Shown here one piece after another: positions 1 to 64,000 of a stretch of DNA of 64,000 nucleotides. The position numbers and the translations under genes are program-made. The notes below the pieces were generated by a model, which was not told the origin of the DNA, did no database searches, and saw only the letters and a program-made list of their open reading frames with translations. Each line of letters starts with the position of its first letter. The first letter of the stretch is position 1. Origin of the DNA: Amycolatopsis pithecellobii (GTDB lineage Bacteria > Actinomycetota > Actinomycetes > Mycobacteriales > Pseudonocardiaceae); the NCBI RefSeq assembly GCF_009707865.1, contig NZ_WMBA01000041.1, forward strand, positions 1 through 64,000, read 5' to 3'.

Positions 1-29
1 GCTTCGCGATGGACTTCGTCCACCCTTGA
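1..29 (+). CDS. C-terminal end of an upstream gene (partial)
   Basis: Reading from base 3, the frame encodes FAMDFVHP and ends with TGA at 27-29. The gene therefore starts outside the window and only its last eight codons are visible. They are too few to identify a family. The following 170 bases up to the aldose epimerase start show no convincing gene. This call rests only on an open frame with plausible codon use running into the window edge, so it could be chance. Confidence 0.35.
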
Positions 30-199
30 CCCGGCGTGCGGACCGCTAAGGAGGCTTCGTGTTGGTCCGGGGGTGGGAGTGGGCGGTGGGTCCCATGGCC
101 GGCTTTTCTTGCATGGCGGCGGTTTTCGGGGCGTGCGGGAGGGCGGCCACATGTGTGTGCCCCGGACATCGACCGGCCTACCGGCTACTGTTTCCCACT

Positions 200-1108
200 A
201 TGGCCAATCCTACGGGGCAGCAGTTCGAGATCGTCCGTGGTTCAGCTCGGGCGGTGGTCACTGAAGTCGGCGCCGGGTTGCGGGCCTTCTCGATCAATGG
301 TGTTCCCTACCTCGAGACCTTCGACGCCGATGCCAAGCCGCCCAAGGGGGCGGGGCAGGTGTTGTTGCCGTGGCCCAACCGGACCAAGGGTGCGCAGTGG
401 GTTTACCAAGGCCGCAAGCAACAACTCGAGGTTACCGAGCCGGCCAGGGGCAACGCGATCCATGGGCTGACCCGCCATCGCGAGTGGACACTCGTCGAGC
501 ATGCCGAATCGTCCATCACGTTCGAGATCGAAATCCCGGCCCGGCAAGGGTGGCCGGTGCCGTTGCACGCGCGCATCACCTACGTGCTCGCGCCGCGTGA
601 GTTGACTGTGACGCATGAAATCCGCAACGAGGGCGAGTCGGCGATCGGGGTGGGCGTCGGCACGCACCCGTACTTCCGCATCGGCGACGTGCCGACCGAC
701 GACCTGACCCTTACGTTGCCGGCGACCCGGGTCCGAGCGCAAGACCCTGACGAACAAATGCCTTACCGGCCCGAACAAGACGTCGCCGGCACGGAGTACG
801 ACTTTCGCGCCGGCACGCTCGTCGGGCAAGTGGATCTTGACACCGCGTTCGGTGGGCTGACCCTGTCCGACGATGGTCTGCACCACCATGTGCTCTCCCA
901 CGGAGGCCAGAGTGTCGATGTGTGGACCGGCCCGGATTTCAAGTGGGTTCAGGTTTTCACGCCGCAGGACCTCGTCGGCCGTGGCCGGGCGATCGCGATC
1001 GAGCCGATGACCTGTCCCGCCGACGCGCTGAACTCCGGCACCGACCTGATCGCACTCGAGCCCGGCACCTCATGGTCCGGTAGCTGGGGCATTCGAGTCC
1101 ACCTATGA
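200..1108 (+). CDS. aldose 1-epimerase family protein (galactose mutarotase-like)
   Basis: The protein is 302 residues and should interconvert alpha and beta anomers of an aldose or a related sugar in the cytoplasm. The family's catalytic residues are in place: His88 in NAIHGLTRH, His156 in GTHPYFR and Glu268 in AIEPMTCPADALN. The length fits the single-domain beta-sandwich fold. I chose the ATG at 200 because homology-like sequence begins at MANPTGQQ; an open GTG extension back to 59 reads as arginine- and glycine-rich noise. No clear ribosome site precedes the ATG. The stop overlaps the next start by ATGA, so the amidohydrolase is probably translationally coupled. The sugar substrate cannot be told from sequence. 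Confidence 0.88.
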   Translation: MANPTGQQFEIVRGSARAVVTEVGAGLRAFSINGVPYLETFDADAKPPKGAGQVLLPWPNRTKGAQWVYQGRKQQLEVTEPARGNAIHGLTRHREWTLVEHAESSITFEIEIPARQGWPVPLHARITYVLAPRELTVTHEIRNEGESAIGVGVGTHPYFRIGDVPTDDLTLTLPATRVRAQDPDEQMPYRPEQDVAGTEYDFRAGTLVGQVDLDTAFGGLTLSDDGLHHHVLSHGGQSVDVWTGPDFKWVQVFTPQDLVGRGRAIAIEPMTCPADALNSGTDLIALEPGTSWSGSWGIRVHL

Positions 1109-2343
1109 GCCGTTCGTTAGCGTGTCGAGGCATGGTGAGCGCGATTGTGAGCGGGTACGTTGTGCCGGTCGACGGCGAGCCGATCGACGGCGGCACGGTC
1201 CTCATCGAGGACGGCAAGATCATCGCGGTCGGCACGGATGCCGACGTCGACATTCCCGAGGACGCCGAGCTGATCGATGCGACAGGCTCCTGGGTCCTCC
1301 CCGGCTTCGTCGACGCGCACGTCCACCTCGGCGTGCACGAGGAAGGCGAAGGCTGGTCGGGTAACGACACGAACGAGATGACCGACCCGAACGGCGCCCG
1401 CTTCCGCGCCCTCGACGGGATCGACCCGTTCGATGTCGGGTTCGACGACGCGCTCTCCGGCGGGGTGACCAGCGTCGTCGTCAAACCGGGCTCCGGCAAC
1501 CCGATCGGCGGGCGGACCATCGGCGTGAAAACCTGGGGCCGCACCACGTTGGACATGGTGTTCGCCGAACAGGTCAGCGTGAAAAGCGCGCTCGGCGAGA
1601 ACCCCAAGCGCATCTACGGCGAGAAAAAGCAAACCCCGTCAACGAGACTCGGCACCGCCGCGCTGATTCGCGAGGCGTTCACGGACGCCCGCAATTACGC
1701 GGCCCGGCGTGATCACGCGCTGGCCGAAGGTAAACCGTTCGACACGGACCTGACATTGGAGACGCTCGCCGAAGTACTCGACGGGCAGCTCTACTGGGAC
1801 CAGCACACCCACCGCGCGGACGACATCGTGACCGCGATCCGGCTCGCCGAGGAGTTCGGCTACAAGCTGGTGGTCAACCACGGTACCGAGGGTCATCTCA
1901 TCGCGGATGTGCTGGCGGACAAGGAAATTCCGGTGATCCTCGGTCCGCTGTTCACCACCAGGTCGAAGGTCGAACTGCGCAACCGCACACTGCGCTCGGC
2001 CGGCATCCTGGCCAGGGCGGGTGTGCGCATCGCGATCACCACCGATCATCCCGTCGTGCCGGTCAACTTCCTTGTCTACCAAGCGGCTCTGGCCGTCAAG
2101 GACGGCCTGGAACCCGACGCGGCGCTGCGCGCGCTGACCGTGAACCCGGCGAGCATGCTCAATTTGCAGGACCGGGTCGGTGCGCTGAAACCGGGTCTGG
2201 ACGCGGATGTCGTGATCTGGTCCGGAGATCCGCTGGACGTGATGAACCGCGCCCTGCGTGTTTTCGTGCGCGGCCAGGAGGTCTATTACTTCGACGAGGC
2301 CAAGTGTGAAGGCGTGGTCGCGGAGCGTCGATACCGCGAGTGA
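1105..2343 (+). CDS. metal-dependent amidohydrolase (imidazolonepropionase-like)
   Basis: This 412-residue protein belongs to the amidohydrolase superfamily, cytoplasmic TIM-barrel hydrolases of C-N bonds in cyclic amides and related compounds. It has the metal-binding HxH (His72 and His74 in DAHVHLG), later His259 and His264 in VNHGTEGH, and Asp314 in ITTDHPVVP, plus a C-terminal beta segment that closes the small domain. ATG 1105 overlaps the epimerase stop; ATG 1132 (MVSAIVSGYV) is an equally plausible start just before the first conserved strand. The substrate is unknown. Coupling to a sugar epimerase may be only positional. Confidence 0.85.
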   Translation: MSRSLACRGMVSAIVSGYVVPVDGEPIDGGTVLIEDGKIIAVGTDADVDIPEDAELIDATGSWVLPGFVDAHVHLGVHEEGEGWSGNDTNEMTDPNGARFRALDGIDPFDVGFDDALSGGVTSVVVKPGSGNPIGGRTIGVKTWGRTTLDMVFAEQVSVKSALGENPKRIYGEKKQTPSTRLGTAALIREAFTDARNYAARRDHALAEGKPFDTDLTLETLAEVLDGQLYWDQHTHRADDIVTAIRLAEEFGYKLVVNHGTEGHLIADVLADKEIPVILGPLFTTRSKVELRNRTLRSAGILARAGVRIAITTDHPVVPVNFLVYQAALAVKDGLEPDAALRALTVNPASMLNLQDRVGALKPGLDADVVIWSGDPLDVMNRALRVFVRGQEVYYFDEAKCEGVVAERRYRE

Positions 2344-2349
2344 GCCGGT

Positions 2350-3879
2350 TCAGCTCACCGGCTCGTGCTCGGGCGACGGTGACGGCGCGCCGGCCCATCG
2401 GTGCAGGGTCGCTTTCAGACCGGCGATGTCCGTCGCGTCTGTCGCCCACGCGACCACGCCGTCCGGGCGTACCAGCACCCCGGTCGGCGTCGCAGGGGCG
2501 TCGGTCACGCTGCTCACTCGCCCGGCCCAGCCCGTGGCGAGGCGCGTGAACGCGCCGTCCGGTGTGCGGTCGAGCAGCAGGAACCCGCCGCCGTGACCGT
2601 GGTCGGCCAACCGCGAGCCGTTGGCCAGCCACAGGTCCGGGGCGAACAGCCCGACCAGCGGATGGCCACCGGGCAGGTCGACACGTTGCGTGACACCGGC
2701 GATCTTCTTGACCGCGTACGTCGTGCCATCCCGGGTGTTCAGCAGATCGGCGACGATGGCCCGGAGCGCGGCCGATTTGGCGTCCCCGCGTAGCACCCCG
2801 ATCTGCGCCCGCGTCCAGTCCATGACCCAGGCGCCGACGGGACGACGCTCGGTGTCGTAGGTGTCGAGCAGTCCATCGGCGGCCCACCCGGCGATCACGG
2901 CCCCGAGCTTCCAGCCGAGATTCATCGCATCGCCGACGCCGAGGTTGAGCCCCTGACCGCCGAACGGCGGGTGAACGTGCGCGGCGTCGCCGGCCAGGAA
3001 CACCCGCCCCGACCGGTAGCGCGCGGCCTGGCGGGTGTTGTCGGTCCAGCGGGTCGGGGTGGCACGCAGCGCGGTCAGCGTCACGTCGGTGCCGGAGACC
3101 CGGCGCAGACTGGTCTGGACCTCCTCGAGGGTGACCGGCGCCGACCGGTCGGCGGGAGCGCCGAACTCCAGGGTGACCACCCGGCCCGGCTGTGGCCCGT
3201 AGCGGTAGGCCCCGCGGGGCGACCACGTCCAGCCGTCGGCGAGCTTCTCCGGGTCCTCGATGTCGACGACCGCTTGGTAGCCGGTGAGTTCCGGGTCGGT
3301 GCCGGGGAAGTCGATGCCCGTGAGGCGGCGCACGGCGCTGTGTCCGCCGTCGCACCCGATAAGCCATCCGGTGCGCGCCGTCCCGGCGGTGGTGCCGACG
3401 AGCACACTGTCCCCGCTGTCGTGGAGCGCGGTGACCTCCACACCGCGGCGCACCGGGACACCGAGCCGCGCGACGTGCTCGCCCAGCAGCGCCTCCAGCT
3501 GAGGCTGCGGCACCATCCGCGCGCCGTCGGCGGCGGCGTGCGTGGCGAGGTCGGGATCGGACCAGTCCACGAGATCGGGGTCGAGGCTCATGCCCGCGAA
3601 ATGCCCGGTGAATCGGGTCGTGCGCCGCCCGCCGGCGAACGACCCGACCCGTTCGAGCACCGCACGCTGTATCTGTTCGGCGGCGGGCAGTAGGCCGCGC
3701 CGGTCGAGCGCCTCGGCCGTCGGCACGTTGATCGACTGCGCCTTCATCGCCGCATCCGGCTCGGCCCGTCGCTCGAATACCTGCACCTTCGCCCCGGCGA
3801 GCGCCAGCTCCGCGGCGAGTACGAGGCCCACCGGCCCGGCCCCGACGACCGTCACGTCCACGTCTTCGTTCACGAACAC
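2350..3879 (-). CDS. FAD-dependent aromatic monooxygenase (PheA/TfdB family)
   Basis: About 509 residues. It resembles class A flavoprotein hydroxylases that use FAD and NAD(P)H to hydroxylate aromatic substrates. The N-terminal GAGPVG (13-18) is the dinucleotide fold, GCDGGHSAVRR is the DG motif, and GDAAHVHPPFGGQGLN near residue 298 is the FAD ribityl-binding motif. A C-terminal thioredoxin-like region follows. The open frame continues to a TTG at 3909, but that stretch contains the palindromic operator, so I prefer the GTG at 3879 (or 3873). It is divergent from a TetR gene that probably represses it. Rifampicin monooxygenases belong to this family, but nothing here specifies that substrate. 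Confidence 0.88.
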   Translation of the reverse strand: MFVNEDVDVTVVGAGPVGLVLAAELALAGAKVQVFERRAEPDAAMKAQSINVPTAEALDRRGLLPAAEQIQRAVLERVGSFAGGRRTTRFTGHFAGMSLDPDLVDWSDPDLATHAAADGARMVPQPQLEALLGEHVARLGVPVRRGVEVTALHDSGDSVLVGTTAGTARTGWLIGCDGGHSAVRRLTGIDFPGTDPELTGYQAVVDIEDPEKLADGWTWSPRGAYRYGPQPGRVVTLEFGAPADRSAPVTLEEVQTSLRRVSGTDVTLTALRATPTRWTDNTRQAARYRSGRVFLAGDAAHVHPPFGGQGLNLGVGDAMNLGWKLGAVIAGWAADGLLDTYDTERRPVGAWVMDWTRAQIGVLRGDAKSAALRAIVADLLNTRDGTTYAVKKIAGVTQRVDLPGGHPLVGLFAPDLWLANGSRLADHGHGGGFLLLDRTPDGAFTRLATGWAGRVSSVTDAPATPTGVLVRPDGVVAWATDATDIAGLKATLHRWAGAPSPSPEHEPVS

Positions 3880-3889
3880 CGTTCTACTT

Positions 3890-3904
3890 ACGAACAGTGT
3901 TCGT
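3890..3904. promoter_or_regulatory. TetR operator between monooxygenase and regulator
   Basis: ACGAACAGTGTTCGT is a perfect 7+1+7 palindrome. A degenerate second copy (GAAC-acc-GTTC) lies at 3874-3884, toward the monooxygenase. Both sit in the short divergent space between the monooxygenase and the TetR gene. This is the usual place for an operator that controls both promoters. The binding protein is inferred to be the adjacent TetR. Confidence 0.75.
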
Positions 3905-3923
3905 GTCAAGCTATGATGACAAG

Positions 3924-4640
3924 GTGAACCCGAGAGAGCGGCGTGCGGCGCGCCACCAGCCGCCGAACCCCGAGGGCGACCCGAAACCGCGGCGCCGCAC
4001 GGCGCCGATCACGCCCGCGCGGGTCATCGACACCGCATTGGGCGTGATCGCCAAGGAGGGCTACGAGGCCTTGACCATGCGCCGGCTGGCCGCCGAGCTC
4101 GATACCGGACCGGCCTCGCTCTACGCCCACGTGGTCAACAAGGCCGACCTCGACGAGCTGCTCATCGGGCAGCTGTGCGCGGAGCTCGTACTGCCCGAGC
4201 CCGAGCCCGCGGCGTGGCGGGAGCAGATCCGCGACGTGTGCACCCAGTTGCGCGACCAGTACCTGAAATACCCCGGAATCTCCCGGGCCGCGCTCGCCAT
4301 GGTCCCCACCGACCGCGAGATCGTGCGTGTCAGCGAAGGAATGCTGGGGATCCTGCTCGCCGGTGGTATCGCGCCGCAGACCGCCGCCTGGGCCATCGAT
4401 GCGCTCATCCTGTACGTGGCCGCCTATTGCCTCGAGGCCTCGATCGCGCGCCGGCGAGCGGCCCATGACGACGTGGCCTGGGTCCTCGACCGCGACGAAC
4501 TCCTACGCCGGTTCGCCGCGCTGCCCGCCGAGACCTTTCCCCACACCACCCGGCACGCCGTCGAACTCACCGCTGGCGAGGGCCACGACCGATTCGACTT
4601 CACCCTCGGCCTGATGATCGACGGCCTCGCGCACCGGTAG
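3924..4640 (+). CDS. TetR/AcrR family regulator (TetR_C type)
   Basis: The protein is 238 residues from a GTG at 3924. The N-terminal helix-turn-helix is clear (MRRLAAELDTGPASLYAHV), preceded by a basic, disordered leader of about 35 residues. The C-terminal ligand domain is of the tetracycline-repressor type. The start is placed at 3924 because upstream DNA carries the operator at 3890-3904. By position it should repress the divergent flavin monooxygenase, and probably itself, until an aromatic ligand binds. The ligand is unknown. Confidence 0.88.
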   Translation: MNPRERRAARHQPPNPEGDPKPRRRTAPITPARVIDTALGVIAKEGYEALTMRRLAAELDTGPASLYAHVVNKADLDELLIGQLCAELVLPEPEPAAWREQIRDVCTQLRDQYLKYPGISRAALAMVPTDREIVRVSEGMLGILLAGGIAPQTAAWAIDALILYVAAYCLEASIARRRAAHDDVAWVLDRDELLRRFAALPAETFPHTTRHAVELTAGEGHDRFDFTLGLMIDGLAHR

Positions 4641-4724
4641 CGCCGGGCAACTCGTACCCACGGCCGACCCGGGTCGTCCTCCCACCCGAGGCACCCGGGC
4701 AGGGCGCCGGGCACGATCAAGGAC

Positions 4725-5894
4725 ATGACCGGCCGTATCCCATGGACAGGCCGCCGCGGGCCGCTCGTCGCCGAGGTGATCGCGCTCGGTGCGCTCGCCG
4801 CGCTCGACACCGTCCTGCTGCTGCGTTCCGGGCCGGCCACGGGCTGGCTCGCGACGATCGCGCTGGAGTTCGCGCCAGGACTCGGCCCTGTCGTCGCCGT
4901 GCTTGCCGTGCTGCGCCGGCGTTTTCCCGAGCACATCGCCGTGGTCGCGACCGCCGTGTCCGGACTTTCCTTGCTGGGCACGGGAATCACGGCCGCGATC
5001 GCCGCGCTGGGGCAGCGTCTCCCGCCGCAGCCCACCGGGTGTGAAGCACTCGCGATCAGCCTCGTCGTCGGCGCGAGCTGCCATCACCTTCGGCCACGGC
5101 CCGCGATCGGCCAGGCTGTGCTCGGCGGGCTCGCCGCGGCGAGCGCGCCGATCGTGCGTTACGGCGTCGGCTCGCCGCCGGCGCTGTTCGCCGCAGTCGC
5201 CGCGCTGGCCTGGGGTGTCGCGCTCGCGATCGGCCTCGTCCTGCGCGACGCCGATGCCCGCAACCGGGTGGAGATCGTGGAGGTGCGCACGGCGGAACGG
5301 CTCAACCTCGCCCGCGAGCTGCACGATCTGGTCGCCCACCAGATCACCGGCCTCGTGGTGCGCGTCCAGGCGGCCCGGCGGGTCGCCGAGCGTCAAGGCG
5401 GTGAAACCACGGCGTTCGCGGAGATCGAGGAGGCGGGCGCCGAGGCGCTGGCGTCCATGCGCAGGCTGGTCGGTACGTTGCGCACCGAGGGCGAGGACCT
5501 GTTCAGCCCACCGTCCGGGCTCACCGCGGCTGTGGACCGCGCCGTGCCCGACGACGGCAGCGTCACCCTCGACGCACCCGGCGATCTTGCCACGCTGACC
5601 GTCGCGCCCGAGGTGGTCACGACGGTCCATCGGCTCATCACCGAGTCACTCACCAACGCTCGCCGGCACGCCCCGCGCGCCACGCGCGTCCACGTGAGCG
5701 TGCGTCACGACGGCCGGGGCGAGCTGACGATCGAGATCGACAACGACGGCGCCGCGCGTGCCGCCGGTGCCGGCGGGTTCGGTTTGATCGGGATGGCCGA
5801 ACGGGTCAGTGCGTTGGGCGGTACCGTTTCCGCGGGCCCGGAGCCGGGAGGGCGCTGGCGGGTCGCCGCGCGGCTGCCGCTCCGCGCGGGATGA
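4725..5894 (+). CDS. sensor histidine kinase, NarL-family (HisKA_3)
   Basis: The protein is 389 residues. Residues about 15-175 form several hydrophobic segments, a membrane-embedded sensor with little extracellular sequence. The dimerisation helix carries the phosphorylated His200 in ARELHDLVAHQITG. The HATPase domain follows, with the N-box (ESLTNARRHA near 305-314) and a glycine-rich lid (GAGGFGLIGMAERV). The stop overlaps the response regulator reading frame, so the two form an operon and a cognate pair. The signal is not identifiable. Confidence 0.9.
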   Translation: MTGRIPWTGRRGPLVAEVIALGALAALDTVLLLRSGPATGWLATIALEFAPGLGPVVAVLAVLRRRFPEHIAVVATAVSGLSLLGTGITAAIAALGQRLPPQPTGCEALAISLVVGASCHHLRPRPAIGQAVLGGLAAASAPIVRYGVGSPPALFAAVAALAWGVALAIGLVLRDADARNRVEIVEVRTAERLNLARELHDLVAHQITGLVVRVQAARRVAERQGGETTAFAEIEEAGAEALASMRRLVGTLRTEGEDLFSPPSGLTAAVDRAVPDDGSVTLDAPGDLATLTVAPEVVTTVHRLITESLTNARRHAPRATRVHVSVRHDGRGELTIEIDNDGAARAAGAGGFGLIGMAERVSALGGTVSAGPEPGGRWRVAARLPLRAG

Positions 5895-5905
5895 GGAGAG
5901 AAACG

Positions 5906-6556
5906 GTGCCGCTGCGCGTACTGATCGCCGACGACCAGGCGATGGTCCGGACCGGCTTCCGGCTCATCCTGGAAGGCGAGCCGGAGATCGAGGTCGTCGG
6001 CGAAGCGGCGGACGGCGAGCAGGCCGTGCGCCTCGCGCGCGAGCTGCGTCCCGACGTGACACTGATGGACATCCGGATGCCCGGTGTCGACGGTTTGCAG
6101 GCCACGAAACTGCTGGCAGGCCCGGACGTTCCCGACCCGCTGCACGTCGTGATGGTCACGACGTTCGGGCTGGACGAGAACGTGCACGCCGCACTGCGCG
6201 CGGGCGCCTGCGGGTTCCTGCTCAAGGACGCGGGCGCGACACTGCTCATCGAGGCGGTCCATGCCGCCGCACAAGGGGAATCGCTGGTGTCGCCGGCCAT
6301 CACCACGCGCCTGCTGAAACATTTCGTTGGCAGCGCACCGAAAAAGGTGTCCAAACCGGACAGTCCGTTGACACAGCGCGAAGTCGAGGTCGTCAAGGCG
6401 GTCGCGCGTGGCCGCACCAACGCCGAAATCTGCGAGGCGCTTGTGGTCTCACTGTCGACGGTCAAGACCCATCTCGCTGCGGCACAACGCAAACTACGTG
6501 CGCGAAACCGCACCGAGATCGCCATCTGGGCGTGGGAGAGCGGGCTCGTCCGCTGA
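5906..6556 (+). CDS. LuxR/NarL-family response regulator
   Basis: The protein is 216 residues. The receiver domain has the acidic pair Asp9/Asp10, the phosphoacceptor Asp55 in LMDIRMPG and the conserved lysine in FLLKDAGA. A C-terminal LuxR helix-turn-helix follows (LTQREVEVVKAVARGRTNAEIC). An ATG at 5891 overlaps the kinase stop, but AGGAG at 5894-5898 lies seven bases before GTG 5906, so I chose the GTG. Its last 63 bases are read antisense by the RDD-protein gene. Confidence 0.92.
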   Translation: MPLRVLIADDQAMVRTGFRLILEGEPEIEVVGEAADGEQAVRLARELRPDVTLMDIRMPGVDGLQATKLLAGPDVPDPLHVVMVTTFGLDENVHAALRAGACGFLLKDAGATLLIEAVHAAAQGESLVSPAITTRLLKHFVGSAPKKVSKPDSPLTQREVEVVKAVARGRTNAEICEALVVSLSTVKTHLAAAQRKLRARNRTEIAIWAWESGLVR

Positions 6557-7009
6557 CTTCGGTACCCGCACCACGAGTGTCCGCGCGACGATGTCCCCGA
6601 GGCGCTGACGCCGCGGTGTGCTCAGTATCAGCACCACGCCGACCAGACCCCACGCGAACCCGTCCACCACCATCAGCACCGAACGCAGCACGAACATGCC
6701 CAGCGACGGGTGCTCGCCGTCGAGGGTGACCACGCGCAGCCGCAGCCAGCGCATCCCCGGGGTCTGCCCGCCGTGCCGGTACGGCCACCAGATCGCCAGC
6801 CACCAGACCAGGATGAAGTCCAGCGCGAGCATCGTGAAGAACACGACCTTCACGAACGTGACCAGCGCGAGCAGACCGCGCGGATGGAACACGATCACCA
6901 CCGCCGCCGCGAGCACGACCAACGGCACCATGACGAGCAATCCGTCCAGTGCGGACTGAATGATCCGCCTGACCACCACGCCGCGTCCCGGCGGTGAAGG
7001 TGTGCTCAT
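6494..7009 (-). CDS. RDD family membrane protein
   Basis: The protein is 171 residues. It has the RDD-domain layout: an N-terminal arginine pair before the first membrane helix, a second hydrophobic helix rich in phenylalanine and tryptophan, the GGQTPGMRWLRLRVV segment typical of the family, and a third helix ending in a QRLGDIVARTLVV motif. RDD proteins are small integral membrane proteins, some linked to ion transport; the exact role is unknown. The C-terminal 21 codons overlap the response-regulator end on the opposite strand. The ATG at 7009 is chosen; ATGs at 7018 and 7021 are also possible. Confidence 0.85.
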   Translation of the reverse strand: MSTPSPPGRGVVVRRIIQSALDGLLVMVPLVVLAAAVVIVFHPRGLLALVTFVKVVFFTMLALDFILVWWLAIWWPYRHGGQTPGMRWLRLRVVTLDGEHPSLGMFVLRSVLMVVDGFAWGLVGVVLILSTPRRQRLGDIVARTLVVRVPKSADEPALPRPDGDLGAVSRT

Positions 7010-7162
7010 GCGGAACATCATCACAAGCGCGGCGGCACCTCGCAGCGTTGCGCTCGGGCGAAGGGCCGATCGGGCAACGAAAAATCGTACTCCAGGCCGA
7101 TTGCCCCGCTTCAAGATCACGACAGACTCGACAGGTCCGGACCATCTACGAAGGGACCTGGA

Positions 7163-8848
7163 GTGCGAACAATCCGAGTTGCCGCGGCGACGGCCGCGGT
7201 GGCACTCGTCGCCGCCGCGGCACCCGCCTCCGCAGCCGACGATCCGCTCGCGCGTTACACGGGCCAGCAAGTGACCTGGGGCAGTTGCGCGTTCACTCCC
7301 GCGAAGGGCGCGAAACCCGCCGAGTGTGCGCAAATCACCGTGCCGCGCGACTGGGCGAACCCCGGTGCCGGCGTGGATCTCAAGGTGTCGATCAGCCGGG
7401 TCGCCGCCACGGGCAAGCGCGAGGGCGCGATCCTGGTCAACCCCGGCGGGCCGGGCGGGCAGGGCACGCCGCTGGCCGGGCAGGTTGCCGGGCTCCAGCC
7501 CTCGGTCAGCGAGCTGTACGACTTCGTCGGCATGGACCCGCGTGGCACGGGACAAGCCGGCGGGGACAACGGTTTCCAGTGCCAGGTACCGAACGGCCGC
7601 CTGCCCCAGGAGACCGATCTGGATGCGCGGGACCGGTCGGCGCACAGCATCGCCGAGCACCTGAAAACCCCGCGCGCGATCGCCGAAGCGTGCCAGAGCG
7701 ACGCGATCGCGCCGTACCTCACGACATGGCAGACCGCGCACGACATGGACCTGATCCGGACGCTGCTCGGGGACGAAAAGCTGAATTATCTGGGCTATTC
7801 CTACGGAACCTGGCTCGGCGCGAAGTACGCGTCGCTGTTCCCGGGCCACGCGGGCAAGGTCGTCCTCGATTCCAGTGTGAACTTCCAGGGGCGGTTACAG
7901 GCCGATTTCGAGGCGTTCCCGGTGATCGACCAGCGCCAGTTCGACGACGTGTACGTGCCGTGGCTGTCGCGGCAGTTTCCCGGCCAGCTCGGTGCCACCC
8001 CGGCCGCGGTGAAGGCGGACTGGGAACGGATCCGCGGGTATTACAGTAGTCACGGCATTGCGCCCGACACCTTCGACCAGATCTTCGTCGGCAACGGAAG
8101 TGAACTGCGGTGGCTGTTGGGCGCGCTGGTGCTCGTGGCCGGTGACGCGGCGCTCGACGGGCAGCCGGCGCAGGTGCCGGCCGCGCTGCGGGGAAAGCTG
8201 GATGCCGAGTCACAGGCGGCGTTCGGTGTTCCGCTGGCGCAGTTGACGGCGGCGAAGGTCGCGGCAGAAACACCGGCACCGGACTACTCGCAGGCGCCGG
8301 GCACCCGGTACGCGGTCGCGTGTGGTGACCAGCCGACCCGGCCGGCGAGCTGGTACAAGTCGCTCAGTGACCGGCAGGGTCCGCAGTACCCCTTGTTCGG
8401 CTGGCTGTACGGGCTCAGCGAAACGTGCGGATTCTGGTCCGACGCGCCGCAGCACGAACTGCCGAACCTGCCCGCGTCCGTGAAGGCGAATGTTCTTGTG
8501 GTGCAAGGAGAATTCGATCCGCAGACGGGGTACGAGCAGGCGTCGGCCGCGGCACGCTCGGCCGGCGTGCCGCTCATCTCGGTGGACGACTCGCCCTTCC
8601 ACGGCCAGTACGCCATTTCCGGGAACCCGTGCGTGGACGGGATGGTGAACACGTTCCTGACCAAGAACTCCCGCCCGGCGAGTGCGACCTGCCCCGGTGT
8701 CCCGCTGCCGAACGAGGACAAGGTGTATCCGGTCGCCGGCCCGGCCGGCCATGGCGGCGGGGTCGTGCCACGCGTGCTGGAGACGGCGAATTCCTTGCTG
8801 CGAAGCCAGGTTCAGGATCTGGTGAGCCGGGTGAACAGCGGGCGGTGA
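7163..8848 (+). CDS. secreted alpha/beta-hydrolase, tripeptidyl aminopeptidase type (S33)
   Basis: The protein is 561 residues. It starts with a Sec signal peptide (about residues 1-24, ending APASA) from a GTG preceded by AAGGGA. The catalytic serine is Ser213 in YLGYSYGTWLG, the acid lies in QGEFDPQTGY near 452 and the histidine in SPFHGQYA near 480. NPGGPGGQG forms the oxyanion-hole region. Secreted members of this family remove N-terminal tripeptides or hydrolyse esters outside the cell. A paralogue of the same architecture lies at 53680-55224. Confidence 0.9.
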   Translation: MRTIRVAAATAAVALVAAAAPASAADDPLARYTGQQVTWGSCAFTPAKGAKPAECAQITVPRDWANPGAGVDLKVSISRVAATGKREGAILVNPGGPGGQGTPLAGQVAGLQPSVSELYDFVGMDPRGTGQAGGDNGFQCQVPNGRLPQETDLDARDRSAHSIAEHLKTPRAIAEACQSDAIAPYLTTWQTAHDMDLIRTLLGDEKLNYLGYSYGTWLGAKYASLFPGHAGKVVLDSSVNFQGRLQADFEAFPVIDQRQFDDVYVPWLSRQFPGQLGATPAAVKADWERIRGYYSSHGIAPDTFDQIFVGNGSELRWLLGALVLVAGDAALDGQPAQVPAALRGKLDAESQAAFGVPLAQLTAAKVAAETPAPDYSQAPGTRYAVACGDQPTRPASWYKSLSDRQGPQYPLFGWLYGLSETCGFWSDAPQHELPNLPASVKANVLVVQGEFDPQTGYEQASAAARSAGVPLISVDDSPFHGQYAISGNPCVDGMVNTFLTKNSRPASATCPGVPLPNEDKVYPVAGPAGHGGGVVPRVLETANSLLRSQVQDLVSRVNSGR

Positions 8849-8855
8849 AGCGGAC

Positions 8856-9992
8856 TCACCTGTTTTTCAATTCCCGTGCGATGACCATGCGCTGGATCTG
8901 GTTGGTGCCTTCGAAGATCTGCGGCACCTTCGCTTCGCGCAGATAACGCTCGACCGGGAAATCCCTGGTGTACCCCGCCCCGCCGAGCACCTGAACGGCA
9001 TCGGTCGTCACCTTCATCGCGGCGTCGGTGGCGACCAGCTTCGCGACGGAGGCCTGCCGCCGGAACGACATTCCCCGGTCCCGGCGGCGGGCCGCGTCAA
9101 GATAGGTGGCACGAGCGGAATCCACCGCGGCGGCCATATCGGCAAGCAGGAATTCCAGGCCCTGGAATTCGATGATCGGCTTGCCGAACTGACTGCGGCC
9201 TTTCGCGTACTCGACGGCCTCGTCCAGCGCCGCCTGCGCCAGACCGACCGCACAGGCGGCGATCCCGAGCCGACCAGAGTCCAATGAGGACAGTGCGATG
9301 CGCAGGCCGGCACCTTCGGCGCCGATGAGACGATCCGCGTCGACCCGCGCGTCGGAGAAGATCAGCTGGCTGGTGGTCGAGCCGGTGAGTCCCATTTTCC
9401 GTTCCGGCGGACCGGCTTCCATGCCCGGTGTCGCGCGGTCGATGAGCAGGCACGACATCGCGTTGGGGCCCGTGCGCACCGTCGTCGTGTAGAAATCCGC
9501 CCGTCCACCATGTGTGATCCACGCCTTCGTCCCGTTGACGACATACTGATCACCGTCGAGGCGGGCGCGGGTGGACAGCGCACCGGCGTCGGAGCCGGCG
9601 TGTGGTTCCGACAGGGCGTACGCGCCCAGCAGGTCGCCTTCGAGCATCTCCGGGAGCCAGCGGTCGCGCTGCTCTTCCGTCCCGTGGTTGACGAGCGCGA
9701 AGCAGGACATCGTGTGCACCGACAACCCGACGCCGACCGACATCCACGCGGCGGCGATCTCTTCCAGCACCTGCAGGTACACCTCGTAGGGCAACTCGCC
9801 GCCGCCCCAGCGCTCCGGGTACGGCAGGCCGAGCAGCCCCGACTTGCCCAGCGTGCGGAACTGCTCGCGCGGGAACCGCTCGGTTTCCTCGTACGCCGCG
9901 GCGTGTGGTTTCAGTTCGTCGCGGGCGAGTTCGGTCGCCAGCGCGAGAAGGTCCGCCGACTCACGGTCGGGCAACAGTCGTTCGACCGGCAT
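8856..9992 (-). CDS. acyl-CoA dehydrogenase
   Basis: The protein is 378 residues, the normal length for the family. It oxidises an acyl-CoA to the enoyl-CoA using FAD and passes electrons to ETF. Visible motifs include the FAD/substrate segment YALSEPHAGSDAG, the middle-domain GTKAWITHGG and the C-terminal FEGTNQIQRMVIAREL. Glu361 is in the position of the usual catalytic base of short/branched-chain members. A GGAGG sits five bases before the ATG. It is divergent from a TetR gene, its probable regulator. Confidence 0.92.
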   Translation of the reverse strand: MPVERLLPDRESADLLALATELARDELKPHAAAYEETERFPREQFRTLGKSGLLGLPYPERWGGGELPYEVYLQVLEEIAAAWMSVGVGLSVHTMSCFALVNHGTEEQRDRWLPEMLEGDLLGAYALSEPHAGSDAGALSTRARLDGDQYVVNGTKAWITHGGRADFYTTTVRTGPNAMSCLLIDRATPGMEAGPPERKMGLTGSTTSQLIFSDARVDADRLIGAEGAGLRIALSSLDSGRLGIAACAVGLAQAALDEAVEYAKGRSQFGKPIIEFQGLEFLLADMAAAVDSARATYLDAARRRDRGMSFRRQASVAKLVATDAAMKVTTDAVQVLGGAGYTRDFPVERYLREAKVPQIFEGTNQIQRMVIARELKNR

Positions 9993-10008
9993 CCCAGCCT
10001 CCAGCAGG

Positions 10009-10030
10009 AGCGTACGCTAAATGGTACGTA
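10009..10030. promoter_or_regulatory. putative operator between acyl-CoA dehydrogenase and TetR
   Basis: AGCGTACGCT at 10009-10018 is a perfect ten-base palindrome. TACGTA at 10025-10030 is a second short one. Both share the GTACG core and lie in the divergent promoter region. They are inferred to be bound by the adjacent TetR. The sites are short, so the call is tentative. Confidence 0.4.
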
Positions 10031-10065
10031 ATAATCAGCAACAGTACACAACATACGGTATCAGG

Positions 10066-10671
10066 ATGGCAGATCGCGTCCCGTTGCGCGCCCCGGGCGG
10101 CCGCCGGCTCACCGCCCGGCAGCGAGTGCTGCTCACCGAGCTCGAGAAGCTGTTCCTCGTCGAGGGGTTCATCGACTTCACGCTCGACGACCTGGCCGCG
10201 AAGATGCACTGCTCGAAGTCGACGCTGTACGCACTGGCGCCGAGTAAGGAGCAGCTCGCGGTCCGCGTCGTCGCGCACTTCTTCCGCGGCGCGGCCGAGG
10301 AGATGGAAAAGCGCATCGCCGATCTCGACGACGCCCGCGCGATCATCGAGGCCTATCTCGCCGGGATCGCCCAGTACCTCAACCGCGCGTCCCCGGCGTT
10401 CATGCGCGATATCAACGACTTTCCGCCCGCGCGGGCAGCGTACGAGATGAACAGCAGGGCCGCTGCCGCGCACCTGCGCTCGTTCATCGCCCGCGGTGTC
10501 GAGGACGGTGTGTTCCGGGACGTGCACGCGACGCTCATCGCGGAGATGGCGGGTGTACTCGTGGAAAGCATCCAGAGCGGTGTGGTGGGTTCGCGGGCCG
10601 GTGTGTCCGACGCGGAGGCCTTCACAGCGTTGGCAGAACTTCTCCTCGGGGGCCTGGCCGCGCCGCAGTAG
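10066..10671 (+). CDS. TetR family regulator
   Basis: The protein is 201 residues from ATG 10066. The N-terminal helix-turn-helix (DDLAAKMHCSKSTLYALAP) is clear, and the rest is an all-helical effector domain. An alternative ATG at 10021 would add 15 residues (MVRNNQQQYTTYGIR) that do not look like a TetR leader and would place the start inside the palindromic promoter DNA. It is divergent from an acyl-CoA dehydrogenase, so it is likely to respond to an acyl-CoA or fatty-acid signal (inference). A sugar-kinase gene follows nine bases downstream and may share its transcript. Confidence 0.87.
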   Translation: MADRVPLRAPGGRRLTARQRVLLTELEKLFLVEGFIDFTLDDLAAKMHCSKSTLYALAPSKEQLAVRVVAHFFRGAAEEMEKRIADLDDARAIIEAYLAGIAQYLNRASPAFMRDINDFPPARAAYEMNSRAAAAHLRSFIARGVEDGVFRDVHATLIAEMAGVLVESIQSGVVGSRAGVSDAEAFTALAELLLGGLAAPQ

Positions 10672-10680
10672 TCTCCCAGA

Positions 10681-11601
10681 GTGATCGTCGTAGCTGGTGA
10701 GGCACTGGTCGACCTGGTGCCCGGCAATTCCACAATGGACAATGGGCTGAGGCCGCTGGTGCCGAGGCTCGGCGGCGGGCCCTACAACGTGGCGCTCGCG
10801 GCGGGCAGACTCGGCGTCCCGGCGGCGTTCCTCTCGCGCGTTTCGACCGACCGGTTCGGCGTCGCACTCCGCGAACGCCTCGCCGCGTCGAATGTCGACA
10901 TGTCGCTCCTGCAGGCCGGCCCGGAACCCACCACGCTCGCCGTGGTGGCGCTCGACGCGCACGGCTCGGCCAGCTACACCTTCTACACCGAGGGCACCGC
11001 CGACCGGCTGGTCGCCGACCCCGGCCCGCTGCCGGAGAACGTGACCACCCTGTGTCTTGGCACGCTCGGCATGATCCTCGAGCCCGGCGCCACGACGTAC
11101 GAGACGATCCTGCGCCGCGAGTCCGCCCGCGGCGTGCTCACCGCGCTCGACCCGAACATCCGCGCCGACCTCATCGCCGACCCGGCGGCCTACCGCGCGC
11201 GCTTCCGCTCGTGGCTGCCCGACGTCCGGTTGCTGAAACTGTCCGATGACGACGCCGCGTGGCTGGCCGACGGCGCAGATCCGGCAACGGCCGCGAAAAG
11301 CTGGCTCGATGCCGGAGTGGACGCCGTCGTGCTCACTCAGGGTGCCGACGGAATCGCGGTACACACGACTTCCGCGGAGGTTTTCGTGCCGTCTGCACCC
11401 GCACGACTGGTCGACACGATCGGCGCCGGGGACACCGTCCAAGGAGCACTTCTCGCGTGGCTGCACCAGCGGGATGTGCGCATGATCACGGAGCTGGACA
11501 CGGCGGGCTGGCGTGCGGCGCTGGGCTACGCGGCCCGTGCGGCGGCGATCACCGTGTCCCGCAGCGGAGCGGAACCACCGACGGCCGCGGAAATGGTGTG
11601 A
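10681..11601 (+). CDS. PfkB-family carbohydrate kinase (fructokinase-like)
   Basis: The protein is 306 residues, a typical ribokinase/PfkB length. It phosphorylates a sugar with ATP in the cytoplasm. The N-terminal substrate-binding GGGPYNVALAAGRLG (31-45) and the C-terminal DTIGAGDTVQG (245-255) with catalytic Asp251 are present. The start is GTG 10681. Fructose is the most common substrate of close relatives, but this is not proved by sequence. It follows the TetR gene with a nine-base gap. Confidence 0.88.
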   Translation: MIVVAGEALVDLVPGNSTMDNGLRPLVPRLGGGPYNVALAAGRLGVPAAFLSRVSTDRFGVALRERLAASNVDMSLLQAGPEPTTLAVVALDAHGSASYTFYTEGTADRLVADPGPLPENVTTLCLGTLGMILEPGATTYETILRRESARGVLTALDPNIRADLIADPAAYRARFRSWLPDVRLLKLSDDDAAWLADGADPATAAKSWLDAGVDAVVLTQGADGIAVHTTSAEVFVPSAPARLVDTIGAGDTVQGALLAWLHQRDVRMITELDTAGWRAALGYAARAAAITVSRSGAEPPTAAEMV

Positions 11602-11799
11602 AACTGATCCCAACGGTTTGCTGTGGGTAACACAATGAGTGCGCGAAGCGTGGTTGTTCGACTAGCGTGAGAGGTGAATTCATACCCCAGCGGGGCGGTG
11701 TGCGGCGAGACCCGAAATGACGCGGTCACGTGCGAACAAATGGCCGCCTGTGCGATCTGCAGGCGCCCGCCGGCCCGTGTGACCGTGAGAGGGACTTGT

Positions 11800-13110
<1,311 letters not shown>

Positions 13111-13122
13111 AACTGTTCCACG

Positions 13123-13150
13123 GGGCGCCTTTCCTTCGGGAAAGGCGCCC
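13123..13150 (+). terminator. intrinsic terminator after gltA
   Basis: A perfect 12-base-pair stem (GGGCGCCTTTCC with GGAAAGGCGCCC) closes a TTCG tetraloop and is followed by TTCTGCG. It starts 12 bases after the citrate synthase stop. Because the next gene converges on it, it may act in both directions. Confidence 0.85.
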
Positions 13151-13157
13151 TTCTGCG

Positions 13158-14285
13158 TCATGGCTGCGGCACCGTCCGTTCGTAGCGTGCTGTGGTGGCC
13201 ATCCACTCGAGAAGGCCGGACGCGGTGGTGCGTACGCCTTCGGCGTATCGGCTCGCCGGGTCGGGCAGAGCATCCGCGGCGTCGCACAGGAAGTTCAGGG
13301 TCGCGAGCTCGGCGTTGATCAAGTCCACGAGCCGCGCCGCGGCTTCGTGCTCGGACAGACCGCCGTGCGTCGTCAGCACGACCATCAGGTTGGAACCGTT
13401 GCCGTGATCGGCTTCTCGCGGATAGGCGAACAGATCGTTGGCCCACGCGATGGAGTGGTTGAGCCGCAGCGACAGGTCGATGATCTCCGACCGGGTGGCC
13501 AGCTCCTCCGGTAGCCAGGCCTGGTTCGCCATTTCGATGAGGGCCGCGGCGTAGAACATTCCCCCGCCGTCGTTGCGGGAGGCCAGGTACTGCGCGGTCG
13601 TCGGCACCGAACGCGCCGACCGGTGCGCCCGGTCGTCGGCGGTCGTTTTCAAGTAGGCGAGGTAGGTCTGGGCGGCCCGGTCCATCCAGAAGTCCAGCGC
13701 GACCGCCCTCGCCTCTGTCCACAATGTCCGCAGTACCGCGGCCAGCGGTTCGCCGGCCACGTCCGCCGCGGTGGCCGTGCCGGTGAGGACCTCGCCGATG
13801 AGACCGCTGACGTGGTCCGCGCGGTCATCCTGGTCGGCGCCCCAGATCTCGTCGAGGAAATCGTCCATGCACCACATGTGCGTGAGAAGACGGTTCGCCA
13901 GCCAGAGCCCGGAGTACTCGGCGTCCGGCCACATCCGGGCGTGGACTTCGGCGTACCGGTGGCTCAGAAACCGTCTGGTGAGCCGATCGGCGTCGGGATG
14001 CTGTGAGAACAGGCGTTGTTCCCGGATCCACAGTTCCGTGTCGACGGTGAGCCGGTGCAGGTTCGGGTTCACGCGGGCGGGAAAGGGACAGGAGATCACC
14101 AGGTTCGAATCCGGGCCCGGCTGCTGGGGCCAGTGCAGCGCGGGTGTCGAATAGTGTGCCGCCACAGGGGTATCTCCGTCCGACGCCGGGGCAGCCGTCA
14201 CGGTGCCCGGTGGTTTTCGCGAAGGTGCCCCGAATACATCGCTGGGGCCGCGGGGTTTCGCACTGCCGACAGTGGAGGTGCGCAC
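13158..14285 (-). CDS. type I terpene synthase (cyclase)
   Basis: The protein is up to 375 residues from a GTG at 14285; the first 60 or so look disordered and the true start may lie inside them. It should ionise a prenyl diphosphate and cyclise it. The aspartate-rich motif is DDFLDE (141-146). Arg237 in YLASRNDGG is the diphosphate sensor, 46 residues before the second metal motif, as is usual. That motif reads NDLFAYPRE (283-291), with Ala287 where Ser or Thr is normally found. ARY (366-368) matches the C-terminal RY pair. No prenyltransferase or P450 is adjacent, so the product cannot be predicted. Confidence 0.85.
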   Translation of the reverse strand: MRTSTVGSAKPRGPSDVFGAPSRKPPGTVTAAPASDGDTPVAAHYSTPALHWPQQPGPDSNLVISCPFPARVNPNLHRLTVDTELWIREQRLFSQHPDADRLTRRFLSHRYAEVHARMWPDAEYSGLWLANRLLTHMWCMDDFLDEIWGADQDDRADHVSGLIGEVLTGTATAADVAGEPLAAVLRTLWTEARAVALDFWMDRAAQTYLAYLKTTADDRAHRSARSVPTTAQYLASRNDGGGMFYAAALIEMANQAWLPEELATRSEIIDLSLRLNHSIAWANDLFAYPREADHGNGSNLMVVLTTHGGLSEHEAAARLVDLINAELATLNFLCDAADALPDPASRYAEGVRTTASGLLEWMATTARYERTVPQP

Positions 14286-14336
14286 GGAACCATAGCGTCA
14301 ATCCGCGAAAGTGATCAACCATCCAGCACCGAGTGT

Positions 14337-14939
14337 CTATTGTGGACTGCCCGACTCTTCATTGCTGCGCGACCGACCGAGCGTGATCAGGAAGCATTCG
14401 TGGCACTCGAACCAGATGTTGTGGTAAGAGTCGACGAGGACTCCGGTGAGATAACCTTCGACGCCGGACTCGAACTTGGTCCGCGCGCGGGCGAAGCGTG
14501 CACCATAGTCGGCGAAATGGTCGGCGAGTGGGCGGATTTCGGCCAGAATGCGCTGGATTCGGTCGTCGATCGGCCCCAGCCGATCGCTGAACTCCGCTGC
14601 TCCATTCGTGGCCGGGTCCCGGGTTTGCCAGTCCGTGCACAACTTTTTCAGCTCGCCATTGAGCTCGCGGAACACTTCGTACCGGGTGGAAATCACCGCC
14701 TTGCCGTCCGCAGAGGTCTGGTCCACCCGCCGCTGGGCGTACCGCACGCCGTCCTCCGTGATCGCCCAGCCCAACCGCGGTTTGCCGCTGTCCTGGATGT
14801 AGCCCAGTGCCTCGGCGTCCCGCAGTGCGGCGAAGATCCGTTCCGTGGGCACGTCGAGTGCCTCGGCGAGCTGGGTGGTGGTGGCGCGGTGCTTGATCAG
14901 CAGCACGTGCATCATCCGCTCGCCGACAACTGCGGGCAT
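14337..14939 (-). CDS. winged-helix protein paired with PPDK-like gene
   Basis: The protein is 200 residues. Its N-terminal 70 residues look like a MarR-type winged helix (ATTTQLAEALDVPTERIF, then a wing ending ITEDGVRYA). The rest is helical with no recognised domain, and has two cysteines in WFECHECFL. GAGGAGG precedes the ATG. It is divergent from the short PPDK-like gene. From memory, mycobacteria keep a similar pair (Rv1126c, about 200 residues, beside ppdK Rv1127c), so a regulatory or accessory role for that enzyme is inferred. It is not biochemically defined. Confidence 0.75.
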   Translation of the reverse strand: MPAVVGERMMHVLLIKHRATTTQLAEALDVPTERIFAALRDAEALGYIQDSGKPRLGWAITEDGVRYAQRRVDQTSADGKAVISTRYEVFRELNGELKKLCTDWQTRDPATNGAAEFSDRLGPIDDRIQRILAEIRPLADHFADYGARFARARTKFESGVEGYLTGVLVDSYHNIWFECHECFLITLGRSRSNEESGSPQ

Positions 14940-15007
14940 CCGCGGTTCCTCCTCGATAACTTTCTTGTGGTACCAGAGAATCCGACCGCGATGGACAGGA
15001 GAAGACC

Positions 15008-16465
15008 ATGAGCACGATGCCGGCCGGGGCGCCGAGAGTACTCATCCTTGACGGCCACCCGGAACCGTCCCCGGCGCTGGTCGGGGGAAAGGCCGCTGGT
15101 ATCGCGCGGATGACCGCGTCCGGGCTGCCGGTCCCACCGGCATTCGTGCTGACCACCGAGGTGTGCCGGGAATTCCTGGCACATGGCGAGCGCGTAGTGG
15201 ACTCCCTGGCGGACGAGATTTCCGGTGGTATGGCGTTTCTGGCGCGACGCACCGGGCGGACGTTCGGCTCGTCCGAATCGCCGCTGCTGGTTTCGGTGCG
15301 CAGCGGCGCGGCCACCAGCATGCCCGGCATGATGGACACGGTCCTGAATCTCGGCGTGAACCAGGGCGTGCTGAAAGCGCTTTCCGCAGGCCACGGTGCA
15401 GACTACGCCGACGATATCCGTGCACGCTTCGAACGGGGCTTTCGGGAGATCGTCGAGGTCGACGACATCCCGGTCGACCCGTGGGCGCAACTGCGCCTGG
15501 CCATCGCGGCGGTCTTCCGGTCATGGCTCTCACCGCGTGCCGTGGCCTATCGCCGGCGGCATGGCTTGGACGACGCCGCGGGTACCGCCGTCACCGTGCA
15601 GGCCATGGTTTTCGGCAATGCCGACGCCGAGTCCGGTACCGGTGTGCTCTTCACCCGCGACCCTGCCACCGGTACCGCGGAGCCGTTCGGTGAATGGCTG
15701 GCCGGCGCGCAGGGCGAGGACGTGGTCTCCGGCGTCAGAGCGCCGCTCCCGCTGTCCGCGCTCGCCGAGCTGTTACCGCAGGTCCACGCACAATTGCTCG
15801 ATTACGGGCGCCGCCTGGAAAAGCAACACCGGGACGTGCAGGACATCGAATTCACCGTCCAAAGTGGACATCTCTGGCTGTTGCAGACCCGGTCGGCGAA
15901 GCGATCGCCACTCGCCGCGGTCCGGTTCGCCGTCGCGCTGGTACGGGAAGGCCTGATCAGCCCCCACGAAGCGGCCGGCAGGGTGACTCCGGACCAGGTC
16001 CGCGCGAGCCGGCGGCCAGGCCTTGATCCGGTCGCTCGCCGCGCCGCGCCGCTGCTCGCCCGGGGACTTCCGGTCTGTCCCGGCGCTGGTTCGGGAGTCG
16101 TCGTGACCGACCCTGACGAGGCCGAAAGCCGGGCCGAGCGCGAGCCGGTGGTACTCGCGCGGCCCACCACGAGCCCGCACGATCTGCCCGGAATGATCGC
16201 GGCGACGGCGATCGTGACCGAGGTCGGTGGCGCGACTTCGCATGCCGCGCTGGTCAGCCGCGAGCTCGGGGTGCCCTGTGTGGTCGGTTGCGGTGAAGGG
16301 AGCCTGGCCGGTTTGGCGGGCGAAGTCGTCACGGTGTGCGGGGAAACCGGTGAGGTGCGCAAAGGCGCGGTGCCTGTCGCCGAGATCTCCGCGGCGGCCG
16401 GCGAAGACCTGCGTCTTCTCGCTGAGTGGTCAGCGGACTCGGCCCTTTCGGGCACCGAACAATAG
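15008..16465 (+). CDS. ppdK: short pyruvate phosphate dikinase-like enzyme
   Basis: The protein is 485 residues, about half a full-length PPDK (roughly 880). It contains the N-terminal ATP-grasp domain (GGKAAGIARMTASGLPVPP and SVRSGAATSMPGMMDTVL) and the central phosphohistidine domain with His412 in GGATSHAALVSREL. The C-terminal PEP/pyruvate-binding barrel is absent. Actinobacterial ppdK annotations of about 490 residues have the same layout, so this is not a recent truncation. It could move a phosphoryl group from ATP to its histidine; the final acceptor would be a separate partner or another substrate. AGGAG lies before the ATG. Confidence 0.83.
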   Translation: MSTMPAGAPRVLILDGHPEPSPALVGGKAAGIARMTASGLPVPPAFVLTTEVCREFLAHGERVVDSLADEISGGMAFLARRTGRTFGSSESPLLVSVRSGAATSMPGMMDTVLNLGVNQGVLKALSAGHGADYADDIRARFERGFREIVEVDDIPVDPWAQLRLAIAAVFRSWLSPRAVAYRRRHGLDDAAGTAVTVQAMVFGNADAESGTGVLFTRDPATGTAEPFGEWLAGAQGEDVVSGVRAPLPLSALAELLPQVHAQLLDYGRRLEKQHRDVQDIEFTVQSGHLWLLQTRSAKRSPLAAVRFAVALVREGLISPHEAAGRVTPDQVRASRRPGLDPVARRAAPLLARGLPVCPGAGSGVVVTDPDEAESRAEREPVVLARPTTSPHDLPGMIAATAIVTEVGGATSHAALVSRELGVPCVVGCGEGSLAGLAGEVVTVCGETGEVRKGAVPVAEISAAAGEDLRLLAEWSADSALSGTEQ

Positions 16466-16586
16466 CTGAACAATGGTTGATAAAGAAACCATGCGGCGAA
16501 CCTAGGTCGCGGGAACATGGGGCAGCAGTTGGCTTTTTGTCACTGCCGTTGCTGCGGATGCCCCCTCTTCCGCAACCAAACGACGT

Positions 16587-18974
16587 ATGGTTTTATGGGC
16601 CCCCGTTGGTTCAGAACAGGGTGGCAACTTGCGCGCATCAATCGCGGTGGAATCCGGGAAGACGTGGCGAAGACTGCTACGGCTCGGCACCACCCCCAGT
16701 ATCAGGACCCGGCTGCTCGCGATCGTGCTGATCCCGAGTGCCGCGCTGCTGATCACCGGTACTTCGGTGGCCGGTTACCTGATTTCCCAAGGGGTTTCGG
16801 CACGGAACTTCTCAGACTACCTCGGGCAGGCGATCGACCCGCTGGTCAGTTTCGAATCTGTCGTGCAGCAGGAGCGGACCGTCAGCCTCCGTGCGCTCGG
16901 TGGTGACCAGGCGGCGCTCGCGAACCTGCAGGCGCAACGGAACCAGACCAATCTGGTGCTCAGCCAGATCACCGGACTGGCCGCGGTGGTGCAGAACCTC
17001 AACCCGGACGCGGTGTCGAAGTCCAATGCGGCTTTCGCCGAGCTCGGCGCGAAAATGCCGGTGATCCGGCAGGGCGTCGACACCCGCGGGGTCAACGCGG
17101 CCGATGTGGACGGTTTCTACACGAAACTCGCCGGAGTCGTCATCACCGGTCTGGAAGGCAGTGCACGCACGACTCCGGACCCGGGCACGGCGGCGGAGGA
17201 AATCACCGCGACCGACCTGTTCTGGGTGACCGACTTGCATTCGCGCGCCGCGGGCATCGCCGCGGGCGCCGCCGCACGCGGGGTGTTGAGTCAACCGGAC
17301 CGGCAGAACGTCACGCAACTGGCCGGCGGCTACCGCAACCAGCTCAACGCGCTGACCTCGCGGCTGACCGACACCGAGCGAGCTCGCTACGACCGGCTGG
17401 TTTCCAGCCCCGCTTGGCAGAACGCCACGTCCGTCGAGGACAACCTGGCTGCCCGCGGCACGTTGTCGATGCCGGCCGGCGACTGGCTCGCCGCCGAAGA
17501 TCAGGTGTCCAGTGAACTGCTCGGACTGTGGGGCGACCATTTCCGGTACGCCGAAAACCTGGCCGTGGATGCCGCGAACACGACGCTGACGCAGTCCATC
17601 GTGGTCGGTTCCCTCGTGCTCGCCCTCGCCATCGCCGTCTTCATCATCGCGGTCCGGATGACGAACGCGGTCGTCCGCCGGTTGCAGCGATTGCGGTCCG
17701 ACACCCTCGAACTGGCGACCGAGAAAATGCCGGTGCTGGTCAAACGGATCGCTGACGGCGAGCAGGTCGTGGACATCGAAGCGGAAATCGCCATGCGCGA
17801 TCACGGTGTCGACGAAATCGGCCAGGTGGCCGACGCATTCGAAACCGCGAAACGCACTGCGTTCGCGGCAGCGGCCGCCGAAGCGAGGACCCGGGGCGGG
17901 TTCAACAAGGTCTTCCTGGACATCGCGCACCGAAGCCAGCTCGTGGTGCACCGGCAATTGGAGGTGCTCGATGTCGCGGAAGCGAAACAGAGCGATCCGG
18001 AACACCTCGAGCTGCTCTTCCAACTCGACCACCTGGCCACGCACGCGCGACGCAACGCGGAGAACCTCGTGATTCTCGGTGGTGGTCAGCCGGGGCGGAA
18101 ATGGCGGCGGCCGGTGCCGCTGGAAGACATCGTGCGCAGCGCGATTTCGGAGACCGAGCATTTCGCGCGGGTGAGCGCGGTGCGACTGCCCAATGTGGAG
18201 CTGCTCGGCGGCGTCGTCGCCGACCTCATTCACCTGCTGGCCGAACTCGTCGACAACGCGACCAACTTTTCGCCGCCCGACGCGCCGGTTTCGGTGCGCG
18301 GCAACCTGGTCGGCAAGGGTGTGGTGGTCGAGGTCGAGGACCAAGGCCTGGGCCTGGTACTCGAAGAACGCGAACGGCTGAACGAGACTCTGCGCAACCC
18401 ACCGGACTTCCAGGAGATGGCGCTCAGCGGACAGCGGCATCTGGGGCTGTTCGTGATCGGCCAGCTCGCGCAGCGGCACGGCATTTCCGTCAGCCTGCTG
18501 GAATCCGCTTACGGTGGCATCAAAGCGGTTGTGCTCATCCCGACCACGGTCATCGACACCGAGCCCGAGCCCGAGCAGAAGGACACCACGACGCGGGAAA
18601 ACCCGGAAAGCAGCGCGAGCTTCCTGCCCCGGCCCGCACGCGACCCGATCCCGAGGATGCCCGTCAAAGAACAAAACGAGCCGCGCCATTGGCCGACCGA
18701 GGACACCGGCACGCCGTGGTCGCCGTTCGAGGACACCTCGCCGCCACACCAGATTCCCGTCGTCGAAGCCAAACCGGCGCCCTCCCGTAAACGTGCGCCG
18801 CTGCCTCGCCGTCAACGCCAGGCCCACCTCGCACCACAGCTCCAACTGGACAACCAGGCGGCCGAGAAGGGCGGCGGGCGGCGGTTGCGCAGCCCGGACG
18901 AGGCGCGCAGCTCGATGTCCTCCTTCCAACGGGGATCGCGTCAGGGACGCTCCTCGGGAAAGCACACCCGATGA
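16587..18974 (+). CDS. cvnA: conservon sensor-like histidine kinase/ATPase (CvnA)
   Basis: The protein is about 795 residues. A first membrane helix (about 44-68) is followed by a large extracellular helical nitrate/sulfonate-sensing-like domain and a second membrane helix (about 335-360). A HAMP-like region comes next, then an HATPase domain with the N-box LLAELVDNATNFSPPD and glycine box GLGLVLEERERL. The last 150 residues are proline- and charge-rich. The start is uncertain: ATG 16587 has no ribosome site, while TTG 16629 has AGGGTGG nearby. It heads a four-gene conservon, and the next start overlaps its stop (ATGA). In Streptomyces such sets work as membrane-associated G-protein-like signalling complexes. 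Confidence 0.9.
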   Translation: MVLWAPVGSEQGGNLRASIAVESGKTWRRLLRLGTTPSIRTRLLAIVLIPSAALLITGTSVAGYLISQGVSARNFSDYLGQAIDPLVSFESVVQQERTVSLRALGGDQAALANLQAQRNQTNLVLSQITGLAAVVQNLNPDAVSKSNAAFAELGAKMPVIRQGVDTRGVNAADVDGFYTKLAGVVITGLEGSARTTPDPGTAAEEITATDLFWVTDLHSRAAGIAAGAAARGVLSQPDRQNVTQLAGGYRNQLNALTSRLTDTERARYDRLVSSPAWQNATSVEDNLAARGTLSMPAGDWLAAEDQVSSELLGLWGDHFRYAENLAVDAANTTLTQSIVVGSLVLALAIAVFIIAVRMTNAVVRRLQRLRSDTLELATEKMPVLVKRIADGEQVVDIEAEIAMRDHGVDEIGQVADAFETAKRTAFAAAAAEARTRGGFNKVFLDIAHRSQLVVHRQLEVLDVAEAKQSDPEHLELLFQLDHLATHARRNAENLVILGGGQPGRKWRRPVPLEDIVRSAISETEHFARVSAVRLPNVELLGGVVADLIHLLAELVDNATNFSPPDAPVSVRGNLVGKGVVVEVEDQGLGLVLEERERLNETLRNPPDFQEMALSGQRHLGLFVIGQLAQRHGISVSLLESAYGGIKAVVLIPTTVIDTEPEPEQKDTTTRENPESSASFLPRPARDPIPRMPVKEQNEPRHWPTEDTGTPWSPFEDTSPPHQIPVVEAKPAPSRKRAPLPRRQRQAHLAPQLQLDNQAAEKGGGRRLRSPDEARSSMSSFQRGSRQGRSSGKHTR

Positions 18975-19432
18975 ACACGAATGGTCAGGCAATGAACGAA
19001 GACGCGGCAGTCAGGACAACCGGGAGCACGCTGAACTGGTTGCTCGACGACCTGGTGAAAAGGCTTGCGGGAGCAGAAAAAGCGATCGTCCTGTCCGCCG
19101 ATGGTTTGCTGATGGGCCGTTCCGCGTCGGTGGACCGCGACGACGCGGAGCACCTGGCCGCGATGGCGTCGGCATTCCGGAGCCTTTCCCGCGGGGTCAG
19201 CTCGCAGTTCGACAAGGGCCTGGTGCACCAGACGGTCGTCGAACTCGAACACGGTTATCTCGTGGTGACCGAGGCCGGTGACGGTGCCTGCCTCGCGCTG
19301 CTCGCCTCCATCGAAGCCGATCTCGGCATGGTGGCGTACGAAATGAACGTGATCGTCAAGCAGGTGGGCGACAACCTGGCGGTCCATCCGCGTTCGTCGG
19401 CCGCTGACCTGCGAGTCCCGCACGTGCCATGA
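18971..19432 (+). CDS. cvnB: roadblock/LC7 domain protein (CvnB)
   Basis: The protein is 153 residues. Residues about 20-130 form a single roadblock/LC7 domain (LNWLLDDLVKRLAGAEKAIVLSADG in two blocks, then VVELEHGYLVVTEAG). In conservons this protein is thought to scaffold or regulate the GTPase. The ATG overlaps the cvnA stop by four bases and its own stop overlaps cvnC in the same way, so translation is coupled. A second ATG at 18992 is possible. Confidence 0.92.
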   Translation: MNTNGQAMNEDAAVRTTGSTLNWLLDDLVKRLAGAEKAIVLSADGLLMGRSASVDRDDAEHLAAMASAFRSLSRGVSSQFDKGLVHQTVVELEHGYLVVTEAGDGACLALLASIEADLGMVAYEMNVIVKQVGDNLAVHPRSSAADLRVPHVP

Positions 19433-19803
19433 GCCCCGCCCCGGACCCCGGCTACGACGACGACCCCGGACCATTGGTCCGCCCGTTCGCGGTGACCAGG
19501 GGACGCGCCGGGAAGAACCTGACTGATCTCGACATCATCACCCTGGTCGTGGCGGTCCGTCCGGCGGCGGACGTCGCCACGCTGGACCGCGAATACGGAG
19601 AAATACTGCGCATGTGTCAAGGCCGGCCACTGTCGATCGCCGAAATCTCGGCCAAGATGAACCTGTTGCTGGTCGCGGTCAAGGTGCTCGTCAGCGATCT
19701 GATCAACTCGGGACATCTCATCTTCCGGTCACCGGCCCCGACCGCGGGCAGGCCCGACATCAAACTTCTGCAGGCGGTGCTCGATGGCGTACGGAAACTT
19801 TGA
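19429..19803 (+). CDS. cvnC: DUF742 protein (CvnC)
   Basis: The protein is 124 residues and consists of a DUF742 domain with a predicted winged-helix fold (PLSIAEISAKMNLLLVAVKVLVSDL in the middle). RPFAVTRGRA near the N-terminus is a family hallmark. It is the third member of the conservon and overlaps the stop of cvnB and the first 20 bases of cvnD. Its role is unproved: it may bind the GTPase or DNA. Confidence 0.92.
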   Translation: MSPAPDPGYDDDPGPLVRPFAVTRGRAGKNLTDLDIITLVVAVRPAADVATLDREYGEILRMCQGRPLSIAEISAKMNLLLVAVKVLVSDLINSGHLIFRSPAPTAGRPDIKLLQAVLDGVRKL

Positions 19804-20395
19804 GGTGGCAGGCTCACCGGAGCTGCACGGCGTGCAGGCGGTCAAGCTGCTCATCGCGGGCGGTTTCGGGGTCGGCAAGACGACCCTGGTTTCGGCGGTC
19901 AGTGAGATTCCGCCGTTGCGCACCGAAGAGCGGCTGTCCGCGATCAGCGCGAGCGTGGACGACCTGGCCGGGGTCGAAGGAAAGACCACAACCACGGTGG
20001 CACTGGACTTCGGTCGTATCACCATCAACCCGGAGGTCGTGCTCTACCTGTTCGGCACGCCGGGTCAGGACCGGTTCTGGTTCATGTGGAAGGAACTTTC
20101 CGTCGGTGCGCTGGGCGCGGTCGTGCTCGCCGACACCCGCAGGCTCGAGGCCTGCTTCCCGGCGGTGGACTTCTTCGAATCTCGGGAAATCCCGTTCATC
20201 GTCGCGGTGAACTGTTTCGACGGCGCCGAAATCTACGAAGAGGACGAGGTGCGCGCCTCGCTGGACGTCGGAAACCACGTGCCGATCCAGTTCTGCGATG
20301 TGCGTGATCACACCTCCAGTAAGCGCGTTCTGGTGCGGCTCCTGGAGTACGTCATGGCGGTCGCCATGGAGGGCATGGTCGCCAGTACCCGGTGA
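19784..20395 (+). CDS. cvnD: conservon small GTP-binding protein (CvnD)
   Basis: The protein is 203 residues. The P-loop is GGFGVGKTT (26-34), the Walker B/G3 region is FGTPGQDRFWF (90-100), and the base-specificity motif reads NCFD (143-146) instead of NKxD. This is a known bacterial variant in this family. It is probably a membrane-proximal switch working with CvnA, CvnB and CvnC. The gene ends the operon and is followed six bases later by a strong hairpin. There is no cvnE cytochrome P450 after it, unlike some Streptomyces conservons. Confidence 0.92.
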   Translation: MAYGNFEVAGSPELHGVQAVKLLIAGGFGVGKTTLVSAVSEIPPLRTEERLSAISASVDDLAGVEGKTTTTVALDFGRITINPEVVLYLFGTPGQDRFWFMWKELSVGALGAVVLADTRRLEACFPAVDFFESREIPFIVAVNCFDGAEIYEEDEVRASLDVGNHVPIQFCDVRDHTSSKRVLVRLLEYVMAVAMEGMVASTR

Positions 20396-20401
20396 GCCGG
20401 A

Positions 20402-20435
20402 AGTGGCCGGGGATCGCGCGGGATCCCCGGCCACT
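20402..20435. terminator. bidirectional terminator between cvnD and CrtC-like gene
   Basis: A perfect 14-base-pair stem (AGTGGCCGGGGATC with GATCCCCGGCCACT) closes a six-base loop. CGTCTTTTC follows on the plus strand. It lies between two convergent genes and can serve both. Confidence 0.85.
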
Positions 20436-20442
20436 CGTCTTT

Positions 20443-21462
20443 TCACGGGTTTTCGAGTGCGTGCACGAAATCGGTCCAAGCCCCGATCTGTGAGTCACCC
20501 CAACCGGTCCGGCCTTCGTGTTCCCAGCGCGCCAGGCTGATTCCGAAGAACGCGTTCGACCACGCGCTCCAGTTGTTCGATGCGGTCACGATTCCGGTGA
20601 ACTCGTACTCCCGGCCGGTCGAGTCGGTCAACCGAACCTCGTGTCGCAGTGGGTACTTGGTGTCCGGATTCCACTGTGTACGGACGGAAGCCCTTGCCAC
20701 GGCGCGTAGTTCGCCGTCGGCCCAGACCCACCCACGGTTCATCGTCTCGGCGAGCGTGTCGTCGACCGGATAGATGTCGCGCCAGATCGGGCCTGCGCTT
20801 GCGTGCTCCACGCCGGTCATGTGGAAGGCGAAGTCGTCCCCGAACACGCCGGTGAGCCAGTGCACCGGCGGCAGTCCACGCGGGTCTTCCGTGCGGTTCT
20901 CACCCCATGACCGGTCGCGGACCGTGTAGCCGTTGACGTCATAGGCGTGGCCTCGCAACAGGAGTTTGCCTTCCGTGCGCATCGCCTGGTCCAGATGCAG
21001 GCCGCTGGCGGTGACCGCCGGTGGCATGATCGCGGTCAGTATGACGTCGAAAGCGTTGTCCCGTAAGGGATCTTTGTAGCTGATGTGGAATTTTTCCAGC
21101 GGCCGCAGGCACCGGACGCGGTAGCCGCTGGGCATCCGCAGGTCGGTGAAATCACCATCGTCGAACGGGGTGAAATCCTGGTACTGCCGCATGTCGAACA
21201 GTTCACTGGCCAGCGCCGTCGACTTGACCCCCTGCCACGCCCAGACGCCTCCGGTGAGTGTCCGGAGGCTGGGATGGGCCCAGGCATAACAGAGAGCCTG
21301 AACATTCGCCTCGGGCACGTTGAAACCGAGGAACTGCGTTTCGGTGAGCGCCGGATCGGTCAGGTCGCGGTTCAGGTCCCGGTGCAGCAGTTCGTCGTCG
21401 GCCGTGCAGCTGCCGAATCCGGGTGCCTGCGCGTTCATGAAGAACGACGTGTTGCTGCTCAT
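20443..21462 (-). CDS. CrtC/AttH lipocalin-like family protein (DUF7064-like)
   Basis: The protein is 339 residues with no signal peptide. It resembles the CrtC (hydroxyneurosporene synthase)/AttH-like group: YTVRDRSWGENR in the middle, the paired beta-rich halves, and a C-terminal tail with EYEFTGIVTASNN. Members are hydratases or unknown proteins in lipid and terpenoid neighbourhoods. The ATG at 21462 overlaps the stop of the PEP-utilising gene (ATGA), so both come from one message. The substrate is unknown. I assign the family by overall pattern, not by a catalytic motif. Confidence 0.6.
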   Translation of the reverse strand: MSSNTSFFMNAQAPGFGSCTADDELLHRDLNRDLTDPALTETQFLGFNVPEANVQALCYAWAHPSLRTLTGGVWAWQGVKSTALASELFDMRQYQDFTPFDDGDFTDLRMPSGYRVRCLRPLEKFHISYKDPLRDNAFDVILTAIMPPAVTASGLHLDQAMRTEGKLLLRGHAYDVNGYTVRDRSWGENRTEDPRGLPPVHWLTGVFGDDFAFHMTGVEHASAGPIWRDIYPVDDTLAETMNRGWVWADGELRAVARASVRTQWNPDTKYPLRHEVRLTDSTGREYEFTGIVTASNNWSAWSNAFFGISLARWEHEGRTGWGDSQIGAWTDFVHALENP

Positions 21463-23078
21463 GACGCTCCCGCAAGGACTTCGACGATCCCGCGGGTGCC
21501 GTCGACACGGATCAACTGGCCGTCCTGGAGCCGCGAACTGCCGTCCTCCGTGCCGCACACACACGGCAAACCGAGCTCACGCGCGACGATGGGGCCGTGG
21601 CTCAGCATGCCGCCGAAATCGGTGACCACCGCTCCCGCCACCAGGAACAAGGAAACCCAGCTGGGATCGGTGGTTTCACAGACGAGGACATCGCCTTCGT
21701 CGAACCGCGCGGTGGCGGGGTCACGCACGATCCTCGCGCGTCCTTCCACGACACCACCGCTGGCGGCCACCCCCGTGATCGTCGTGCCCACCGGTGCGCT
21801 CACCGTGGCGTCACCCGTGACTTGGATCAACTCCGGCACGCCGGACCAGGCTTGGGGAAGCCGGAAACGGAGCCGCTCCTCGTACTGGGCCCGGCGTTGT
21901 TTCACCAGTACCCGCCGGTCGATTCCGTCGTCGGACAGCAGTTCGTCGTAGGTGAGATGGAAGACGTCGGCCGCGTCGTCGAGCAGGCCACGCTCGACCA
22001 GGTGCGCGCCCGCGCGGCGGGCGGCGGCCTTCGCGACGTCGAAAGCGAGCAGGTAGCCGGCCTTTCCCTGTTCCCGCAACGCGACGAACCGGGCCGCGAG
22101 GTTGACCATCGGGCCGACGAGGGGCCGGTTGAGCGGGGAAACCGCTTTCTTCAGCTGATCGGCGGCTTCCTGGCGGATGCGGGCCTGCTCCTCGTTGCGA
22201 GCCCGCGGGGCCCTGGGGTCACCGTCCGGAATCGCGCGATAGTCCTTGAGCCAGGCCAAAACCGGCGCCGGGTCTTCGCGCCAGGACACACTGTGGAGCT
22301 GGCCCTCTTCGGGGCCGTGATACCCGTGACGGTCCAAAAAGGACGGAAGGTCGATTTTGTCGTGCGCGAGCAGCCAAAGGTCTTGCGCTACCTCGTTTTC
22401 GTCGGACCCCACGCCGGAGAGCAACCGGGCTTCGAGCCCCGTGAGACCGGCCGCGCCCACCATGGCCGTGATCCGGTCCGCGACGCCGGAAGTGACGAAG
22501 GTGACCAGCAGATGCAGGATCATGATCTGCTCGAAGCGCTCACGCGCGTCCCGTAGCGTGGCGATGTTTGCCGCCAGATCCTGATCGGGCACCGACGGCA
22601 GCGTGTCCAGCCGCCATTGCCGCAGCTGGGCGAACAGGCGGTCGTGCCGTTTGGACACCGTGAACACCGCGCGAGGTGCCTTGACTGCGATGATCGGGTA
22701 GCGGCGCATCGAGTTGTCGTCGACGGTGCCTTCCCGGACGTAGCCGAAGAGCTGCTTTTCCACCGCGGTGGCCGAGGTTCCCGGCATGAGGCCGGCGACC
22801 TTGCGGAACTGCTCGATGTTCGCGGCCGCGCGGCCCGCGAAGGCGGTCCAGAACTGGTCCTCGATGTGCTCAGGCACGGTCAGCTGTTCGCGGCCGAACA
22901 CCCCGAGGCCGCGGAACATCTTGCGGAAGGCGAGCTCCATCGGCTGATGGATGAAGGTGAAGCCGAGCGCCGTCGATACGCCGGGGAAGGCTTCGGCGAC
23001 GTTACCGGTGGTCCAGGGCACGCCGGCGGCACAGACTTCGTTGTCGAGCGGGTCCAGTCCTGGGGACAGGGAGGGCAT
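21459..23078 (-). CDS. PEP-utilising enzyme lacking ATP-grasp domain
   Basis: The protein is 539 residues. The C-terminal 80 residues are the mobile phosphohistidine domain, with His494 in GGMLSHGPIVAREL. The first 430 residues resemble the central substrate-binding region of rifampicin phosphotransferase and PEP-synthase-like proteins (VPWTTGNVAEAFPGVSTAL at the start). The N-terminal ATP-grasp domain that would charge the histidine is not present, and none is encoded next door. It is coupled to the CrtC/AttH-like gene. Either a separate ATP-grasp protein phosphorylates it or the domain has another use. Rifampicin inactivation is not supported. Confidence 0.78.
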   Translation of the reverse strand: MPSLSPGLDPLDNEVCAAGVPWTTGNVAEAFPGVSTALGFTFIHQPMELAFRKMFRGLGVFGREQLTVPEHIEDQFWTAFAGRAAANIEQFRKVAGLMPGTSATAVEKQLFGYVREGTVDDNSMRRYPIIAVKAPRAVFTVSKRHDRLFAQLRQWRLDTLPSVPDQDLAANIATLRDARERFEQIMILHLLVTFVTSGVADRITAMVGAAGLTGLEARLLSGVGSDENEVAQDLWLLAHDKIDLPSFLDRHGYHGPEEGQLHSVSWREDPAPVLAWLKDYRAIPDGDPRAPRARNEEQARIRQEAADQLKKAVSPLNRPLVGPMVNLAARFVALREQGKAGYLLAFDVAKAAARRAGAHLVERGLLDDAADVFHLTYDELLSDDGIDRRVLVKQRRAQYEERLRFRLPQAWSGVPELIQVTGDATVSAPVGTTITGVAASGGVVEGRARIVRDPATARFDEGDVLVCETTDPSWVSLFLVAGAVVTDFGGMLSHGPIVARELGLPCVCGTEDGSSRLQDGQLIRVDGTRGIVEVLAGAS

Positions 23079-23249
23079 GAGCAGCTCCGGATCGTGCGAT
23101 TCGGGGTGTCGGGGGGAGACGACACCAATCGATGTTTGGTTTTTTTGGGCGCGACGCCGGGCCCATGGAGCCCGGATAATAGCCCTGTTTGCAGCGCCAA
23201 GGTAAGAGGGTGCGCGAGCATTCTTGTGCGCATAAACCTGACAGTGAAT

Positions 23250-23272
23250 GGTTAGCGGGTGATCCCGTTACC
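23250..23272. promoter_or_regulatory. putative operator upstream of PEP-utilising operon and TetR
   Basis: GGTTAGCGGG, four bases, then CCCGTTACC form an imperfect inverted repeat in the 286-base divergent region between the PEP-utilising gene and the TetR at 23365. The position suits an operator for that TetR. The same region has an A/T-rich stretch near 23130-23180 that may hold the promoter of the leftward operon. The rest shows nothing recognisable. Confidence 0.4.
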
Positions 23273-23364
23273 AAGCCGACCGAAAGTAGGCGGACAGGGG
23301 GCCGCAGCCGGCGCAGTACGCTGACGCCGCCGGCCTGGGGGGACGGACAGGGGAGGGGAACCGC

Positions 23365-23979
23365 GTGGACAAGCGGCGACGTGGCCGGCCGTCTCGTTCC
23401 GGAGGCGGGCGCGCGCGTGACGAGATTCTGCGCGTCGCCCGTGAGGTGTTCGCCGAGATGGGTTACGAGCGCGCCACGTTCACCGAGATCGCCGAGCGGG
23501 CCGGGTACACGCGTCCCGCGATCAACCACCATTTCCCCGACAAGGCTTCGCTGTACCACGCTTCGCTGGAGTCCGTACGGGACACCGTCATCAACGGCGG
23601 GGTCGAGCACGCCGTCGCGCACGAGACACTTCCCGGCCGGCTGTCGGGGTTCCTGGAAGGGGCGGTGCAGGTCGACTCGCAGGACCGGTCGTTCGCCCGG
23701 TTCATCGCGGCGTCGGTGCTGGACGGTTTCCGGCATCCGCAACTCCAGGAACACACGCGCGGACAGGTGGACCAGGTCCGGACGTTCGTGCGGCAGGCGC
23801 TGGGCGCCGCGGTGGACAACGGGGAAGTCCGGGCCGACCTCGACGTCCCGGCTGTCACGGAAATGCTCATCGCGGTGATGTGGGGAATGGGCCTCTACGC
23901 GGGTTTCATGGGGACTCACGAGCAACTGGAGAAAGTCGTTGAACAGTTTTCCCGGCTTGTTGCCGGAATCCTCTGGTGA
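23365..23979 (+). CDS. TetR family regulator
   Basis: The protein is 204 residues from a GTG preceded by GGAGGGG. The helix-turn-helix is FTEIAERAGYTRPAINHHF. The C-terminal domain is the common TetR type with hydrophobic helices near 165-185. It is divergent from the PEP-utilising/CrtC-like operon, so it is the best candidate regulator of that operon. The effector is unknown. Confidence 0.87.
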   Translation: MDKRRRGRPSRSGGGRARDEILRVAREVFAEMGYERATFTEIAERAGYTRPAINHHFPDKASLYHASLESVRDTVINGGVEHAVAHETLPGRLSGFLEGAVQVDSQDRSFARFIAASVLDGFRHPQLQEHTRGQVDQVRTFVRQALGAAVDNGEVRADLDVPAVTEMLIAVMWGMGLYAGFMGTHEQLEKVVEQFSRLVAGILW

Positions 23980-24067
23980 CCCAGATTGGTAACGAACGGC
24001 ACTGTATTAACGTCAAAGCAAATTTTCGGGCGCTGGGTGCTAACAGTGGCTGGTTTATAGTAAAACT

Positions 24068-24754
24068 GTGCCGAGGCCCAAAGTTCCGTTGATCTCGCGG
24101 CAGAACGCGCTGGCAGCCGCGCTGGAGATCATCGACCGCGACGGGCTGGACGCGTTGAGTATCCGCCGTCTCGCGGCCAAACTCGGAGTCAACGGAGCCT
24201 CGCTCTATCACCATTTCGCCGGCAAGGAAGAGATCCTGGCCGGGACGGTCGAGTTCGTACTGGCGCAGGCCCATGGCAATCGCGAGCCGTCGGGAACGTG
24301 GCGGGAATGGTTGCCCGAAAACGCGCGTAATCTCCGCCGGGCGCTGCTGGCGCATCCCGAACTGGTACCCGTCGTGGCCGGCCTGCGCCGGCACGACCTG
24401 GGGGCGAGCCTGCTCGGTGCACCGGCCGGCAGGCTCCTGGACGAGGGCGTGCCCGTCGCCGCCGTGGTGCCGATGCTGGACGCGCTGACCGCGTTCACCA
24501 TCAGCAGCTCGATGCAAGAGACCCTGGACCGAGTCACGGACGGCGAGCTGGCGGCGCTCGCCGAGCGGGATGCCCCGCTGGCGCGGGCGATGGCCGAACG
24601 CGGCTTGGCCGCCGGGCAGATCTTCGACCTGGTCGTCGAGTCCATTCTGGACGCGATCGACGCCGCGGTCGAGCAGCAGCGGGCCCGGTGGGCGTCGGTG
24701 ACCAGGTCCGCGGCACGAAGGCCACGGGCGGCCCGGCGGCCGGCGGCCGGGTAA
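24068..24754 (+). CDS. TetR family regulator (TetR_C type)
   Basis: The protein is 228 residues from a GTG. The helix-turn-helix is IRRLAAKLGVNGASLYHHF, and the effector domain is of the tetracycline-repressor class, like the one at 3924. The tail is arginine- and alanine-rich. Its target is unclear: the photolyase gene follows 45 bases downstream on the same strand, and the other neighbour is a TetR gene in tandem. The 88 bases upstream are unusually A/T-rich for this window (TTTATAGTAAAACTG near the start), consistent with a promoter. Confidence 0.85.
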   Translation: MPRPKVPLISRQNALAAALEIIDRDGLDALSIRRLAAKLGVNGASLYHHFAGKEEILAGTVEFVLAQAHGNREPSGTWREWLPENARNLRRALLAHPELVPVVAGLRRHDLGASLLGAPAGRLLDEGVPVAAVVPMLDALTAFTISSSMQETLDRVTDGELAALAERDAPLARAMAERGLAAGQIFDLVVESILDAIDAAVEQQRARWASVTRSAARRPRAARRPAAG

Positions 24755-24799
24755 CGGCGGCGCCCAGCCGGATCGCGCCGCCGTGCCTACGCTGGTGCG

Positions 24800-26179
24800 A
24801 TGAGTGCTCCGGGTGAGACGGCAGTGTTGTGGTTCCGGCGCGACCTGCGCTTGCACGACCATGCCGCGCTGCTGAGCGCGAGTGAGCGGGCGGACAAGGT
24901 GCTTGCGCTGTTCGTCCTGGACGAGAAGCTGCTCAACCCCTCCGGCGCGCCGCGGCTTGCGTTTCTCCGTGGCTGCCTTGAAGAACTGTCCGCACAGCTG
25001 GACGGCAGGCTGTTGCTGGTGCACGGCGACCCGGTGCGTGAGGTGGTGAAGGCCGCGGCGTCGGTGGGTGCGAAGAGCGTGCACGTCAGCGCCGACTGTG
25101 CCCCGTACGGCCGCCGACGCGACGAAGCCGTGGCCAAAGAGCTCGAAAGCCGTGGGATCGAATGGGTGGAAACCGGTTCGCCGTACGCGATCACGCCGGG
25201 CCGGGTGACCAAACCGGACGGTGCGCCGTACCAGGTATTCACCGCGTTCTCCCGCGCATGGCGTGAGTACAGCTGGCCTTCGCCCGCTCGAACCGGCAAG
25301 TCCACTGTGGACTGGGTTGAGCCCGCGCGGAGCAACGCGGTCCTGAAAGCTCCGCCGCTCGGTGACACGAAGCTTCCGCAGCCGGGTGAGCGGGCCGTGT
25401 TGCGGCGCTGGAAGCGCTTTCTGGACGACGGCTTGAATGACTATCACACTGCACGCGATCGGCCGGATTTCGATGCCACCACCCGGCTTTCGCCGTATCT
25501 GCACTGGGGTTGCGTGCATCCGCGCACGCTCCTCGCCGACCTGGCCGAGCGTCGCGGCGAGGGGGCACAGGCGCTGCGCAGCGAACTCGCGTGGCGCGAG
25601 TTTCACGCCGACGTGCTGTGGCACCGGCCGGACGCGGCGCGTGCCAACTACGACAAGCGGTTCGACGATCTCGAGTACGACGAGGACGAAGCGGCCTTCG
25701 AGATGTGGTGCCAGGGTCGCACCGGGTACCCCATCGTCGACGCCGGGATGCGCCAGCTGCTCACGGAGGGCTGGCTGCACAACCGGGTCCGGATGATCGT
25801 GGCGAGCTTCCTGGTCAAGGATCTGCATCAACCGTGGTGGTGTGGAGCCCGGCACTTCATGCGCCATCTCGTCGACGGGGACCTCGCCTCCAACCAGCTG
25901 AACTGGCAGTGGGTCGCGGGCTCGGGCACCGACGCGGCACCGTACTTCCGGGTGTTCAATCCCACGACACAAGGCGAAAAGTTCGACCCCCAAGGCGACT
26001 ACGTGCGCCGCTACCTGCCCGAACTGCGTGGGATCGGCGGCAAAGCCGTGCACCAGCCGTGGAAACTGAAAGCCCAGCCCGAGGGCTACCCCGCGCCGAT
26101 CGTCGACCATGCGCACGAACGCCGGGTCGCCCTCGACCGGTTCGCCCGGATCAGCCGCGCAGCGCGTCGGCGAGCTTGA
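24800..26179 (+). CDS. phr: deoxyribodipyrimidine photolyase
   Basis: The protein is 459 residues. It splits UV-induced pyrimidine dimers using blue light, FADH- and an antenna pigment. The N-terminal domain starts VLWFRRDLRLHDH, typical of the photolyase/cryptochrome family. The FAD-binding C-terminal domain shows TRLSPYLHWGCVHPRT, ELAWREFHADVLWH, GRTGYPIVDAGMRQL and WLHNRVRMIVASFL. The conserved tryptophans are in NWQWVAGSGTDAAPYFR. It is a class I CPD enzyme by pattern. Its last 29 bases overlap the convergent ABC permease gene. Confidence 0.95.
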   Translation: MSAPGETAVLWFRRDLRLHDHAALLSASERADKVLALFVLDEKLLNPSGAPRLAFLRGCLEELSAQLDGRLLLVHGDPVREVVKAAASVGAKSVHVSADCAPYGRRRDEAVAKELESRGIEWVETGSPYAITPGRVTKPDGAPYQVFTAFSRAWREYSWPSPARTGKSTVDWVEPARSNAVLKAPPLGDTKLPQPGERAVLRRWKRFLDDGLNDYHTARDRPDFDATTRLSPYLHWGCVHPRTLLADLAERRGEGAQALRSELAWREFHADVLWHRPDAARANYDKRFDDLEYDEDEAAFEMWCQGRTGYPIVDAGMRQLLTEGWLHNRVRMIVASFLVKDLHQPWWCGARHFMRHLVDGDLASNQLNWQWVAGSGTDAAPYFRVFNPTTQGEKFDPQGDYVRRYLPELRGIGGKAVHQPWKLKAQPEGYPAPIVDHAHERRVALDRFARISRAARRRA

Positions 26180-27323
26180 GGCGGCTTCCCATGTGCAGCA
26201 CGGCATTCCGGTAGATGCGGCTGCCCACCCAGGTCAGTAGCGCACCCAGGGCCAGTGTCAGCACGAGGGAAAGCGCTGTCTCCCAGCCCGTCGCGGTGCC
26301 GATCGCCATCCGGCCGGGCATCAGGATCGGGGAGAACAACGGGATCAGCGACAGCGTTCGAGCCGCGTCGCCTGCGGGATTCCGCAGCAGCACGGTGAAT
26401 CCCGCGACGAACCCGATGGTGAGCACCATGGTGACCGGGGTGATCACCGACGCCGCGTCCTCCTGCCGCGACACCAGCGAGCCGGCGGCCGCATACACCA
26501 TGGCGTACAGGAAAAAGCCCAGCACATACCAGAGCAGGCCCCACCACACGGTGCCGGTCGCGACCGAGGACAGCAGGTGGATGCCCGTCGAGGACGCCAC
26601 CGCGAGCCCGGCCACGGCGAGGATCCCGATCTGCACCAGCCCGGTGAGTCCGAGACCGAGCACCTTGCCGAGGATCAGCTGCCACGGCCGCACCGTCGAC
26701 AGCACCATCTCCACCACCCGGCCGGCCTTCTCCTCGACCACGCCCTGCGCGACGAGGCCGCCATAGGTCTGGATGGCGAAGAACAACAGGAACACCGTGA
26801 TCAAGCCGATCGCGAGCCGCTGGGTGCGTTCGGGGTCGGGAGTGTCGATAGTGGACACGGTGATCTGCGCACTGTCCACTTCGCTCATCACCTGCGCCGG
26901 ATCCAGGCCCGCTTCCAGCAGTTTCGCGTTGAGCACCTGCTGCTGTGAGATGCCGTTCAGCAGCGCGCGCACTTGAGGGTCCACATCGGACTTCACGAGC
27001 ACGTCGAGATTGGCCGCGTTACCGGAAAGCAGGACGTCGAGCCTGTCGTTCTGGACGTCGGCCATGCCCTCCTCCGGGTCGGAGACCACGGCGATCTGTG
27101 TCTCTTTGCCGATCCGCGCGGTGCCGGCCTGCAATTCCTGGGCGATTCCGGCGGTCTGGCCGGTGAGCCCGATCCGCACCTTGTTCGCGTCGCCGACCAG
27201 ATTGTGCTGGAACAGCAGGTACCCGCACAGCACGACGAGGATGACGATCGTGCCGATGACGAACGATCGCCTTCGCAACCGGGCGTCCAGTTCCCGTTTG
27301 GCGACGAGCGCGATCGTCCTCAT
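26151..27323 (-). CDS. ABC-2 type transporter permease (NatB-like)
   Basis: The protein is 390 residues. It has one N-terminal membrane helix (about 20-40), an extracellular domain of about 140 residues, then five or six C-terminal helices starting near QTYGGLVAQGVVEEKAG. That motif and EMVLSTVRPWQLILGK are typical of NatB/ABC-2 export permeases. The ATG at 27323 has AGAGGGG before it; longer frames upstream are not supported. No ATPase gene adjoins it, though these permeases need one. A TetR gene lies 57 bases upstream on the same strand. Confidence 0.87.
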   Translation of the reverse strand: MRTIALVAKRELDARLRRRSFVIGTIVILVVLCGYLLFQHNLVGDANKVRIGLTGQTAGIAQELQAGTARIGKETQIAVVSDPEEGMADVQNDRLDVLLSGNAANLDVLVKSDVDPQVRALLNGISQQQVLNAKLLEAGLDPAQVMSEVDSAQITVSTIDTPDPERTQRLAIGLITVFLLFFAIQTYGGLVAQGVVEEKAGRVVEMVLSTVRPWQLILGKVLGLGLTGLVQIGILAVAGLAVASSTGIHLLSSVATGTVWWGLLWYVLGFFLYAMVYAAAGSLVSRQEDAASVITPVTMVLTIGFVAGFTVLLRNPAGDAARTLSLIPLFSPILMPGRMAIGTATGWETALSLVLTLALGALLTWVGSRIYRNAVLHMGSRLKLADALRG

Positions 27324-27379
27324 CGTTGCCCCTCTGCGGCCAGTGACCATCGCATCGTAGCTTTTGGACAGTCGGCAGG

Positions 27380-28075
27380 TCAGGGGCGCAGCGCCGCGTC
27401 CAGGTGGTGCGCCATCTCGGCGAGCAGGGCGTTGGGGTCGACGTCGGCCGTGGCCGCGCGCAAGGAGAGCACAAAGGACTGAACCACCAGCAGCACGGCA
27501 CGTGCCTGTGCGGCCAGGTCGCTCTCGCGGATCGAGCCGTCGCCGCGGCCGGCCTCCAGATGCGCCCGGATCACCTCTTCGCCGACGCGTTGTGTGCCGC
27601 CGAGCCGCTCCACTATGTACGGCACCAGAAGTACGGTGTCGACGTCGATGACCGTGCGCATGAGATCGTCGCCGTTGAGTAGGCGGACCGCGGCGACGGC
27701 GCTGCGCACCAGCCGTTGCCGTGCGGTCGATGCGTTCGCCCCCTCGGCGTTCGCCCGGTGCAGCAGCGTGCCGAATTCCTTGGTCATCAGGGCGGACAGC
27801 ACGCTCTGCACGTCCGGGAAGCGGCGGTACAACGTCATCCGGCTGACCTTCGCGGTCCGCGCGATCTCCGCCAATGTCGTGCGGCGGAGCCCGACCGCGA
27901 GCACACATTTCCTTGCGGCGTCAAGGAGAAGATCGTCGGCGACCCGTGCCGTGCTCGGCCGTGCACGCGCGTTCGCCAGGCTGGATGCGCGTGCAGATGA
28001 ACGTGCATCTTGGCGTGAGCCATGGGAAGAAACCTGGTGGTACTGACTGAACGCGGTGTGACCTTCGTCGTCCAT
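27380..28075 (-). CDS. TetR family regulator
   Basis: The protein is 231 residues. The helix-turn-helix (LAEIARTAKVSRMTLYRRF) begins about 68 residues in, after a long Ser/Arg/Ala-rich leader, so the true start may be inside it. The C-terminal domain contains LLVVQSFVLSLRAA. It is upstream of the orphan ABC permease and likely co-transcribed, which suggests it controls export. A TAGAC/GTCTA inverted repeat at about 28115-28133, just before the start, overlaps the end of the next gene and may be an autoregulatory site. Confidence 0.85.
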   Translation of the reverse strand: MDDEGHTAFSQYHQVSSHGSRQDARSSARASSLANARARPSTARVADDLLLDAARKCVLAVGLRRTTLAEIARTAKVSRMTLYRRFPDVQSVLSALMTKEFGTLLHRANAEGANASTARQRLVRSAVAAVRLLNGDDLMRTVIDVDTVLLVPYIVERLGGTQRVGEEVIRAHLEAGRGDGSIRESDLAAQARAVLLVVQSFVLSLRAATADVDPNALLAEMAHHLDAALRP

Positions 28076-28112
28076 GTGTCACCATGCCTCTTCAGGTTTC
28101 AGGCGGGCGATG

Positions 28113-28712
28113 TTAGACGATCTCAATGTCTAGCCCATGTGAGTACGCTGGAACACCGTTCAACGCCCTGGCTTTCCCTTGAGGGAAGCCCACTGTGCGC
28201 ACTGGGGCACCATTCACGAGCAATGGCATCCGCGCCGGGCTCGCACCGACGTAGGCGAAAACCTCTGGCAGTTCCCGGCCGTCCTCGAGTGTGACCCCGT
28301 TTTCGAGGCGTGCGAGGTGGTATCGCTCGCCCCGTCCTTCGCACACGTCAAGCACCGCAAGCTGCTCCGGCGTGGCGAGCCACACCGCGTGGGTCTCCAC
28401 GACTCCCGGGCATGCGGCCAGCGTTGCCGTCCGTTGCCCGTCCGAGGCCCGGAACCCCGCCGCCCACACCGCGGCCATGTCGGTGCAGTACGCGCGCAGC
28501 ACCACGACGTCACCGGTCAGGCCCAGATTTTGGCGCAACCACGTCATTTTCGACGGGCAGGCATTGGAACCGTAGGCCAGCACCGGGATGCGGCCGGTGT
28601 GGTCGAGGTCAACGGGTAGCTCGTATCCGTGCCCGTCGCGATGGACGAACGAACAATCCGGCCGAGCCCCGGGATAGGGATCGGCCGGATAGTCGGTATC
28701 ACTGAAGATCAG
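28113..28712 (-). CDS. gamma-glutamylcyclotransferase-fold protein, apparent CTG start
   Basis: The protein is 199 residues if read from a CTG at 28712, or 156 from a GTG at 28583. [12 protein letters not shown] carries the YGSN signature of the gamma-glutamylcyclotransferase-like fold. The longer reading is favoured because 28584-28711 stays open and encodes protein-like sequence ([16 protein letters not shown]). The CTG overlaps the mscR stop as CTGA, mimicking the ATGA couplings seen elsewhere here, with TGGTGGA upstream. No ATG, GTG or TTG lies in that stretch before an upstream stop. The substrate is unknown. Coupling to mscR hints at thiol or amine metabolism (inference). Confidence 0.7.
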
Positions 28713-29809
28713 GAGAATTCCACCACGCTGCGCAGCACCTCACCGTGATGCATCCGGCTGAACGCTTGCTCCACCCCGTCCGCCGAGATCCGCTCGGTGA
28801 CGAACTTGTCCACCGGCAACCGACCCTGCAGGTACAGGTCCACCAGCGCGGGGAAATCCCGCGACGGCAGGCAGTCGCCGTACCACGACGATTTCAGCGA
28901 GCCGCCGCGCGAGAAGAAATCGATGAGCGGCATGTCGTTCAGGCGCATGTCCGGCGTCGGCACGCCGACGAGCACCACCGTGCCCGCGAGGTCGCGGCCG
29001 TAGAACGCGGTCCGCCAGGTCTCGGGACGGCCGACCGCGTCGATCACCACGTCGGCCCCGAACGAGCTGGTCAGGTCCTGGATGGCCTCGACCACCTCGT
29101 CCTCGCTCTTGCCGCGTGAGTTGACGGTGTGGGTCGCGCCGAAGTCCTTGGCCCAGCCGAGTTTCCGGTCGTCCACATCTACGGCGATGATCTTTCCGGC
29201 ACCGGCGAGCCGCGCACCGGCGATCGCCGCGTCACCGACCCCACCGCAGCCGATCACGGCGACGGTGTCCCCGCGGCCGACCGCACCGGTGTTGATCGCC
29301 GCGCCGATCCCGGCCATCACTCCGCAGCCGAGCAGGCCGGCGACGGCGGGTTCCGCGTCGGGACTGACCTTGGTGCACTGCCCGGCGTGCACGAGCGTCT
29401 TGTCGAGGAACGCGCCGATGCCCAGCGCGGGGCTGAGTTTCGTGCCGTCGGCCAGCGTCATCGGCTGCGCGGCGTTGTGCGTGTTGAAGCAGTACCACGG
29501 CTTACCCCGCTTGCAGGCGCGGCAGGTGCCGCAGACGGCGCGCCAGTTCAGGATGACGTAGTCGCCCGGTTCGAGGTCGGTGACGCCGTCACCGACCTGC
29601 TCGACATAGCCTGCGGCCTCGTGCCCGAGGAGGAACGGGTAGTCGTCGTTGATCCCGCCGTCGCGGTAGTGCATGTCGGTGTGGCACACGCCGCAGGCCT
29701 TGACCGACACAACCGCCTCACCGGGTCCCGGGTCCGGCACCAGCACGGTTTCCAGCGAGACCGGTTCACCCTTGGCGCGAGAAACGACTCCACGGACTTC
29801 GTGCGGCAT
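28709..29809 (-). CDS. mscR: S-(hydroxymethyl)mycothiol dehydrogenase (mycothiol-dependent formaldehyde dehydrogenase)
   Basis: The protein is 366 residues of the zinc alcohol dehydrogenase family. It oxidises the formaldehyde-mycothiol adduct with NAD+ and also reduces S-nitrosomycothiol in relatives. Catalytic zinc ligands are Cys42 and His63 (GHE), with a third cysteine in LLGCGVM. The structural zinc cysteines are 93, 96, 99 and 107. The NAD fold motif is [14 protein letters not shown]. The sequence follows the mycobacterial enzyme (Rv2259) closely along its whole length. It marks a mycothiol-making actinomycete. The cyclotransferase-like gene is translationally coupled downstream. Confidence 0.95.
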
Positions 29810-29880
29810 CGTGCGACCACCTTCCCTACTGTTCGCTTGCCCCGAAGCTTGCCATGAAACGTGGTGATATCGCGATATGG

Positions 29881-31065
29881 CTACGGCGTGATGAGGTAGG
29901 CGATCCCGCCGCTGCCGCTCGCGACCGTGCCGTCCTCGGTGTAACGCTGGGTGCGCTGCCAGATGTTTTCGAACTGGGCGCGCTTGTAGACAGTTCGCAC
30001 ACGGTCGTTGCTGCTCGCGGCCGGGTCGTTCACGATCACGTCACCGTCCTTCGTGAACCCGGTGACGACCCAGATATGGCCTGCCGTCCCGTAACCGGCG
30101 TTGTCGAGCTCGCCGGCGCGGAACGACTGTGAGGTGATCACCGGGATCCCGCGCGCGACGTAGTCTTCCAGTTCGGTCAGCGAATGCAGCCGGGTGATGT
30201 GCCCGTGCAGGCCGAATTCCGCGGCGTAGGCGGTGTTGAACGGCCAGTTCCCGGTGCCCTGGTAGGAATAGTCGTAGGTGTTGCGGGCCGCGTAATCCAC
30301 CGTGCGGTCGACGTCGTCCGCGGGAATCCATGACATGTCGGCTTCGGTGGGCCGGCGCCCCCAGTACTCGACGACCATTTCCGTCGCGGTGGGACTGCAC
30401 CAGTTCTCGCCGCCACCGCCGTACTCCGGGAAGTGTCCTTTGTGGAGGTTCTGGGCATGCGCGGGCACCGGCAGTTCCACCCCGGTTGCCTTGCCCGGCG
30501 GGGAAACCGGCACGGTGAACCGGTCCGGGACGTCTGACGCCATCGCCCCGATCGTGCGCACCGCCGGGGCGCGCGCGCCGGGCTCGTGGTACAGGCTCAC
30601 CCGCAACCGGTACGACCGCAGGGTCACGCCCGGCTTCATGACAAGCGTGTCGACGCTCACCGACGCGTTCGCGTCGTCCTGGCCCTCGACGCTGGTGCGC
30701 CGGAAATCCGTGTCAGCACTGGCCCAGCGGCCCAGCACGTACCACGCGGTCCCGGTGCCCGTGCTCGTTTCGCCCTGAGCTTCGACCTGGAGCCAGCTGT
30801 GCGGTGGCGTCTGTGCGTTCCACGAAGCGATCAGTTGCGTCGCGCCGAACCCGGGCCGGAACTCGGGCGAAGTCCATTGCGCGTACTCGTACGCCTTTCC
30901 GCCGAAGTCGATGCGGCCGGACGGCCGCGCGACGGGATCGTGCCAGTCGTGGTAGCTGATCGCCTCGTCACCGGCGCGGGTCGGCTGGGCGGCCGCGGGC
31001 GGCGCGGTCATCGCCGCCAGGATCGCCGGGACCACAAGCAAACCACTGACGCACCTACCTGTCAT
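29881..31065 (-). CDS. secreted C39-type cysteine peptidase-like protein
   Basis: The protein is 394 residues with a signal peptide of about 26 residues (ending PPAAAQ). Residues 35-200 are a beta-rich N-terminal domain. The C-terminal domain is of the peptidase C39-like group: Cys223 in [11 protein letters not shown], His330 in [12 protein letters not shown] and Asp347 in VNDPAA form the expected triad. It is not fused to an ABC exporter, so it is a free extracellular enzyme and not a bacteriocin-leader peptidase. The substrate is unknown. A 71-base gap separates it from mscR. Confidence 0.85.
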
Positions 31066-31077
31066 CAGGTTAGTTTC

Positions 31078-31500
31078 CTACGAAAGCACGGCCTGGGTCT
31101 GCGTCACTTTCGCGGCGAGTTTCCCCGCGTCGTCCCGGATTTCCGTCTCGACCACGATGACTGTGCGCCCGGTGTGCAGCGCACGCGACGTCGCCGTCGC
31201 GTGGCCATCACGGATCGCGCGCAGGAAGTTCGTCTTGGACTCGATCGTCGTGGTGCCCTTCACGCCCTCTGGCAGGTTGAGGAACGCACACACCGCGGCT
31301 GTGGCGTCGGCCAGCGACATCAGCACGCCCCCGTGCAGGACGCCACCCACGGTGCACAACGATTCCGCCCAGGCCAGCCGCGAGGTCACCACCTCGCGGC
31401 TGTGCCCGAGCACCTCGACGCCGAGCTGTTTCGTGAACGGCATCGTCTGGTGGAACAACGCCGTCCCGGCTTCGTCGGAGTCAGAAGTGCCGGACGTCAA
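31078..31500 (-). CDS. PaaI-family hotdog thioesterase
   Basis: The protein is 140 residues. GGVLHGGVLMSLADATAA is the hotdog helix motif with the usual HGG near residue 56, and TIESKTNFLRAI is the second conserved strand. Such enzymes hydrolyse acyl- or aryl-CoA thioesters in the cytoplasm. It overlaps the end of the CoA ligase gene by 20 bases and so belongs to the same operon, where it could release or proofread acyl-CoA. A shorter start at the internal ATG (MPFTKQLG) is possible. Confidence 0.88.
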   Translation of the reverse strand: MTSGTSDSDEAGTALFHQTMPFTKQLGVEVLGHSREVVTSRLAWAESLCTVGGVLHGGVLMSLADATAAVCAFLNLPEGVKGTTTIESKTNFLRAIRDGHATATSRALHTGRTVIVVETEIRDDAGKLAAKVTQTQAVLS

Positions 31501-33109
31501 GCTTGCCCTCCGAGTTCATGGCCCGCAGCCGCTTCTTGTCGAACTTCCCGACGCTCGTCTTCGGCACCTCGTCGATGAACGTCCAGTGCTCCGGCAGTTG
31601 CCACTTGGCGACCTTGTCCTGCAGGTATTCGCGCAATTGGTCGGCGGTCACGTTCTCGCCCTCGCGGACGACGACGGCGACCAGTGGCCGCTCGTCCCAC
31701 TTCTCGTCCGGGACGCCGATCACCGCGGCTTCGGCGACAGCGGGGTGCGCCATGACGGCGTTCTCCAAGTCCACGGAGGAGATCCACTCACCGCCGGATT
31801 TGATGACGTCCTTCGAGCGGTCGGTCAACGTGAGGTAGCCGTCCGGGCTGATCTTGCCGATGTCGCCGGTGCGCAGCCAGCCGTCGTGGAACTTCTCCGG
31901 GTCCACCGCGGAACCGCCGAAGTACGATGCGGCGATCCACGGGCCCTGCACCTCCAGTTCACCCACGGATTCGTTGTCCCACGGCACTTCCTCGCCGTTA
32001 TCGCCGATCAGGCGCGCGTTCACGGAGGCGGGGAAGCGGCCCTGGGTGTAGCGGTAGGCCCACCGCTCTTCACCCGTGGCCGACTTCGGCGGCCGGGCGA
32101 CGCTGCCCAGCGGCGAGGTCTCGGTCATGCCCCAGGCATGCAGGATCGGCACGCCGTGGCGCTCCTCGAAGGTGTGCATCAGCGACGGCGGCGCCGCAGA
32201 TCCCCCGACGATGACTTCGCGCAGGTGGCTGATGTCCTGCGGGTGGGTTTCCAGTTGCCGCAGGAGGCCCTGCCAGATGGTTGGTACCGCGGCCGCGTAC
32301 GTCGGCTTCTCGGCCGCGAGGATCTGGGCGATCGGCTCGGGCTGCAGGAACCGGTCGGGCATCACGAGTGAGGCGCCGATCATGAGCGCGGCATAGGGCA
32401 AGCCCCACGACATCACGTGGAACATGGGCACGATCACGAGCGCGGTGTCGCTCTGGGCGAGGTTGATCGAGTCGGACATCGTGACCTGCATCGAGTGCAG
32501 CCAGACCGAGCGGTGCGAGTACACGACGCCCTTCGGGTCACCCGTCGTGCCGGAGGTGTAACACATCGCCGCGGCCGAGCGTTCGTCCACGTCGGGCCAG
32601 TCGAAGGTGTCCGGCTGGGCCGCGAGAAGCTCGTCGTAGGAGTGCACCTCCACACCATCCGGCGCATCCAGGGCGGCCGGGTCACCGTTCGCGACGACGA
32701 TGTGGCGCACCGTCTTCATGGTCGGCAGCACCTTCGCCAGCAGCGGCACGAGCGTCCCGTCGACCAGGATGACCTGGTCCTCGGCGTGGTTGGCCACGTA
32801 CGTGAGCTGCTCGGGGAACAGGCGGATGTTGAGGGTGTGCAGCACCGCGCCCATCGCGGGGACCGCGCAGTAGGCGGCCATGTGCTCGGCGTTGTTCCAC
32901 ATGAAGGTGCCGACCCGCTGATCACCGGTGATCCCCAGGCCGCGCAGCGCGTTGGCCAGCCTCGCGGCGTTGCGGGCCACGTCGGCGAAGGTTTCCCGGC
33001 GGGAGCCGGACCCGGTCCAGGTGATGATTTCGCTGGTCGAGTGCACTTTGCTGGCGTATCGCAGCAGGGTGCCGATGGAGAGGTGTCCGTCCTGCATGGT
33101 GCTGAGCAT
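31481..33109 (-). CDS. fatty-acid/acyl-CoA ligase (FadD-type)
   Basis: The protein is 542 residues of the ANL superfamily, activating a carboxylate to acyl-AMP and then acyl-CoA. The nucleotide-binding loop YTSGTTGDPKGV is near residue 184. AWGMTETSPLG is the A5 motif, TGDIGKISPDGYLTLTDR the A7/A8 region, and the catalytic lysine is in SVGKFDKKRLR. The pattern fits medium- or long-chain substrates. GGGAG precedes the ATG. It is the first gene of an operon with the PaaI thioesterase. Confidence 0.92.
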   Translation of the reverse strand: MLSTMQDGHLSIGTLLRYASKVHSTSEIITWTGSGSRRETFADVARNAARLANALRGLGITGDQRVGTFMWNNAEHMAAYCAVPAMGAVLHTLNIRLFPEQLTYVANHAEDQVILVDGTLVPLLAKVLPTMKTVRHIVVANGDPAALDAPDGVEVHSYDELLAAQPDTFDWPDVDERSAAAMCYTSGTTGDPKGVVYSHRSVWLHSMQVTMSDSINLAQSDTALVIVPMFHVMSWGLPYAALMIGASLVMPDRFLQPEPIAQILAAEKPTYAAAVPTIWQGLLRQLETHPQDISHLREVIVGGSAAPPSLMHTFEERHGVPILHAWGMTETSPLGSVARPPKSATGEERWAYRYTQGRFPASVNARLIGDNGEEVPWDNESVGELEVQGPWIAASYFGGSAVDPEKFHDGWLRTGDIGKISPDGYLTLTDRSKDVIKSGGEWISSVDLENAVMAHPAVAEAAVIGVPDEKWDERPLVAVVVREGENVTADQLREYLQDKVAKWQLPEHWTFIDEVPKTSVGKFDKKRLRAMNSEGKLDVRHF

Positions 33110-33370
33110 GGGGCTACTCCCGGCCGGTGATCCAACGGTGAGCGATGGCTTAGTGCGACTTTAGGGCTTGGTGAGTGGTGGCCGCCACAACCCTCTTTCC
33201 CTTCCCCGACCGGGCGAGTGCACGCGTGTCGATTTCGCGGCATCGGCCCAGGTGGCGTTTACTGGGCGCGTGGACCAGACGGCCTGGCCAGCGCTTGCTC
33301 GTGCAAGCACCAGCTGGGTGCCCGGCCGTCGCCGCGAAAGCGGACATCCGAAAGAGGAAGGACTAGTACG

Positions 33371-33682
33371 TTGGCTCTGCCTACGTTGACTCCGGAGCAG
33401 CGCAAGGAGGCTCTGGCCAAGGCGGCCGAGGCTCGCAAGGCTCGTTCCGAGCTGCTCGCGTCGATCAAGTCCGGCAAGCAGAGCATCGACAAGGTGCTGC
33501 TGAAAGCCAAGGAGGACAAGACCATCGGCAAGACGAAGGTCACGCAGCTGCTGAAGGCCGTGCCCGGACTCGGTGCCGTCAAGGTGGCCGCCCTGCTGGA
33601 GCAGGCCGGTATCGACCCCGACCGGCGCGCGGCCGGACTCGGCGAGCGCCAGCGCGAAGCGCTGATCGACGCGCTCAAGTAA
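33371..33682 (+). CDS. mihF: actinobacterial integration host factor (mIHF)
   Basis: The protein is 103 residues and starts at a TTG preceded by GGAAGGA. It begins LALPTLTPEQRKEAL (the first residue translated as Met), then has a basic helix (AAEARKARSELL), followed by the S13-like helix-two-turn-helix domain (KTKVTQLLKAVPGLGAVKVA) and the family ending GLGERQREALIDAL. mIHF binds DNA without strong sequence choice and shapes the nucleoid. The gene normally precedes gmk; here it stands between fadD and an isochorismate synthase. A hairpin follows, so it is monocistronic. Confidence 0.92.
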   Translation: MALPTLTPEQRKEALAKAAEARKARSELLASIKSGKQSIDKVLLKAKEDKTIGKTKVTQLLKAVPGLGAVKVAALLEQAGIDPDRRAAGLGERQREALIDALK

Positions 33683-33690
33683 GCCGGCGC

Positions 33691-33734
33691 CGGTGGGCAC
33701 GTGACGCCAGGCACGTCGCGCCACGTGCCCACCG
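33691..33734. terminator. hairpin after mihF
   Basis: CGGTGGGCACGTG and CACGTGCCCACCG form a perfect 13-base-pair stem around an 18-base loop, nine bases after the mihF stop. No T-run follows, which is common for actinobacterial terminators. Confidence 0.65.
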
Positions 33735-33755
33735 AAGTGCGCTCACAATGGAGGC

Positions 33756-34871
33756 GTGGACGCCGACCGATTGCTCGAGGACTACACGCCCGGAGATTTC
33801 TTTTTCGGCACTTCCCGGCGCGCGATCCTGGGGTCCGGCTCCCAGCAGGTCTTCACCGGTGCCGATGTGGTGTCGCTGAGCGAGATCGTGCCTGAAGCCC
33901 TGGCCGGTTCGCCGGAGTCGTTGGCGGTCGGTGTGCTGCCGTTCGACACGGCGGGCGTCCCCGGGCACATCATCATCCCGGAGACGGTACGTGTCGCCGG
34001 GCCTGCGCGGCCCCGGGAGCGAAAGTTCATCGGTGCGCCGAGCGCGGTGCGTGCGGTGCCTGATCCCGTCCGGCATGTTGAGGCTGTCGGGCGTGCGGTA
34101 AAAATCCTTCGCGATGGCGGCCTGCGGAAGGTCGTGCTGGCGCGGGCCCTGGATCTGGAATTCGATTTCGATGTGCCGGGGCAAGCCATCCTGCACAACC
34201 TGGCGACGGACAAGGCCGGCGCCTACACCTATGCGGCAGGCTTGCCGAACGGGCGATCGTTGATCGGTGCCACCCCGGAGTTACTTTTGTCGCGGGTCGG
34301 CGGGCAGGTCATCTCGCACCCGCATGCCGGCTCGATGCCACGCTCAGCGGATCCCGTCACGGACCGGGAAAATGCGGATATCTTGGCAAACTCGCGGAAG
34401 GACCATGTCGAACACGCGATCCTGACCGAGGCGATCGTCGAAACCCTGCGCCCGTTCTGCCGCCGGCTCGATGTTCCCCGCTCACCGTCCCTCGTCTCGA
34501 CGCCGACGATGTGGCACCTTGGCACAGTGGTGAAGGGTGAGCTCGCGGACCGGGATGTCACGGCGCTCCGCTTGGCCGCCGCACTGCACCCGACGCCCGC
34601 GATCTGCGGCAGCCCCACCGAAGCGGCGCGGCAATTGGTCGGAGAACTGGAGCCGTTCGACCGTGGCTACTACGCCGGCGCGGTCGGCTGGATGACCCCA
34701 GACGGCGACGGCGAATGGGCAGTGTCCATCCGCTGCGCCGAAGTGGCCCCCCGAGCCCTGCGCCTCTACGCCGGCGGCGGCATCGTCCCCGCCTCGGACC
34801 CCAAAGCAGAACTGGACGAAACCTCAGCAAAGTTTCAGACACTGCTGAGAGCAATGGGCCTAGACCTGTAG
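33756..34871 (+). CDS. isochorismate synthase (EntC/DhbC type)
   Basis: The protein is 371 residues from a GTG at 33756. It converts chorismate to isochorismate, the first step to salicylate- or dihydroxybenzoate-based siderophores, or to menaquinone. The C-terminal chorismate-binding domain shows LRKVVLARAL, SLIGATPELLLSR, the NSRKDHVEHA segment, TPAICGSPTEAAR, and RGYYAGAVGW with SIRCAE, all typical of the family. No entA or entB gene adjoins it. A Sfp-type PPTase gene converges on it across repeat DNA. The last codons are followed directly by the dispersed repeat. Confidence 0.9.
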   Translation: MDADRLLEDYTPGDFFFGTSRRAILGSGSQQVFTGADVVSLSEIVPEALAGSPESLAVGVLPFDTAGVPGHIIIPETVRVAGPARPRERKFIGAPSAVRAVPDPVRHVEAVGRAVKILRDGGLRKVVLARALDLEFDFDVPGQAILHNLATDKAGAYTYAAGLPNGRSLIGATPELLLSRVGGQVISHPHAGSMPRSADPVTDRENADILANSRKDHVEHAILTEAIVETLRPFCRRLDVPRSPSLVSTPTMWHLGTVVKGELADRDVTALRLAAALHPTPAICGSPTEAARQLVGELEPFDRGYYAGAVGWMTPDGDGEWAVSIRCAEVAPRALRLYAGGGIVPASDPKAELDETSAKFQTLLRAMGLDL

Positions 34872-34878
34872 AACCCCA

Positions 34879-35110
34879 GAGTTGGGTGGTCATCCCGGAG
34901 GCAGCCCGTCCGGCGAGGACATCTTTTGATCTTGTGGTCGCGCTTCGCGCGATGCCCTTCGGGCTCTCTGGCGGGTGACCGGGCGCGGGGCGCCCTCGTT
35001 CCAGCGGGGTGGGTATGGGCGTTGGGCCCACTCGCTTCGCATCGACGGCCGCCGGTTTCGTCGTGGGGCGTGGCCGGTTGGGGCCCATTGGCTTTCGTCG
35101 ACGGCCGCCA
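34879..35110 (+). repeat. dispersed intergenic repeat, copy A
   Basis: This about 230-base non-coding block fills the space between the convergent isochorismate synthase and PPTase genes. It is closely similar to the reverse complement of 45803-46078. The longest shared identity is 31 bases (34937-34967 here, 45992-46022 there), and a 24-base identity lies at about 35007-35030. It has two adjacent hairpins (TCGCGC-TTC-GCGCGA and GCCC-TTC-GGGC) and two copies of CGACGGCCGCC about 55 bases apart. Its first 19 bases match the arms of the long inverted repeat at 46104-46258. It encodes no credible protein. Confidence 0.8.
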
Positions 35111-35119
35111 CTTTTAATC

Positions 35120-35788
35120 TCAGCTCTCCCACTGCTGCTCTGTAATACTCACCGGCTCCGTCGTCAGGAACGCCACCGCTGCGCGATACCCGTCACCAGG
35201 GTTGAGGTCCGCCAGCTGTGTCGTCTCCGGGTCCAAGGCGGGATCCGCCGATGAAGCCAAGCGGGCACCGTCGAGGGTGATGCTTTGCAGGGGGATTTTG
35301 AGGCCACGTCCGGTCGCCTTCATCAAGGCTTCTTTTCGGGTCCAGTACTGGAAGAAAGCGCTTACCCGCTCCGCCGAACCCAAGCCGCGCAACGCGGCTT
35401 GCTCGTGTTCGTTCAATGCGTACTCGATGAGCTGGTCGTCTGCGCGCCGGGTGTCGGTCTCGACGTCAAGGCCGACCGGCACCGTGGTGACCGCGAGGCC
35501 GATGCGTTCGCCCGAATGGGAAATCGAGAATTCCACGCCGGCCAGTTTCGGCTTCCCGTGTGGCTTTCCACAGTCATCACAGGTTGCGTCGAACCGCACA
35601 TCGCCGGGCGCGACACCCAGCTGAGCACCCAGCACGGTCTTCGCCAGTATCCGCCCGGTCAGGAAGCGCCGCTGGTCGATCTCCCGCCGGTACGCCTCGA
35701 AACGACCGTGTTCCAGCTCGTCCAGCAGGGCCAACTCGTTCGCCTCGCCGCGCACGGGGCGGGCCCACCAGACCGCACACTCGATCAC
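35120..35788 (-). CDS. Sfp-type 4'-phosphopantetheinyl transferase
   Basis: The protein is 222 residues from a GTG. It transfers phosphopantetheine from CoA to carrier-protein serines of NRPS, PKS or related synthases. The magnesium site is VGLDVE (Asp108 and Glu110), and the second motif is FFQYWTRKEALMKATGRGL with Lys152-Glu153 and Lys157. The length and HGKPKL segment fit Sfp more than AcpS. No NRPS is visible in the window, so it may act elsewhere on the chromosome. It converges on the isochorismate synthase gene, consistent with a siderophore link (inference). Confidence 0.92.
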   Translation of the reverse strand: MIECAVWWARPVRGEANELALLDELEHGRFEAYRREIDQRRFLTGRILAKTVLGAQLGVAPGDVRFDATCDDCGKPHGKPKLAGVEFSISHSGERIGLAVTTVPVGLDVETDTRRADDQLIEYALNEHEQAALRGLGSAERVSAFFQYWTRKEALMKATGRGLKIPLQSITLDGARLASSADPALDPETTQLADLNPGDGYRAAVAFLTTEPVSITEQQWES

Positions 35789-35838
35789 CGGTCCAACCTA
35801 CCGGTTTCTCTCCACGGCCAGGTCCGCTAGCCTGAGGG

Positions 35839-35852
35839 TAAGCAAGCGCTTA
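35839..35852. promoter_or_regulatory. putative operator upstream of acyl-CoA dehydrogenase
   Basis: TAAGCAAGCGCTTA has perfect five-base arms (TAAGC and GCTTA) and a central AAGCGCTT palindrome. It lies 18 bases before the start of the acyl-CoA dehydrogenase and about 50 bases from the divergent PPTase start. Sites of this shape are common TetR targets in front of acyl-CoA genes in actinobacteria. The cognate regulator is not obvious here. Confidence 0.5.
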
Positions 35853-35870
35853 GTGCGTCGGAGGTACGCG

Positions 35871-37040
35871 ATGGACTTCACCCTCAGCACGGAAGAACGC
35901 GAAGTGCGGGACTGGGTGCGCACGTTCGTGCAGCGAGAACTGGCGCCCATGGAGCAGGAAGTGCTGCGCCGGGAGCGCGCCGGCCAGCCGGGCGTCACTG
36001 CCGAGGAGCTGCATGCACTCCAGCTCAAGGCCAAGGAATCCGGCTTCTGGGGGGTCCAGACGCCCGAAGAGTACGGCGGCATGGGGTTGTCAGCCGTGAT
36101 GACCGCGCTGCTCGAAGCCGAGCTCGGCCGCACGTTCGTGCCCTTCCGGTTCGGTGGCGCGGCGGACAACATCCTGTTCCACGCCAACGATGAGCAGAAG
36201 GAGCGCTACCTGCTGCCGACCATCTCGGGTGAGCGCAGGTCGTGTTTCGCGATCACCGAGCCCGGCGCGGGGTCGGACGCCAAGGCGATCCGCACCTCGG
36301 CCCGCAAGGACGGTGCGGACTGGATCATCAACGGTGAGAAGACCTTCATCACCGGTGGCCACGAAGCCGATTTCGCCATGGTGTTCGCGGTCACCGACCC
36401 GGTGAAGGGCGCGAACGGTGGTGTCACGTGCTTCCTCGTCGACCGTGAGATGGGCTGGAAGTCCGAGTACATCGACACGATGGGCGAATGGGGCCCGGCC
36501 TCGTTGATTTTCCAGGATGTCCGGGTGCCCGAGAGCCAGATCCTCGGCGAACTCGGCCGGGGTTTCGAGCTGGCGATGCAGTGGATCGGCCGAGGCCGCT
36601 ACCTCCTGCCGGCCCGCGCGATCGGCTCGTGCGAGCGGCTGCTGTCGATGGCGATCGAGCACGCCAACACGCGGCAGACCTTCGGTGCGCCGATCGCGGA
36701 GCGGCAGGCGATTCAGTGGATGATCGCGGACTCCGGGGTCGAGCTGGAGGCACTGCGCTGGCTGGTGCTGCACGCGGCGTGGCAGGTTGACCAGGGCATG
36801 GACTCGCGGCACGCGCAGTCGATCGCCAAGCTGTACGGCGGCCAGAAGGCGAACGAGATCGTCGACCGGGTGCTGCAGATCCACGGCGGGATGGGTTACA
36901 CGCGTGAACTGCCGATCGAGCGCTGGTACCGCGAGCTGCGGTTGCTGCGCATCTACGAAGGTACCGACGAGATCCAGCGCCGGACGATCGCGCGGAACCT
37001 GCTCAAGGGGCACGTCAAGGTGACCGGCATCCTCGGCTAG
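35871..37040 (+). CDS. acyl-CoA dehydrogenase
   Basis: The protein is 389 residues. ITEPGAGSDAKAIRTSA is the substrate/FAD segment, INGEKTFITGG the middle domain, and LLRIYEGTDEIQRRTIARNLL the C-terminal signature with the Glu in the common catalytic position. GGAGG lies six bases before ATG 35871; an in-frame ATG at 35853 is rejected because it falls in the operator-to-ribosome-site interval. The gene stands alone, with an operator-like palindrome in front and a hairpin after it. Chain-length preference cannot be told. Confidence 0.92.
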   Translation: MDFTLSTEEREVRDWVRTFVQRELAPMEQEVLRRERAGQPGVTAEELHALQLKAKESGFWGVQTPEEYGGMGLSAVMTALLEAELGRTFVPFRFGGAADNILFHANDEQKERYLLPTISGERRSCFAITEPGAGSDAKAIRTSARKDGADWIINGEKTFITGGHEADFAMVFAVTDPVKGANGGVTCFLVDREMGWKSEYIDTMGEWGPASLIFQDVRVPESQILGELGRGFELAMQWIGRGRYLLPARAIGSCERLLSMAIEHANTRQTFGAPIAERQAIQWMIADSGVELEALRWLVLHAAWQVDQGMDSRHAQSIAKLYGGQKANEIVDRVLQIHGGMGYTRELPIERWYRELRLLRIYEGTDEIQRRTIARNLLKGHVKVTGILG

Positions 37041-37051
37041 AACACCAGGCG

Positions 37052-37069
37052 TCGATTGTCGACAATCGA
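37052..37069. other. 18-base perfect palindrome in convergent intergenic region
   Basis: TCGATTGTCGACAATCGA is a perfect 18-base palindrome. The TTGTCGACAA core is of the kind recognised by FadR-subfamily GntR regulators. It lies 12 bases after the acyl-CoA dehydrogenase stop, where no gene starts, so it is not a promoter operator. It may be a small hairpin, a distal regulator site, or chance. Confidence 0.5.
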
Positions 37070-37092
37070 GCGGGAAGTTCGAGGCGTGAAAC

Positions 37093-37138
37093 AGCCGGGG
37101 AAGAGGGGCTCGTTGCGAAACCGTCCTCCTCCCCGGCT
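37093..37138. terminator. bidirectional terminator-like hairpin
   Basis: AGCCGGGGAAGAGG pairs with CCTCCTCCCCGGCT over 14 positions with one wobble pair, around an 18-base loop. It lies between the convergent acyl-CoA dehydrogenase and the 107-residue hypothetical gene and ends 10 bases from the latter's stop. Confidence 0.65.
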
Positions 37139-37148
37139 TCGGTCGGTG

Positions 37149-37472
37149 TTACCGGGCTTGGGAGCGCAACGCCAGCGGCGCTCCCGCTAGGTCCTCCTCG
37201 TTGCACAACAACTTGACGTCGTAGTACGGGGCGCCTTCCCGGTCGTCGTAGTCGAGGTGCAGTGCCAGCACATCGAGCGGCTCGCCCAGCCACTCCTGTG
37301 CGCTGCGCAGCCACGCCGCGCACCTTTCCAGTGCGGAAGCAAGGTCATCGTCACGGAATTCGACCGGACGGTAGGGCACGTCCTGAATCTGATCGCGAGG
37401 GTTGGATGGAACCGGAAGCCCCGGAGCGAGGCCTGAGTCGTTCAGTTCCAGATGGATCGTCTGCTCACTCAC
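37149..37472 (-). CDS. conserved-looking hypothetical protein, 107 residues
   Basis: The protein is 107 residues from a GTG. I do not recognise the family. It is acidic and soluble, with no membrane segment. The middle (DLASALERCAAWLRSAQEWL) is an amphipathic helix, and the second half (LDVLALHLDYDDREGAPYYDVKLLCN) looks like an alternating beta/loop structure. The codon pattern and terminator downstream support a real gene. It lies 57 bases downstream of the TetR gene on the same strand, so it may be the last gene of the enoyl-CoA hydratase operon. Confidence 0.6.
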   Translation of the reverse strand: MSEQTIHLELNDSGLAPGLPVPSNPRDQIQDVPYRPVEFRDDDLASALERCAAWLRSAQEWLGEPLDVLALHLDYDDREGAPYYDVKLLCNEEDLAGAPLALRSQAR

Positions 37473-37529
37473 AGTTCGAGGGTCCCTCAGATGAGCCGCC
37501 TCGGCAAGGTATTCATCGAGAATCCCCAG

Positions 37530-38171
37530 CTAGAGGGTTGTTCCCCACACCGTGGATACCGCCTTACGGGCACGCGCGAGGGCTTCAGGGCAGTCCTGTC
37601 CGGCACTGCCGAGCATGCGCAGCGCGAGATTCGCGTAGTGGTTTGCCAGGCGGTCCAGGCCAAGCGGCCCGCGTGGCGAATACCAATGCGCCACGCCGCT
37701 GCACATTTCCAGCAGTGCCAGCCTGGTCACGGCCGGTTCCGCGGTCACGAACGACCGCTGCCGGATCCCGTCGTCGATCGCGTCCCCCCACAACTGTTCA
37801 TACGCATCACGCAATTTGACAATGCGTCGCCGAGTGGCTGCGGAAAGCACATGCACCTCGTTGTCGACGACCCGCGTTTCCGCGGGCTGGCGCGCGTGTG
37901 CCAGCACATGCAGAGCGACCAGTGAGGCGAGCCGCTGCCGCGGATCCACGACGTCATCGGTCACCTCGCGGGCGCCGGCCAGCAGGCGTTCCAGGCACTC
38001 GCGCATGATCCCGGCGAGCAGTTCCTCCTTGGTGCCCATGTAATGGTAGAGGCTCGCGGACGAGATCCCCGCTTCCTGCGCCAGATCCCGGATGCCGGTA
38101 CCGTGGAAACCTTTGCTGGCGAACAGTTTCACCGCGGCACGGCGCACCCGCTGCTCGGTCGTCAGAGCCAC
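37530..38171 (-). CDS. TetR family regulator of acyl-CoA operon
   Basis: The protein is 213 residues from the GTG at 38171 (VALTTEQRVRRAAVKLF). The helix-turn-helix is IRDLAQEAGISSASLYHYM. The start overlaps the CoA ligase stop by ten bases, so it is the third gene of an operon with enoyl-CoA hydratase and ligase. The open frame continues upstream inside the ligase gene, but that part is a shadow. It probably binds the palindrome at 40433-40456 and responds to an acyl-CoA made by the operon (inference). Confidence 0.87.
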   Translation of the reverse strand: MALTTEQRVRRAAVKLFASKGFHGTGIRDLAQEAGISSASLYHYMGTKEELLAGIMRECLERLLAGAREVTDDVVDPRQRLASLVALHVLAHARQPAETRVVDNEVHVLSAATRRRIVKLRDAYEQLWGDAIDDGIRQRSFVTAEPAVTRLALLEMCSGVAHWYSPRGPLGLDRLANHYANLALRMLGSAGQDCPEALARARKAVSTVWGTTL

Positions 38172-39688
38172 GCGCGCCTCACCCGGTCGTAGGTCGGCAA
38201 CGTCCAGGAACGCAGCTCCCCCTTGGCGACCCGCTCCGACGGGGTGAGCGGCAGGGAATCGGCGAGCGACCAATAGCGCGGCACCTTGAAATAGGCGAGC
38301 TTGGCCGAGCAGAACTCCGCCAGCTCGTCCGGCATCGTTTCCCTTGCGGGCACAACGAAAGCCTTGACCTCTTCACCGCGCAGCTCGTCCGGCACGGCGA
38401 TGACCGCGGCCAGTTTCACCGCCGGGTGCAGCAGGAGCACGCGCTCCACCTCGTCCGCCGAGATGTTCTCGCCGCTGCGCCGGATCATGTCCTTCGTGCG
38501 CCCCACATAGAAGATCCGGCCCTGACTGTCCATTGTGGCCAGATCGCCGGTGTGGAACCAGCCACCGGCGAACGCGCGTGCGGTCGCTTCCGGGTCGTCG
38601 TGATAGCCATGCATCAGGCCGATTCCGCGTAGCACCAGCTCGCCGGTTTTTCCGCGCGGCAGCGGCCGGCATGTGTCATCGACGATCATCGCCTCCCGCT
38701 CCCGGGTCGGGCGGCCGAGGCAACCGGTGCCGACGAACTCGTCGTGATCCACTTCGGACATCCGGATGTCGCCGCCGGTCTCGGTCATCCCGAACGCCTC
38801 GAACCACGGCACACCCCACCGCTGCTCGAGCTGCGCGTGCAGGTGACGAGGGATCGCGGACGCGCTGATCGCACGGACCCGGTGCGCTCGGTCCAGAGTG
38901 GACTCCGGTTGCCGCAGTAGCAGGGTTGGCATCAGGCCGAGACAGTAGAACCAGGTGACGTCGTACTCGCGGATCTTGTCCCAGAACGTCGCCGGGTGGA
39001 ACCGGTCGAGCACCACGAGTGACGCGCCGGACGCCAGTCCCAATGCGACATTCCACTGTGGATCAATATAGTGGAACGGTTGCGCGGTGAGGATCCTGTC
39101 CTCGTGCGACACCGCGGGAAAGTCCGTGACCAGCCCGCGAGCCAACGTCAGCCAGTACCGGTGCGGCAGGACACATCCCTTGGGTGCGCCGGTGGTGCCC
39201 GACGTGTACTGGATATTCGACGGTGACTCGCCGGCCACCTCGAACCGGGCGCTCGCTCCGGGATCCGCGTCCAGCGCATCGGGAGTGAGCACCCGTTCCA
39301 GCTTCGTGTCCGGCGCGATCCGGGAGAGCAGCTCGACGAACTCCGGTGCCACGACGGCGAATCTGGCTCCCGAATGCCGCAGCACGTGCGCGCCGTCGAA
39401 CTCCTGGTAATTGACGTTCACCGGGACGAGCACCGCGCCGATCTTCGCCAATGCCAGCCACAGCAGGGGAAACTCGGGCTGGTTGCGCAGCATCGCCGCC
39501 ACCCGGTCACCGGGCTCGAGGCCCAGTTCGCGCAGCGCGAGCGCGTATCGGGTGCTGGCTCGTTCGACGTCGGCGAAGGTATAGCGCGCGCCGGTCTCGT
39601 CGAAGATCCAGGCCTCACGGTCCGGCCACAGCGCGGCGGCGCGGCGCACCAGTGTGGCCAGGTCGTCCACGTCGTCGAGCGGGATCAT
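38162..39688 (-). CDS. acyl-CoA ligase (ANL superfamily)
   Basis: The protein is 508 residues. The P-loop is YTSGTTGAPKGCVLPH, the A5 motif is FEAFGMTETGGDIRM, and TGDLATMDSQGRIFYVGRTK is the A7/A8 region. The C-terminal lysine lies in SERVAKGELR. Its closest relatives look like CaiC/crotonobetaine-type or medium-chain ligases. ATG 39688 overlaps the enoyl-CoA hydratase stop (ATGA), and its own end overlaps the TetR start, so the three genes are coupled. The substrate is unknown; it is probably an unusual carboxylic acid degraded by beta-oxidation. Confidence 0.9.
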   Translation of the reverse strand: MIPLDDVDDLATLVRRAAALWPDREAWIFDETGARYTFADVERASTRYALALRELGLEPGDRVAAMLRNQPEFPLLWLALAKIGAVLVPVNVNYQEFDGAHVLRHSGARFAVVAPEFVELLSRIAPDTKLERVLTPDALDADPGASARFEVAGESPSNIQYTSGTTGAPKGCVLPHRYWLTLARGLVTDFPAVSHEDRILTAQPFHYIDPQWNVALGLASGASLVVLDRFHPATFWDKIREYDVTWFYCLGLMPTLLLRQPESTLDRAHRVRAISASAIPRHLHAQLEQRWGVPWFEAFGMTETGGDIRMSEVDHDEFVGTGCLGRPTREREAMIVDDTCRPLPRGKTGELVLRGIGLMHGYHDDPEATARAFAGGWFHTGDLATMDSQGRIFYVGRTKDMIRRSGENISADEVERVLLLHPAVKLAAVIAVPDELRGEEVKAFVVPARETMPDELAEFCSAKLAYFKVPRYWSLADSLPLTPSERVAKGELRSWTLPTYDRVRRAWL

Positions 39689-40416
39689 GCGCGGCTCCGG
39701 AACTCTTCGGCCGAACGCGTCACCTCGGGGGTGTGCTCGGTGATCAGGGCGTGGCTGACTTCGAGTTCCAGCGCCGAGTCCAGGTCGATGCTCGCGTCGA
39801 GCGCGCGTTTGGCCAGGGTGACCGCGCCGTGGGGACGTTCGGCGATGCGTTTCGCCCACTCGCCTGCGGTGGCTTGGACATCGGGCACCACCGCATTGAC
39901 CAGCCCGAGCCGCAGCGCACCCGGCGCGTCGATCCGCTCGCCGAGCAGGAGGAGTTCCTTTGCCTTCAACGGCCCGACGAGCTGCGGCAGCAACCGCGAG
40001 GCCGCGCCGGTGACGCTGAGCCCAAGACCGGTTTCGGGAAAAGCGAACACGGCGTCCTCGGCGGCCAGGATCAGATCGCAGCCCAGCGCGAATTCCGCCC
40101 CCGCACCGATCGCATACCCGTGGACGGCGGCGATCACCGGCTGCCGCAACGCGCGCAGGCGTCGCGTCACGTCCTGCAACCGCTCCAGCCGCGCACGCGA
40201 ATCGCCTGCCGGAGCGGATTCCTTCAGGTCGTTGCCCGCGCAGAATGCCCGGCCGCGACCGGACAACACCACCGCGCCCACATCGGAGCTCGCCACCGTG
40301 TCCAGCGCGGCGAGCAGGCCGTCCACCAGCACGGGCGCGACCGCGTTGAGCCGTTCCGGCCGGTTGAGCCAGATCCTGGCGACACCGTCGGAGATCGAGA
40401 CTTCCACCGAACCCAT
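39685..40416 (-). CDS. enoyl-CoA hydratase/isomerase (crotonase family)
   Basis: The protein is 243 residues. The oxyanion-hole segments are GRAFCAGNDLKE (near 54-65) and GYAIGAGAEFALGCDLILA, and ETGLGLSVTGAAS follows. The glutamate in FPETGLG is in a common catalytic position. It hydrates or isomerises an enoyl-CoA in the cytoplasm. It is the first gene of the leftward operon, with its promoter in the 46 bases that also serve the divergent amidohydrolase, including the palindrome at 40433. Confidence 0.9.
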   Translation of the reverse strand: MGSVEVSISDGVARIWLNRPERLNAVAPVLVDGLLAALDTVASSDVGAVVLSGRGRAFCAGNDLKESAPAGDSRARLERLQDVTRRLRALRQPVIAAVHGYAIGAGAEFALGCDLILAAEDAVFAFPETGLGLSVTGAASRLLPQLVGPLKAKELLLLGERIDAPGALRLGLVNAVVPDVQATAGEWAKRIAERPHGAVTLAKRALDASIDLDSALELEVSHALITEHTPEVTRSAEEFRSRA

Positions 40417-40432
40417 ACCACAGAGCCTAGCG

Positions 40433-40456
40433 AGGCAATCGATCGATCGATAGCCT
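40433..40456. promoter_or_regulatory. operator-like palindrome between enoyl-CoA hydratase and amidohydrolase
   Basis: This 24-base site reads AGGC, A, ATCGATCGATCGAT, A, GCCT. It is a perfect palindrome except for one opposed A/A pair. It fills most of the 46-base divergent region, so one protein could block both promoters. The TetR encoded in the leftward operon (37530-38171) is the best candidate. The central part is a simple GATC repeat, so some of the symmetry is repeat-driven. Confidence 0.65.
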
Positions 40457-40462
40457 GGGCGG

Positions 40463-42166
40463 ATGCGAGTCGACGCCGTTTACGAGAACGCGCGGGTGTT
40501 CACGGGTTCGTCGTGGACGTCCGCGGTGGCCATGCTGCACGGGCGGATCGTCGCACTCGGCGAGGATGCGGAGTCTCTGTCCACATTGGTGCGTGTCGAT
40601 CTCGGTGGTGCGGTCGTCGTGCCCGGATTCCACGACGCGCACAACCACCAGGCCATGTTCGGGATGACGCTGGACGAAGTGCCGCTCGGCGACTGCAAAC
40701 ACGTCGACGAGGTGTACGCGGCGGTCGCGGAGCGCGCGGCGCAGGTGCCGCCCGGCGGGTGGATCGTCGGCAGTGGGTACGACCAGAACCGCCTCATCGG
40801 CGGACACCCGACCAGGCATGGGCTCGACCGTGCCGCACCAGGGCATTTGGTGCGACTGCAGCACAATTCGCGGCATATGGTCGTGGTCAGCTCGAACGTG
40901 CTCGACCAGCTGGACCTGGCGAACGTGCCGGCAGGCGGAGATGTCGTGCTGGATGACGACGGCTCGCCGACCGGGTTGCTGCGTGAGCAGGCGCAGTTGC
41001 TGTTGCGGCCACTGATTTATCCGACCCCGCTGGACACACTGGTGCGGGCCATCGATCGCGCCGGTGAACAGTACCTCGCCGAAGGCATCACGAGCGTGCA
41101 GGAGGCCGGGGTCGGCGGCGGCCTCGTCGGCCAGACCCCGGCGGAAGTGCTCGCGTATCAACTCGCGCGGGATCGCGGAGTGTTGCGTGTACGCAGTACG
41201 CTCATGGTGTCCTCCGCGGTGTTGCACGAGCTGCCCGACGGCGCCGGTTTCGGCTTGGATCTGGGGCTGCGCACCGGAATGGGCGACGAGTGGCTGCGCA
41301 TCGGGGCGATGAAACTGTTCGCGGACGGTTCGCTCATCGGCCGGACAGCCGCGATGCGCGAGGATTTCGCGAACGAGCAGGGTACTCTGCCGTCCGTTAC
41401 CAATCCGACGGCAGCCACGGCGGAAACGGATGTCGACGAGCAGAACGGCTGCGGACCGTATCCGCCTCCTTTCGGTCGGATTGGTAACCGTGGCTACCTG
41501 CAACAGCCTGAGGAAGAGCTGGCGGAGACGATTTTCCGGGCGCACGCGGCGGGGTGGCAGATCGCCACGCACGCGATCGGCGACCGGGCGATTGCGACGA
41601 TCATCGACGCGTACGAGGCGGCGCTGACCGCGAACCCGCGCCCGGATCACCGGCACCGCATCGAGCACTGCGGTGTCGTTTCCCCTGACGACGTCGCCCG
41701 GATCGCAGCGCTGGGCCTGATTCCCGTGCCACAGGGCCGGTTCGTCAACGAGATCGGGGACGGGATGGTCGCCGCGCTCGGGCCGGAGCGCGAGCCGTGG
41801 TGTTACCGGCAACGGACTTTTCTCGACGCCGGTTGTGTGCTGCCGGGGAGTTCGGACCGTCCGGTGGTGAACGGCGCGCCGCTACTTGGATTGGCGGACC
41901 TGGTTCACCGGCGTACCTCCAGCGGCCGCCTCCTCGGGCCGGCGGAACGCCTGACGCCGCGGGAAGCCCTGCGTGCCTATACGTACGGCTCGGCGTTCGC
42001 CGCGTTCCGGGAACGCGAGGTCGGCACCCTTGACGTGGGGTACCTCGCGGATTTCGTTGTGCTGTCAGGAGATCCGACCGAACAGGTGGAGGACTTGAGC
42101 GTGCTGGCCACCGTTATCGGTGGCAGGCTGGCCTACGAAAGGGGGATGACCGATGCCCGTCCGTGA
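40463..42166 (+). CDS. amidohydrolase, YtcJ-like
   Basis: The protein is 567 residues, the usual size of the YtcJ/AtzF-adjacent amidohydrolase_3 group. The metal-binding HxH is His60/His62 in GFHDAHNHQ. MKLFADGSLIGRTAAM carries the typical mid-domain lysine region, and ATHAIGDRAI and RIEHCGVVSPDD are the later metal/base motifs. SSDRPVVNGAPL holds the C-terminal aspartate. It hydrolyses an amide or similar bond in the cytoplasm; the substrate is unknown. A GNAT acetyltransferase overlaps its end by 14 bases. Divergence from an acyl-CoA operon suggests shared regulation. Confidence 0.88.
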   Translation: MRVDAVYENARVFTGSSWTSAVAMLHGRIVALGEDAESLSTLVRVDLGGAVVVPGFHDAHNHQAMFGMTLDEVPLGDCKHVDEVYAAVAERAAQVPPGGWIVGSGYDQNRLIGGHPTRHGLDRAAPGHLVRLQHNSRHMVVVSSNVLDQLDLANVPAGGDVVLDDDGSPTGLLREQAQLLLRPLIYPTPLDTLVRAIDRAGEQYLAEGITSVQEAGVGGGLVGQTPAEVLAYQLARDRGVLRVRSTLMVSSAVLHELPDGAGFGLDLGLRTGMGDEWLRIGAMKLFADGSLIGRTAAMREDFANEQGTLPSVTNPTAATAETDVDEQNGCGPYPPPFGRIGNRGYLQQPEEELAETIFRAHAAGWQIATHAIGDRAIATIIDAYEAALTANPRPDHRHRIEHCGVVSPDDVARIAALGLIPVPQGRFVNEIGDGMVAALGPEREPWCYRQRTFLDAGCVLPGSSDRPVVNGAPLLGLADLVHRRTSSGRLLGPAERLTPREALRAYTYGSAFAAFREREVGTLDVGYLADFVVLSGDPTEQVEDLSVLATVIGGRLAYERGMTDARP

Positions 42167-42602
42167 CGCCGAGGTCGCCGATGCCGAGGAGATCTGCGCG
42201 CTCATCGAGGAACACGCGCGGTACGAGGGGAACGAAACGCTTGTCCTCGACCGCGCCGAGATGACCAAGCACCTGTTCGGCCCGGAACCGAAGGCGTGGG
42301 TACTCATCGCCGAGCCGCCGGAACAACCGGGGGCGGTCGCGGGATTCGCGTTCTGCTCGTGGAATTTCTCCACTTGGGAGGGACGTCCCGGTGTGTGGCT
42401 CGACGATCTGTTCATCCGGCCCGAGTACCGGCGCCACGGCCTCGGCGGTGAGTTGCTCGCCGCGCTGCGGGGTCGCACGAGCGGGCGCGTCGAATGGGAA
42501 ATGCAGGAGGGCAACGAGAAGGCGGCCGCCTTCTATGCGCAGCTCGGTGCCCAGCCTGTGCCCGGTTGGATCAAGTACCGGTGGTCGGCTCAGGCGAAGT
42601 AG
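42153..42602 (+). CDS. GNAT family N-acetyltransferase
   Basis: The protein is 149 residues. The acetyl-CoA pyrophosphate loop is RRHGLGGELLAAL, preceded by WLDDLFIRPEY, and NEKAAAFYAQLGAQPV is the C-terminal GNAT signature. It transfers an acetyl group to an amine, unknown here. It overlaps the YtcJ-like amidohydrolase by 14 bases, so it is co-translated and may act on an amine that enzyme releases (inference). Its last 13 bases overlap the convergent SDR gene. Confidence 0.9.
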   Translation: MPVRDAEVADAEEICALIEEHARYEGNETLVLDRAEMTKHLFGPEPKAWVLIAEPPEQPGAVAGFAFCSWNFSTWEGRPGVWLDDLFIRPEYRRHGLGGELLAALRGRTSGRVEWEMQEGNEKAAAFYAQLGAQPVPGWIKYRWSAQAK

Positions 42603-43498
42603 TGCCCTTCGTCGATATCGGCGATCAGCTCCGCGTGGCTCGGCTCCCAGCCCAGCACTTTCCGGGTCAGTGCGTTGGAAGTGCGGTTGTCGATGGCGAC
42701 GAATCCGCCGAGGAACCCGAAATACTTCGTGGCGTCCTCGGCGGGGACGCTGACCGCCGGCAGTCCGAGGTTGCGGCCGATCGCCTCGGCGATCTCGCGG
42801 AATCGCACGCCTTCCTCGGCGACCGCGTGCAGCCGTGAGCCGGCCGGCGCCGATTCGAGCGCGAGCCGGTAGAGCCGGGCTGTGTCGCGGGTGTGCACCG
42901 CGGGCCAGTGGTTGGCGCCGTCGCCGAGGTACCCGACAACGCCTTTCTCCCTGGCGATCCCGATGAGGGTGGGGGTGAACCCGGTCTTGTCGAGGTCACT
43001 GTGCACCACCGGCGGAAGGCGGATCACCGACGGGCGCACTCCACGTTCGGCGAGCGCAATCGTCGCGTTTTCGGAGTCGATCCGGTAGCCGCTGCCCTCG
43101 ATGATGTCCTCTTCCGTACCCGGGCGCCCCAAGGTGCCGGCGTGCGCGAGCACCGTGGTGACACCGGTGATGACGAGCGGTTTGCCGCTGCCCTCGAGCG
43201 CCGAACCCACCGCCTCGATCAGGTTCAGGTCCGTCTCGGCCGCGAGGGTGGCGCCACCGGAGAAGGCGACGTCATGGCGGAACGCCAGGTGGATGACGCC
43301 GTCCGCGTCGGTCGCCGCCTTGCGGATGCCGTCCAGGTCGTCGAGGTCGCCACGGCGGACTTCGGCGCCGGCGGCCTCCAGTTTCTGTGCCGCGGCGTCC
43401 GAGCGGGCGAGCGCGACGACCTGATGCCCCGCATTCCGCAGTTCGGGGAGCACGGCGGAGCCGACGTGGCCGGATGCGCCCGTGATGAACACGCGCAT
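42590..43498 (-). CDS. NAD(P)-dependent SDR/epimerase-like oxidoreductase
   Basis: The protein is 302 residues, an atypical extended SDR. The N-terminal MRVFITGASGHVGSAVL is the dinucleotide fold, and GDLDDLDGIRKAATDADGVIH is the second conserved segment. A catalytic YxxxK of the classic type is not obvious, so it may be an NmrA-like sensor or a reductase. GGAGG stands eight bases before ATG 43498. It is divergent from a TetR gene with two operators between them, so its expression is tightly controlled, perhaps by a toxic or redox-active small molecule (inference). Confidence 0.85.
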   Translation of the reverse strand: MRVFITGASGHVGSAVLPELRNAGHQVVALARSDAAAQKLEAAGAEVRRGDLDDLDGIRKAATDADGVIHLAFRHDVAFSGGATLAAETDLNLIEAVGSALEGSGKPLVITGVTTVLAHAGTLGRPGTEEDIIEGSGYRIDSENATIALAERGVRPSVIRLPPVVHSDLDKTGFTPTLIGIAREKGVVGYLGDGANHWPAVHTRDTARLYRLALESAPAGSRLHAVAEEGVRFREIAEAIGRNLGLPAVSVPAEDATKYFGFLGGFVAIDNRTSNALTRKVLGWEPSHAELIADIDEGHYFA

Positions 43499-43518
43499 GG
43501 GAAGGACCTCCAAGATTG

Positions 43519-43566
43519 ATGACAGTGACTGAAATCAACGTAGCACTGCATGACAGTGACTGTCAT
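43519..43566. promoter_or_regulatory. two operators between SDR and TetR genes
   Basis: ATGACAGTGACTGTCAT at 43550-43566 is a perfect 8+1+8 palindrome. ATGACAGTGACTGAAAT at 43519-43535 is a second copy with one arm degraded. The centres are 31 bases apart, about three helical turns, so two dimers could bind on one face. Both lie between divergent starts at 43498 and 43585. Confidence 0.8.
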
Positions 43567-43584
43567 CCCGACTACTATCGGGCC

Positions 43585-44154
43585 ATGAGCCGATGGAAGC
43601 CCGATGCCCTTGGCCGTCTCCAGGAGGCCGCGCTCGAGCTGTACGGCGAGCGGGGTTTCGAGCAGACCACCGCCGCGCAGATAGCTGAGCGGGCTGGGCT
43701 CACGGAACGGACGTTTTTCCGGTACTTCGCCGACAAGCGCGAGGTGCTGTTCGCGGGTTCCGCTGAGTTTCAGGACTTCCTGGTGGGCAAGCTGGAAGCG
43801 GCCCCAGCTTCGTCGTCGCCGATGGAGGCGGTGATCTCGGCGTTGCGCCAGGTGAGTGACGGCTACTTCGAGGAGCGCCGGAGCTTCGCGCAGCGCCGCC
43901 ACGAGGTCATCCTCGCGAACAAGGAGCTGCAGGAGCGCGAGCTGATCAAGCTGGCGACGCTCGCCGCTGCGCTCGCCGACGTGCTGCGCGGGCGCGGCGT
44001 CGCGGACCCGGCTGCTGAGCTGGCCGCCGAGGCGGGGATCACGGTGTTCCGGGTCGCCTTCGAGCGCTGGGTCGCGGGGCGTGGCGACGTGACCCTGTCG
44101 GACACTATCGCCCGCTATGCGGGCGAGCTGGACGCGGTGACCGCGGGGCGCTGA
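43585..44154 (+). CDS. TetR family regulator of SDR gene
   Basis: The protein is 189 residues from ATG 43585 (MSRWKPDALGRL). The helix-turn-helix is AAQIAERAGLTERTFFRYF. In-frame upstream DNA (from 43516) contains the operators and so is not coding. It should repress the divergent SDR gene and itself. Proteins with this ERTFFRYF pattern often regulate detoxification genes. Confidence 0.9.
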   Translation: MSRWKPDALGRLQEAALELYGERGFEQTTAAQIAERAGLTERTFFRYFADKREVLFAGSAEFQDFLVGKLEAAPASSSPMEAVISALRQVSDGYFEERRSFAQRRHEVILANKELQERELIKLATLAAALADVLRGRGVADPAAELAAEAGITVFRVAFERWVAGRGDVTLSDTIARYAGELDAVTAGR

Positions 44155-44179
44155 GCTCGGGAGGCCGTAGAGTTGACAT

Positions 44180-44866
44180 ATGCCGGACACTTCCAGTCGC
44201 TCGTCGTCGTCCTCGACCGAGGACTACATCCGGGTGATCTATGGCCTGGTGGAGCGCGGCGAGCCCGTCACGAACACGACCCTTGCCGCGCGGTTGGAGG
44301 TCAGCCCTTCCTCGGCGTCGGGCATGGTCACGAAGCTCTCGCAGCAGGGGCTCGTCGAGCATGTGCCGTACCGGGGGATCGAGTTGACGCCGGCGGGTTT
44401 GCTGCTGGCGCGCGGGGTGTTGCGGCGGCACCGGCTGATCGAGACGTATCTGGTGCAGGAGCTGGGCTACACGTGGGACGAGGTGCACCTGGAGGCCGAC
44501 GCGCTGGAGCACGCGGTGTCGGATCGGCTGGTCGAACGGATCTCGGCGAAGCTCGGCCACCCTTCGCGTGACCCGCATGGGGATCCGATCCCGGCGACGG
44601 ATGGCAGCGTCGAGGAATTGCCGACGCGGTTGCTGGATGAGCTGGAGCCGGGGGCGGTTGGTCAGATCGTGCGAGTGTGGGACACGAACCCGAACATGCT
44701 GCGGTACCTGGCCGACCATGAGATCGGGATCGGGGAGCGGATCGAGGTGGTCGAACGGCAGCCGTTCGGCGGGCCGCTCGTGGTGCGGGTGGGGGCGCCG
44801 CCCGAGGTGACCACGCATGCGCTGGGCAAAGAGATCGCGCAGGCGTTGAGCGTCGCCGTACATTGA
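44180..44866 (+). CDS. DtxR/MntR family metal-dependent repressor
   Basis: The protein is 228 residues. The winged helix (TNTTLAARLEVSPSSASGMVTKL) is followed by the metal-binding dimerisation domain and a C-terminal SH3-like FeoA domain (LEPGAVGQIVRVWDTNPNML). The metal segment reads EADALEHAVSDRL. Where DtxR has Cys102 before Glu105/His106 this protein has Asp, as in manganese-sensing members. It is therefore more likely a Mn-responsive MntR/SirR-like protein than the iron regulator IdeR. No transporter adjoins it, so its targets lie elsewhere. Confidence 0.88.
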   Translation: MPDTSSRSSSSSTEDYIRVIYGLVERGEPVTNTTLAARLEVSPSSASGMVTKLSQQGLVEHVPYRGIELTPAGLLLARGVLRRHRLIETYLVQELGYTWDEVHLEADALEHAVSDRLVERISAKLGHPSRDPHGDPIPATDGSVEELPTRLLDELEPGAVGQIVRVWDTNPNMLRYLADHEIGIGERIEVVERQPFGGPLVVRVGAPPEVTTHALGKEIAQALSVAVH

Positions 44867-44933
44867 GGCGCGTATCAGGAATTGCCGCTTCCGGGTGGAT
44901 GTTCCGGCGGCGGTGACGAGTCACCATCGGTTC

Positions 44934-45734
44934 ATGACTGATCGAGCCTTCCGGTTCGGTGTGGTCGGTACCGGCACCGATCTCGCCACCTGGACCGCCC
45001 TCGCGCGCAGGGCAGAAGCTGCCGGTTATGACACCCTGGTGTCGCCTGATCCGCAGGTAAATCTGGATCCGTTCACGATCATGTCCGCTGCTGCCGCGGT
45101 GACCGAACGTTTGCATGTCGGCACTTTCGTCGCGGTGGACAAGTTCCGGGACCGGCGTTTACTGGACTGGCAGGCACGCTCGCTACACCAGTTCACCGGC
45201 GGGCGATTTGAACTGGGTCTCGGTACCGGGCGCCCGGATGCCGCTGAACGTGTTGTGGCGCTTGGGGGTTCTTGGGACCATCGGTACTCGCATTTGGTAG
45301 AGACCATTGATTTCCTGAAGAAGCAGCCCGATCGTCCGCCGTTGCTGCTGGCTCCCGGTGGGCCGAAAATGATCAAATTGGCTGGGCGGGAAGCTGATAT
45401 CGTGACCATGGCTTGGCTGCCACGCACCACCGAAGCCGATGCGCGGTCTATTGTGGACAGTTTTCGGGCGGGTTGTGACAGACTGGATGACGTTGAGCTG
45501 GCGGTGAACCTGCTTGCCGTTGGCGACGACCCTGCGCCGTGGCTGGAACGCTTCGTCGGCGCGACCGTGGCGGACTTGGCCGCCGCCGGTGCGGTCACCG
45601 TGCTGCCGGGCACACCCGAGCAGGGCGCGGAGACCCTGCGGCGCTGGCGAGCAGAGCTGGGGATTTCTTACGTGACGGTGAATTCCGGCTACCTGGACCA
45701 GTTCGCACGGATCATCGAGCTTTTGCGGCGGTAG
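44934..45734 (+). CDS. LLM-class F420-dependent oxidoreductase
   Basis: The protein is 266 residues from ATG 44934 (MTDRAFRFGVVG). It has the luciferase-like TIM-barrel pattern: TALARRAEAAGYDTLVSPDP, RLHVGTFVAVDKFRDRRLL, and the family loop FELGLGTGRPDAAERVVALGG. Members usually use F420 or flavin to reduce or oxidise small molecules. A GTG at 44895 would add 13 residues and is less likely. The substrate is unknown. The gene ends at the start of the repeat-rich 559-base gap. Confidence 0.88.
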   Translation: MTDRAFRFGVVGTGTDLATWTALARRAEAAGYDTLVSPDPQVNLDPFTIMSAAAAVTERLHVGTFVAVDKFRDRRLLDWQARSLHQFTGGRFELGLGTGRPDAAERVVALGGSWDHRYSHLVETIDFLKKQPDRPPLLLAPGGPKMIKLAGREADIVTMAWLPRTTEADARSIVDSFRAGCDRLDDVELAVNLLAVGDDPAPWLERFVGATVADLAAAGAVTVLPGTPEQGAETLRRWRAELGISYVTVNSGYLDQFARIIELLRR

Positions 45735-45802
45735 CGGGTGGGTTGTTGGCGGTGGTGCGGGCCGTCGGCGGTGGTTGCGTAGGAAACCGTTGCGCCATCC
45801 AC

Positions 45803-46078
45803 GAAACCGGCGGCCGTCAACGAAAACCGAGAGGGCCCAACCGGCCACGCCCCACCGCGAAAACCGGCGGCCGTCGATGCGAAGCGAGCAGGGCCCAACG
45901 CCCATACCCACCCCCGTCCGCGAACACTCACAGATCGGGGCGGGGGTGGGCCCACTCGAGAACGAGGGCGTCCAGCGCCCGGACAACCGCCAGAGCCCGA
46001 AGGGCATCGCGCGAAGCGCGACTTCAAGATCAAAAGAATGCCTCGCCGGCGGGCAGGCTCCGGGATAACTGGCCCAAC
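45803..46078 (-). repeat. dispersed intergenic repeat, copy B
   Basis: Copy B of the repeat described at 34879-35110, in the opposite orientation. It occupies the first half of the 559-base gap between the LLM oxidoreductase and the convergent membrane-protein gene. It shares the 31-base core (45992-46022), the double hairpin and both CCGGCGGCCGTC units. Relative to copy A it contains about 45 extra bases near 45910-45955, which include GGGGCGGGGGTGGGCCC. No credible gene lies in it. A 15-base palindrome, CACCTTGGCAAGGTG (46086-46100), separates it from the next element. Confidence 0.8.
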
Positions 46079-46103
46079 GGGACCTCACCTTGGCAAGGTG
46101 GTC

Positions 46104-46258
46104 GAGTTGAGTGGTCATCCCGTCGCCTGCGGTTTTCGAATATCACTTTTCCTCAGGGCCGCAAGCTTTGTGTTCTCGGGCGGCGGTCCCGGCGCCTGTT
46201 GCGGCCCTGAGCAAAAGTGATTGTTCCTTTGTCAGGCGACGGGATGACCGCCCAACTC
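46104..46258. repeat. 155-base long inverted repeat (two-tier stem)
   Basis: The outer arms are 46104-46129 and 46233-46258 (26 bases, including a perfect 17). The inner arms are 46142-46164 and 46199-46221 (23 bases with one mismatch). They are separated by a 12/11-base internal loop and capped by a 34-base loop. About 49 positions can pair. GAGTTG begins the left arm and CAACTC ends the right. The arm sequence GAGTTG(A/G)G(T/C)GGTCATCCCG also occurs at 34879-34897 in repeat copy A. A T-rich tract (ATTTTATTTT) follows at about 46285. No open frame inside looks real. It could be a terminator, structured RNA or a miniature mobile remnant. Confidence 0.85.
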
Positions 46259-46293
46259 TGGGGCTTTTTCGAGCCTGCCTCGGCTATTTTATT

Positions 46294-46824
46294 TTACCAG
46301 CAAATAACGAGCAGGCATGACGGTTTCGGTTGTGCCGTGCTCGACGTTTTCGATGTCGAATTCGACGGCTGGCTACTGCTCGTCGGAGTTGTGGTGACCG
46401 AAGGACCGGCGGTCGAATCATCATGCCCGGGAGTTGCGGAATCGGTGACCGTGACGGTCTGCGTTTCGCTTTCGCCCGCGCGGTGTGTGCGCGGGATTTC
46501 GTTGATGCCCGCACCGACCGCGCCGGGTGCCTGGTTGGTCACCACGATGGTCTTATTGGTCGCAGTAACCTCGGAACCACTTGGTGTGACAGCAACTCCG
46601 CCGCCCGCGAGCCCACCCGTCGGCGGGTGTGGCAGGTTGAACACGGACGGTGAATCGGCCTGCGGTTCCTTCGATCCGAAGTGGACGAGGAGTGCGGCGA
46701 GCCCGCAGCCCAGCACCACAGCGAGCATCACGGCGGTCATCCGCATGCGCCCGTTGGACTTGCGAGCGGGCCCACCCCAGCCCTCGCGTTCGAGCAGCTC
46801 GGCCACCGACACTTCGTCGTTCAC
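46294..46824 (-). CDS. single-pass membrane protein with Thr/Ser-rich exterior
   Basis: The protein is 176 residues from a GTG. The cytoplasmic N-terminus (EVSVAELLEREGWGG) is a motif often seen in short actinobacterial membrane proteins. One membrane helix spans about 30-48 (TAVMLAVVLGCGLAALLV). The rest is a Thr-, Ser- and Pro-rich low-complexity exterior ending in CLLVICW. It has no enzyme signature. Function is unknown; cell-envelope attachment or sensing is possible. It converges on the long inverted repeat. Confidence 0.75.
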   Translation of the reverse strand: MNDEVSVAELLEREGWGGPARKSNGRMRMTAVMLAVVLGCGLAALLVHFGSKEPQADSPSVFNLPHPPTGGLAGGGVAVTPSGSEVTATNKTIVVTNQAPGAVGAGINEIPRTHRAGESETQTVTVTDSATPGHDDSTAGPSVTTTPTSSSQPSNSTSKTSSTAQPKPSCLLVICW

Positions 46825-47022
46825 CGGACATACCTTTCGAACGGGGGAAAGCGCCGAGGGTATTTCTAGCGTAGCCCGCCAGTCCGTGACGTGTCAGGGT
46901 GCGGAAAAAGTGCGGAAATCACTGACCGTGTCGCTGAACAAGGTTAGGCGCTGATTTTCGCGACATTCCGCAACCGGCCTAACGGGAGACCACGCGAGGT
47001 CTCAAGTGCAGGTCCAGGGTTA

Positions 47023-47307
47023 CTACTTGGTGCGGGCGTCGAGCAGCTGCGGTGCATGCTCGCGGACGGCGGCGAGCACCTGGTCGATGTCCGGGTTGAC
47101 CATCGCCGCCGGTCCGACGAAAACCGTCGGCACGGTCTCGTTGCCGTCCGCAACCGCGCGAACACGTGCTGCGGCCGTCTCGTCCTCCCAGATATTGACC
47201 TCGTGTAACGGCAAGCCGGCGCGTTCCAGGTGTGCCCGGAGCATCATCGAGAACCCGCAACCCGGGCGCCAGTAGAACTCGACAGCAGTTTCGTTCGCGG
47301 ATGCCAT
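47023..47307 (-). CDS. mycoredoxin/glutaredoxin-like protein with CGFS motif
   Basis: The protein is 94 residues with a thioredoxin fold. The active site is WRPGCGFSMML (about residues 13-23), giving a single nucleophilic cysteine in CGFS instead of the CxxC of Mrx1. VPTVFVG holds the cis-proline. Monothiol CGFS proteins often reduce mixed disulfides or handle Fe-S clusters; in this mycothiol organism the partner thiol is likely mycothiol (inference). A hairpin of GAGACC/GGTCTC (46986-47003) just after its stop may terminate the gene. Confidence 0.88.
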   Translation of the reverse strand: MASANETAVEFYWRPGCGFSMMLRAHLERAGLPLHEVNIWEDETAAARVRAVADGNETVPTVFVGPAAMVNPDIDQVLAAVREHAPQLLDARTK

Positions 47308-47445
47308 GCGTCCAGCGTAGCGACCTGCCGAGGTTCGTGATCTATCCGTTATGTCGGTATGTAACACGATCGGGTCATATAGCGAAGTCTCTCCCGGGGG
47401 ACGGCGTGACGGGGTGTTGCGCCTAGTGGGGGTTACGGAGGCGTT

Positions 47446-50400
47446 TTGTCGACCCGAAAGTGTCTGCCTGTTCGGATTCTGTTGTTGTCCGTTGTTGCCA
47501 TTCTGGTCGGCCTTGGCGCCGCTCCCGTGGCGTCCGCGGATAACACGACTGCCGGCCACAATGCCCTGCGTAACGGCTGGGATGACGACGAGGCCGGTCT
47601 GGTCCCATCGCAGGTAGGCGCGGCCGATTTCGGTCAACTGTTCGCCGCGAACGTGGATGGCCAGGTCTATGCCCAGCCGGTCGTCGCGAACGGCGTGGTG
47701 ATCACCGCCACAGAGAACAACAAGGTCTACGGGCTCGACGCGGTGACGGGTGCGCAGCGCTGGAGCCTCAACCTCGGCCCAGCCTGGCCCGTTTCGACGG
47801 TCAGCTGTGGTGACCTGGTGCCGACCATCGGCGTCACGTCGACGCCCGTCTACGACCCGTCGACCGGCACCGTCTACCTGACGGCGAAAGTCAATGACGG
47901 CCCCGATCCGCAGCATCCGCACTGGTACCTGCACGCGCTGGACGCACGCAACGGCGCCGAGCGCGCGGGGTTCCCGACCGCGATCAAGGGCTCGCCGACC
48001 AACAACCCGAACGTGCCGTTCAACCCGATGACCGCGATGCAGCGGCCCGGCCTGTTGCTCCTTGACGGCGTGGTCTACGCCGGGTTCGCCAGCCACTGCG
48101 ACTACACGCCTTACGTCGGCTACATCGTCGGCGTCAACGCCTCGACCGGGGCCCAGACCACTATGTGGGCCACCGAAGCGTCCGCTTCGGACGAAGGCGG
48201 GATCTGGCAGGCGGGCTCCGGTCTGGTCTCCGATGGCCCCGGCCGGATCATCTTCGCCACCGGCAACGGCGTCGCGCCCGCGCCCGGTCCCGGCGAGGAC
48301 CCGCCGGCGACGCTGGGCGAGTCGATGGTGCGCCTCGGCGTCAACGATGACGGATCCCTTACCCCGCAAAGCTTCTTCAGCCCGCACGACAACACGAAGC
48401 TCAACCAGGACGACGCCGACCTCGGCTCGGGCGGCCCGATGGCGCTGCCGGCGGACTTCGGCACCACGGCGCATCCCCGACTCGTCGTCGAAGTCGGCAA
48501 GGACGGCCGGATCTACCTGCTCGACGCCGACCACCTCGGCGGGGCGGGGCAGGGCCCGAACGGTGGCGACGCGGTCGTCGGCATGACCGGCCCGTTCCAG
48601 GGCGTGTGGGGACGGCCCGGATTCTGGGGTGGCGACGGCGGTTACGTCTACGTCGTCGGCAGCAACGGGCCGTTGCGGGCGTTGAAGTACTCGGCGAACG
48701 GTCCGTCGCTGACTTCCGTTGGTACGACGAGCGACAACTTCGGCTACACCTCGGGTTCGCCGGTGATCACCTCGACGGGCACCACGTCGGGTTCGGCGCT
48801 CGTCTGGGTCGTCTACAGCACCGGTCCGAACGGGGCGAACGCGCAGCTGCGCGCGTATGACCCGGTTCCGGTCAACGGTGTGCTGAAGATGCGTTACTCC
48901 GCACCGATCGGCACCGCGGTCAAGTTTTCCGTGCCTGCCACGGATAACGGCCGCGTGTATGTCGGCACGCGCGACGGGAAGGTCCTCGGGTTCGGCCGGC
49001 CGACCACCGCGGTGCTGGCGACAAAACCGTACGACTTCGGCTCGGTCGCCGTCGGGTCCACAAAGGACACGACGGTCACGGTGACCGCGAACCGCGACCT
49101 GACGCTGAACAGCGTGGCCGCGGATGCGCCGTTCACGACTTCGCTTGCCACGCCGGTGAATCTGCTCAATGGTCAGCAGCTGAGCGTGCCGATCTCTTAC
49201 ACGCCAACGACTTGGGGCGCTTCGACGGGAAGCCTGACGTTCCGGACGAACGTCGGTGACACCGCGCTGGACCTGCACGGACAGGGTACGCAACCCGGTC
49301 TGGGTGCGACGCCGCCGTCACTCGACTTCGGACAGGTGCGCACCGGAGCGGCCAAGGAACTGAGCGTCAACATCCTCAACACCGGTACCACAGCCGAGAC
49401 CATCAGCGACGTGACCGTGCCGACCGGGTCCTTCACTGCGGACAACTTGCCCGCTTCCGGAACGGTGCTGGCAGCCGGGGCTTCGGTGACGATCCCCGTC
49501 ACCTATGAGCCGACGCAAGGCACGGACGCCGGGACACCCGAAAGCTCTCAGCTGACGGTGTCCAGCAACCAGGGTTCGGTGACGGTGCCGATCACGGGTA
49601 CCGCGCTGACCGGTAAGCCGGAGCTGACGCTCGATCCCGCCGTGGTGGACTATCACACTGTCCCGATTGGACAGTCGGTGACGCTTTCCTTCACCGTGGC
49701 CAACACCGGGACCGTGCCGCTGACCATCACCAAGGCCAAGGCACCGGCGGGTGTGTTCCACACCGACGATCCGCTGGGCGAGTTCCAGTCGATTCCTCCT
49801 GGTGATTCGCTGCAGCAGAGTGTGACCTTCACGCCGACGGACGCGTACCCGGCGACAGCGGTGTACGAGATCACCGGTGATGACGGGCAGGGCGCGCAAT
49901 ACGTGACCCTGAAAGGAAATACCGATCCGATCACCGACTACTACAACAAGATCGGTGGCGCGCGTGGTTCGGTGCTGAGCGATCCGGTTTCGGCTCAGTA
50001 CCCGACGGCGGACGGCGGTAAGGCGCAGGACTTCCGCGGTGGCTCGATTTACTGGTCCGCGGCCACCGGTCCGCATGTGGTGATCGGCGACATCCTCGCC
50101 AAGTACAAGTCGATCGGCGGTCCGTCGAGCGCGCTGGGTTACCCGGTCACCGACGAGAGCGGGACACCGGACGGTGTCGGCCGGTACAACCATTTCGCGG
50201 GCTCGGGCGGTGCGTCGATCTACTGGACGCCCGGCACCGGCGCGCATTTCATCCAGGGCGCGATCCGGGGTAAGTGGGCCTCGATGGGCTGGGAGACGGG
50301 GCCGCAGGGTTACCCGGTCACGGATGAACTGACCACTCCGGACGGTGTGGGCAAGTTCAACCACTTCTCACGTCCCGATGGCGCGTCGATCTACTGGACG

Positions 50401-50922
50401 CCCGCGACGGGCGCGTGGTCGATTCAGGGCCAGATCCGGGACAAGTGGGCCGCGCTGGGCTGGGAAACGGGGCCGCTCGGTTATCCCGTGACCGACGAAC
50501 TCGGGACCCCGGACGGGATCGGGCGCTACAACCATTTCAGCAATGACGGCTCGATCTACTGGACTCCGTCGGCAGGCCCGTGGTCGATCCACGGCGCGAT
50601 CCGGGACAAGTGGGCCGCGACGGGCTGGGAAACAGGCCCGATGGGTTATCCGGTGACCGACGAGTCGACCACTCCGGACGGTTTCGGACGCTACAACCAT
50701 TTCAGTAAGGCGGCGTCGATCTACTGGAGCCCGTCCACTCCCGCGTCCGCGATCTACGGTCTCATCCGGCAGAAGTGGGCGTCGCTGGGCTGGGAACGCA
50801 GTGCCCTCGGCTATCCGACGTCCGATGAATACGGCATCGACGGCGGGCGGCGAAACGACTTCGTGCACGGGTGGATCACGTTCTGGTTCTCCAACGGGGC
50901 CGTCGTCGACACTTACCGGTAG
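47446..50922 (+). CDS. secreted PQQ-like beta-propeller protein with LGFP cell-wall repeats
   Basis: The protein is 1158 residues from a TTG (GGAGG four bases before it). A signal peptide (1-31, ending VASA) is followed by a PQQ-like eight-bladed propeller (about 35-520). Then come three choice-of-anchor-D/immunoglobulin-like units (about 523-615, 618-720 and 725-825) and a C-terminal LGFP region (830-1158). The LGFP part has five clear units with GYPVTDE or a variant near 898, 954, 1011, 1065 and 1121, and a degenerate one before them. LGFP units anchor proteins to the cell wall. The propeller may be structural or enzymatic; no catalytic residues were assigned. Confidence 0.88.
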   Translation: MSTRKCLPVRILLLSVVAILVGLGAAPVASADNTTAGHNALRNGWDDDEAGLVPSQVGAADFGQLFAANVDGQVYAQPVVANGVVITATENNKVYGLDAVTGAQRWSLNLGPAWPVSTVSCGDLVPTIGVTSTPVYDPSTGTVYLTAKVNDGPDPQHPHWYLHALDARNGAERAGFPTAIKGSPTNNPNVPFNPMTAMQRPGLLLLDGVVYAGFASHCDYTPYVGYIVGVNASTGAQTTMWATEASASDEGGIWQAGSGLVSDGPGRIIFATGNGVAPAPGPGEDPPATLGESMVRLGVNDDGSLTPQSFFSPHDNTKLNQDDADLGSGGPMALPADFGTTAHPRLVVEVGKDGRIYLLDADHLGGAGQGPNGGDAVVGMTGPFQGVWGRPGFWGGDGGYVYVVGSNGPLRALKYSANGPSLTSVGTTSDNFGYTSGSPVITSTGTTSGSALVWVVYSTGPNGANAQLRAYDPVPVNGVLKMRYSAPIGTAVKFSVPATDNGRVYVGTRDGKVLGFGRPTTAVLATKPYDFGSVAVGSTKDTTVTVTANRDLTLNSVAADAPFTTSLATPVNLLNGQQLSVPISYTPTTWGASTGSLTFRTNVGDTALDLHGQGTQPGLGATPPSLDFGQVRTGAAKELSVNILNTGTTAETISDVTVPTGSFTADNLPASGTVLAAGASVTIPVTYEPTQGTDAGTPESSQLTVSSNQGSVTVPITGTALTGKPELTLDPAVVDYHTVPIGQSVTLSFTVANTGTVPLTITKAKAPAGVFHTDDPLGEFQSIPPGDSLQQSVTFTPTDAYPATAVYEITGDDGQGAQYVTLKGNTDPITDYYNKIGGARGSVLSDPVSAQYPTADGGKAQDFRGGSIYWSAATGPHVVIGDILAKYKSIGGPSSALGYPVTDESGTPDGVGRYNHFAGSGGASIYWTPGTGAHFIQGAIRGKWASMGWETGPQGYPVTDELTTPDGVGKFNHFSRPDGASIYWTPATGAWSIQGQIRDKWAALGWETGPLGYPVTDELGTPDGIGRYNHFSNDGSIYWTPSAGPWSIHGAIRDKWAATGWETGPMGYPVTDESTTPDGFGRYNHFSKAASIYWSPSTPASAIYGLIRQKWASLGWERSALGYPTSDEYGIDGGRRNDFVHGWITFWFSNGAVVDTYR
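49970..50890 (+). repeat. tandem coding repeats (LGFP units, about 165 bases each)
   Basis: Within the preceding gene, about 165-base units recur, with GGYTAYCCSGT at their centre and TACAACCATTTC or AAGTTCAACCACTTC at their ends. Units two to four are the most alike. They encode the LGFP repeats and are in frame, so copy number can change without frameshift. Confidence 0.85.
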
Positions 50923-50958
50923 CGCACCGGCTGGGCAGCCATGCAGTCCACTGTGGAC

Positions 50959-51792
50959 TCAGGCTGCCCAGCTGTTGCCGGTGATCCGCTCGTAGGCCTC
51001 CGCGTACCGGCGACGGGTCGCTTCGACGACGTCCGCGGGAATCTCCGGGCCCGGCTCGGTCTTGTCCCAGCCCGTGCTTGTCGACCATTCGCGGACGAAC
51101 TGCTTGTCGTACGAGTACTGCGGCCGGCCGGGCTCCCACTGGTCCGCCGGCCAGAACCGGGACGAGTCCGAGGTGAGTACCTCGTCGCCAAGCGTGAGCA
51201 CACCGGCGGAATCCCAGCCGAACTCCAGTTTCGTGTCCGCGACGATGATTCCGCGGCTTGCCGCGTGTTCGGCGCCCCGGCGGTAGATCTCGAGGGTCAG
51301 CTCGCGCAGCCGCTCCGCGGTTTCGCGGCCTTCCTGCTGTACGACATCGTCGAACGTGATGAACTCGTCGTGCCCTTCGCTGGCTTTCGTGGTGGGGGTG
51401 AAGATCGGCTCGGGCAGTTTGCTGCCTTCTTCGAGCCCGGGCGGCAGCGTGACACCGGAAACCGTGCCGTACTTCTGGTACTCACGCAGGCCGAGCCCGG
51501 CCAGGTAGCCGCGTGCGATGCACTCGACCTGGACCATTTTCAACGGCCGGCAGCGGACCGCGCGCCCCGCGAACTCCTCGGGCACGTCGGTGGTGGAGAG
51601 CACATGGTTGGGCACGACCGCGCCGAAGTACTCGAACCACCAGTTCGACAGCTGGGTGAGCAGCGCGCCCTTGCCGGGTACGGGAGTGGGCAAAACCACG
51701 TCGTAGACCGAGACCCGGTCGGACGCGACCAGGAGGATGTCCTCGCCGTCGCGATAGAGGTCACGAACCTTGCCCGCGTGAATGTGCTCCAT
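50959..51792 (-). CDS. purC: phosphoribosylaminoimidazole-succinocarboxamide synthase
   Basis: The protein is 277 residues. It joins aspartate to CAIR with ATP in purine biosynthesis. The N-terminal HAGKVRDLYRDGEDILLVASDRVSVYDVVLPTPVPGKG (here split by its strands) is the standard ATP-binding part. VECIARGYLAG and the GIIVADTKLEFGWD segment are the family signatures. Length is typical for the actinobacterial form. It is monocistronic and convergent with the LGFP gene across a 36-base gap. Confidence 0.95.
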   Translation of the reverse strand: MEHIHAGKVRDLYRDGEDILLVASDRVSVYDVVLPTPVPGKGALLTQLSNWWFEYFGAVVPNHVLSTTDVPEEFAGRAVRCRPLKMVQVECIARGYLAGLGLREYQKYGTVSGVTLPPGLEEGSKLPEPIFTPTTKASEGHDEFITFDDVVQQEGRETAERLRELTLEIYRRGAEHAASRGIIVADTKLEFGWDSAGVLTLGDEVLTSDSSRFWPADQWEPGRPQYSYDKQFVREWSTSTGWDKTEPGPEIPADVVEATRRRYAEAYERITGNSWAA

Positions 51793-51883
51793 GGTCAGTC
51801 ATCCTAGGCGGCGTCCCGGCGAGGCCGGACAGCCGAGGTGGACAGTCCACATGCGACGGTCGCACGGAGGGGCGCGGCGGTGA

Positions 51884-53563
51884 CTACGTGTGCCGGGCCG
51901 CGGCGCGTAATGCCGCCGGGGAAATGCGTGACAGGACCAGGCCCGCCTTCGCCTCGGCGGTGACTGGGACGGTCGCTTTCCCGGTGGCCACCGCACGCAG
52001 GATTTCCGCCGCCACCTTTTCCGGGCCGAAGTTCCTGCGGCGGTAGAGTTTCGTGGCGCCGGCCCGCCTGCGTTCCTGCTCGGCCGCGTCCACACCGGAA
52101 AACGTGGTGGTGCGGGTGATGTTCGTGGCCACAAAGCCGGGGCAGATCGCGGACACGCCGATCCCTCGGCCGCTCACCTCGGCGCGGAGGCAGTCGGAGA
52201 GTGCCAGCACCGCCGCTTTGCTCGTCGAATACGCGGCGAGTGATTTCAGCGGCAGGTAGGCGGCTGCGGACGCGACGTTGACGATATGCCCGCCCTCGCC
52301 GCGCTCGGCCATCGCCTGCCCGAACACCTGGCACCCGTGGATCACGCCCCACAGGTTGACGTCGAGCACCCGCTGCCACTCTTCTGTTGTGGTATCAAGA
52401 AAACTGCCCGCGTGGCCGACGCCGGCGTTGTTCACCACGATGTCCGGTACACCGTGCTGGGCGATCACCTCGTCGGCGAACTTGCGCATGGCCGCCTCGT
52501 CGGACACGTCGACCTGGTAGGCATGCCCACCGGTGGCGCGGGCCGCGTCCTCGTCGAGATCACACACCACGACCTCCGCGCCCGTGGCGGCGAACGCTTG
52601 CGCGGTGGCGCGTCCGATCCCGCTGCCCGCGCCGGTGACCACGACCAGCGGCGGGGTCTCGGTGCGGGCTCGGCGCAGGCCGCGTGGTTCGGGTGCGCCG
52701 TCGAGGTGGTCGATCAGTTCGGTCACCATCCGAGCGACCTGCGTGCCCTCGCGCAACAGGGTTGACCAGTGGCCGGCGTGCAGACGCCGGCGCCACAGGC
52801 GTGGTACCCATCGTTCGAGGCCTTCGGTGACGGCCGGGGTGACGTAGCGGTCGCGGGTCGGCACGATCACCTGCACGGGGACTTGGGTGTACCGTTCGCG
52901 CGGCTTCGTGAACCGGTGGCGGAAGTTGGCCCGGTACAAGGAAACTCCGCGTGCCGCGTCGGATGACATCGTGGGTGCGGGATGGCCGGGGCGCGGTGGC
53001 ACGCCCTCGACGCGGCTGAGGAACGATGGCCAGCGCCGCGCGATGACGGTGCGCCACAACAGTTCCGGGACAATCGGCACGTGGAATGCCGCGATATACC
53101 AGGAACGTAGTTGCTGGGCGAGAACCTTGCGGAGGTGCTTCGGGCTGCGGTTACGGCGTGCCCAGTACGCGACATGATCGAGGCAGGGCCCGGAAATCGA
53201 CGTGAACGACGCGATCCGCTCGTGCGCGCCCGGTTCGGTGACCGCTTCCCACGCCTGGATGGACCCCCAGTCATGCGCGACAATGTGCACCGGGCGGTCC
53301 GGGCTCAGCTTGGTGATGACGGCGAAGAGGTCATCTTTGAGCTGGGACAATTGGTATGCGGCCGTGCTCCGTGGAGCATCGGACTGACCCGCGCCCCGGA
53401 CGTCGTAGCGGACCACGTGGAAGCGCCCCGAAAGCGCGGCTGCCACGTCGTCCCACACCTGGTGTGTGTCAGGGTAACCGTGCACGAGCAATACTGTCGG
53501 CGCATCCGCAGGCCCCTCCTCGAACACCGCGAGCCGGACGCCACCGGAGACCACCGTCTGCAT
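51884..53563 (-). CDS. ephD: EphD-like alpha/beta-hydrolase-SDR fusion
   Basis: The protein is 559 residues with two domains. Residues 1-290 are an epoxide-hydrolase/dehalogenase-type alpha/beta-hydrolase: nucleophile Asp98 in VAHDWGS, a likely acid Asp238 in PTRDRY and base His265 in HAGHWS. Residues 305-559 are a classical SDR: TGAGSGIG (310-317), NNAG, Ser432, Tyr445 and Lys449. The same fusion is known as EphD in mycobacteria, where it acts on oxygenated mycolic-acid-type lipids; the substrate here is unproved. A perfect operator lies 17 bases upstream of the start. Confidence 0.92.
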   Translation of the reverse strand: MQTVVSGGVRLAVFEEGPADAPTVLLVHGYPDTHQVWDDVAAALSGRFHVVRYDVRGAGQSDAPRSTAAYQLSQLKDDLFAVITKLSPDRPVHIVAHDWGSIQAWEAVTEPGAHERIASFTSISGPCLDHVAYWARRNRSPKHLRKVLAQQLRSWYIAAFHVPIVPELLWRTVIARRWPSFLSRVEGVPPRPGHPAPTMSSDAARGVSLYRANFRHRFTKPRERYTQVPVQVIVPTRDRYVTPAVTEGLERWVPRLWRRRLHAGHWSTLLREGTQVARMVTELIDHLDGAPEPRGLRRARTETPPLVVVTGAGSGIGRATAQAFAATGAEVVVCDLDEDAARATGGHAYQVDVSDEAAMRKFADEVIAQHGVPDIVVNNAGVGHAGSFLDTTTEEWQRVLDVNLWGVIHGCQVFGQAMAERGEGGHIVNVASAAAYLPLKSLAAYSTSKAAVLALSDCLRAEVSGRGIGVSAICPGFVATNITRTTTFSGVDAAEQERRRAGATKLYRRRNFGPEKVAAEILRAVATGKATVPVTAEAKAGLVLSRISPAALRAAARHT

Positions 53564-53579
53564 GGGAACGAACGTAAGT

Positions 53580-53594
53580 GTTACCCGGGGTAAC
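53580..53594. promoter_or_regulatory. palindromic operator upstream of ephD
   Basis: GTTACCCGGGGTAAC is a perfect palindrome with six-base arms around CGG. It lies 17 bases upstream of the ephD start codon, at a promoter position. No adjacent regulator gene is present, so the binding protein is encoded elsewhere. Confidence 0.65.
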
Positions 53595-53679
53595 GGTCAA
53601 GCCCCGAGGCGCTCCACCCACAAAACCGCCGCCGTGTCACGAAAGCCAACCAACGGACCCACCGCCCACTGCCACGACG

Positions 53680-55224
53680 TCATCTTGAGTGGGTGGTCGG
53701 GCGGCTTTGTGCTGTTGTCGTTGGTGGGGTTGGTTGTGGTAGGGGGGTGCAGGTTACGTCCGCTTTGTTGCCCGGTTTTCTCGCCGGGAGGTTTCCGGTC
53801 AGCAGGTAGTCCGCGATTTTGTCGTCCACACAGGAATTGCCGCGCGGGGTTATGGCGTGGCTTGTACCGCCCGGTTCGGCGATCAGGACCGCACCGGGGA
53901 AGCGGCGGCGGACTTCGAGACTGCCTTCATAGGGCGTCGGCGCATCGAGCGTCTCGTCAATCAGTAGCACATTCGGCACCTTGCTGCCGTCGACGCGCAC
54001 CGGTGTACCGGCTTTCGCCGGCCAGTACAGGCATGGTGCGTTGTACCAGGCATTCTGCCAAGTGAAGTACGGCGCCTGCGTGAAAGTGCGCCAGTTGTCG
54101 AAGCGCCACTGGTTCCAGTTTGTCGGCCACTGTACGTCAGTGCATTGAACAGCAAGGTAAACCGCGAAACCATTGTCGTCACCACGACCGCCGAAGGTCT
54201 CGAAAAGCGACTTCATGGTTTGCCAATCACCTTGGTTCACGAACTTCGCGAAGGCATCACCCAGCGACGGCCAGCGGATCTGATAGTACGAAGCCTGCTG
54301 GAACACATCGAGCCACTCGTCCGGGCCGATGACACCGCCCGCCGGCTGGAAGGAGAGCTTCGCAAGCTGTTCGTCGAAAACGTTCTTCACCGCATCGCCG
54401 GTGCCACCAAGATGGTAAACCGAATCGTACTTCGCCACCCAGTCGAACCAGATCCGGATATTGCGATCGAAACCAATATCCTGGTTCAAATTCGCCTGAT
54501 AGAAAACGTAACGCGGGTCCACGTTACTATCCAGAACCATACGGCGCACGCGGTTCGGGAAAAGGGTGCCGTACACCTGCCCGAGATAAGTGCCATACGA
54601 ATAGCCGTAAAAATTCGCCTGCTGCGCACCGAGCGCAGCGCGAATCGAGTCCATGTCCTTGACCGTGTCGACGGTCTTCATGTGCTGTAACAGCGCCGGA
54701 TCATTGTTCTTCGCGCACGCGCCCGCGTAATCCTTCGAGCGCCGCAGCCAAGTTTGTTCCACTTGCGGAGTGAGCGGAAGGTAGTTCGGCCGGTTGTAGT
54801 CCATGTACAACGGATCACACGAAAGCGCGGGCTTGCTCGAACCGACGCCACGCGGGTCGAAGCCGATCCAGTCGTAGGCGTCCCCCGCGTGGTCCGGCAG
54901 CTTCGAACCCCGCGCCGCCAAGTACAGCCCGGACCCACCAGGCCCGCCCGGGTTCGTCAGCATCACGCCTTGGTACTGCGAATCCGCCACCTTGTGCTTG
55001 ACCCGCCCGACGGCGAGCTGGATCTTCGCGCCCCCGGGATTGTCGTAGTCCACCGGGACCGGCAGGTAACCACATTCACCGCCCGCCGCGACCAGCGCCG
55101 GGTCCGTGCACGGACCCCAGGTGATGGACTCCGTGGCCGCCGACGCGGGCGTCGCCGCCATCATCGAAGCCACAGTCAATGCGGACGCCGCGAGGGCCAC
55201 GAGACGTTTCACGCGACGCAACAT
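53680..55224 (-). CDS. secreted alpha/beta-hydrolase, tripeptidyl aminopeptidase type (S33), second copy
   Basis: The protein is 514 residues with a signal peptide (1-29, ending TPASA). The serine is Ser209 in FYGYSYGTYLG, the acid is in LIDETLDAPTPYE and the histidine in GGTSHAITPRG. NPGGPGGSG forms the oxyanion region. It has the same architecture as the protein at 7163-8848, but the two differ enough to be old paralogues. The last 25 residues are a Pro/Thr-rich tail. It degrades peptides outside the cell. The stop is beside a weak resemblance to the dispersed repeat. Confidence 0.9.
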   Translation of the reverse strand: MLRRVKRLVALAASALTVASMMAATPASAATESITWGPCTDPALVAAGGECGYLPVPVDYDNPGGAKIQLAVGRVKHKVADSQYQGVMLTNPGGPGGSGLYLAARGSKLPDHAGDAYDWIGFDPRGVGSSKPALSCDPLYMDYNRPNYLPLTPQVEQTWLRRSKDYAGACAKNNDPALLQHMKTVDTVKDMDSIRAALGAQQANFYGYSYGTYLGQVYGTLFPNRVRRMVLDSNVDPRYVFYQANLNQDIGFDRNIRIWFDWVAKYDSVYHLGGTGDAVKNVFDEQLAKLSFQPAGGVIGPDEWLDVFQQASYYQIRWPSLGDAFAKFVNQGDWQTMKSLFETFGGRGDDNGFAVYLAVQCTDVQWPTNWNQWRFDNWRTFTQAPYFTWQNAWYNAPCLYWPAKAGTPVRVDGSKVPNVLLIDETLDAPTPYEGSLEVRRRFPGAVLIAEPGGTSHAITPRGNSCVDDKIADYLLTGNLPARKPGNKADVTCTPLPQPTPPTTTAQSRPTTHSR

Positions 55225-55307
55225 TAGCCCCGATTTTCCCAGGAGGTATCCGCCGTAAGTAGGGACCCTCCGTTACTCTTTGCTCAAAGCGGACACGGGA
55301 GGCCAGC

Positions 55308-55955
55308 ATGAGCATGCCGCGCGGCGAGGAAGCCGAAGCGCTGCTTGCCGAAGCTCGCAAAGCGCTGTGGGTCATGGTCGGCATCCTCATGGTGCTGTGG
55401 ATCGTGCAGATCATCAACGCCGCGCTGGGCTACGAGCTGAGTTTCGATTACGGCATCCGCGCCCGGGAGCCCGGCTCACTGCCGGAAATTTTCAGTGCCC
55501 CGTTCCTGCATTTCAGCTGGGCGCATATCGAAGGCAACTCCGGACCGTTGTTCATCTTCGGGTTCCTCGCCGCCTATCGCGGGGTGAAGAAATTCCTCGG
55601 GGTGAGTGCGCTGATCGTCATCGGCAGCGGGCTCGGCGCGTGGTTCACCTCCGGCGCCGGCACGGTCGGGGCCGGCGCCAGCGGTGTCGTGTTCGGCTAC
55701 TTCGGTTACATCATCGTGCGCGGGCTGTTCGACCGGCGCCCCATCGACCTCGTGATCGGGCTGGTGATGGCGTTGTGCTTCGCCTACCAGTTCTCACTGC
55801 TGATCCCCGCCGGTGAGGGCATCGGCTGGCAGGCGCACCTGTTCGGTTTCATCGCCGGGGTCGTCGGCGGCTGGCTGTTCCGCGAGCGCCGGCCCAAGAA
55901 GGCCGTCGAATCCGGCGCGACGACGCTGATCGACAAACCCTTGCAGTCCTCGTGA
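55308..55955 (+). CDS. rhomboid family intramembrane protease
   Basis: The protein is 215 residues with six predicted membrane helices. The catalytic dyad is Ser125 in GAGASGVVFG and His177 in WQAHLFGFIAG. HIEGN (73-77) is the HxxxN helix-2 motif. It cleaves membrane proteins within or near the bilayer. The tail is short and cytoplasmic. GGAGG precedes the ATG. It ends flush against the convergent SnoaL-like gene; no partner or substrate is indicated by the neighbours. Confidence 0.92.
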   Translation: MSMPRGEEAEALLAEARKALWVMVGILMVLWIVQIINAALGYELSFDYGIRAREPGSLPEIFSAPFLHFSWAHIEGNSGPLFIFGFLAAYRGVKKFLGVSALIVIGSGLGAWFTSGAGTVGAGASGVVFGYFGYIIVRGLFDRRPIDLVIGLVMALCFAYQFSLLIPAGEGIGWQAHLFGFIAGVVGGWLFRERRPKKAVESGATTLIDKPLQSS

Positions 55956-56567
55956 TCAGGCCAGCCCGAGCTGCTGGTTGAAGGTCAGGTTGTCCCAGAA
56001 CAGGAATTCCTCGTCCATGGTGCCCTGGCGGTTCCAGATTCCCACGGTGCACATGCTGATCGAGTACTTCTTGCCGGTCGGCTGAATGAAACCGCCCTTG
56101 CCGTCGGGCATCGGCCGGCTGAACGTGCCCTGCATGACGCCGGTGACGGCGGTCAGTTCGTTCTTCGCGATGCGGAACGGGTGCGAGTGGATGTGCGTGT
56201 CCGGCGCCCAGACGAACATGGCTTTCAAGTCGTCGAGGTGCTTGTCGATGCCGTCGGTGTAGTGCCCGTCCGGCCAGTGCACGCGGATGGTGCGCGCGTG
56301 GCTCTCGCCGAGCCGCGACCACTCGGCGTTGCTGAAAATCTGGAAGTCCAGGTCATCGAACGTTTGGAGGTGCCTGCGCTCGGTGGCGGTGAGGTTCTTC
56401 GGGTACGGCGGGTTGGGGACCGGGGTGACGGCCGGGTCCGGCAACGGCTGGTGCCCGCCGAGCGGGTACGGGGTCGCTTCGGCGGTTCCGCTGGCGACGG
56501 CGGTCATCGCGAGCGCACCGAACGCGGCGGCGGTGCTGTTGGTGATCAACGAACGTCGGTTGAGCAT
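55956..56567 (-). CDS. exported SnoaL/ester-cyclase-like protein (Tat-type signal)
   Basis: The protein is 203 residues. The N-terminus MLNRRSLITNSTAAAFGAL is twin-arginine-like, and cleavage is probably after TAEA near residue 31. The mature part has the NTF2/SnoaL-like pattern with RTIRVHWPDGHYTDGIDKHL and HIHSHPFRI. Ligand-binding residues are not defined. AGAGG precedes the ATG. It is divergent from the HxlR regulator, which likely controls it. Confidence 0.78.
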   Translation of the reverse strand: MLNRRSLITNSTAAAFGALAMTAVASGTAEATPYPLGGHQPLPDPAVTPVPNPPYPKNLTATERRHLQTFDDLDFQIFSNAEWSRLGESHARTIRVHWPDGHYTDGIDKHLDDLKAMFVWAPDTHIHSHPFRIAKNELTAVTGVMQGTFSRPMPDGKGGFIQPTGKKYSISMCTVGIWNRQGTMDEEFLFWDNLTFNQQLGLA

Positions 56568-56659
56568 GTCCAGGCCTCTCCTCAGTCGGGCGGTTACCAC
56601 AGCCTTGCAGTAACTTTTGGAAACCGCAACGGATTGGATACTGGTGTGACTTGGGTATC

Positions 56660-57040
56660 ATGAGTGCTGTGGAAACCGAGGACCAGGAGTACGACGTCTA
56701 CTCCAGCCAATGCCCGTCCCGGCCCACGTTGGACCACATCACCGGGCGGTGGGGGATGCTCGCGCTCGGCGCGCTGGCCGACGGGCCGATGCGGTTCAAC
56801 GCGCTGGCGCGGCGCGTCGAGGGGGTGAGCCAGAAGATGCTGGCGCAGGCCCTGCACGCGCTCGAGCACGACGGGCTCATCCTGCGTGACGTGCAAACGA
56901 CCAACCGGCTGCACGTCGAGTACAGCCTGACGCCACTGGGCCGCGAACTCGCCGGTAAGGTGCTCGAACTGATCGGCCTGCTCGAGCACCGGATGCCGGA
57001 CATCCTCGCGGCGCGCGAGCGCGCGGACTCAGTCCGGTAG
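56660..57040 (+). CDS. HxlR family transcriptional regulator
   Basis: The protein is 126 residues. The winged helix has the HxlR hallmarks: CPSRPTLDHITGRWGMLAL, then MRFNALARRVEGVSQKMLAQALHALE. The cysteine near residue 18 could sense redox state or electrophiles. ATG 56660 is chosen over an ATG three codons upstream. GATAC at 56637-56641 and GTATC at 56655-56659 form a weak inverted repeat close to the start. It is divergent from the SnoaL-like gene. Its end overlaps the convergent sigma-factor gene by 12 bases. Confidence 0.9.
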   Translation: MSAVETEDQEYDVYSSQCPSRPTLDHITGRWGMLALGALADGPMRFNALARRVEGVSQKMLAQALHALEHDGLILRDVQTTNRLHVEYSLTPLGRELAGKVLELIGLLEHRMPDILAARERADSVR

Positions 57041-58273
57041 CGAGCCGCAGTCCTTCGCGCGGTTGAGCAACAGCTCGCGTTCCCGGGTGTTGCGCGTCAG
57101 GGCGGCGGCGCGTTCGAACTCTGCGCGCGCCTCCGGCCGGCGATCGAGCTTGGCCAGTAGATCGCCACGGACACTGGGCAGCAGGTGGTACTGGCGCATC
57201 GACGGCTCATCGGCCAGCTGGTCGACCAGCGCCAGCCCGGCTTCGGGGCCGAAAGCCATGGACAGCGCGACGGCCCGGTTCAGCTCGACGACCGGTGACG
57301 GCATCAGCTGGGCCAATGTCTCGTACAGCGCGGAAATCCGGACCCAGTCCGTGTCCTCCGGGCGGGCCGCACGGGCGTGGCAGGCGGCAATCGCGGCCTG
57401 CACCGTGTACGGACCGCCGCCGAGCTCCTCCGCCCGTGCGAGCGCACGCAACCCACGCCCGATCAGCAACCGGTCCCACAGCGCGCGGTTCTGCTCCAGC
57501 AGCAGGATCGGCTCGCCATCGGGGCCGGACCGGGCTCGCGCGCGGGACGCCTGGATCTCCATCAGCGCCAGCAGCCCGTGCACTTCGGCTTCCGCCGGTG
57601 CCAGCGCCGCCAGGATCCGCCCGAGACGCATGGCGTCCTCACACAGGCCGGGCCGCATCCAGTCGTCGCCGGCGGTCGCCGAGTAACCCTCGTTGAAGAT
57701 CAGGTACACGACCTCCAGCACCGAGGAAAGCCGCGGCGCCAGCTCGTCACCACTGGGCACCTCGAATGGCACATTCGCCTTCGCGAGGGTCCGTTTCGCG
57801 CGCACGATCCGTTGCGCCACAGTCGGTTCCGCGACCAGGTAGGCGCGCGCGATCTCGTCGGTGGTGAGCCCGCCGAGCAGGCGCAACGTGAGCGCGACCC
57901 GTGCCTCGGTCGACAGCACCGGATGGCATGCGGTGAACATCAGCCGCAGCACGTCGTCGTCGACCTCGTCCGGCTCGTGCCCGGGTTCTTCGACAGGCGG
58001 CTCGCGCCCCAGCTCCTCCTGCTTACGCGCCAATGTCCGGTCACGACGGATGCGGTCGATGGCCCGGCGTTTCGCGGTGGTCATCAACCACGCGCCCGGA
58101 TTCCCCGGCACGCCCGCTTCCGGCCACTGTTCCAGCGCGGCGACCAGCGCGTCCTGCGCCAGTTCTTCGGCCAGGCCGATATCGCGCACCATGCGGGTCA
58201 GCGCACCGACGATCTTCGCCGACTCGATGCGCCAGACCGCGTCGATCGCCCGGTGAGTGTCGGAGGCCGTCAC
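57029..58273 (-). CDS. ECF sigma factor, ECF42 type
   Basis: The protein is about 414 residues. The N-terminal sigma-2 and sigma-4 regions (AEELAQDALVAALEQWP and GLTTDEIARAYLVAEPTVAQRI) are followed by a long helical C-terminal domain of about 220 residues. It controls an unknown regulon with core RNA polymerase. ECF42 sigmas are typically encoded beside a DGPF/YCII protein, as here. GTG 58273 (VTASDTHRAID) is preferred to GTG 58291. There is no anti-sigma gene, which is also normal for this group. Confidence 0.9.
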   Translation of the reverse strand: MTASDTHRAIDAVWRIESAKIVGALTRMVRDIGLAEELAQDALVAALEQWPEAGVPGNPGAWLMTTAKRRAIDRIRRDRTLARKQEELGREPPVEEPGHEPDEVDDDVLRLMFTACHPVLSTEARVALTLRLLGGLTTDEIARAYLVAEPTVAQRIVRAKRTLAKANVPFEVPSGDELAPRLSSVLEVVYLIFNEGYSATAGDDWMRPGLCEDAMRLGRILAALAPAEAEVHGLLALMEIQASRARARSGPDGEPILLLEQNRALWDRLLIGRGLRALARAEELGGGPYTVQAAIAACHARAARPEDTDWVRISALYETLAQLMPSPVVELNRAVALSMAFGPEAGLALVDQLADEPSMRQYHLLPSVRGDLLAKLDRRPEARAEFERAAALTRNTRERELLLNRAKDCGSLPD

Positions 58274-58311
58274 GGCCCCCGAGCACACCACCTATGGACG
58301 AATCGGGCAAC

Positions 58312-58743
58312 TCAGTTACCGCCGAGCTGTTCTCGCAACCGCTTTTCCTGTTCGAGGATCTCGGGCGTGGCGACGTCACCGAAGTCCTCGGCCTCGAACA
58401 CCTGCCGGATCTCGACCTCGGACACCTCGTCCGGGCGGGTCGGGTCGTTCGGGATGCGCTTGACCCATTCGATGGCTTCCTCGCGCGACTTCACCTGGAG
58501 GATCCAGTACCCCGCGAGCAGCTCCTTCGTCTCGGCGAACGGCCCGTCGATGACGGTTCGCTGGTCGCCCTCGAATCGCACGCGGGCGCCCTTCGAGCTG
58601 GGGTGCAGCCCGTCGCCTGCGAGCATCACGCCCGCTTTGACCAGCTCTTCGTTGTACCGGCCCATGGCTTCGAGCAGCTCGGCGCTGGGCATGACACCGG
58701 CTTCGCTGTCCTTGTTCGCCTTGATCAGGACCATGAATCGCAT
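58312..58743 (-). CDS. DGPF/YCII-domain protein paired with ECF42
   Basis: The protein is 143 residues. It starts MRFMVLIKANKDSEAG, and the name-giving motif VIDGPFAETKELLAGY lies near residue 64. The domain is a small ferredoxin-like fold with no proved activity. AAGGAG is eight bases before the ATG. The sigma gene follows after about 38 bases, and the two are probably one operon. Such pairs may feed a signal to the sigma C-terminal domain. Confidence 0.92.
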   Translation of the reverse strand: MRFMVLIKANKDSEAGVMPSAELLEAMGRYNEELVKAGVMLAGDGLHPSSKGARVRFEGDQRTVIDGPFAETKELLAGYWILQVKSREEAIEWVKRIPNDPTRPDEVSEVEIRQVFEAEDFGDVATPEILEQEKRLREQLGGN

Positions 58744-58899
58744 CGTCTTGCTCCTTCGTTGTGAGGTGCTTTCACCAAGGCGTCGAACGGGTTCCCTCCG
58801 GATCGACACGGGCGCTCGGATTTTTTCCGGACGCGTGTCCCGAAGCTTGGGTCAGCCGGTCAGGTCTCGGACGGTGGCGGTTCGCAGTAACCTCCGAGA

Positions 58900-59814
58900 G
58901 TGTCCGTCCGTGAGTTGGTGGTGCTGGGAACCGCGAGCCAGGTGCCCGGCCGAACCCGCAACCACAACGGGTACCTGCTGCGCTGGGATGACGACGGGTT
59001 CCTGTTCGACCCCGGCGAAGGCACCCAGCGGCAGATGCTTTTCGCCGGAGTGCCGGCCTCCGCGATCACCCGGATCTGCTTGAGCCACTTTCACGGCGAC
59101 CACTGCCTCGGCCTGCCCGGTGTGGTGCAACGCCTGTCGCTCGACGAGGTACGGCACCCGGTGCACGCGCACTACCCCGCGTCCGGGCAGGAGTTTTTCA
59201 CCCGGCTGCGGCATGCGAGTGTTTTTCACGAGACGGCGTCGATCGTGGAGGAGCCCGTGTCGCGCGACGGCGTGATCGCGGTCGGGGAGTTCGGCGAGCT
59301 GCGCGCGCGGCACCTGGACCACCCGGTTGAGTCCTTCGGGTACCAGCTGGTCGAGCCGGGCGGGCGGCGGATGATGCCGGAGTTGTTGGCCCGCTTCGGA
59401 ATCACCGGTGCCGAGGTCGGTGAGTTGCAACGGGCCGGTTCGCTGCGGCTGGGCAACCGGACCGTGACGCTCGAACAGGTCAGCGTCGCCAGGCGCGGCC
59501 AGCGGTTCGCCTTCGTGATGGACACGCGGCTGTGCGACGGCGTTTACGACCTGGCCGACCGCGCGGACATGCTGGTGATCGAATCCACCTTCCTCGATGA
59601 CGACGCGCGTTTGGCGGAGGAGTACGGGCACCTCACCGCGAGGCAGGCGGCGCAGGTCGCGGCGGAAAGCAAAGTGAACAAGCTGGTGCTCACGCATTTC
59701 TCGCAACGCTACGACGATCCGACCAAGTTCTACGAAGAAGCGCGCGAAATTTTCGGCGGTGACGTGGTCGTCGCCGCCGACCTGAGCCGCGTGTCCATGC
59801 CCAGACGACGCTGA
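58900..59814 (+). CDS. rnz: ribonuclease Z
   Basis: The protein is 304 residues from a GTG. It is a metallo-beta-lactamase-fold endonuclease that matures tRNA 3' ends. The metal motif is [14 protein letters not shown] (His63, His65, Asp67, His68). VLTHFSQRY and the [14 protein letters not shown] segment are C-terminal signatures. No tRNA gene is nearby. It ends in front of a strong hairpin. Confidence 0.93.
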
Positions 59815-59895
59815 GCTCAGGTGCTCCGCCGGGCCGTGTGTCCGGAGTGGACGTCCGAAATGGACGGTACGTCGACTTCCTGGCGACGTGGAACC

Positions 59896-59928
59896 GGTGC
59901 CCCCGCCATCGGGACCGGCGGGGGCACC
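59896..59928. terminator. bidirectional terminator after rnz
   Basis: GGTGCCCCCGCC and GGCGGGGGCACC form a perfect 12-base-pair stem around a nine-base loop. The hairpin lies between the convergent rnz gene and the unknown 333-residue gene. Confidence 0.8.
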
Positions 59929-59941
59929 GTTGCTTGCGTGG

Positions 59942-60943
59942 TTACGAGGCGGTCAGTTCGTGCTGTCGCGCCACGTGCAGGTGCGGCCTGGTCCTCAGGG
60001 CCTCACGCAGCCGCTCGTTCTCCGCCTGTAGCTCCAATACCAGCCGCTGCTGGTCCCGCCAGGAAACCGGCACCGGCGTCGGTTCGTAGGTCCGGACCAA
60101 TTCCCGTACCTCGGCCGGGATCGGGGCCCTGGCGGCACGATCGCGCTCGGCGCGGCCCAGCATGCGGGCGAGACGCCGGGTGTCGGTGGCCGTGATCCGG
60201 GTGCGGCCCAGGATGCGGTGCCGCAGCGGATCTTCCGGGCTGTCGAGGTCCACATCCGGCAGGTAGGTGCGCATCGTCGCGGGCGGGACCGCGTGCGAGT
60301 TGCCCACCATCTCGTTGAAGCCTGCTTCGACGCCCGGCTCCAGCAGGAAAGCGCTTCCCAGCCCGACGAGATGCCACGTGACCTCGCGCGCCCAGCGTTC
60401 GAACTCGTCGCTCGGCTGCTGACCCTGGCTGATCATGTACACCGGCCCGCGGCGGGTTTCGTCGGCGAGGTAGTCCATCAGATCCGGCAGGTGCCCGAGG
60501 GTGACCCACTGCGGGCTCGGCGTCGTCTCCGTCCGGCCGTCACACACCTGCAGCTCGGCGAGCAGCCCGCGCAGCACGCTCGGCACCGACATGCACCGGT
60601 TGAACGGCGCCTCCCCGAGCGCGGTGCAGTCGTCCCGGGTTTCGATCTCGGTCCAGATCCAGCCCTGCTCCTCGGGCCGCTCCAGCACGGTGATGGTGGT
60701 GCGCCAGACATCGCGTGGCTGGGCGTCCGGGTGCTGGCGCCGCCATTGGTACAACCGGCCGCCGCCCGCCGGCTCGTTCAGGACCGTGACCAGATCGTCG
60801 TGATCGAGCACGTACTGCCCTGGACGACCGGCTTCGATGTGGATCTCCTTGCTGGCGAGCCACTTGCCGAGGTGGTCGATGACGGTGGCGAGCAGCTGCT
60901 GACCGGGCGCGACTTGCAGGAATGACCGGAATCCGACAGCCAT
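59942..60943 (-). CDS. unknown protein, 333 residues
   Basis: The protein is 333 residues from ATG 60943 with AAGGAG before it. I do not recognise the family. It is soluble with no signal peptide. Residues 1-30 are hydrophobic-helical (LLATVIDHLGKWLA), the middle is mixed with a conserved-looking block DFMVGNS-type turn (EMVGNSHAVPPATM), and the last 50 residues form a coiled coil (VLELQAENERLREAL). It is flanked by a terminator and a divergent transporter gene and stands alone. GC content and codon use match its neighbours. It is a good target for deep searches. Confidence 0.75.
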   Translation of the reverse strand: MAVGFRSFLQVAPGQQLLATVIDHLGKWLASKEIHIEAGRPGQYVLDHDDLVTVLNEPAGGGRLYQWRRQHPDAQPRDVWRTTITVLERPEEQGWIWTEIETRDDCTALGEAPFNRCMSVPSVLRGLLAELQVCDGRTETTPSPQWVTLGHLPDLMDYLADETRRGPVYMISQGQQPSDEFERWAREVTWHLVGLGSAFLLEPGVEAGFNEMVGNSHAVPPATMRTYLPDVDLDSPEDPLRHRILGRTRITATDTRRLARMLGRAERDRAARAPIPAEVRELVRTYEPTPVPVSWRDQQRLVLELQAENERLREALRTRPHLHVARQHELTAS

Positions 60944-61066
60944 CACCGTCTCCTTGCGCTGGGGGACTATTTGAAACCGCTGTGCCATTCAGTGAATCCA
61001 GTGTGCAGACGGTGCCCGAGCGAAGTCAAGGGGCAGCCACCCCCCGGCTTGATCATCGTGTGGTCG

Positions 61067-62365
61067 ATGAGGTCTTATTTCGCCGTGACCACAGCCGAAG
61101 AGGTGCCGAGCCGGCGCCGGGTGATCAGCTGGGCATTCTGGGACTGGGGCTCCTCGGCGTTCAACGCCATCGTGCTCACCTTCGTTTTCACCGTTTACCT
61201 GACGAAAGCCGTCGCGCCCGACCCGGACAGCGGCTCCGCGGATCTCGGGGTGGGCCTGACGATCGCCGGCGTGTGCGTCGCGGTGCTGGCACCCGTCACC
61301 GGCCAGCGCAGTGACGCCGGTGGTTGCCGCAAACTCCTGCTCGGCGTGCACACCGCGATCGTGGTGCTGAGCATGGCCGGGCTGTTCTTCGTCCGCGACA
61401 GCCCGTCCTACCTGTTGCCGGGCATTGTGCTGATCGCCATCGGCAGCGTGTTCGCGGAGTTCGCCACCGTCAACTACAACGCGATGCTCGTTCAGGTTTC
61501 CGTACGCCGCACCGTCGGCCGGATCTCCGGGTTCGGCTGGGCCATGGGGTATTTCGGCGGTCTGATCGCGCTGACCATCGTGCTGTTCGCGTTCATCCAG
61601 CCCGAGGTCGGGCTCTTCGGGGTCACTTCGCGGGACGGGCTGAACATCCGCGTCGTAGCGCTCTTCGCCGCGGTCTGGTTCGGCCTGTTCTCCTTGCCAC
61701 TGTTCCTGTTCGTGCCCGAGGCGCCCGCGTCGGGCGAACCGCCACGCCGCAACTTTTTCGCCAGTTACGTCGTACTTGGCCGGAGATTGGCGAACATGTG
61801 GCGCGCCGAGCGGCGGACACTGTGGTTCCTCATCGCGAGCGCCGTCTACCGCGACGGGCTCGCCGCGATCTTCACGTTCGGCGGTGTGGTGGCCGCCGGG
61901 ACGTTCGGGTTCAGCTCCAGCGAGGTGGTGATCTTCGCGATCGCCGCCAACCTCACCGCGGGAATCGGCGCGTTGCTCGGCGGGCGGCTGGACGACCGGG
62001 CCGGCCCGAAGACGGTCATCGTCGCGTCGCTGACGGCGTTGGTCGTGCTCGGTGCCGCGCTCGTGGTGCTGCCGGGGAAGGCCACGTTCTGGGTGTGCGG
62101 CCTCGCACTCGCCACCTGCGTCGGCCCCGCGCAGTCGGCCAGCCGGACGTTCCTCGCCCGCATCGTCGAGCCGGAGCGAGAGGGTGAGGCGTTCGGGTTG
62201 TACGCCACCACCGGACGCGCGGTGTCGTTCCTCGGCCCGCTCATGTTCAGCGGCTTCATCGCTCTGTTCGGTACGCAACGGGCAGGCATGGCCGGAATCG
62301 TCGTCGTCCTCATCGCCGGGCTGCTGGCCATCCTCGGCGTCCGAGCCCCGAAAGGTACAGCGTGA
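61067..62365 (+). CDS. MFS transporter, UMF1/Atg22-like
   Basis: The protein is about 432 residues with 12 hydrophobic segments. The N-terminal SWAFWDWGSSAFNAIVLTF is the UMF1 family signature, followed by FTVYLTKA and FAEFATVNYNAML. UMF1 members export solutes of unknown or amino-acid-like nature. ATG 61067 is chosen; GTG 61085 is possible. It overlaps the HNH gene by a GTGA junction, so both are translated together. It is divergent from the unknown gene at 59942. Confidence 0.87.
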   Translation: MRSYFAVTTAEEVPSRRRVISWAFWDWGSSAFNAIVLTFVFTVYLTKAVAPDPDSGSADLGVGLTIAGVCVAVLAPVTGQRSDAGGCRKLLLGVHTAIVVLSMAGLFFVRDSPSYLLPGIVLIAIGSVFAEFATVNYNAMLVQVSVRRTVGRISGFGWAMGYFGGLIALTIVLFAFIQPEVGLFGVTSRDGLNIRVVALFAAVWFGLFSLPLFLFVPEAPASGEPPRRNFFASYVVLGRRLANMWRAERRTLWFLIASAVYRDGLAAIFTFGGVVAAGTFGFSSSEVVIFAIAANLTAGIGALLGGRLDDRAGPKTVIVASLTALVVLGAALVVLPGKATFWVCGLALATCVGPAQSASRTFLARIVEPEREGEAFGLYATTGRAVSFLGPLMFSGFIALFGTQRAGMAGIVVVLIAGLLAILGVRAPKGTA

Positions 62366-62982
62366 AAAAGTGGTTGCCCGTGGCCGTGCTGGTGGGATTG
62401 CTGGTCACGGCGTGCCGGCCGGGCATGCTCACAACCCAGGTGCAGCCGTCGAAAACGACCTCCGCGGGAGTCGAGCTGGCCGAACTCACGGTCAAGGCCC
62501 GCACCGGGATGGGCGGCTACTCGCGGGAGAAATTTCCCCACTGGGCCACGGTTTCCGGGCAATGTGACACTCGCGAGACCGTGTTGAAACGGGACGGTGA
62601 CGACGTGCGCACGGACGACCAGTGCCGCCCGACATCCGGGACCTGGCACAGCCCCTACGACGGGGGGACCTGGACCAAAGCGTCCGATGTGGATATCGAT
62701 CACACGGTTCCGCTGGGTCAGGCCTGGGAAAGCGGCGCGGCGTCGTGGACCACCGACCATCGCAAGGAGTTTGCGAACGATCTCACCCACCCGCAGTTGC
62801 GGGCCGTGACGGACAACGTCAACCAGGCCAAGGGGGACAAGGCGCCCGACGAATGGCGCCCGCCGCTGAAAACGGACTGGTGCGCGTACGCGACGGACTG
62901 GATCACCGTCAAGCACTTCTACCAGCTGACCGTCACGACTCAGGAGAAGGCCGCGCTGACCGACATGCTCAATTACTGCTGA
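62362..62982 (+). CDS. secreted HNH-family nuclease, probable lipoprotein
   Basis: The protein is 206 residues from a GTG overlapping the transporter stop. A lipobox, LVTAC with Cys18, follows a short signal. Residues 100-165 hold the HNH/GmrSD-C-terminal-like core: ASDVDIDHTVPLGQAWESG with Asp113 and His114, then TDNVNQAKGDKAP with Asn154 and Lys157. It probably cleaves DNA outside the cytoplasm, for nutrition or defence. Coupling to a UMF1 transporter is unexplained. Confidence 0.88.
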   Translation: MKKWLPVAVLVGLLVTACRPGMLTTQVQPSKTTSAGVELAELTVKARTGMGGYSREKFPHWATVSGQCDTRETVLKRDGDDVRTDDQCRPTSGTWHSPYDGGTWTKASDVDIDHTVPLGQAWESGAASWTTDHRKEFANDLTHPQLRAVTDNVNQAKGDKAPDEWRPPLKTDWCAYATDWITVKHFYQLTVTTQEKAALTDMLNYC

Positions 62983-63042
62983 GGCGATGAGTTTCCGTGG
63001 TGACGCGGGTCTGTCCTGGTACCGACAACACCTGGAGGCCCG

Positions 63043-63447
63043 ATGTCCACCAAGATCTTCGTCAACCTGCCCGTCAAGGACCTGGGCAGGGCGCAGCGGT
63101 TCTACACCGAGCTCGGCTACTCGCTGAACCCCCAGTTCACCGACGAGAACGCGGCCTGTGTGGTGATCAGCGAAGAGATCTACGTGATGCTGCTGACCGA
63201 GCCGTTCTTCAAGAACTTCACCAGCAGAGACATCGTTGACACGGCGACCGGGATCGAGGTGATCAACGCGCTGAGCGCGGACAGCCGGCAACAGGTCGAC
63301 GAGCTGGTGGACAAGGCGCTCGCGGCCGGTGGCACGGTGGCGAACGAGCCCATGGACATGGGCTTCATGTACAGCCGCAGCTTTCACGATCTCGACGGTC
63401 ACAACTGGGAAGCGGTGTACATGGACCCGAACCACGTCCAGCAGTGA
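63043..63447 (+). CDS. VOC family protein (glyoxalase/bleomycin-resistance fold)
   Basis: The protein is 134 residues. It starts MSTKIFVNLPVKDLGRAQRF and has the C-terminal SFHDLDGHNWEAVYMDP with the metal-ligand glutamate. It is a two-repeat VOC fold. Many members are lyases or dioxygenases, and others bind drugs; no specific function is visible. GGAGG lies before the ATG. A hairpin follows its stop. Confidence 0.88.
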   Translation: MSTKIFVNLPVKDLGRAQRFYTELGYSLNPQFTDENAACVVISEEIYVMLLTEPFFKNFTSRDIVDTATGIEVINALSADSRQQVDELVDKALAAGGTVANEPMDMGFMYSRSFHDLDGHNWEAVYMDPNHVQQ

Positions 63448-63452
63448 GACCC

Positions 63453-63489
63453 GCGGAGGCGGCCTTCGCAGGGGGTGGGCCGCCTCCGC
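63453..63489. terminator. bidirectional terminator between VOC and OsmC genes
   Basis: GCGGAGGCGGCC and GGCCGCCTCCGC form a perfect 12-base-pair stem with a 13-base loop. It starts six bases after the VOC stop and touches the OsmC stop. Confidence 0.8.
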
Positions 63490-63992
63490 TACCCGAAGTC
63501 CGCGCTGATTTCCGTCGCGTTGCGCAGCGTCTGGAGCACCACGCAGTACCGTTCCGTCAGCTTTTCGAGCGTCGCGAGCCGGTCGGCGTCGGCGTCGGTG
63601 TCCAGCTCGAAGGACAGGCGGATCGCACGGAAACCCACCGGGGCGAGCCGGTCGACGCCGAGCGTGCCACGGAAGTCCAGGTCACCCTCGGCGCGGACGG
63701 TGCCACCGCGCAGCCGGATGCCGAGCGAGGTCGCGACCGCGCGCAGCGTGACTCCCGCACAGGCGACGAGCGCGTCCAGCAGCATGTCGCCCGAGCAAGC
63801 CAGCGTGCCGTCACCGCCGGCTGCCGGGTGCAGACCCGCCTCGACCAGCGCCTGCCCCGTGCGCACCTTGCACGAGACGCCGGTCGCGGACAGGTCGGCC
63901 TCGGCTTTCATGGTGACCACGGCGCTGTCCGGGGATTCCCGATACCGGTCTTTCAGAGGCGCTTGTAACGCCCGCAGTTCTGTGCCGTCCAT
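63489..63992 (-). CDS. OsmC family protein (thiol peroxidase-like)
   Basis: The protein is 167 residues and complete. The first conserved cysteine is in MLLDALVACAGVTLRAVA and the second in ERYCVVLQTL; these form the peroxidatic pair of the OsmC/Ohr group. It reduces organic hydroperoxides or is a related redox protein in the cytoplasm. Its ATG is at 63992, only eight bases from the window edge, so the promoter is outside. Confidence 0.9.
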   Translation of the reverse strand: MDGTELRALQAPLKDRYRESPDSAVVTMKAEADLSATGVSCKVRTGQALVEAGLHPAAGGDGTLACSGDMLLDALVACAGVTLRAVATSLGIRLRGGTVRAEGDLDFRGTLGVDRLAPVGFRAIRLSFELDTDADADRLATLEKLTERYCVVLQTLRNATEISADFG

Positions 63993-64000
63993 GCAGCCAG

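Follow-up and report, generated by a model that had tools for sequence, protein, structure and literature searches.

An intergenic region of Amycolatopsis pithecellobii, lying in the window (the whole 64,000-nt stretch of DNA analysed), holds a two-tier hairpin, P, which together with a conserved partner motif, B, makes up a dispersed repeat unit. The element is a structured 3'-end repeat found mainly in Pseudonocardiaceae, and searches of an open-access library listed no account of it. Judged by the substitutions in its stems, P is kept paired by selection on a strand-specific single-stranded structure, be it RNA or ssDNA. We favour the reading that the unit is a two-part RNA module, also carried by AICEs and plasmids, which would act at gene 3' ends as a terminator or insulator, and we put the probability of this reading at slightly under one half (about 0.47). 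The folded form is probably RNA (or ssDNA), and its most likely role would be to stop transcription between genes that face each other. What makes the element valuable is that it offers a testable, strongly covarying structure of known strand, present both in rolling-circle integrative elements and at chromosomal gene ends of antibiotic producers. It would show how one and the same structure can serve as the signal of a mobile element and as a 3'-end part in the chromosome, and it bears on the spread of dispersed palindromes without a RAYT transposase.

Anatomy of the hairpin and its partner motif

The first-pass annotation had described a two-tier inverted repeat in a convergent intergenic region, with outer arms of 26 nt, inner arms of 23 nt including one mismatch, and a 34-nt loop, and the arms and the setting were both borne out, the plus-strand neighbour ending at 45734 and the minus-strand neighbour at 46294 (Table 1). 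The inverted repeat is real and far from chance: the outer arms are 92% complementary with 103 nt between them, the inner arms 96% complementary with 34 nt between them. On either strand, the RNA fold of the window hairpin is more stable than all of 200 dinucleotide shuffles (z = -10.1 for the plus and -12.4 for the minus strand), and model R1 scores P at 148.1 bits on the minus strand versus 105.3 bits on the plus strand. The minus-strand neighbour encodes a 176-aa protein without a match in Pfam or NCBIfam, whose reading frame is present in 19 of 19 genomes of the genus, A. pithecellobii included.

Table 1. Features of the window around the hairpin. RNA sense refers to the minus strand.
Feature	Position	Strand	Basis
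Luciferase-like monooxygenase gene, convergent neighbour	44895..45734	+	PF00296
Gene for 176-aa hypothetical protein, 3' end 35 nt from P	46294..46824	-	ORF; homologues in genus
P, two-tier hairpin of ~150 nt; internal loop between outer stem and 23-bp inner stem, end loop of ~34 nt	46104..46258	-	arms, folding, alignment, R1 score
Outer stem, 5' arm in RNA sense	46233..46258	-	arm search, covariation
Inner stem, 5' arm in RNA sense	46199..46221	-	arm search; 15/23 inner pairs with two-sided changes in 49 copies
Inner stem, 3' arm in RNA sense	46142..46164	-	arm search, covariation
Outer stem, 3' arm in RNA sense	46104..46129	-	arm search, covariation
Spacer with small CACCTT...AAGGTG hairpin	46070..46103	-	sequence and fold
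B core, conserved partner motif of P	46040..46069	-	B core expression in 117/134 copies
T-rich tract 3' of B in RNA sense	46026..46039	-	sequence; family profile, T up to 97% at one position
T/G-rich tail beyond P, TGGGGCTTTTTC; might act as terminator tail in the other direction	46259..46270	+	sequence; family profile
Repeat A, P end sequence fused directly to B module, after ORF ending 34871	34874..34935	+	repeat comparison

The extent of the element had been given as 155 nt, but the conserved unit is larger and in the window spans about 46026-46258. Across the family it measures about 235-245 nt (as a repeat about 245 nt, and longer in the genomes G006 and G014) and consists of the P hairpin, of B some 50 nt off on the minus strand, and of a T-rich tract, which in the profile of 134 aligned copies follows B on that strand. 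The spacing is nearly fixed, with 44-75 nt, mostly 46-55 nt, between the B core and the aligned end of P in these 134 copies. A short expression for the B core matches 117 of them, and among the 17 that it misses, the six inspected by eye all carry a diverged B. At the other end of P, conservation ceases just outside the hairpin; there, the plus-strand T frequency in the family profile is 0.34-0.40, compared with 0.12-0.20 further out. The stretch that follows P on the plus strand is T/G-rich, although a run of at least four T occurs in only 15 of 132 copies. P is very stable, but in the RNA sense the T tract comes after B and not after P, and B alone has a weak fold of its own and no strong terminator hairpin. 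Two draft contigs of G017 (L039, L052) begin or end within the element; since draft contigs break inside it, drafts may contain more copies than are counted.

The first-pass annotation had also placed the hairpin beside a dispersed repeat B and had noted arm sequence shared with a repeat A. Both observations hold, B being a regular part of P's own unit and repeat A an end sequence of P joined to B. Repeat A lacks the palindrome, and the A. pithecellobii genome has comparable forms at other places, either joined or made of B plus spacer. Two 56-nt direct repeats, 71% alike, lie at 45804-45916 in the same intergenic region as P, and a large part of this gap is built of dispersed modules.

Rfam 15 gave no match at gathering score within the window; five miRNA-model matches in 45900-46350, below threshold at permissive E-values, were judged to be chance.

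Covariation and strand-specific wobble

A T/G wobble between the arms had been taken as a hint that pairing is selected. In the window copy, the outer-arm differences comprise one A.C and one T.G in the plus-strand reading, so that this single copy is no proof of selection; the support comes instead from covariation across the family, which the first-pass annotation had proposed to look for. In alignment A1, which has 44 pairs and 49 copies selected to be less than 88% identical, 97.7% of the stem cells are paired, and the paired fraction falls to 30-42% when the partner is slid by 1-3 columns. Two-sided changes occur at 21 of the 44 pairs, compared with a mean of 11 in shuffles and 7-10 in slid controls, and the 157 two-sided cells stand against 38.5 in shuffles, none of 500 shuffles reaching as high a value. 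Split by helix, the changes fall on 15 of 23 inner and 6 of 21 outer pairs. Exact-pattern sampling had fixed the core of the outer arms in most copies and left the inner stem unconstrained; the invariance of that core is therefore a product of the search pattern and carries no evidence value.

With the RNA sense defined by B lying downstream of P, the inner helix of the 49-copy alignment contains 24 G.U but only 2 A.C cells (p = 1e-5), while the outer helix, at 14 to 6 (p = 0.12), has no significant asymmetry by itself. Summed over the 23 inner pairs, the 134-copy set gives 48 G.U to 5 A.C (tabulated from the other strand as A.C versus G.T). A second set, of 21 copies whose orientation was fixed by B and which come from G002, G008 and other genera, yields 59 to 8 (p = 1e-10), or 23 G.U versus 8 A.C when distinct position-types are counted; as the copies are related, the cells behind these counts are not independent of one another. 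This set was made up of the best-scoring loci of the family scan plus three from G002 and G008, with L222 excluded (no B), L220 included, and L208 left out because of its Amycolatopsis type. An AICE-type set of 21 that included L222 and not L220, taken by strand of match, gives 23 to 13, but the position of B shows 10 of its copies to be in the wrong orientation. The strong excess of G.U over A.C on the strand that has B at its 3' end argues that the structure is selected in single-stranded form, on the minus strand. An ssDNA fold would likewise favour G.T over A.C.

Among 43 ortholog pairs, 112 stem cells differ; 43 of the differences are compensatory, 17 are one-sided but still paired, and 52 leave the pair broken in one copy or in both.

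Distribution and placement at gene ends

The 7.9-Mb genome of A. pithecellobii contains three full copies (one in the window, on contig C80, the others on C9 and C133) and, on C88, a partial one; the palindrome is matched on both strands, and the six matches obtained there correspond to three elements. The first-pass annotation had proposed to look for multiple copies in related genomes; in a covariance-model scan of the genus (up to 150 candidates scored per genome), 16 of 19 Amycolatopsis genomes matched at E 0.01. Over the match lists of several searches, the richest genomes have at least 35 (G012) and at least 38 (G015) distinct places. Amycolatopsis, Prauserella, Saccharomonospora and Thermocrispum are the genera among the matches listed in an exact-pattern scan (at least 118 stretches). 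Across Pseudonocardiaceae, matches come from 75 of 200 genomes, spread over 30 of 46 genera, mostly with few copies per genome outside Amycolatopsis, where up to 15 candidates per genome were scored. An order-wide draw yielded matches in 19 of 298 genomes, all 19 of them in Pseudonocardiaceae.

Copies are strongly enriched where genes converge. In 8-kb loci, the 77 element-bearing gaps were convergent in 54 cases, tandem in 22 and divergent in 1, compared with 10, 56 and 43 among 109 control gaps of at least 150 nt (Fisher 3e-18 for convergent enrichment). Context counts use gene calls from a codon model, which missed the 176-aa gene of the window, and refer to the 101 of 134 copies with both neighbours called (the other 33 have no called neighbour on one side). 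Among these, 69 are convergent, and in them the median distance from P to one stop codon is 25 nt and that from the B side to the other is 322 nt; three are divergent, and the tandem ones show a weak bias, 19 sense versus 10 antisense. Because the sites are mostly convergent, either orientation of the unit is sense to one gene. In some copies, what looks like an ordinary terminator separates P from the stop codon.

On the reading that we favour, a transcript from the gene at 46294-46824 would fold P from 35 nt past its stop codon and would then reach B and the U-rich tract, where the mRNA could be ended or trimmed. Read from the opposite strand, the P hairpin and the T/G-rich tail behind it could terminate transcription of the convergent gene. 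The P+B module would insulate converging operons on AICEs and on the plasmid described below; it may have moved between such elements and chromosomes by transfer, in either direction, and then have multiplied in Amycolatopsis. A terminator or insulator RNA would account for the 3'-end placement, the tails and the pairing kept in chromosomal copies. Like a structured RNA, the element covaries and prefers G.U to A.C on one strand, and of the identities suggested by the first-pass annotation, a structured RNA and a dual terminator draw support from covariation, wobble asymmetry, location and T-enriched tails, all of them features of sequence. The element shares with intrinsic bidirectional terminators the hairpin between convergent genes and the T-enriched tails; unlike them, it has a two-tier stem of ~40 bp and a conserved B, and it belongs to a dispersed family that is also present on mobile elements.

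Mobile elements and rival readings

Twenty loci were read from low-copy hosts, 17 in other genera plus three in G002 and G008, and 12 carry AICE genes, namely a small-protein homologue and an FtsK/TraB-like gene. The small protein resembles the SCO3933 regulatory family (NCBIfam, below cut-off). Among the remaining eight loci, a tyrosine integrase was confirmed by Pfam at L230, L242 and L247, and a tRNA gene is found at L237, L242 and L245; at L236, L239 and L244 neither was seen. Both AICE loci scanned for RepSA contain it (PF20199, E about 1e-152), and P lies on the strand of the FtsK/TraB-like gene in 12 of 12 AICE loci, which share ancestry and so represent few independent events. In A. 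pithecellobii, a RepSA gene lies 8.5 kb from the C133 copy, on the same strand. AICE transfer uses a TraB/FtsK-type protein, and Nudix genes are often aboard, according to passages of PMC3218068.

The window element itself matched neither plasmids nor phages. An AICE-type query found no phage match either; it did reach a circular Streptosporangium plasmid (NZ_CP109466, 16,264 bp), at first through B only, after which the model located P, at 49.6 bits, between two converging genes. B overlaps one of these genes at its annotated end; by coordinates P is on the FtsK-like strand. The plasmid encodes a G2P-type Rep (PF23343, above the Pfam cut-off), an FtsK-like protein just below cut-off, GntR and ParA. 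Its gene order is repeated twice with the same protein accessions, and it looks like a dimer of a ~8.1-kb plasmid. A second locus outside Pseudonocardiaceae, in G648, has P at 48.2 bits together with B.

Single-strand origins (sso) of rolling-circle plasmids are big strand-specific hairpins in a mostly non-coding stretch, RSB and CS-6 being known sso boxes. P+B could be such an origin, or another ssDNA signal, of rolling-circle AICEs and plasmids, where the displaced strand would fold and prime lagging-strand synthesis, and the chromosomal copies would be dispersed descendants. We consider this somewhat unlikely, although it accounts for the rolling-circle link and the fixed strand: a rolling-circle Rep is present on the same replicon (RepSA or the G2P-type Rep), the strand is constant in the 12 AICE loci and on the plasmid, the C133 copy has its RepSA neighbour, and P is one big strand-specific hairpin in mostly non-coding DNA. 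However, beyond the common ancestry of the 12 loci, the element differs from an sso in its tens of chromosomal copies at gene ends, where pairing is kept and an sso is without obvious use; the placement at gene 3' ends and the T tract are left unexplained. Nor does RepSA track copy number in the genus: G006 is rich in copies yet lacks a RepSA match at E 1e-10, and G010, G013 and G018 have RepSA matches but no element. We favour the 3'-end RNA over the replication origin; both may hold in different contexts.

Comparison of orthologous sites speaks to gain and loss. In 18 of 18 relatives, the element is not found within 1.5 kb of the orthologue of the 176-aa gene, and it is found near this gene in 1 of 19 species. 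Of 88 copies, 36 fall into 13 clusters in which the genes upstream are related (>50% identity). At one shared site, whose upstream gene we take from its C-terminus to be whiA, P and B are present in G014, G006, G015 and G009, and a contig of G017 ends inside P. G007 has lost the inner hairpin there and kept the outer stem and B, and G016 lacks the whole element, so that the element is dispensable at this site. At the empty site in G016 (a single site, judged by eye), no target-site duplication is recognisable because the flanks have diverged. Between the converging genes of these loci (L267-L273), more hairpin-like modules follow B and vary by species, and P is separated from the stop codon by a short GC-rich and an A-rich segment.

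The element could also be a selfish REP- or MITE-like repeat without host function, its structure serving some mobilising enzyme and its copies persisting where they do least harm. Of the miniature mobile element remnant that the first-pass annotation had considered, one part stands: the element is dispersed, multi-copy, not found near the orthologous gene in 18 of 18 relatives, with an empty site in G016, and tied to integrative elements; it is nevertheless structurally intact. REPs of other phyla likewise lie beside 3' ends (as described in part of PMC3733652). Yet neither a transposase nor a target-site duplication was identified in a search of one transposase family and at the one empty site viewed by eye: Y1_Tnp (PF01797, Y1, RAYT-type) matches in only 1 of the 19 genus genomes, G013 (E 0.001), which is itself without an element match. 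Copies at orthologous genes also mostly stay paired while their loops diverge, even if 52 of the 112 differing cells involve a broken pair, and on balance we regard a purely selfish repeat as unlikely.

Less probable again is a route by which the cis-acting hairpin of an AICE or plasmid became a mobile module of the chromosome, the elements' HUH-type Rep placing copies at gene ends in trans (REP-like, without RAYT), and was later put to use as an RNA structure at 3' ends. Template switching or gene conversion readily corrects long palindromes, and homogenisation between copies could carry paired changes. That such events within or between copies produced the arm identity without selection is nevertheless highly improbable, since a strand-neutral correction would not yield the G.U excess of 24 to 2 and 59 to 8 on one strand unless transcription biases mutation by strand.

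In the broad sense, the element is REP-like, being a multi-copy intergenic palindrome enriched at gene 3' ends. REP, BIME and REPIN sequences are dispersed palindromes with alternating inverted modules, intergenic, by 3' ends and often between convergent genes (sections of PMC3733652). The element resembles these families (GTAG with RAYT; CGTC without a dedicated transposase) in its dispersed, intergenic, 3'-end placement and differs in size and in RAYT: P measures ~150 nt rather than 20-40 nt with a GTAG or CGTC tag (judged by size), and no RAYT was found with it in the 19 genomes, for which reasons we rejected a REP/RAYT system. It also has, unlike them, a regular companion B, strand-specific wobble and an occurrence on AICEs and a plasmid.

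MITE-type repeats such as ERIC are intergenic palindromes of about 120-160 nt in tens of copies. P is of like size, setting and number; it differs in having B on one side only, and neither a parental transposon, in the one transposase family searched, nor a terminal duplication, at the one empty site compared by eye, was found. An integron attC was discarded by eye, the element's end motifs being inverted relative to the attC pattern. Finally, a second GC-rich palindrome lies downstream of B at L210, L212 and L217, around GACCGGCG..CAGCCGCACGCCC (by eye), and could be a candidate further origin or transfer site.
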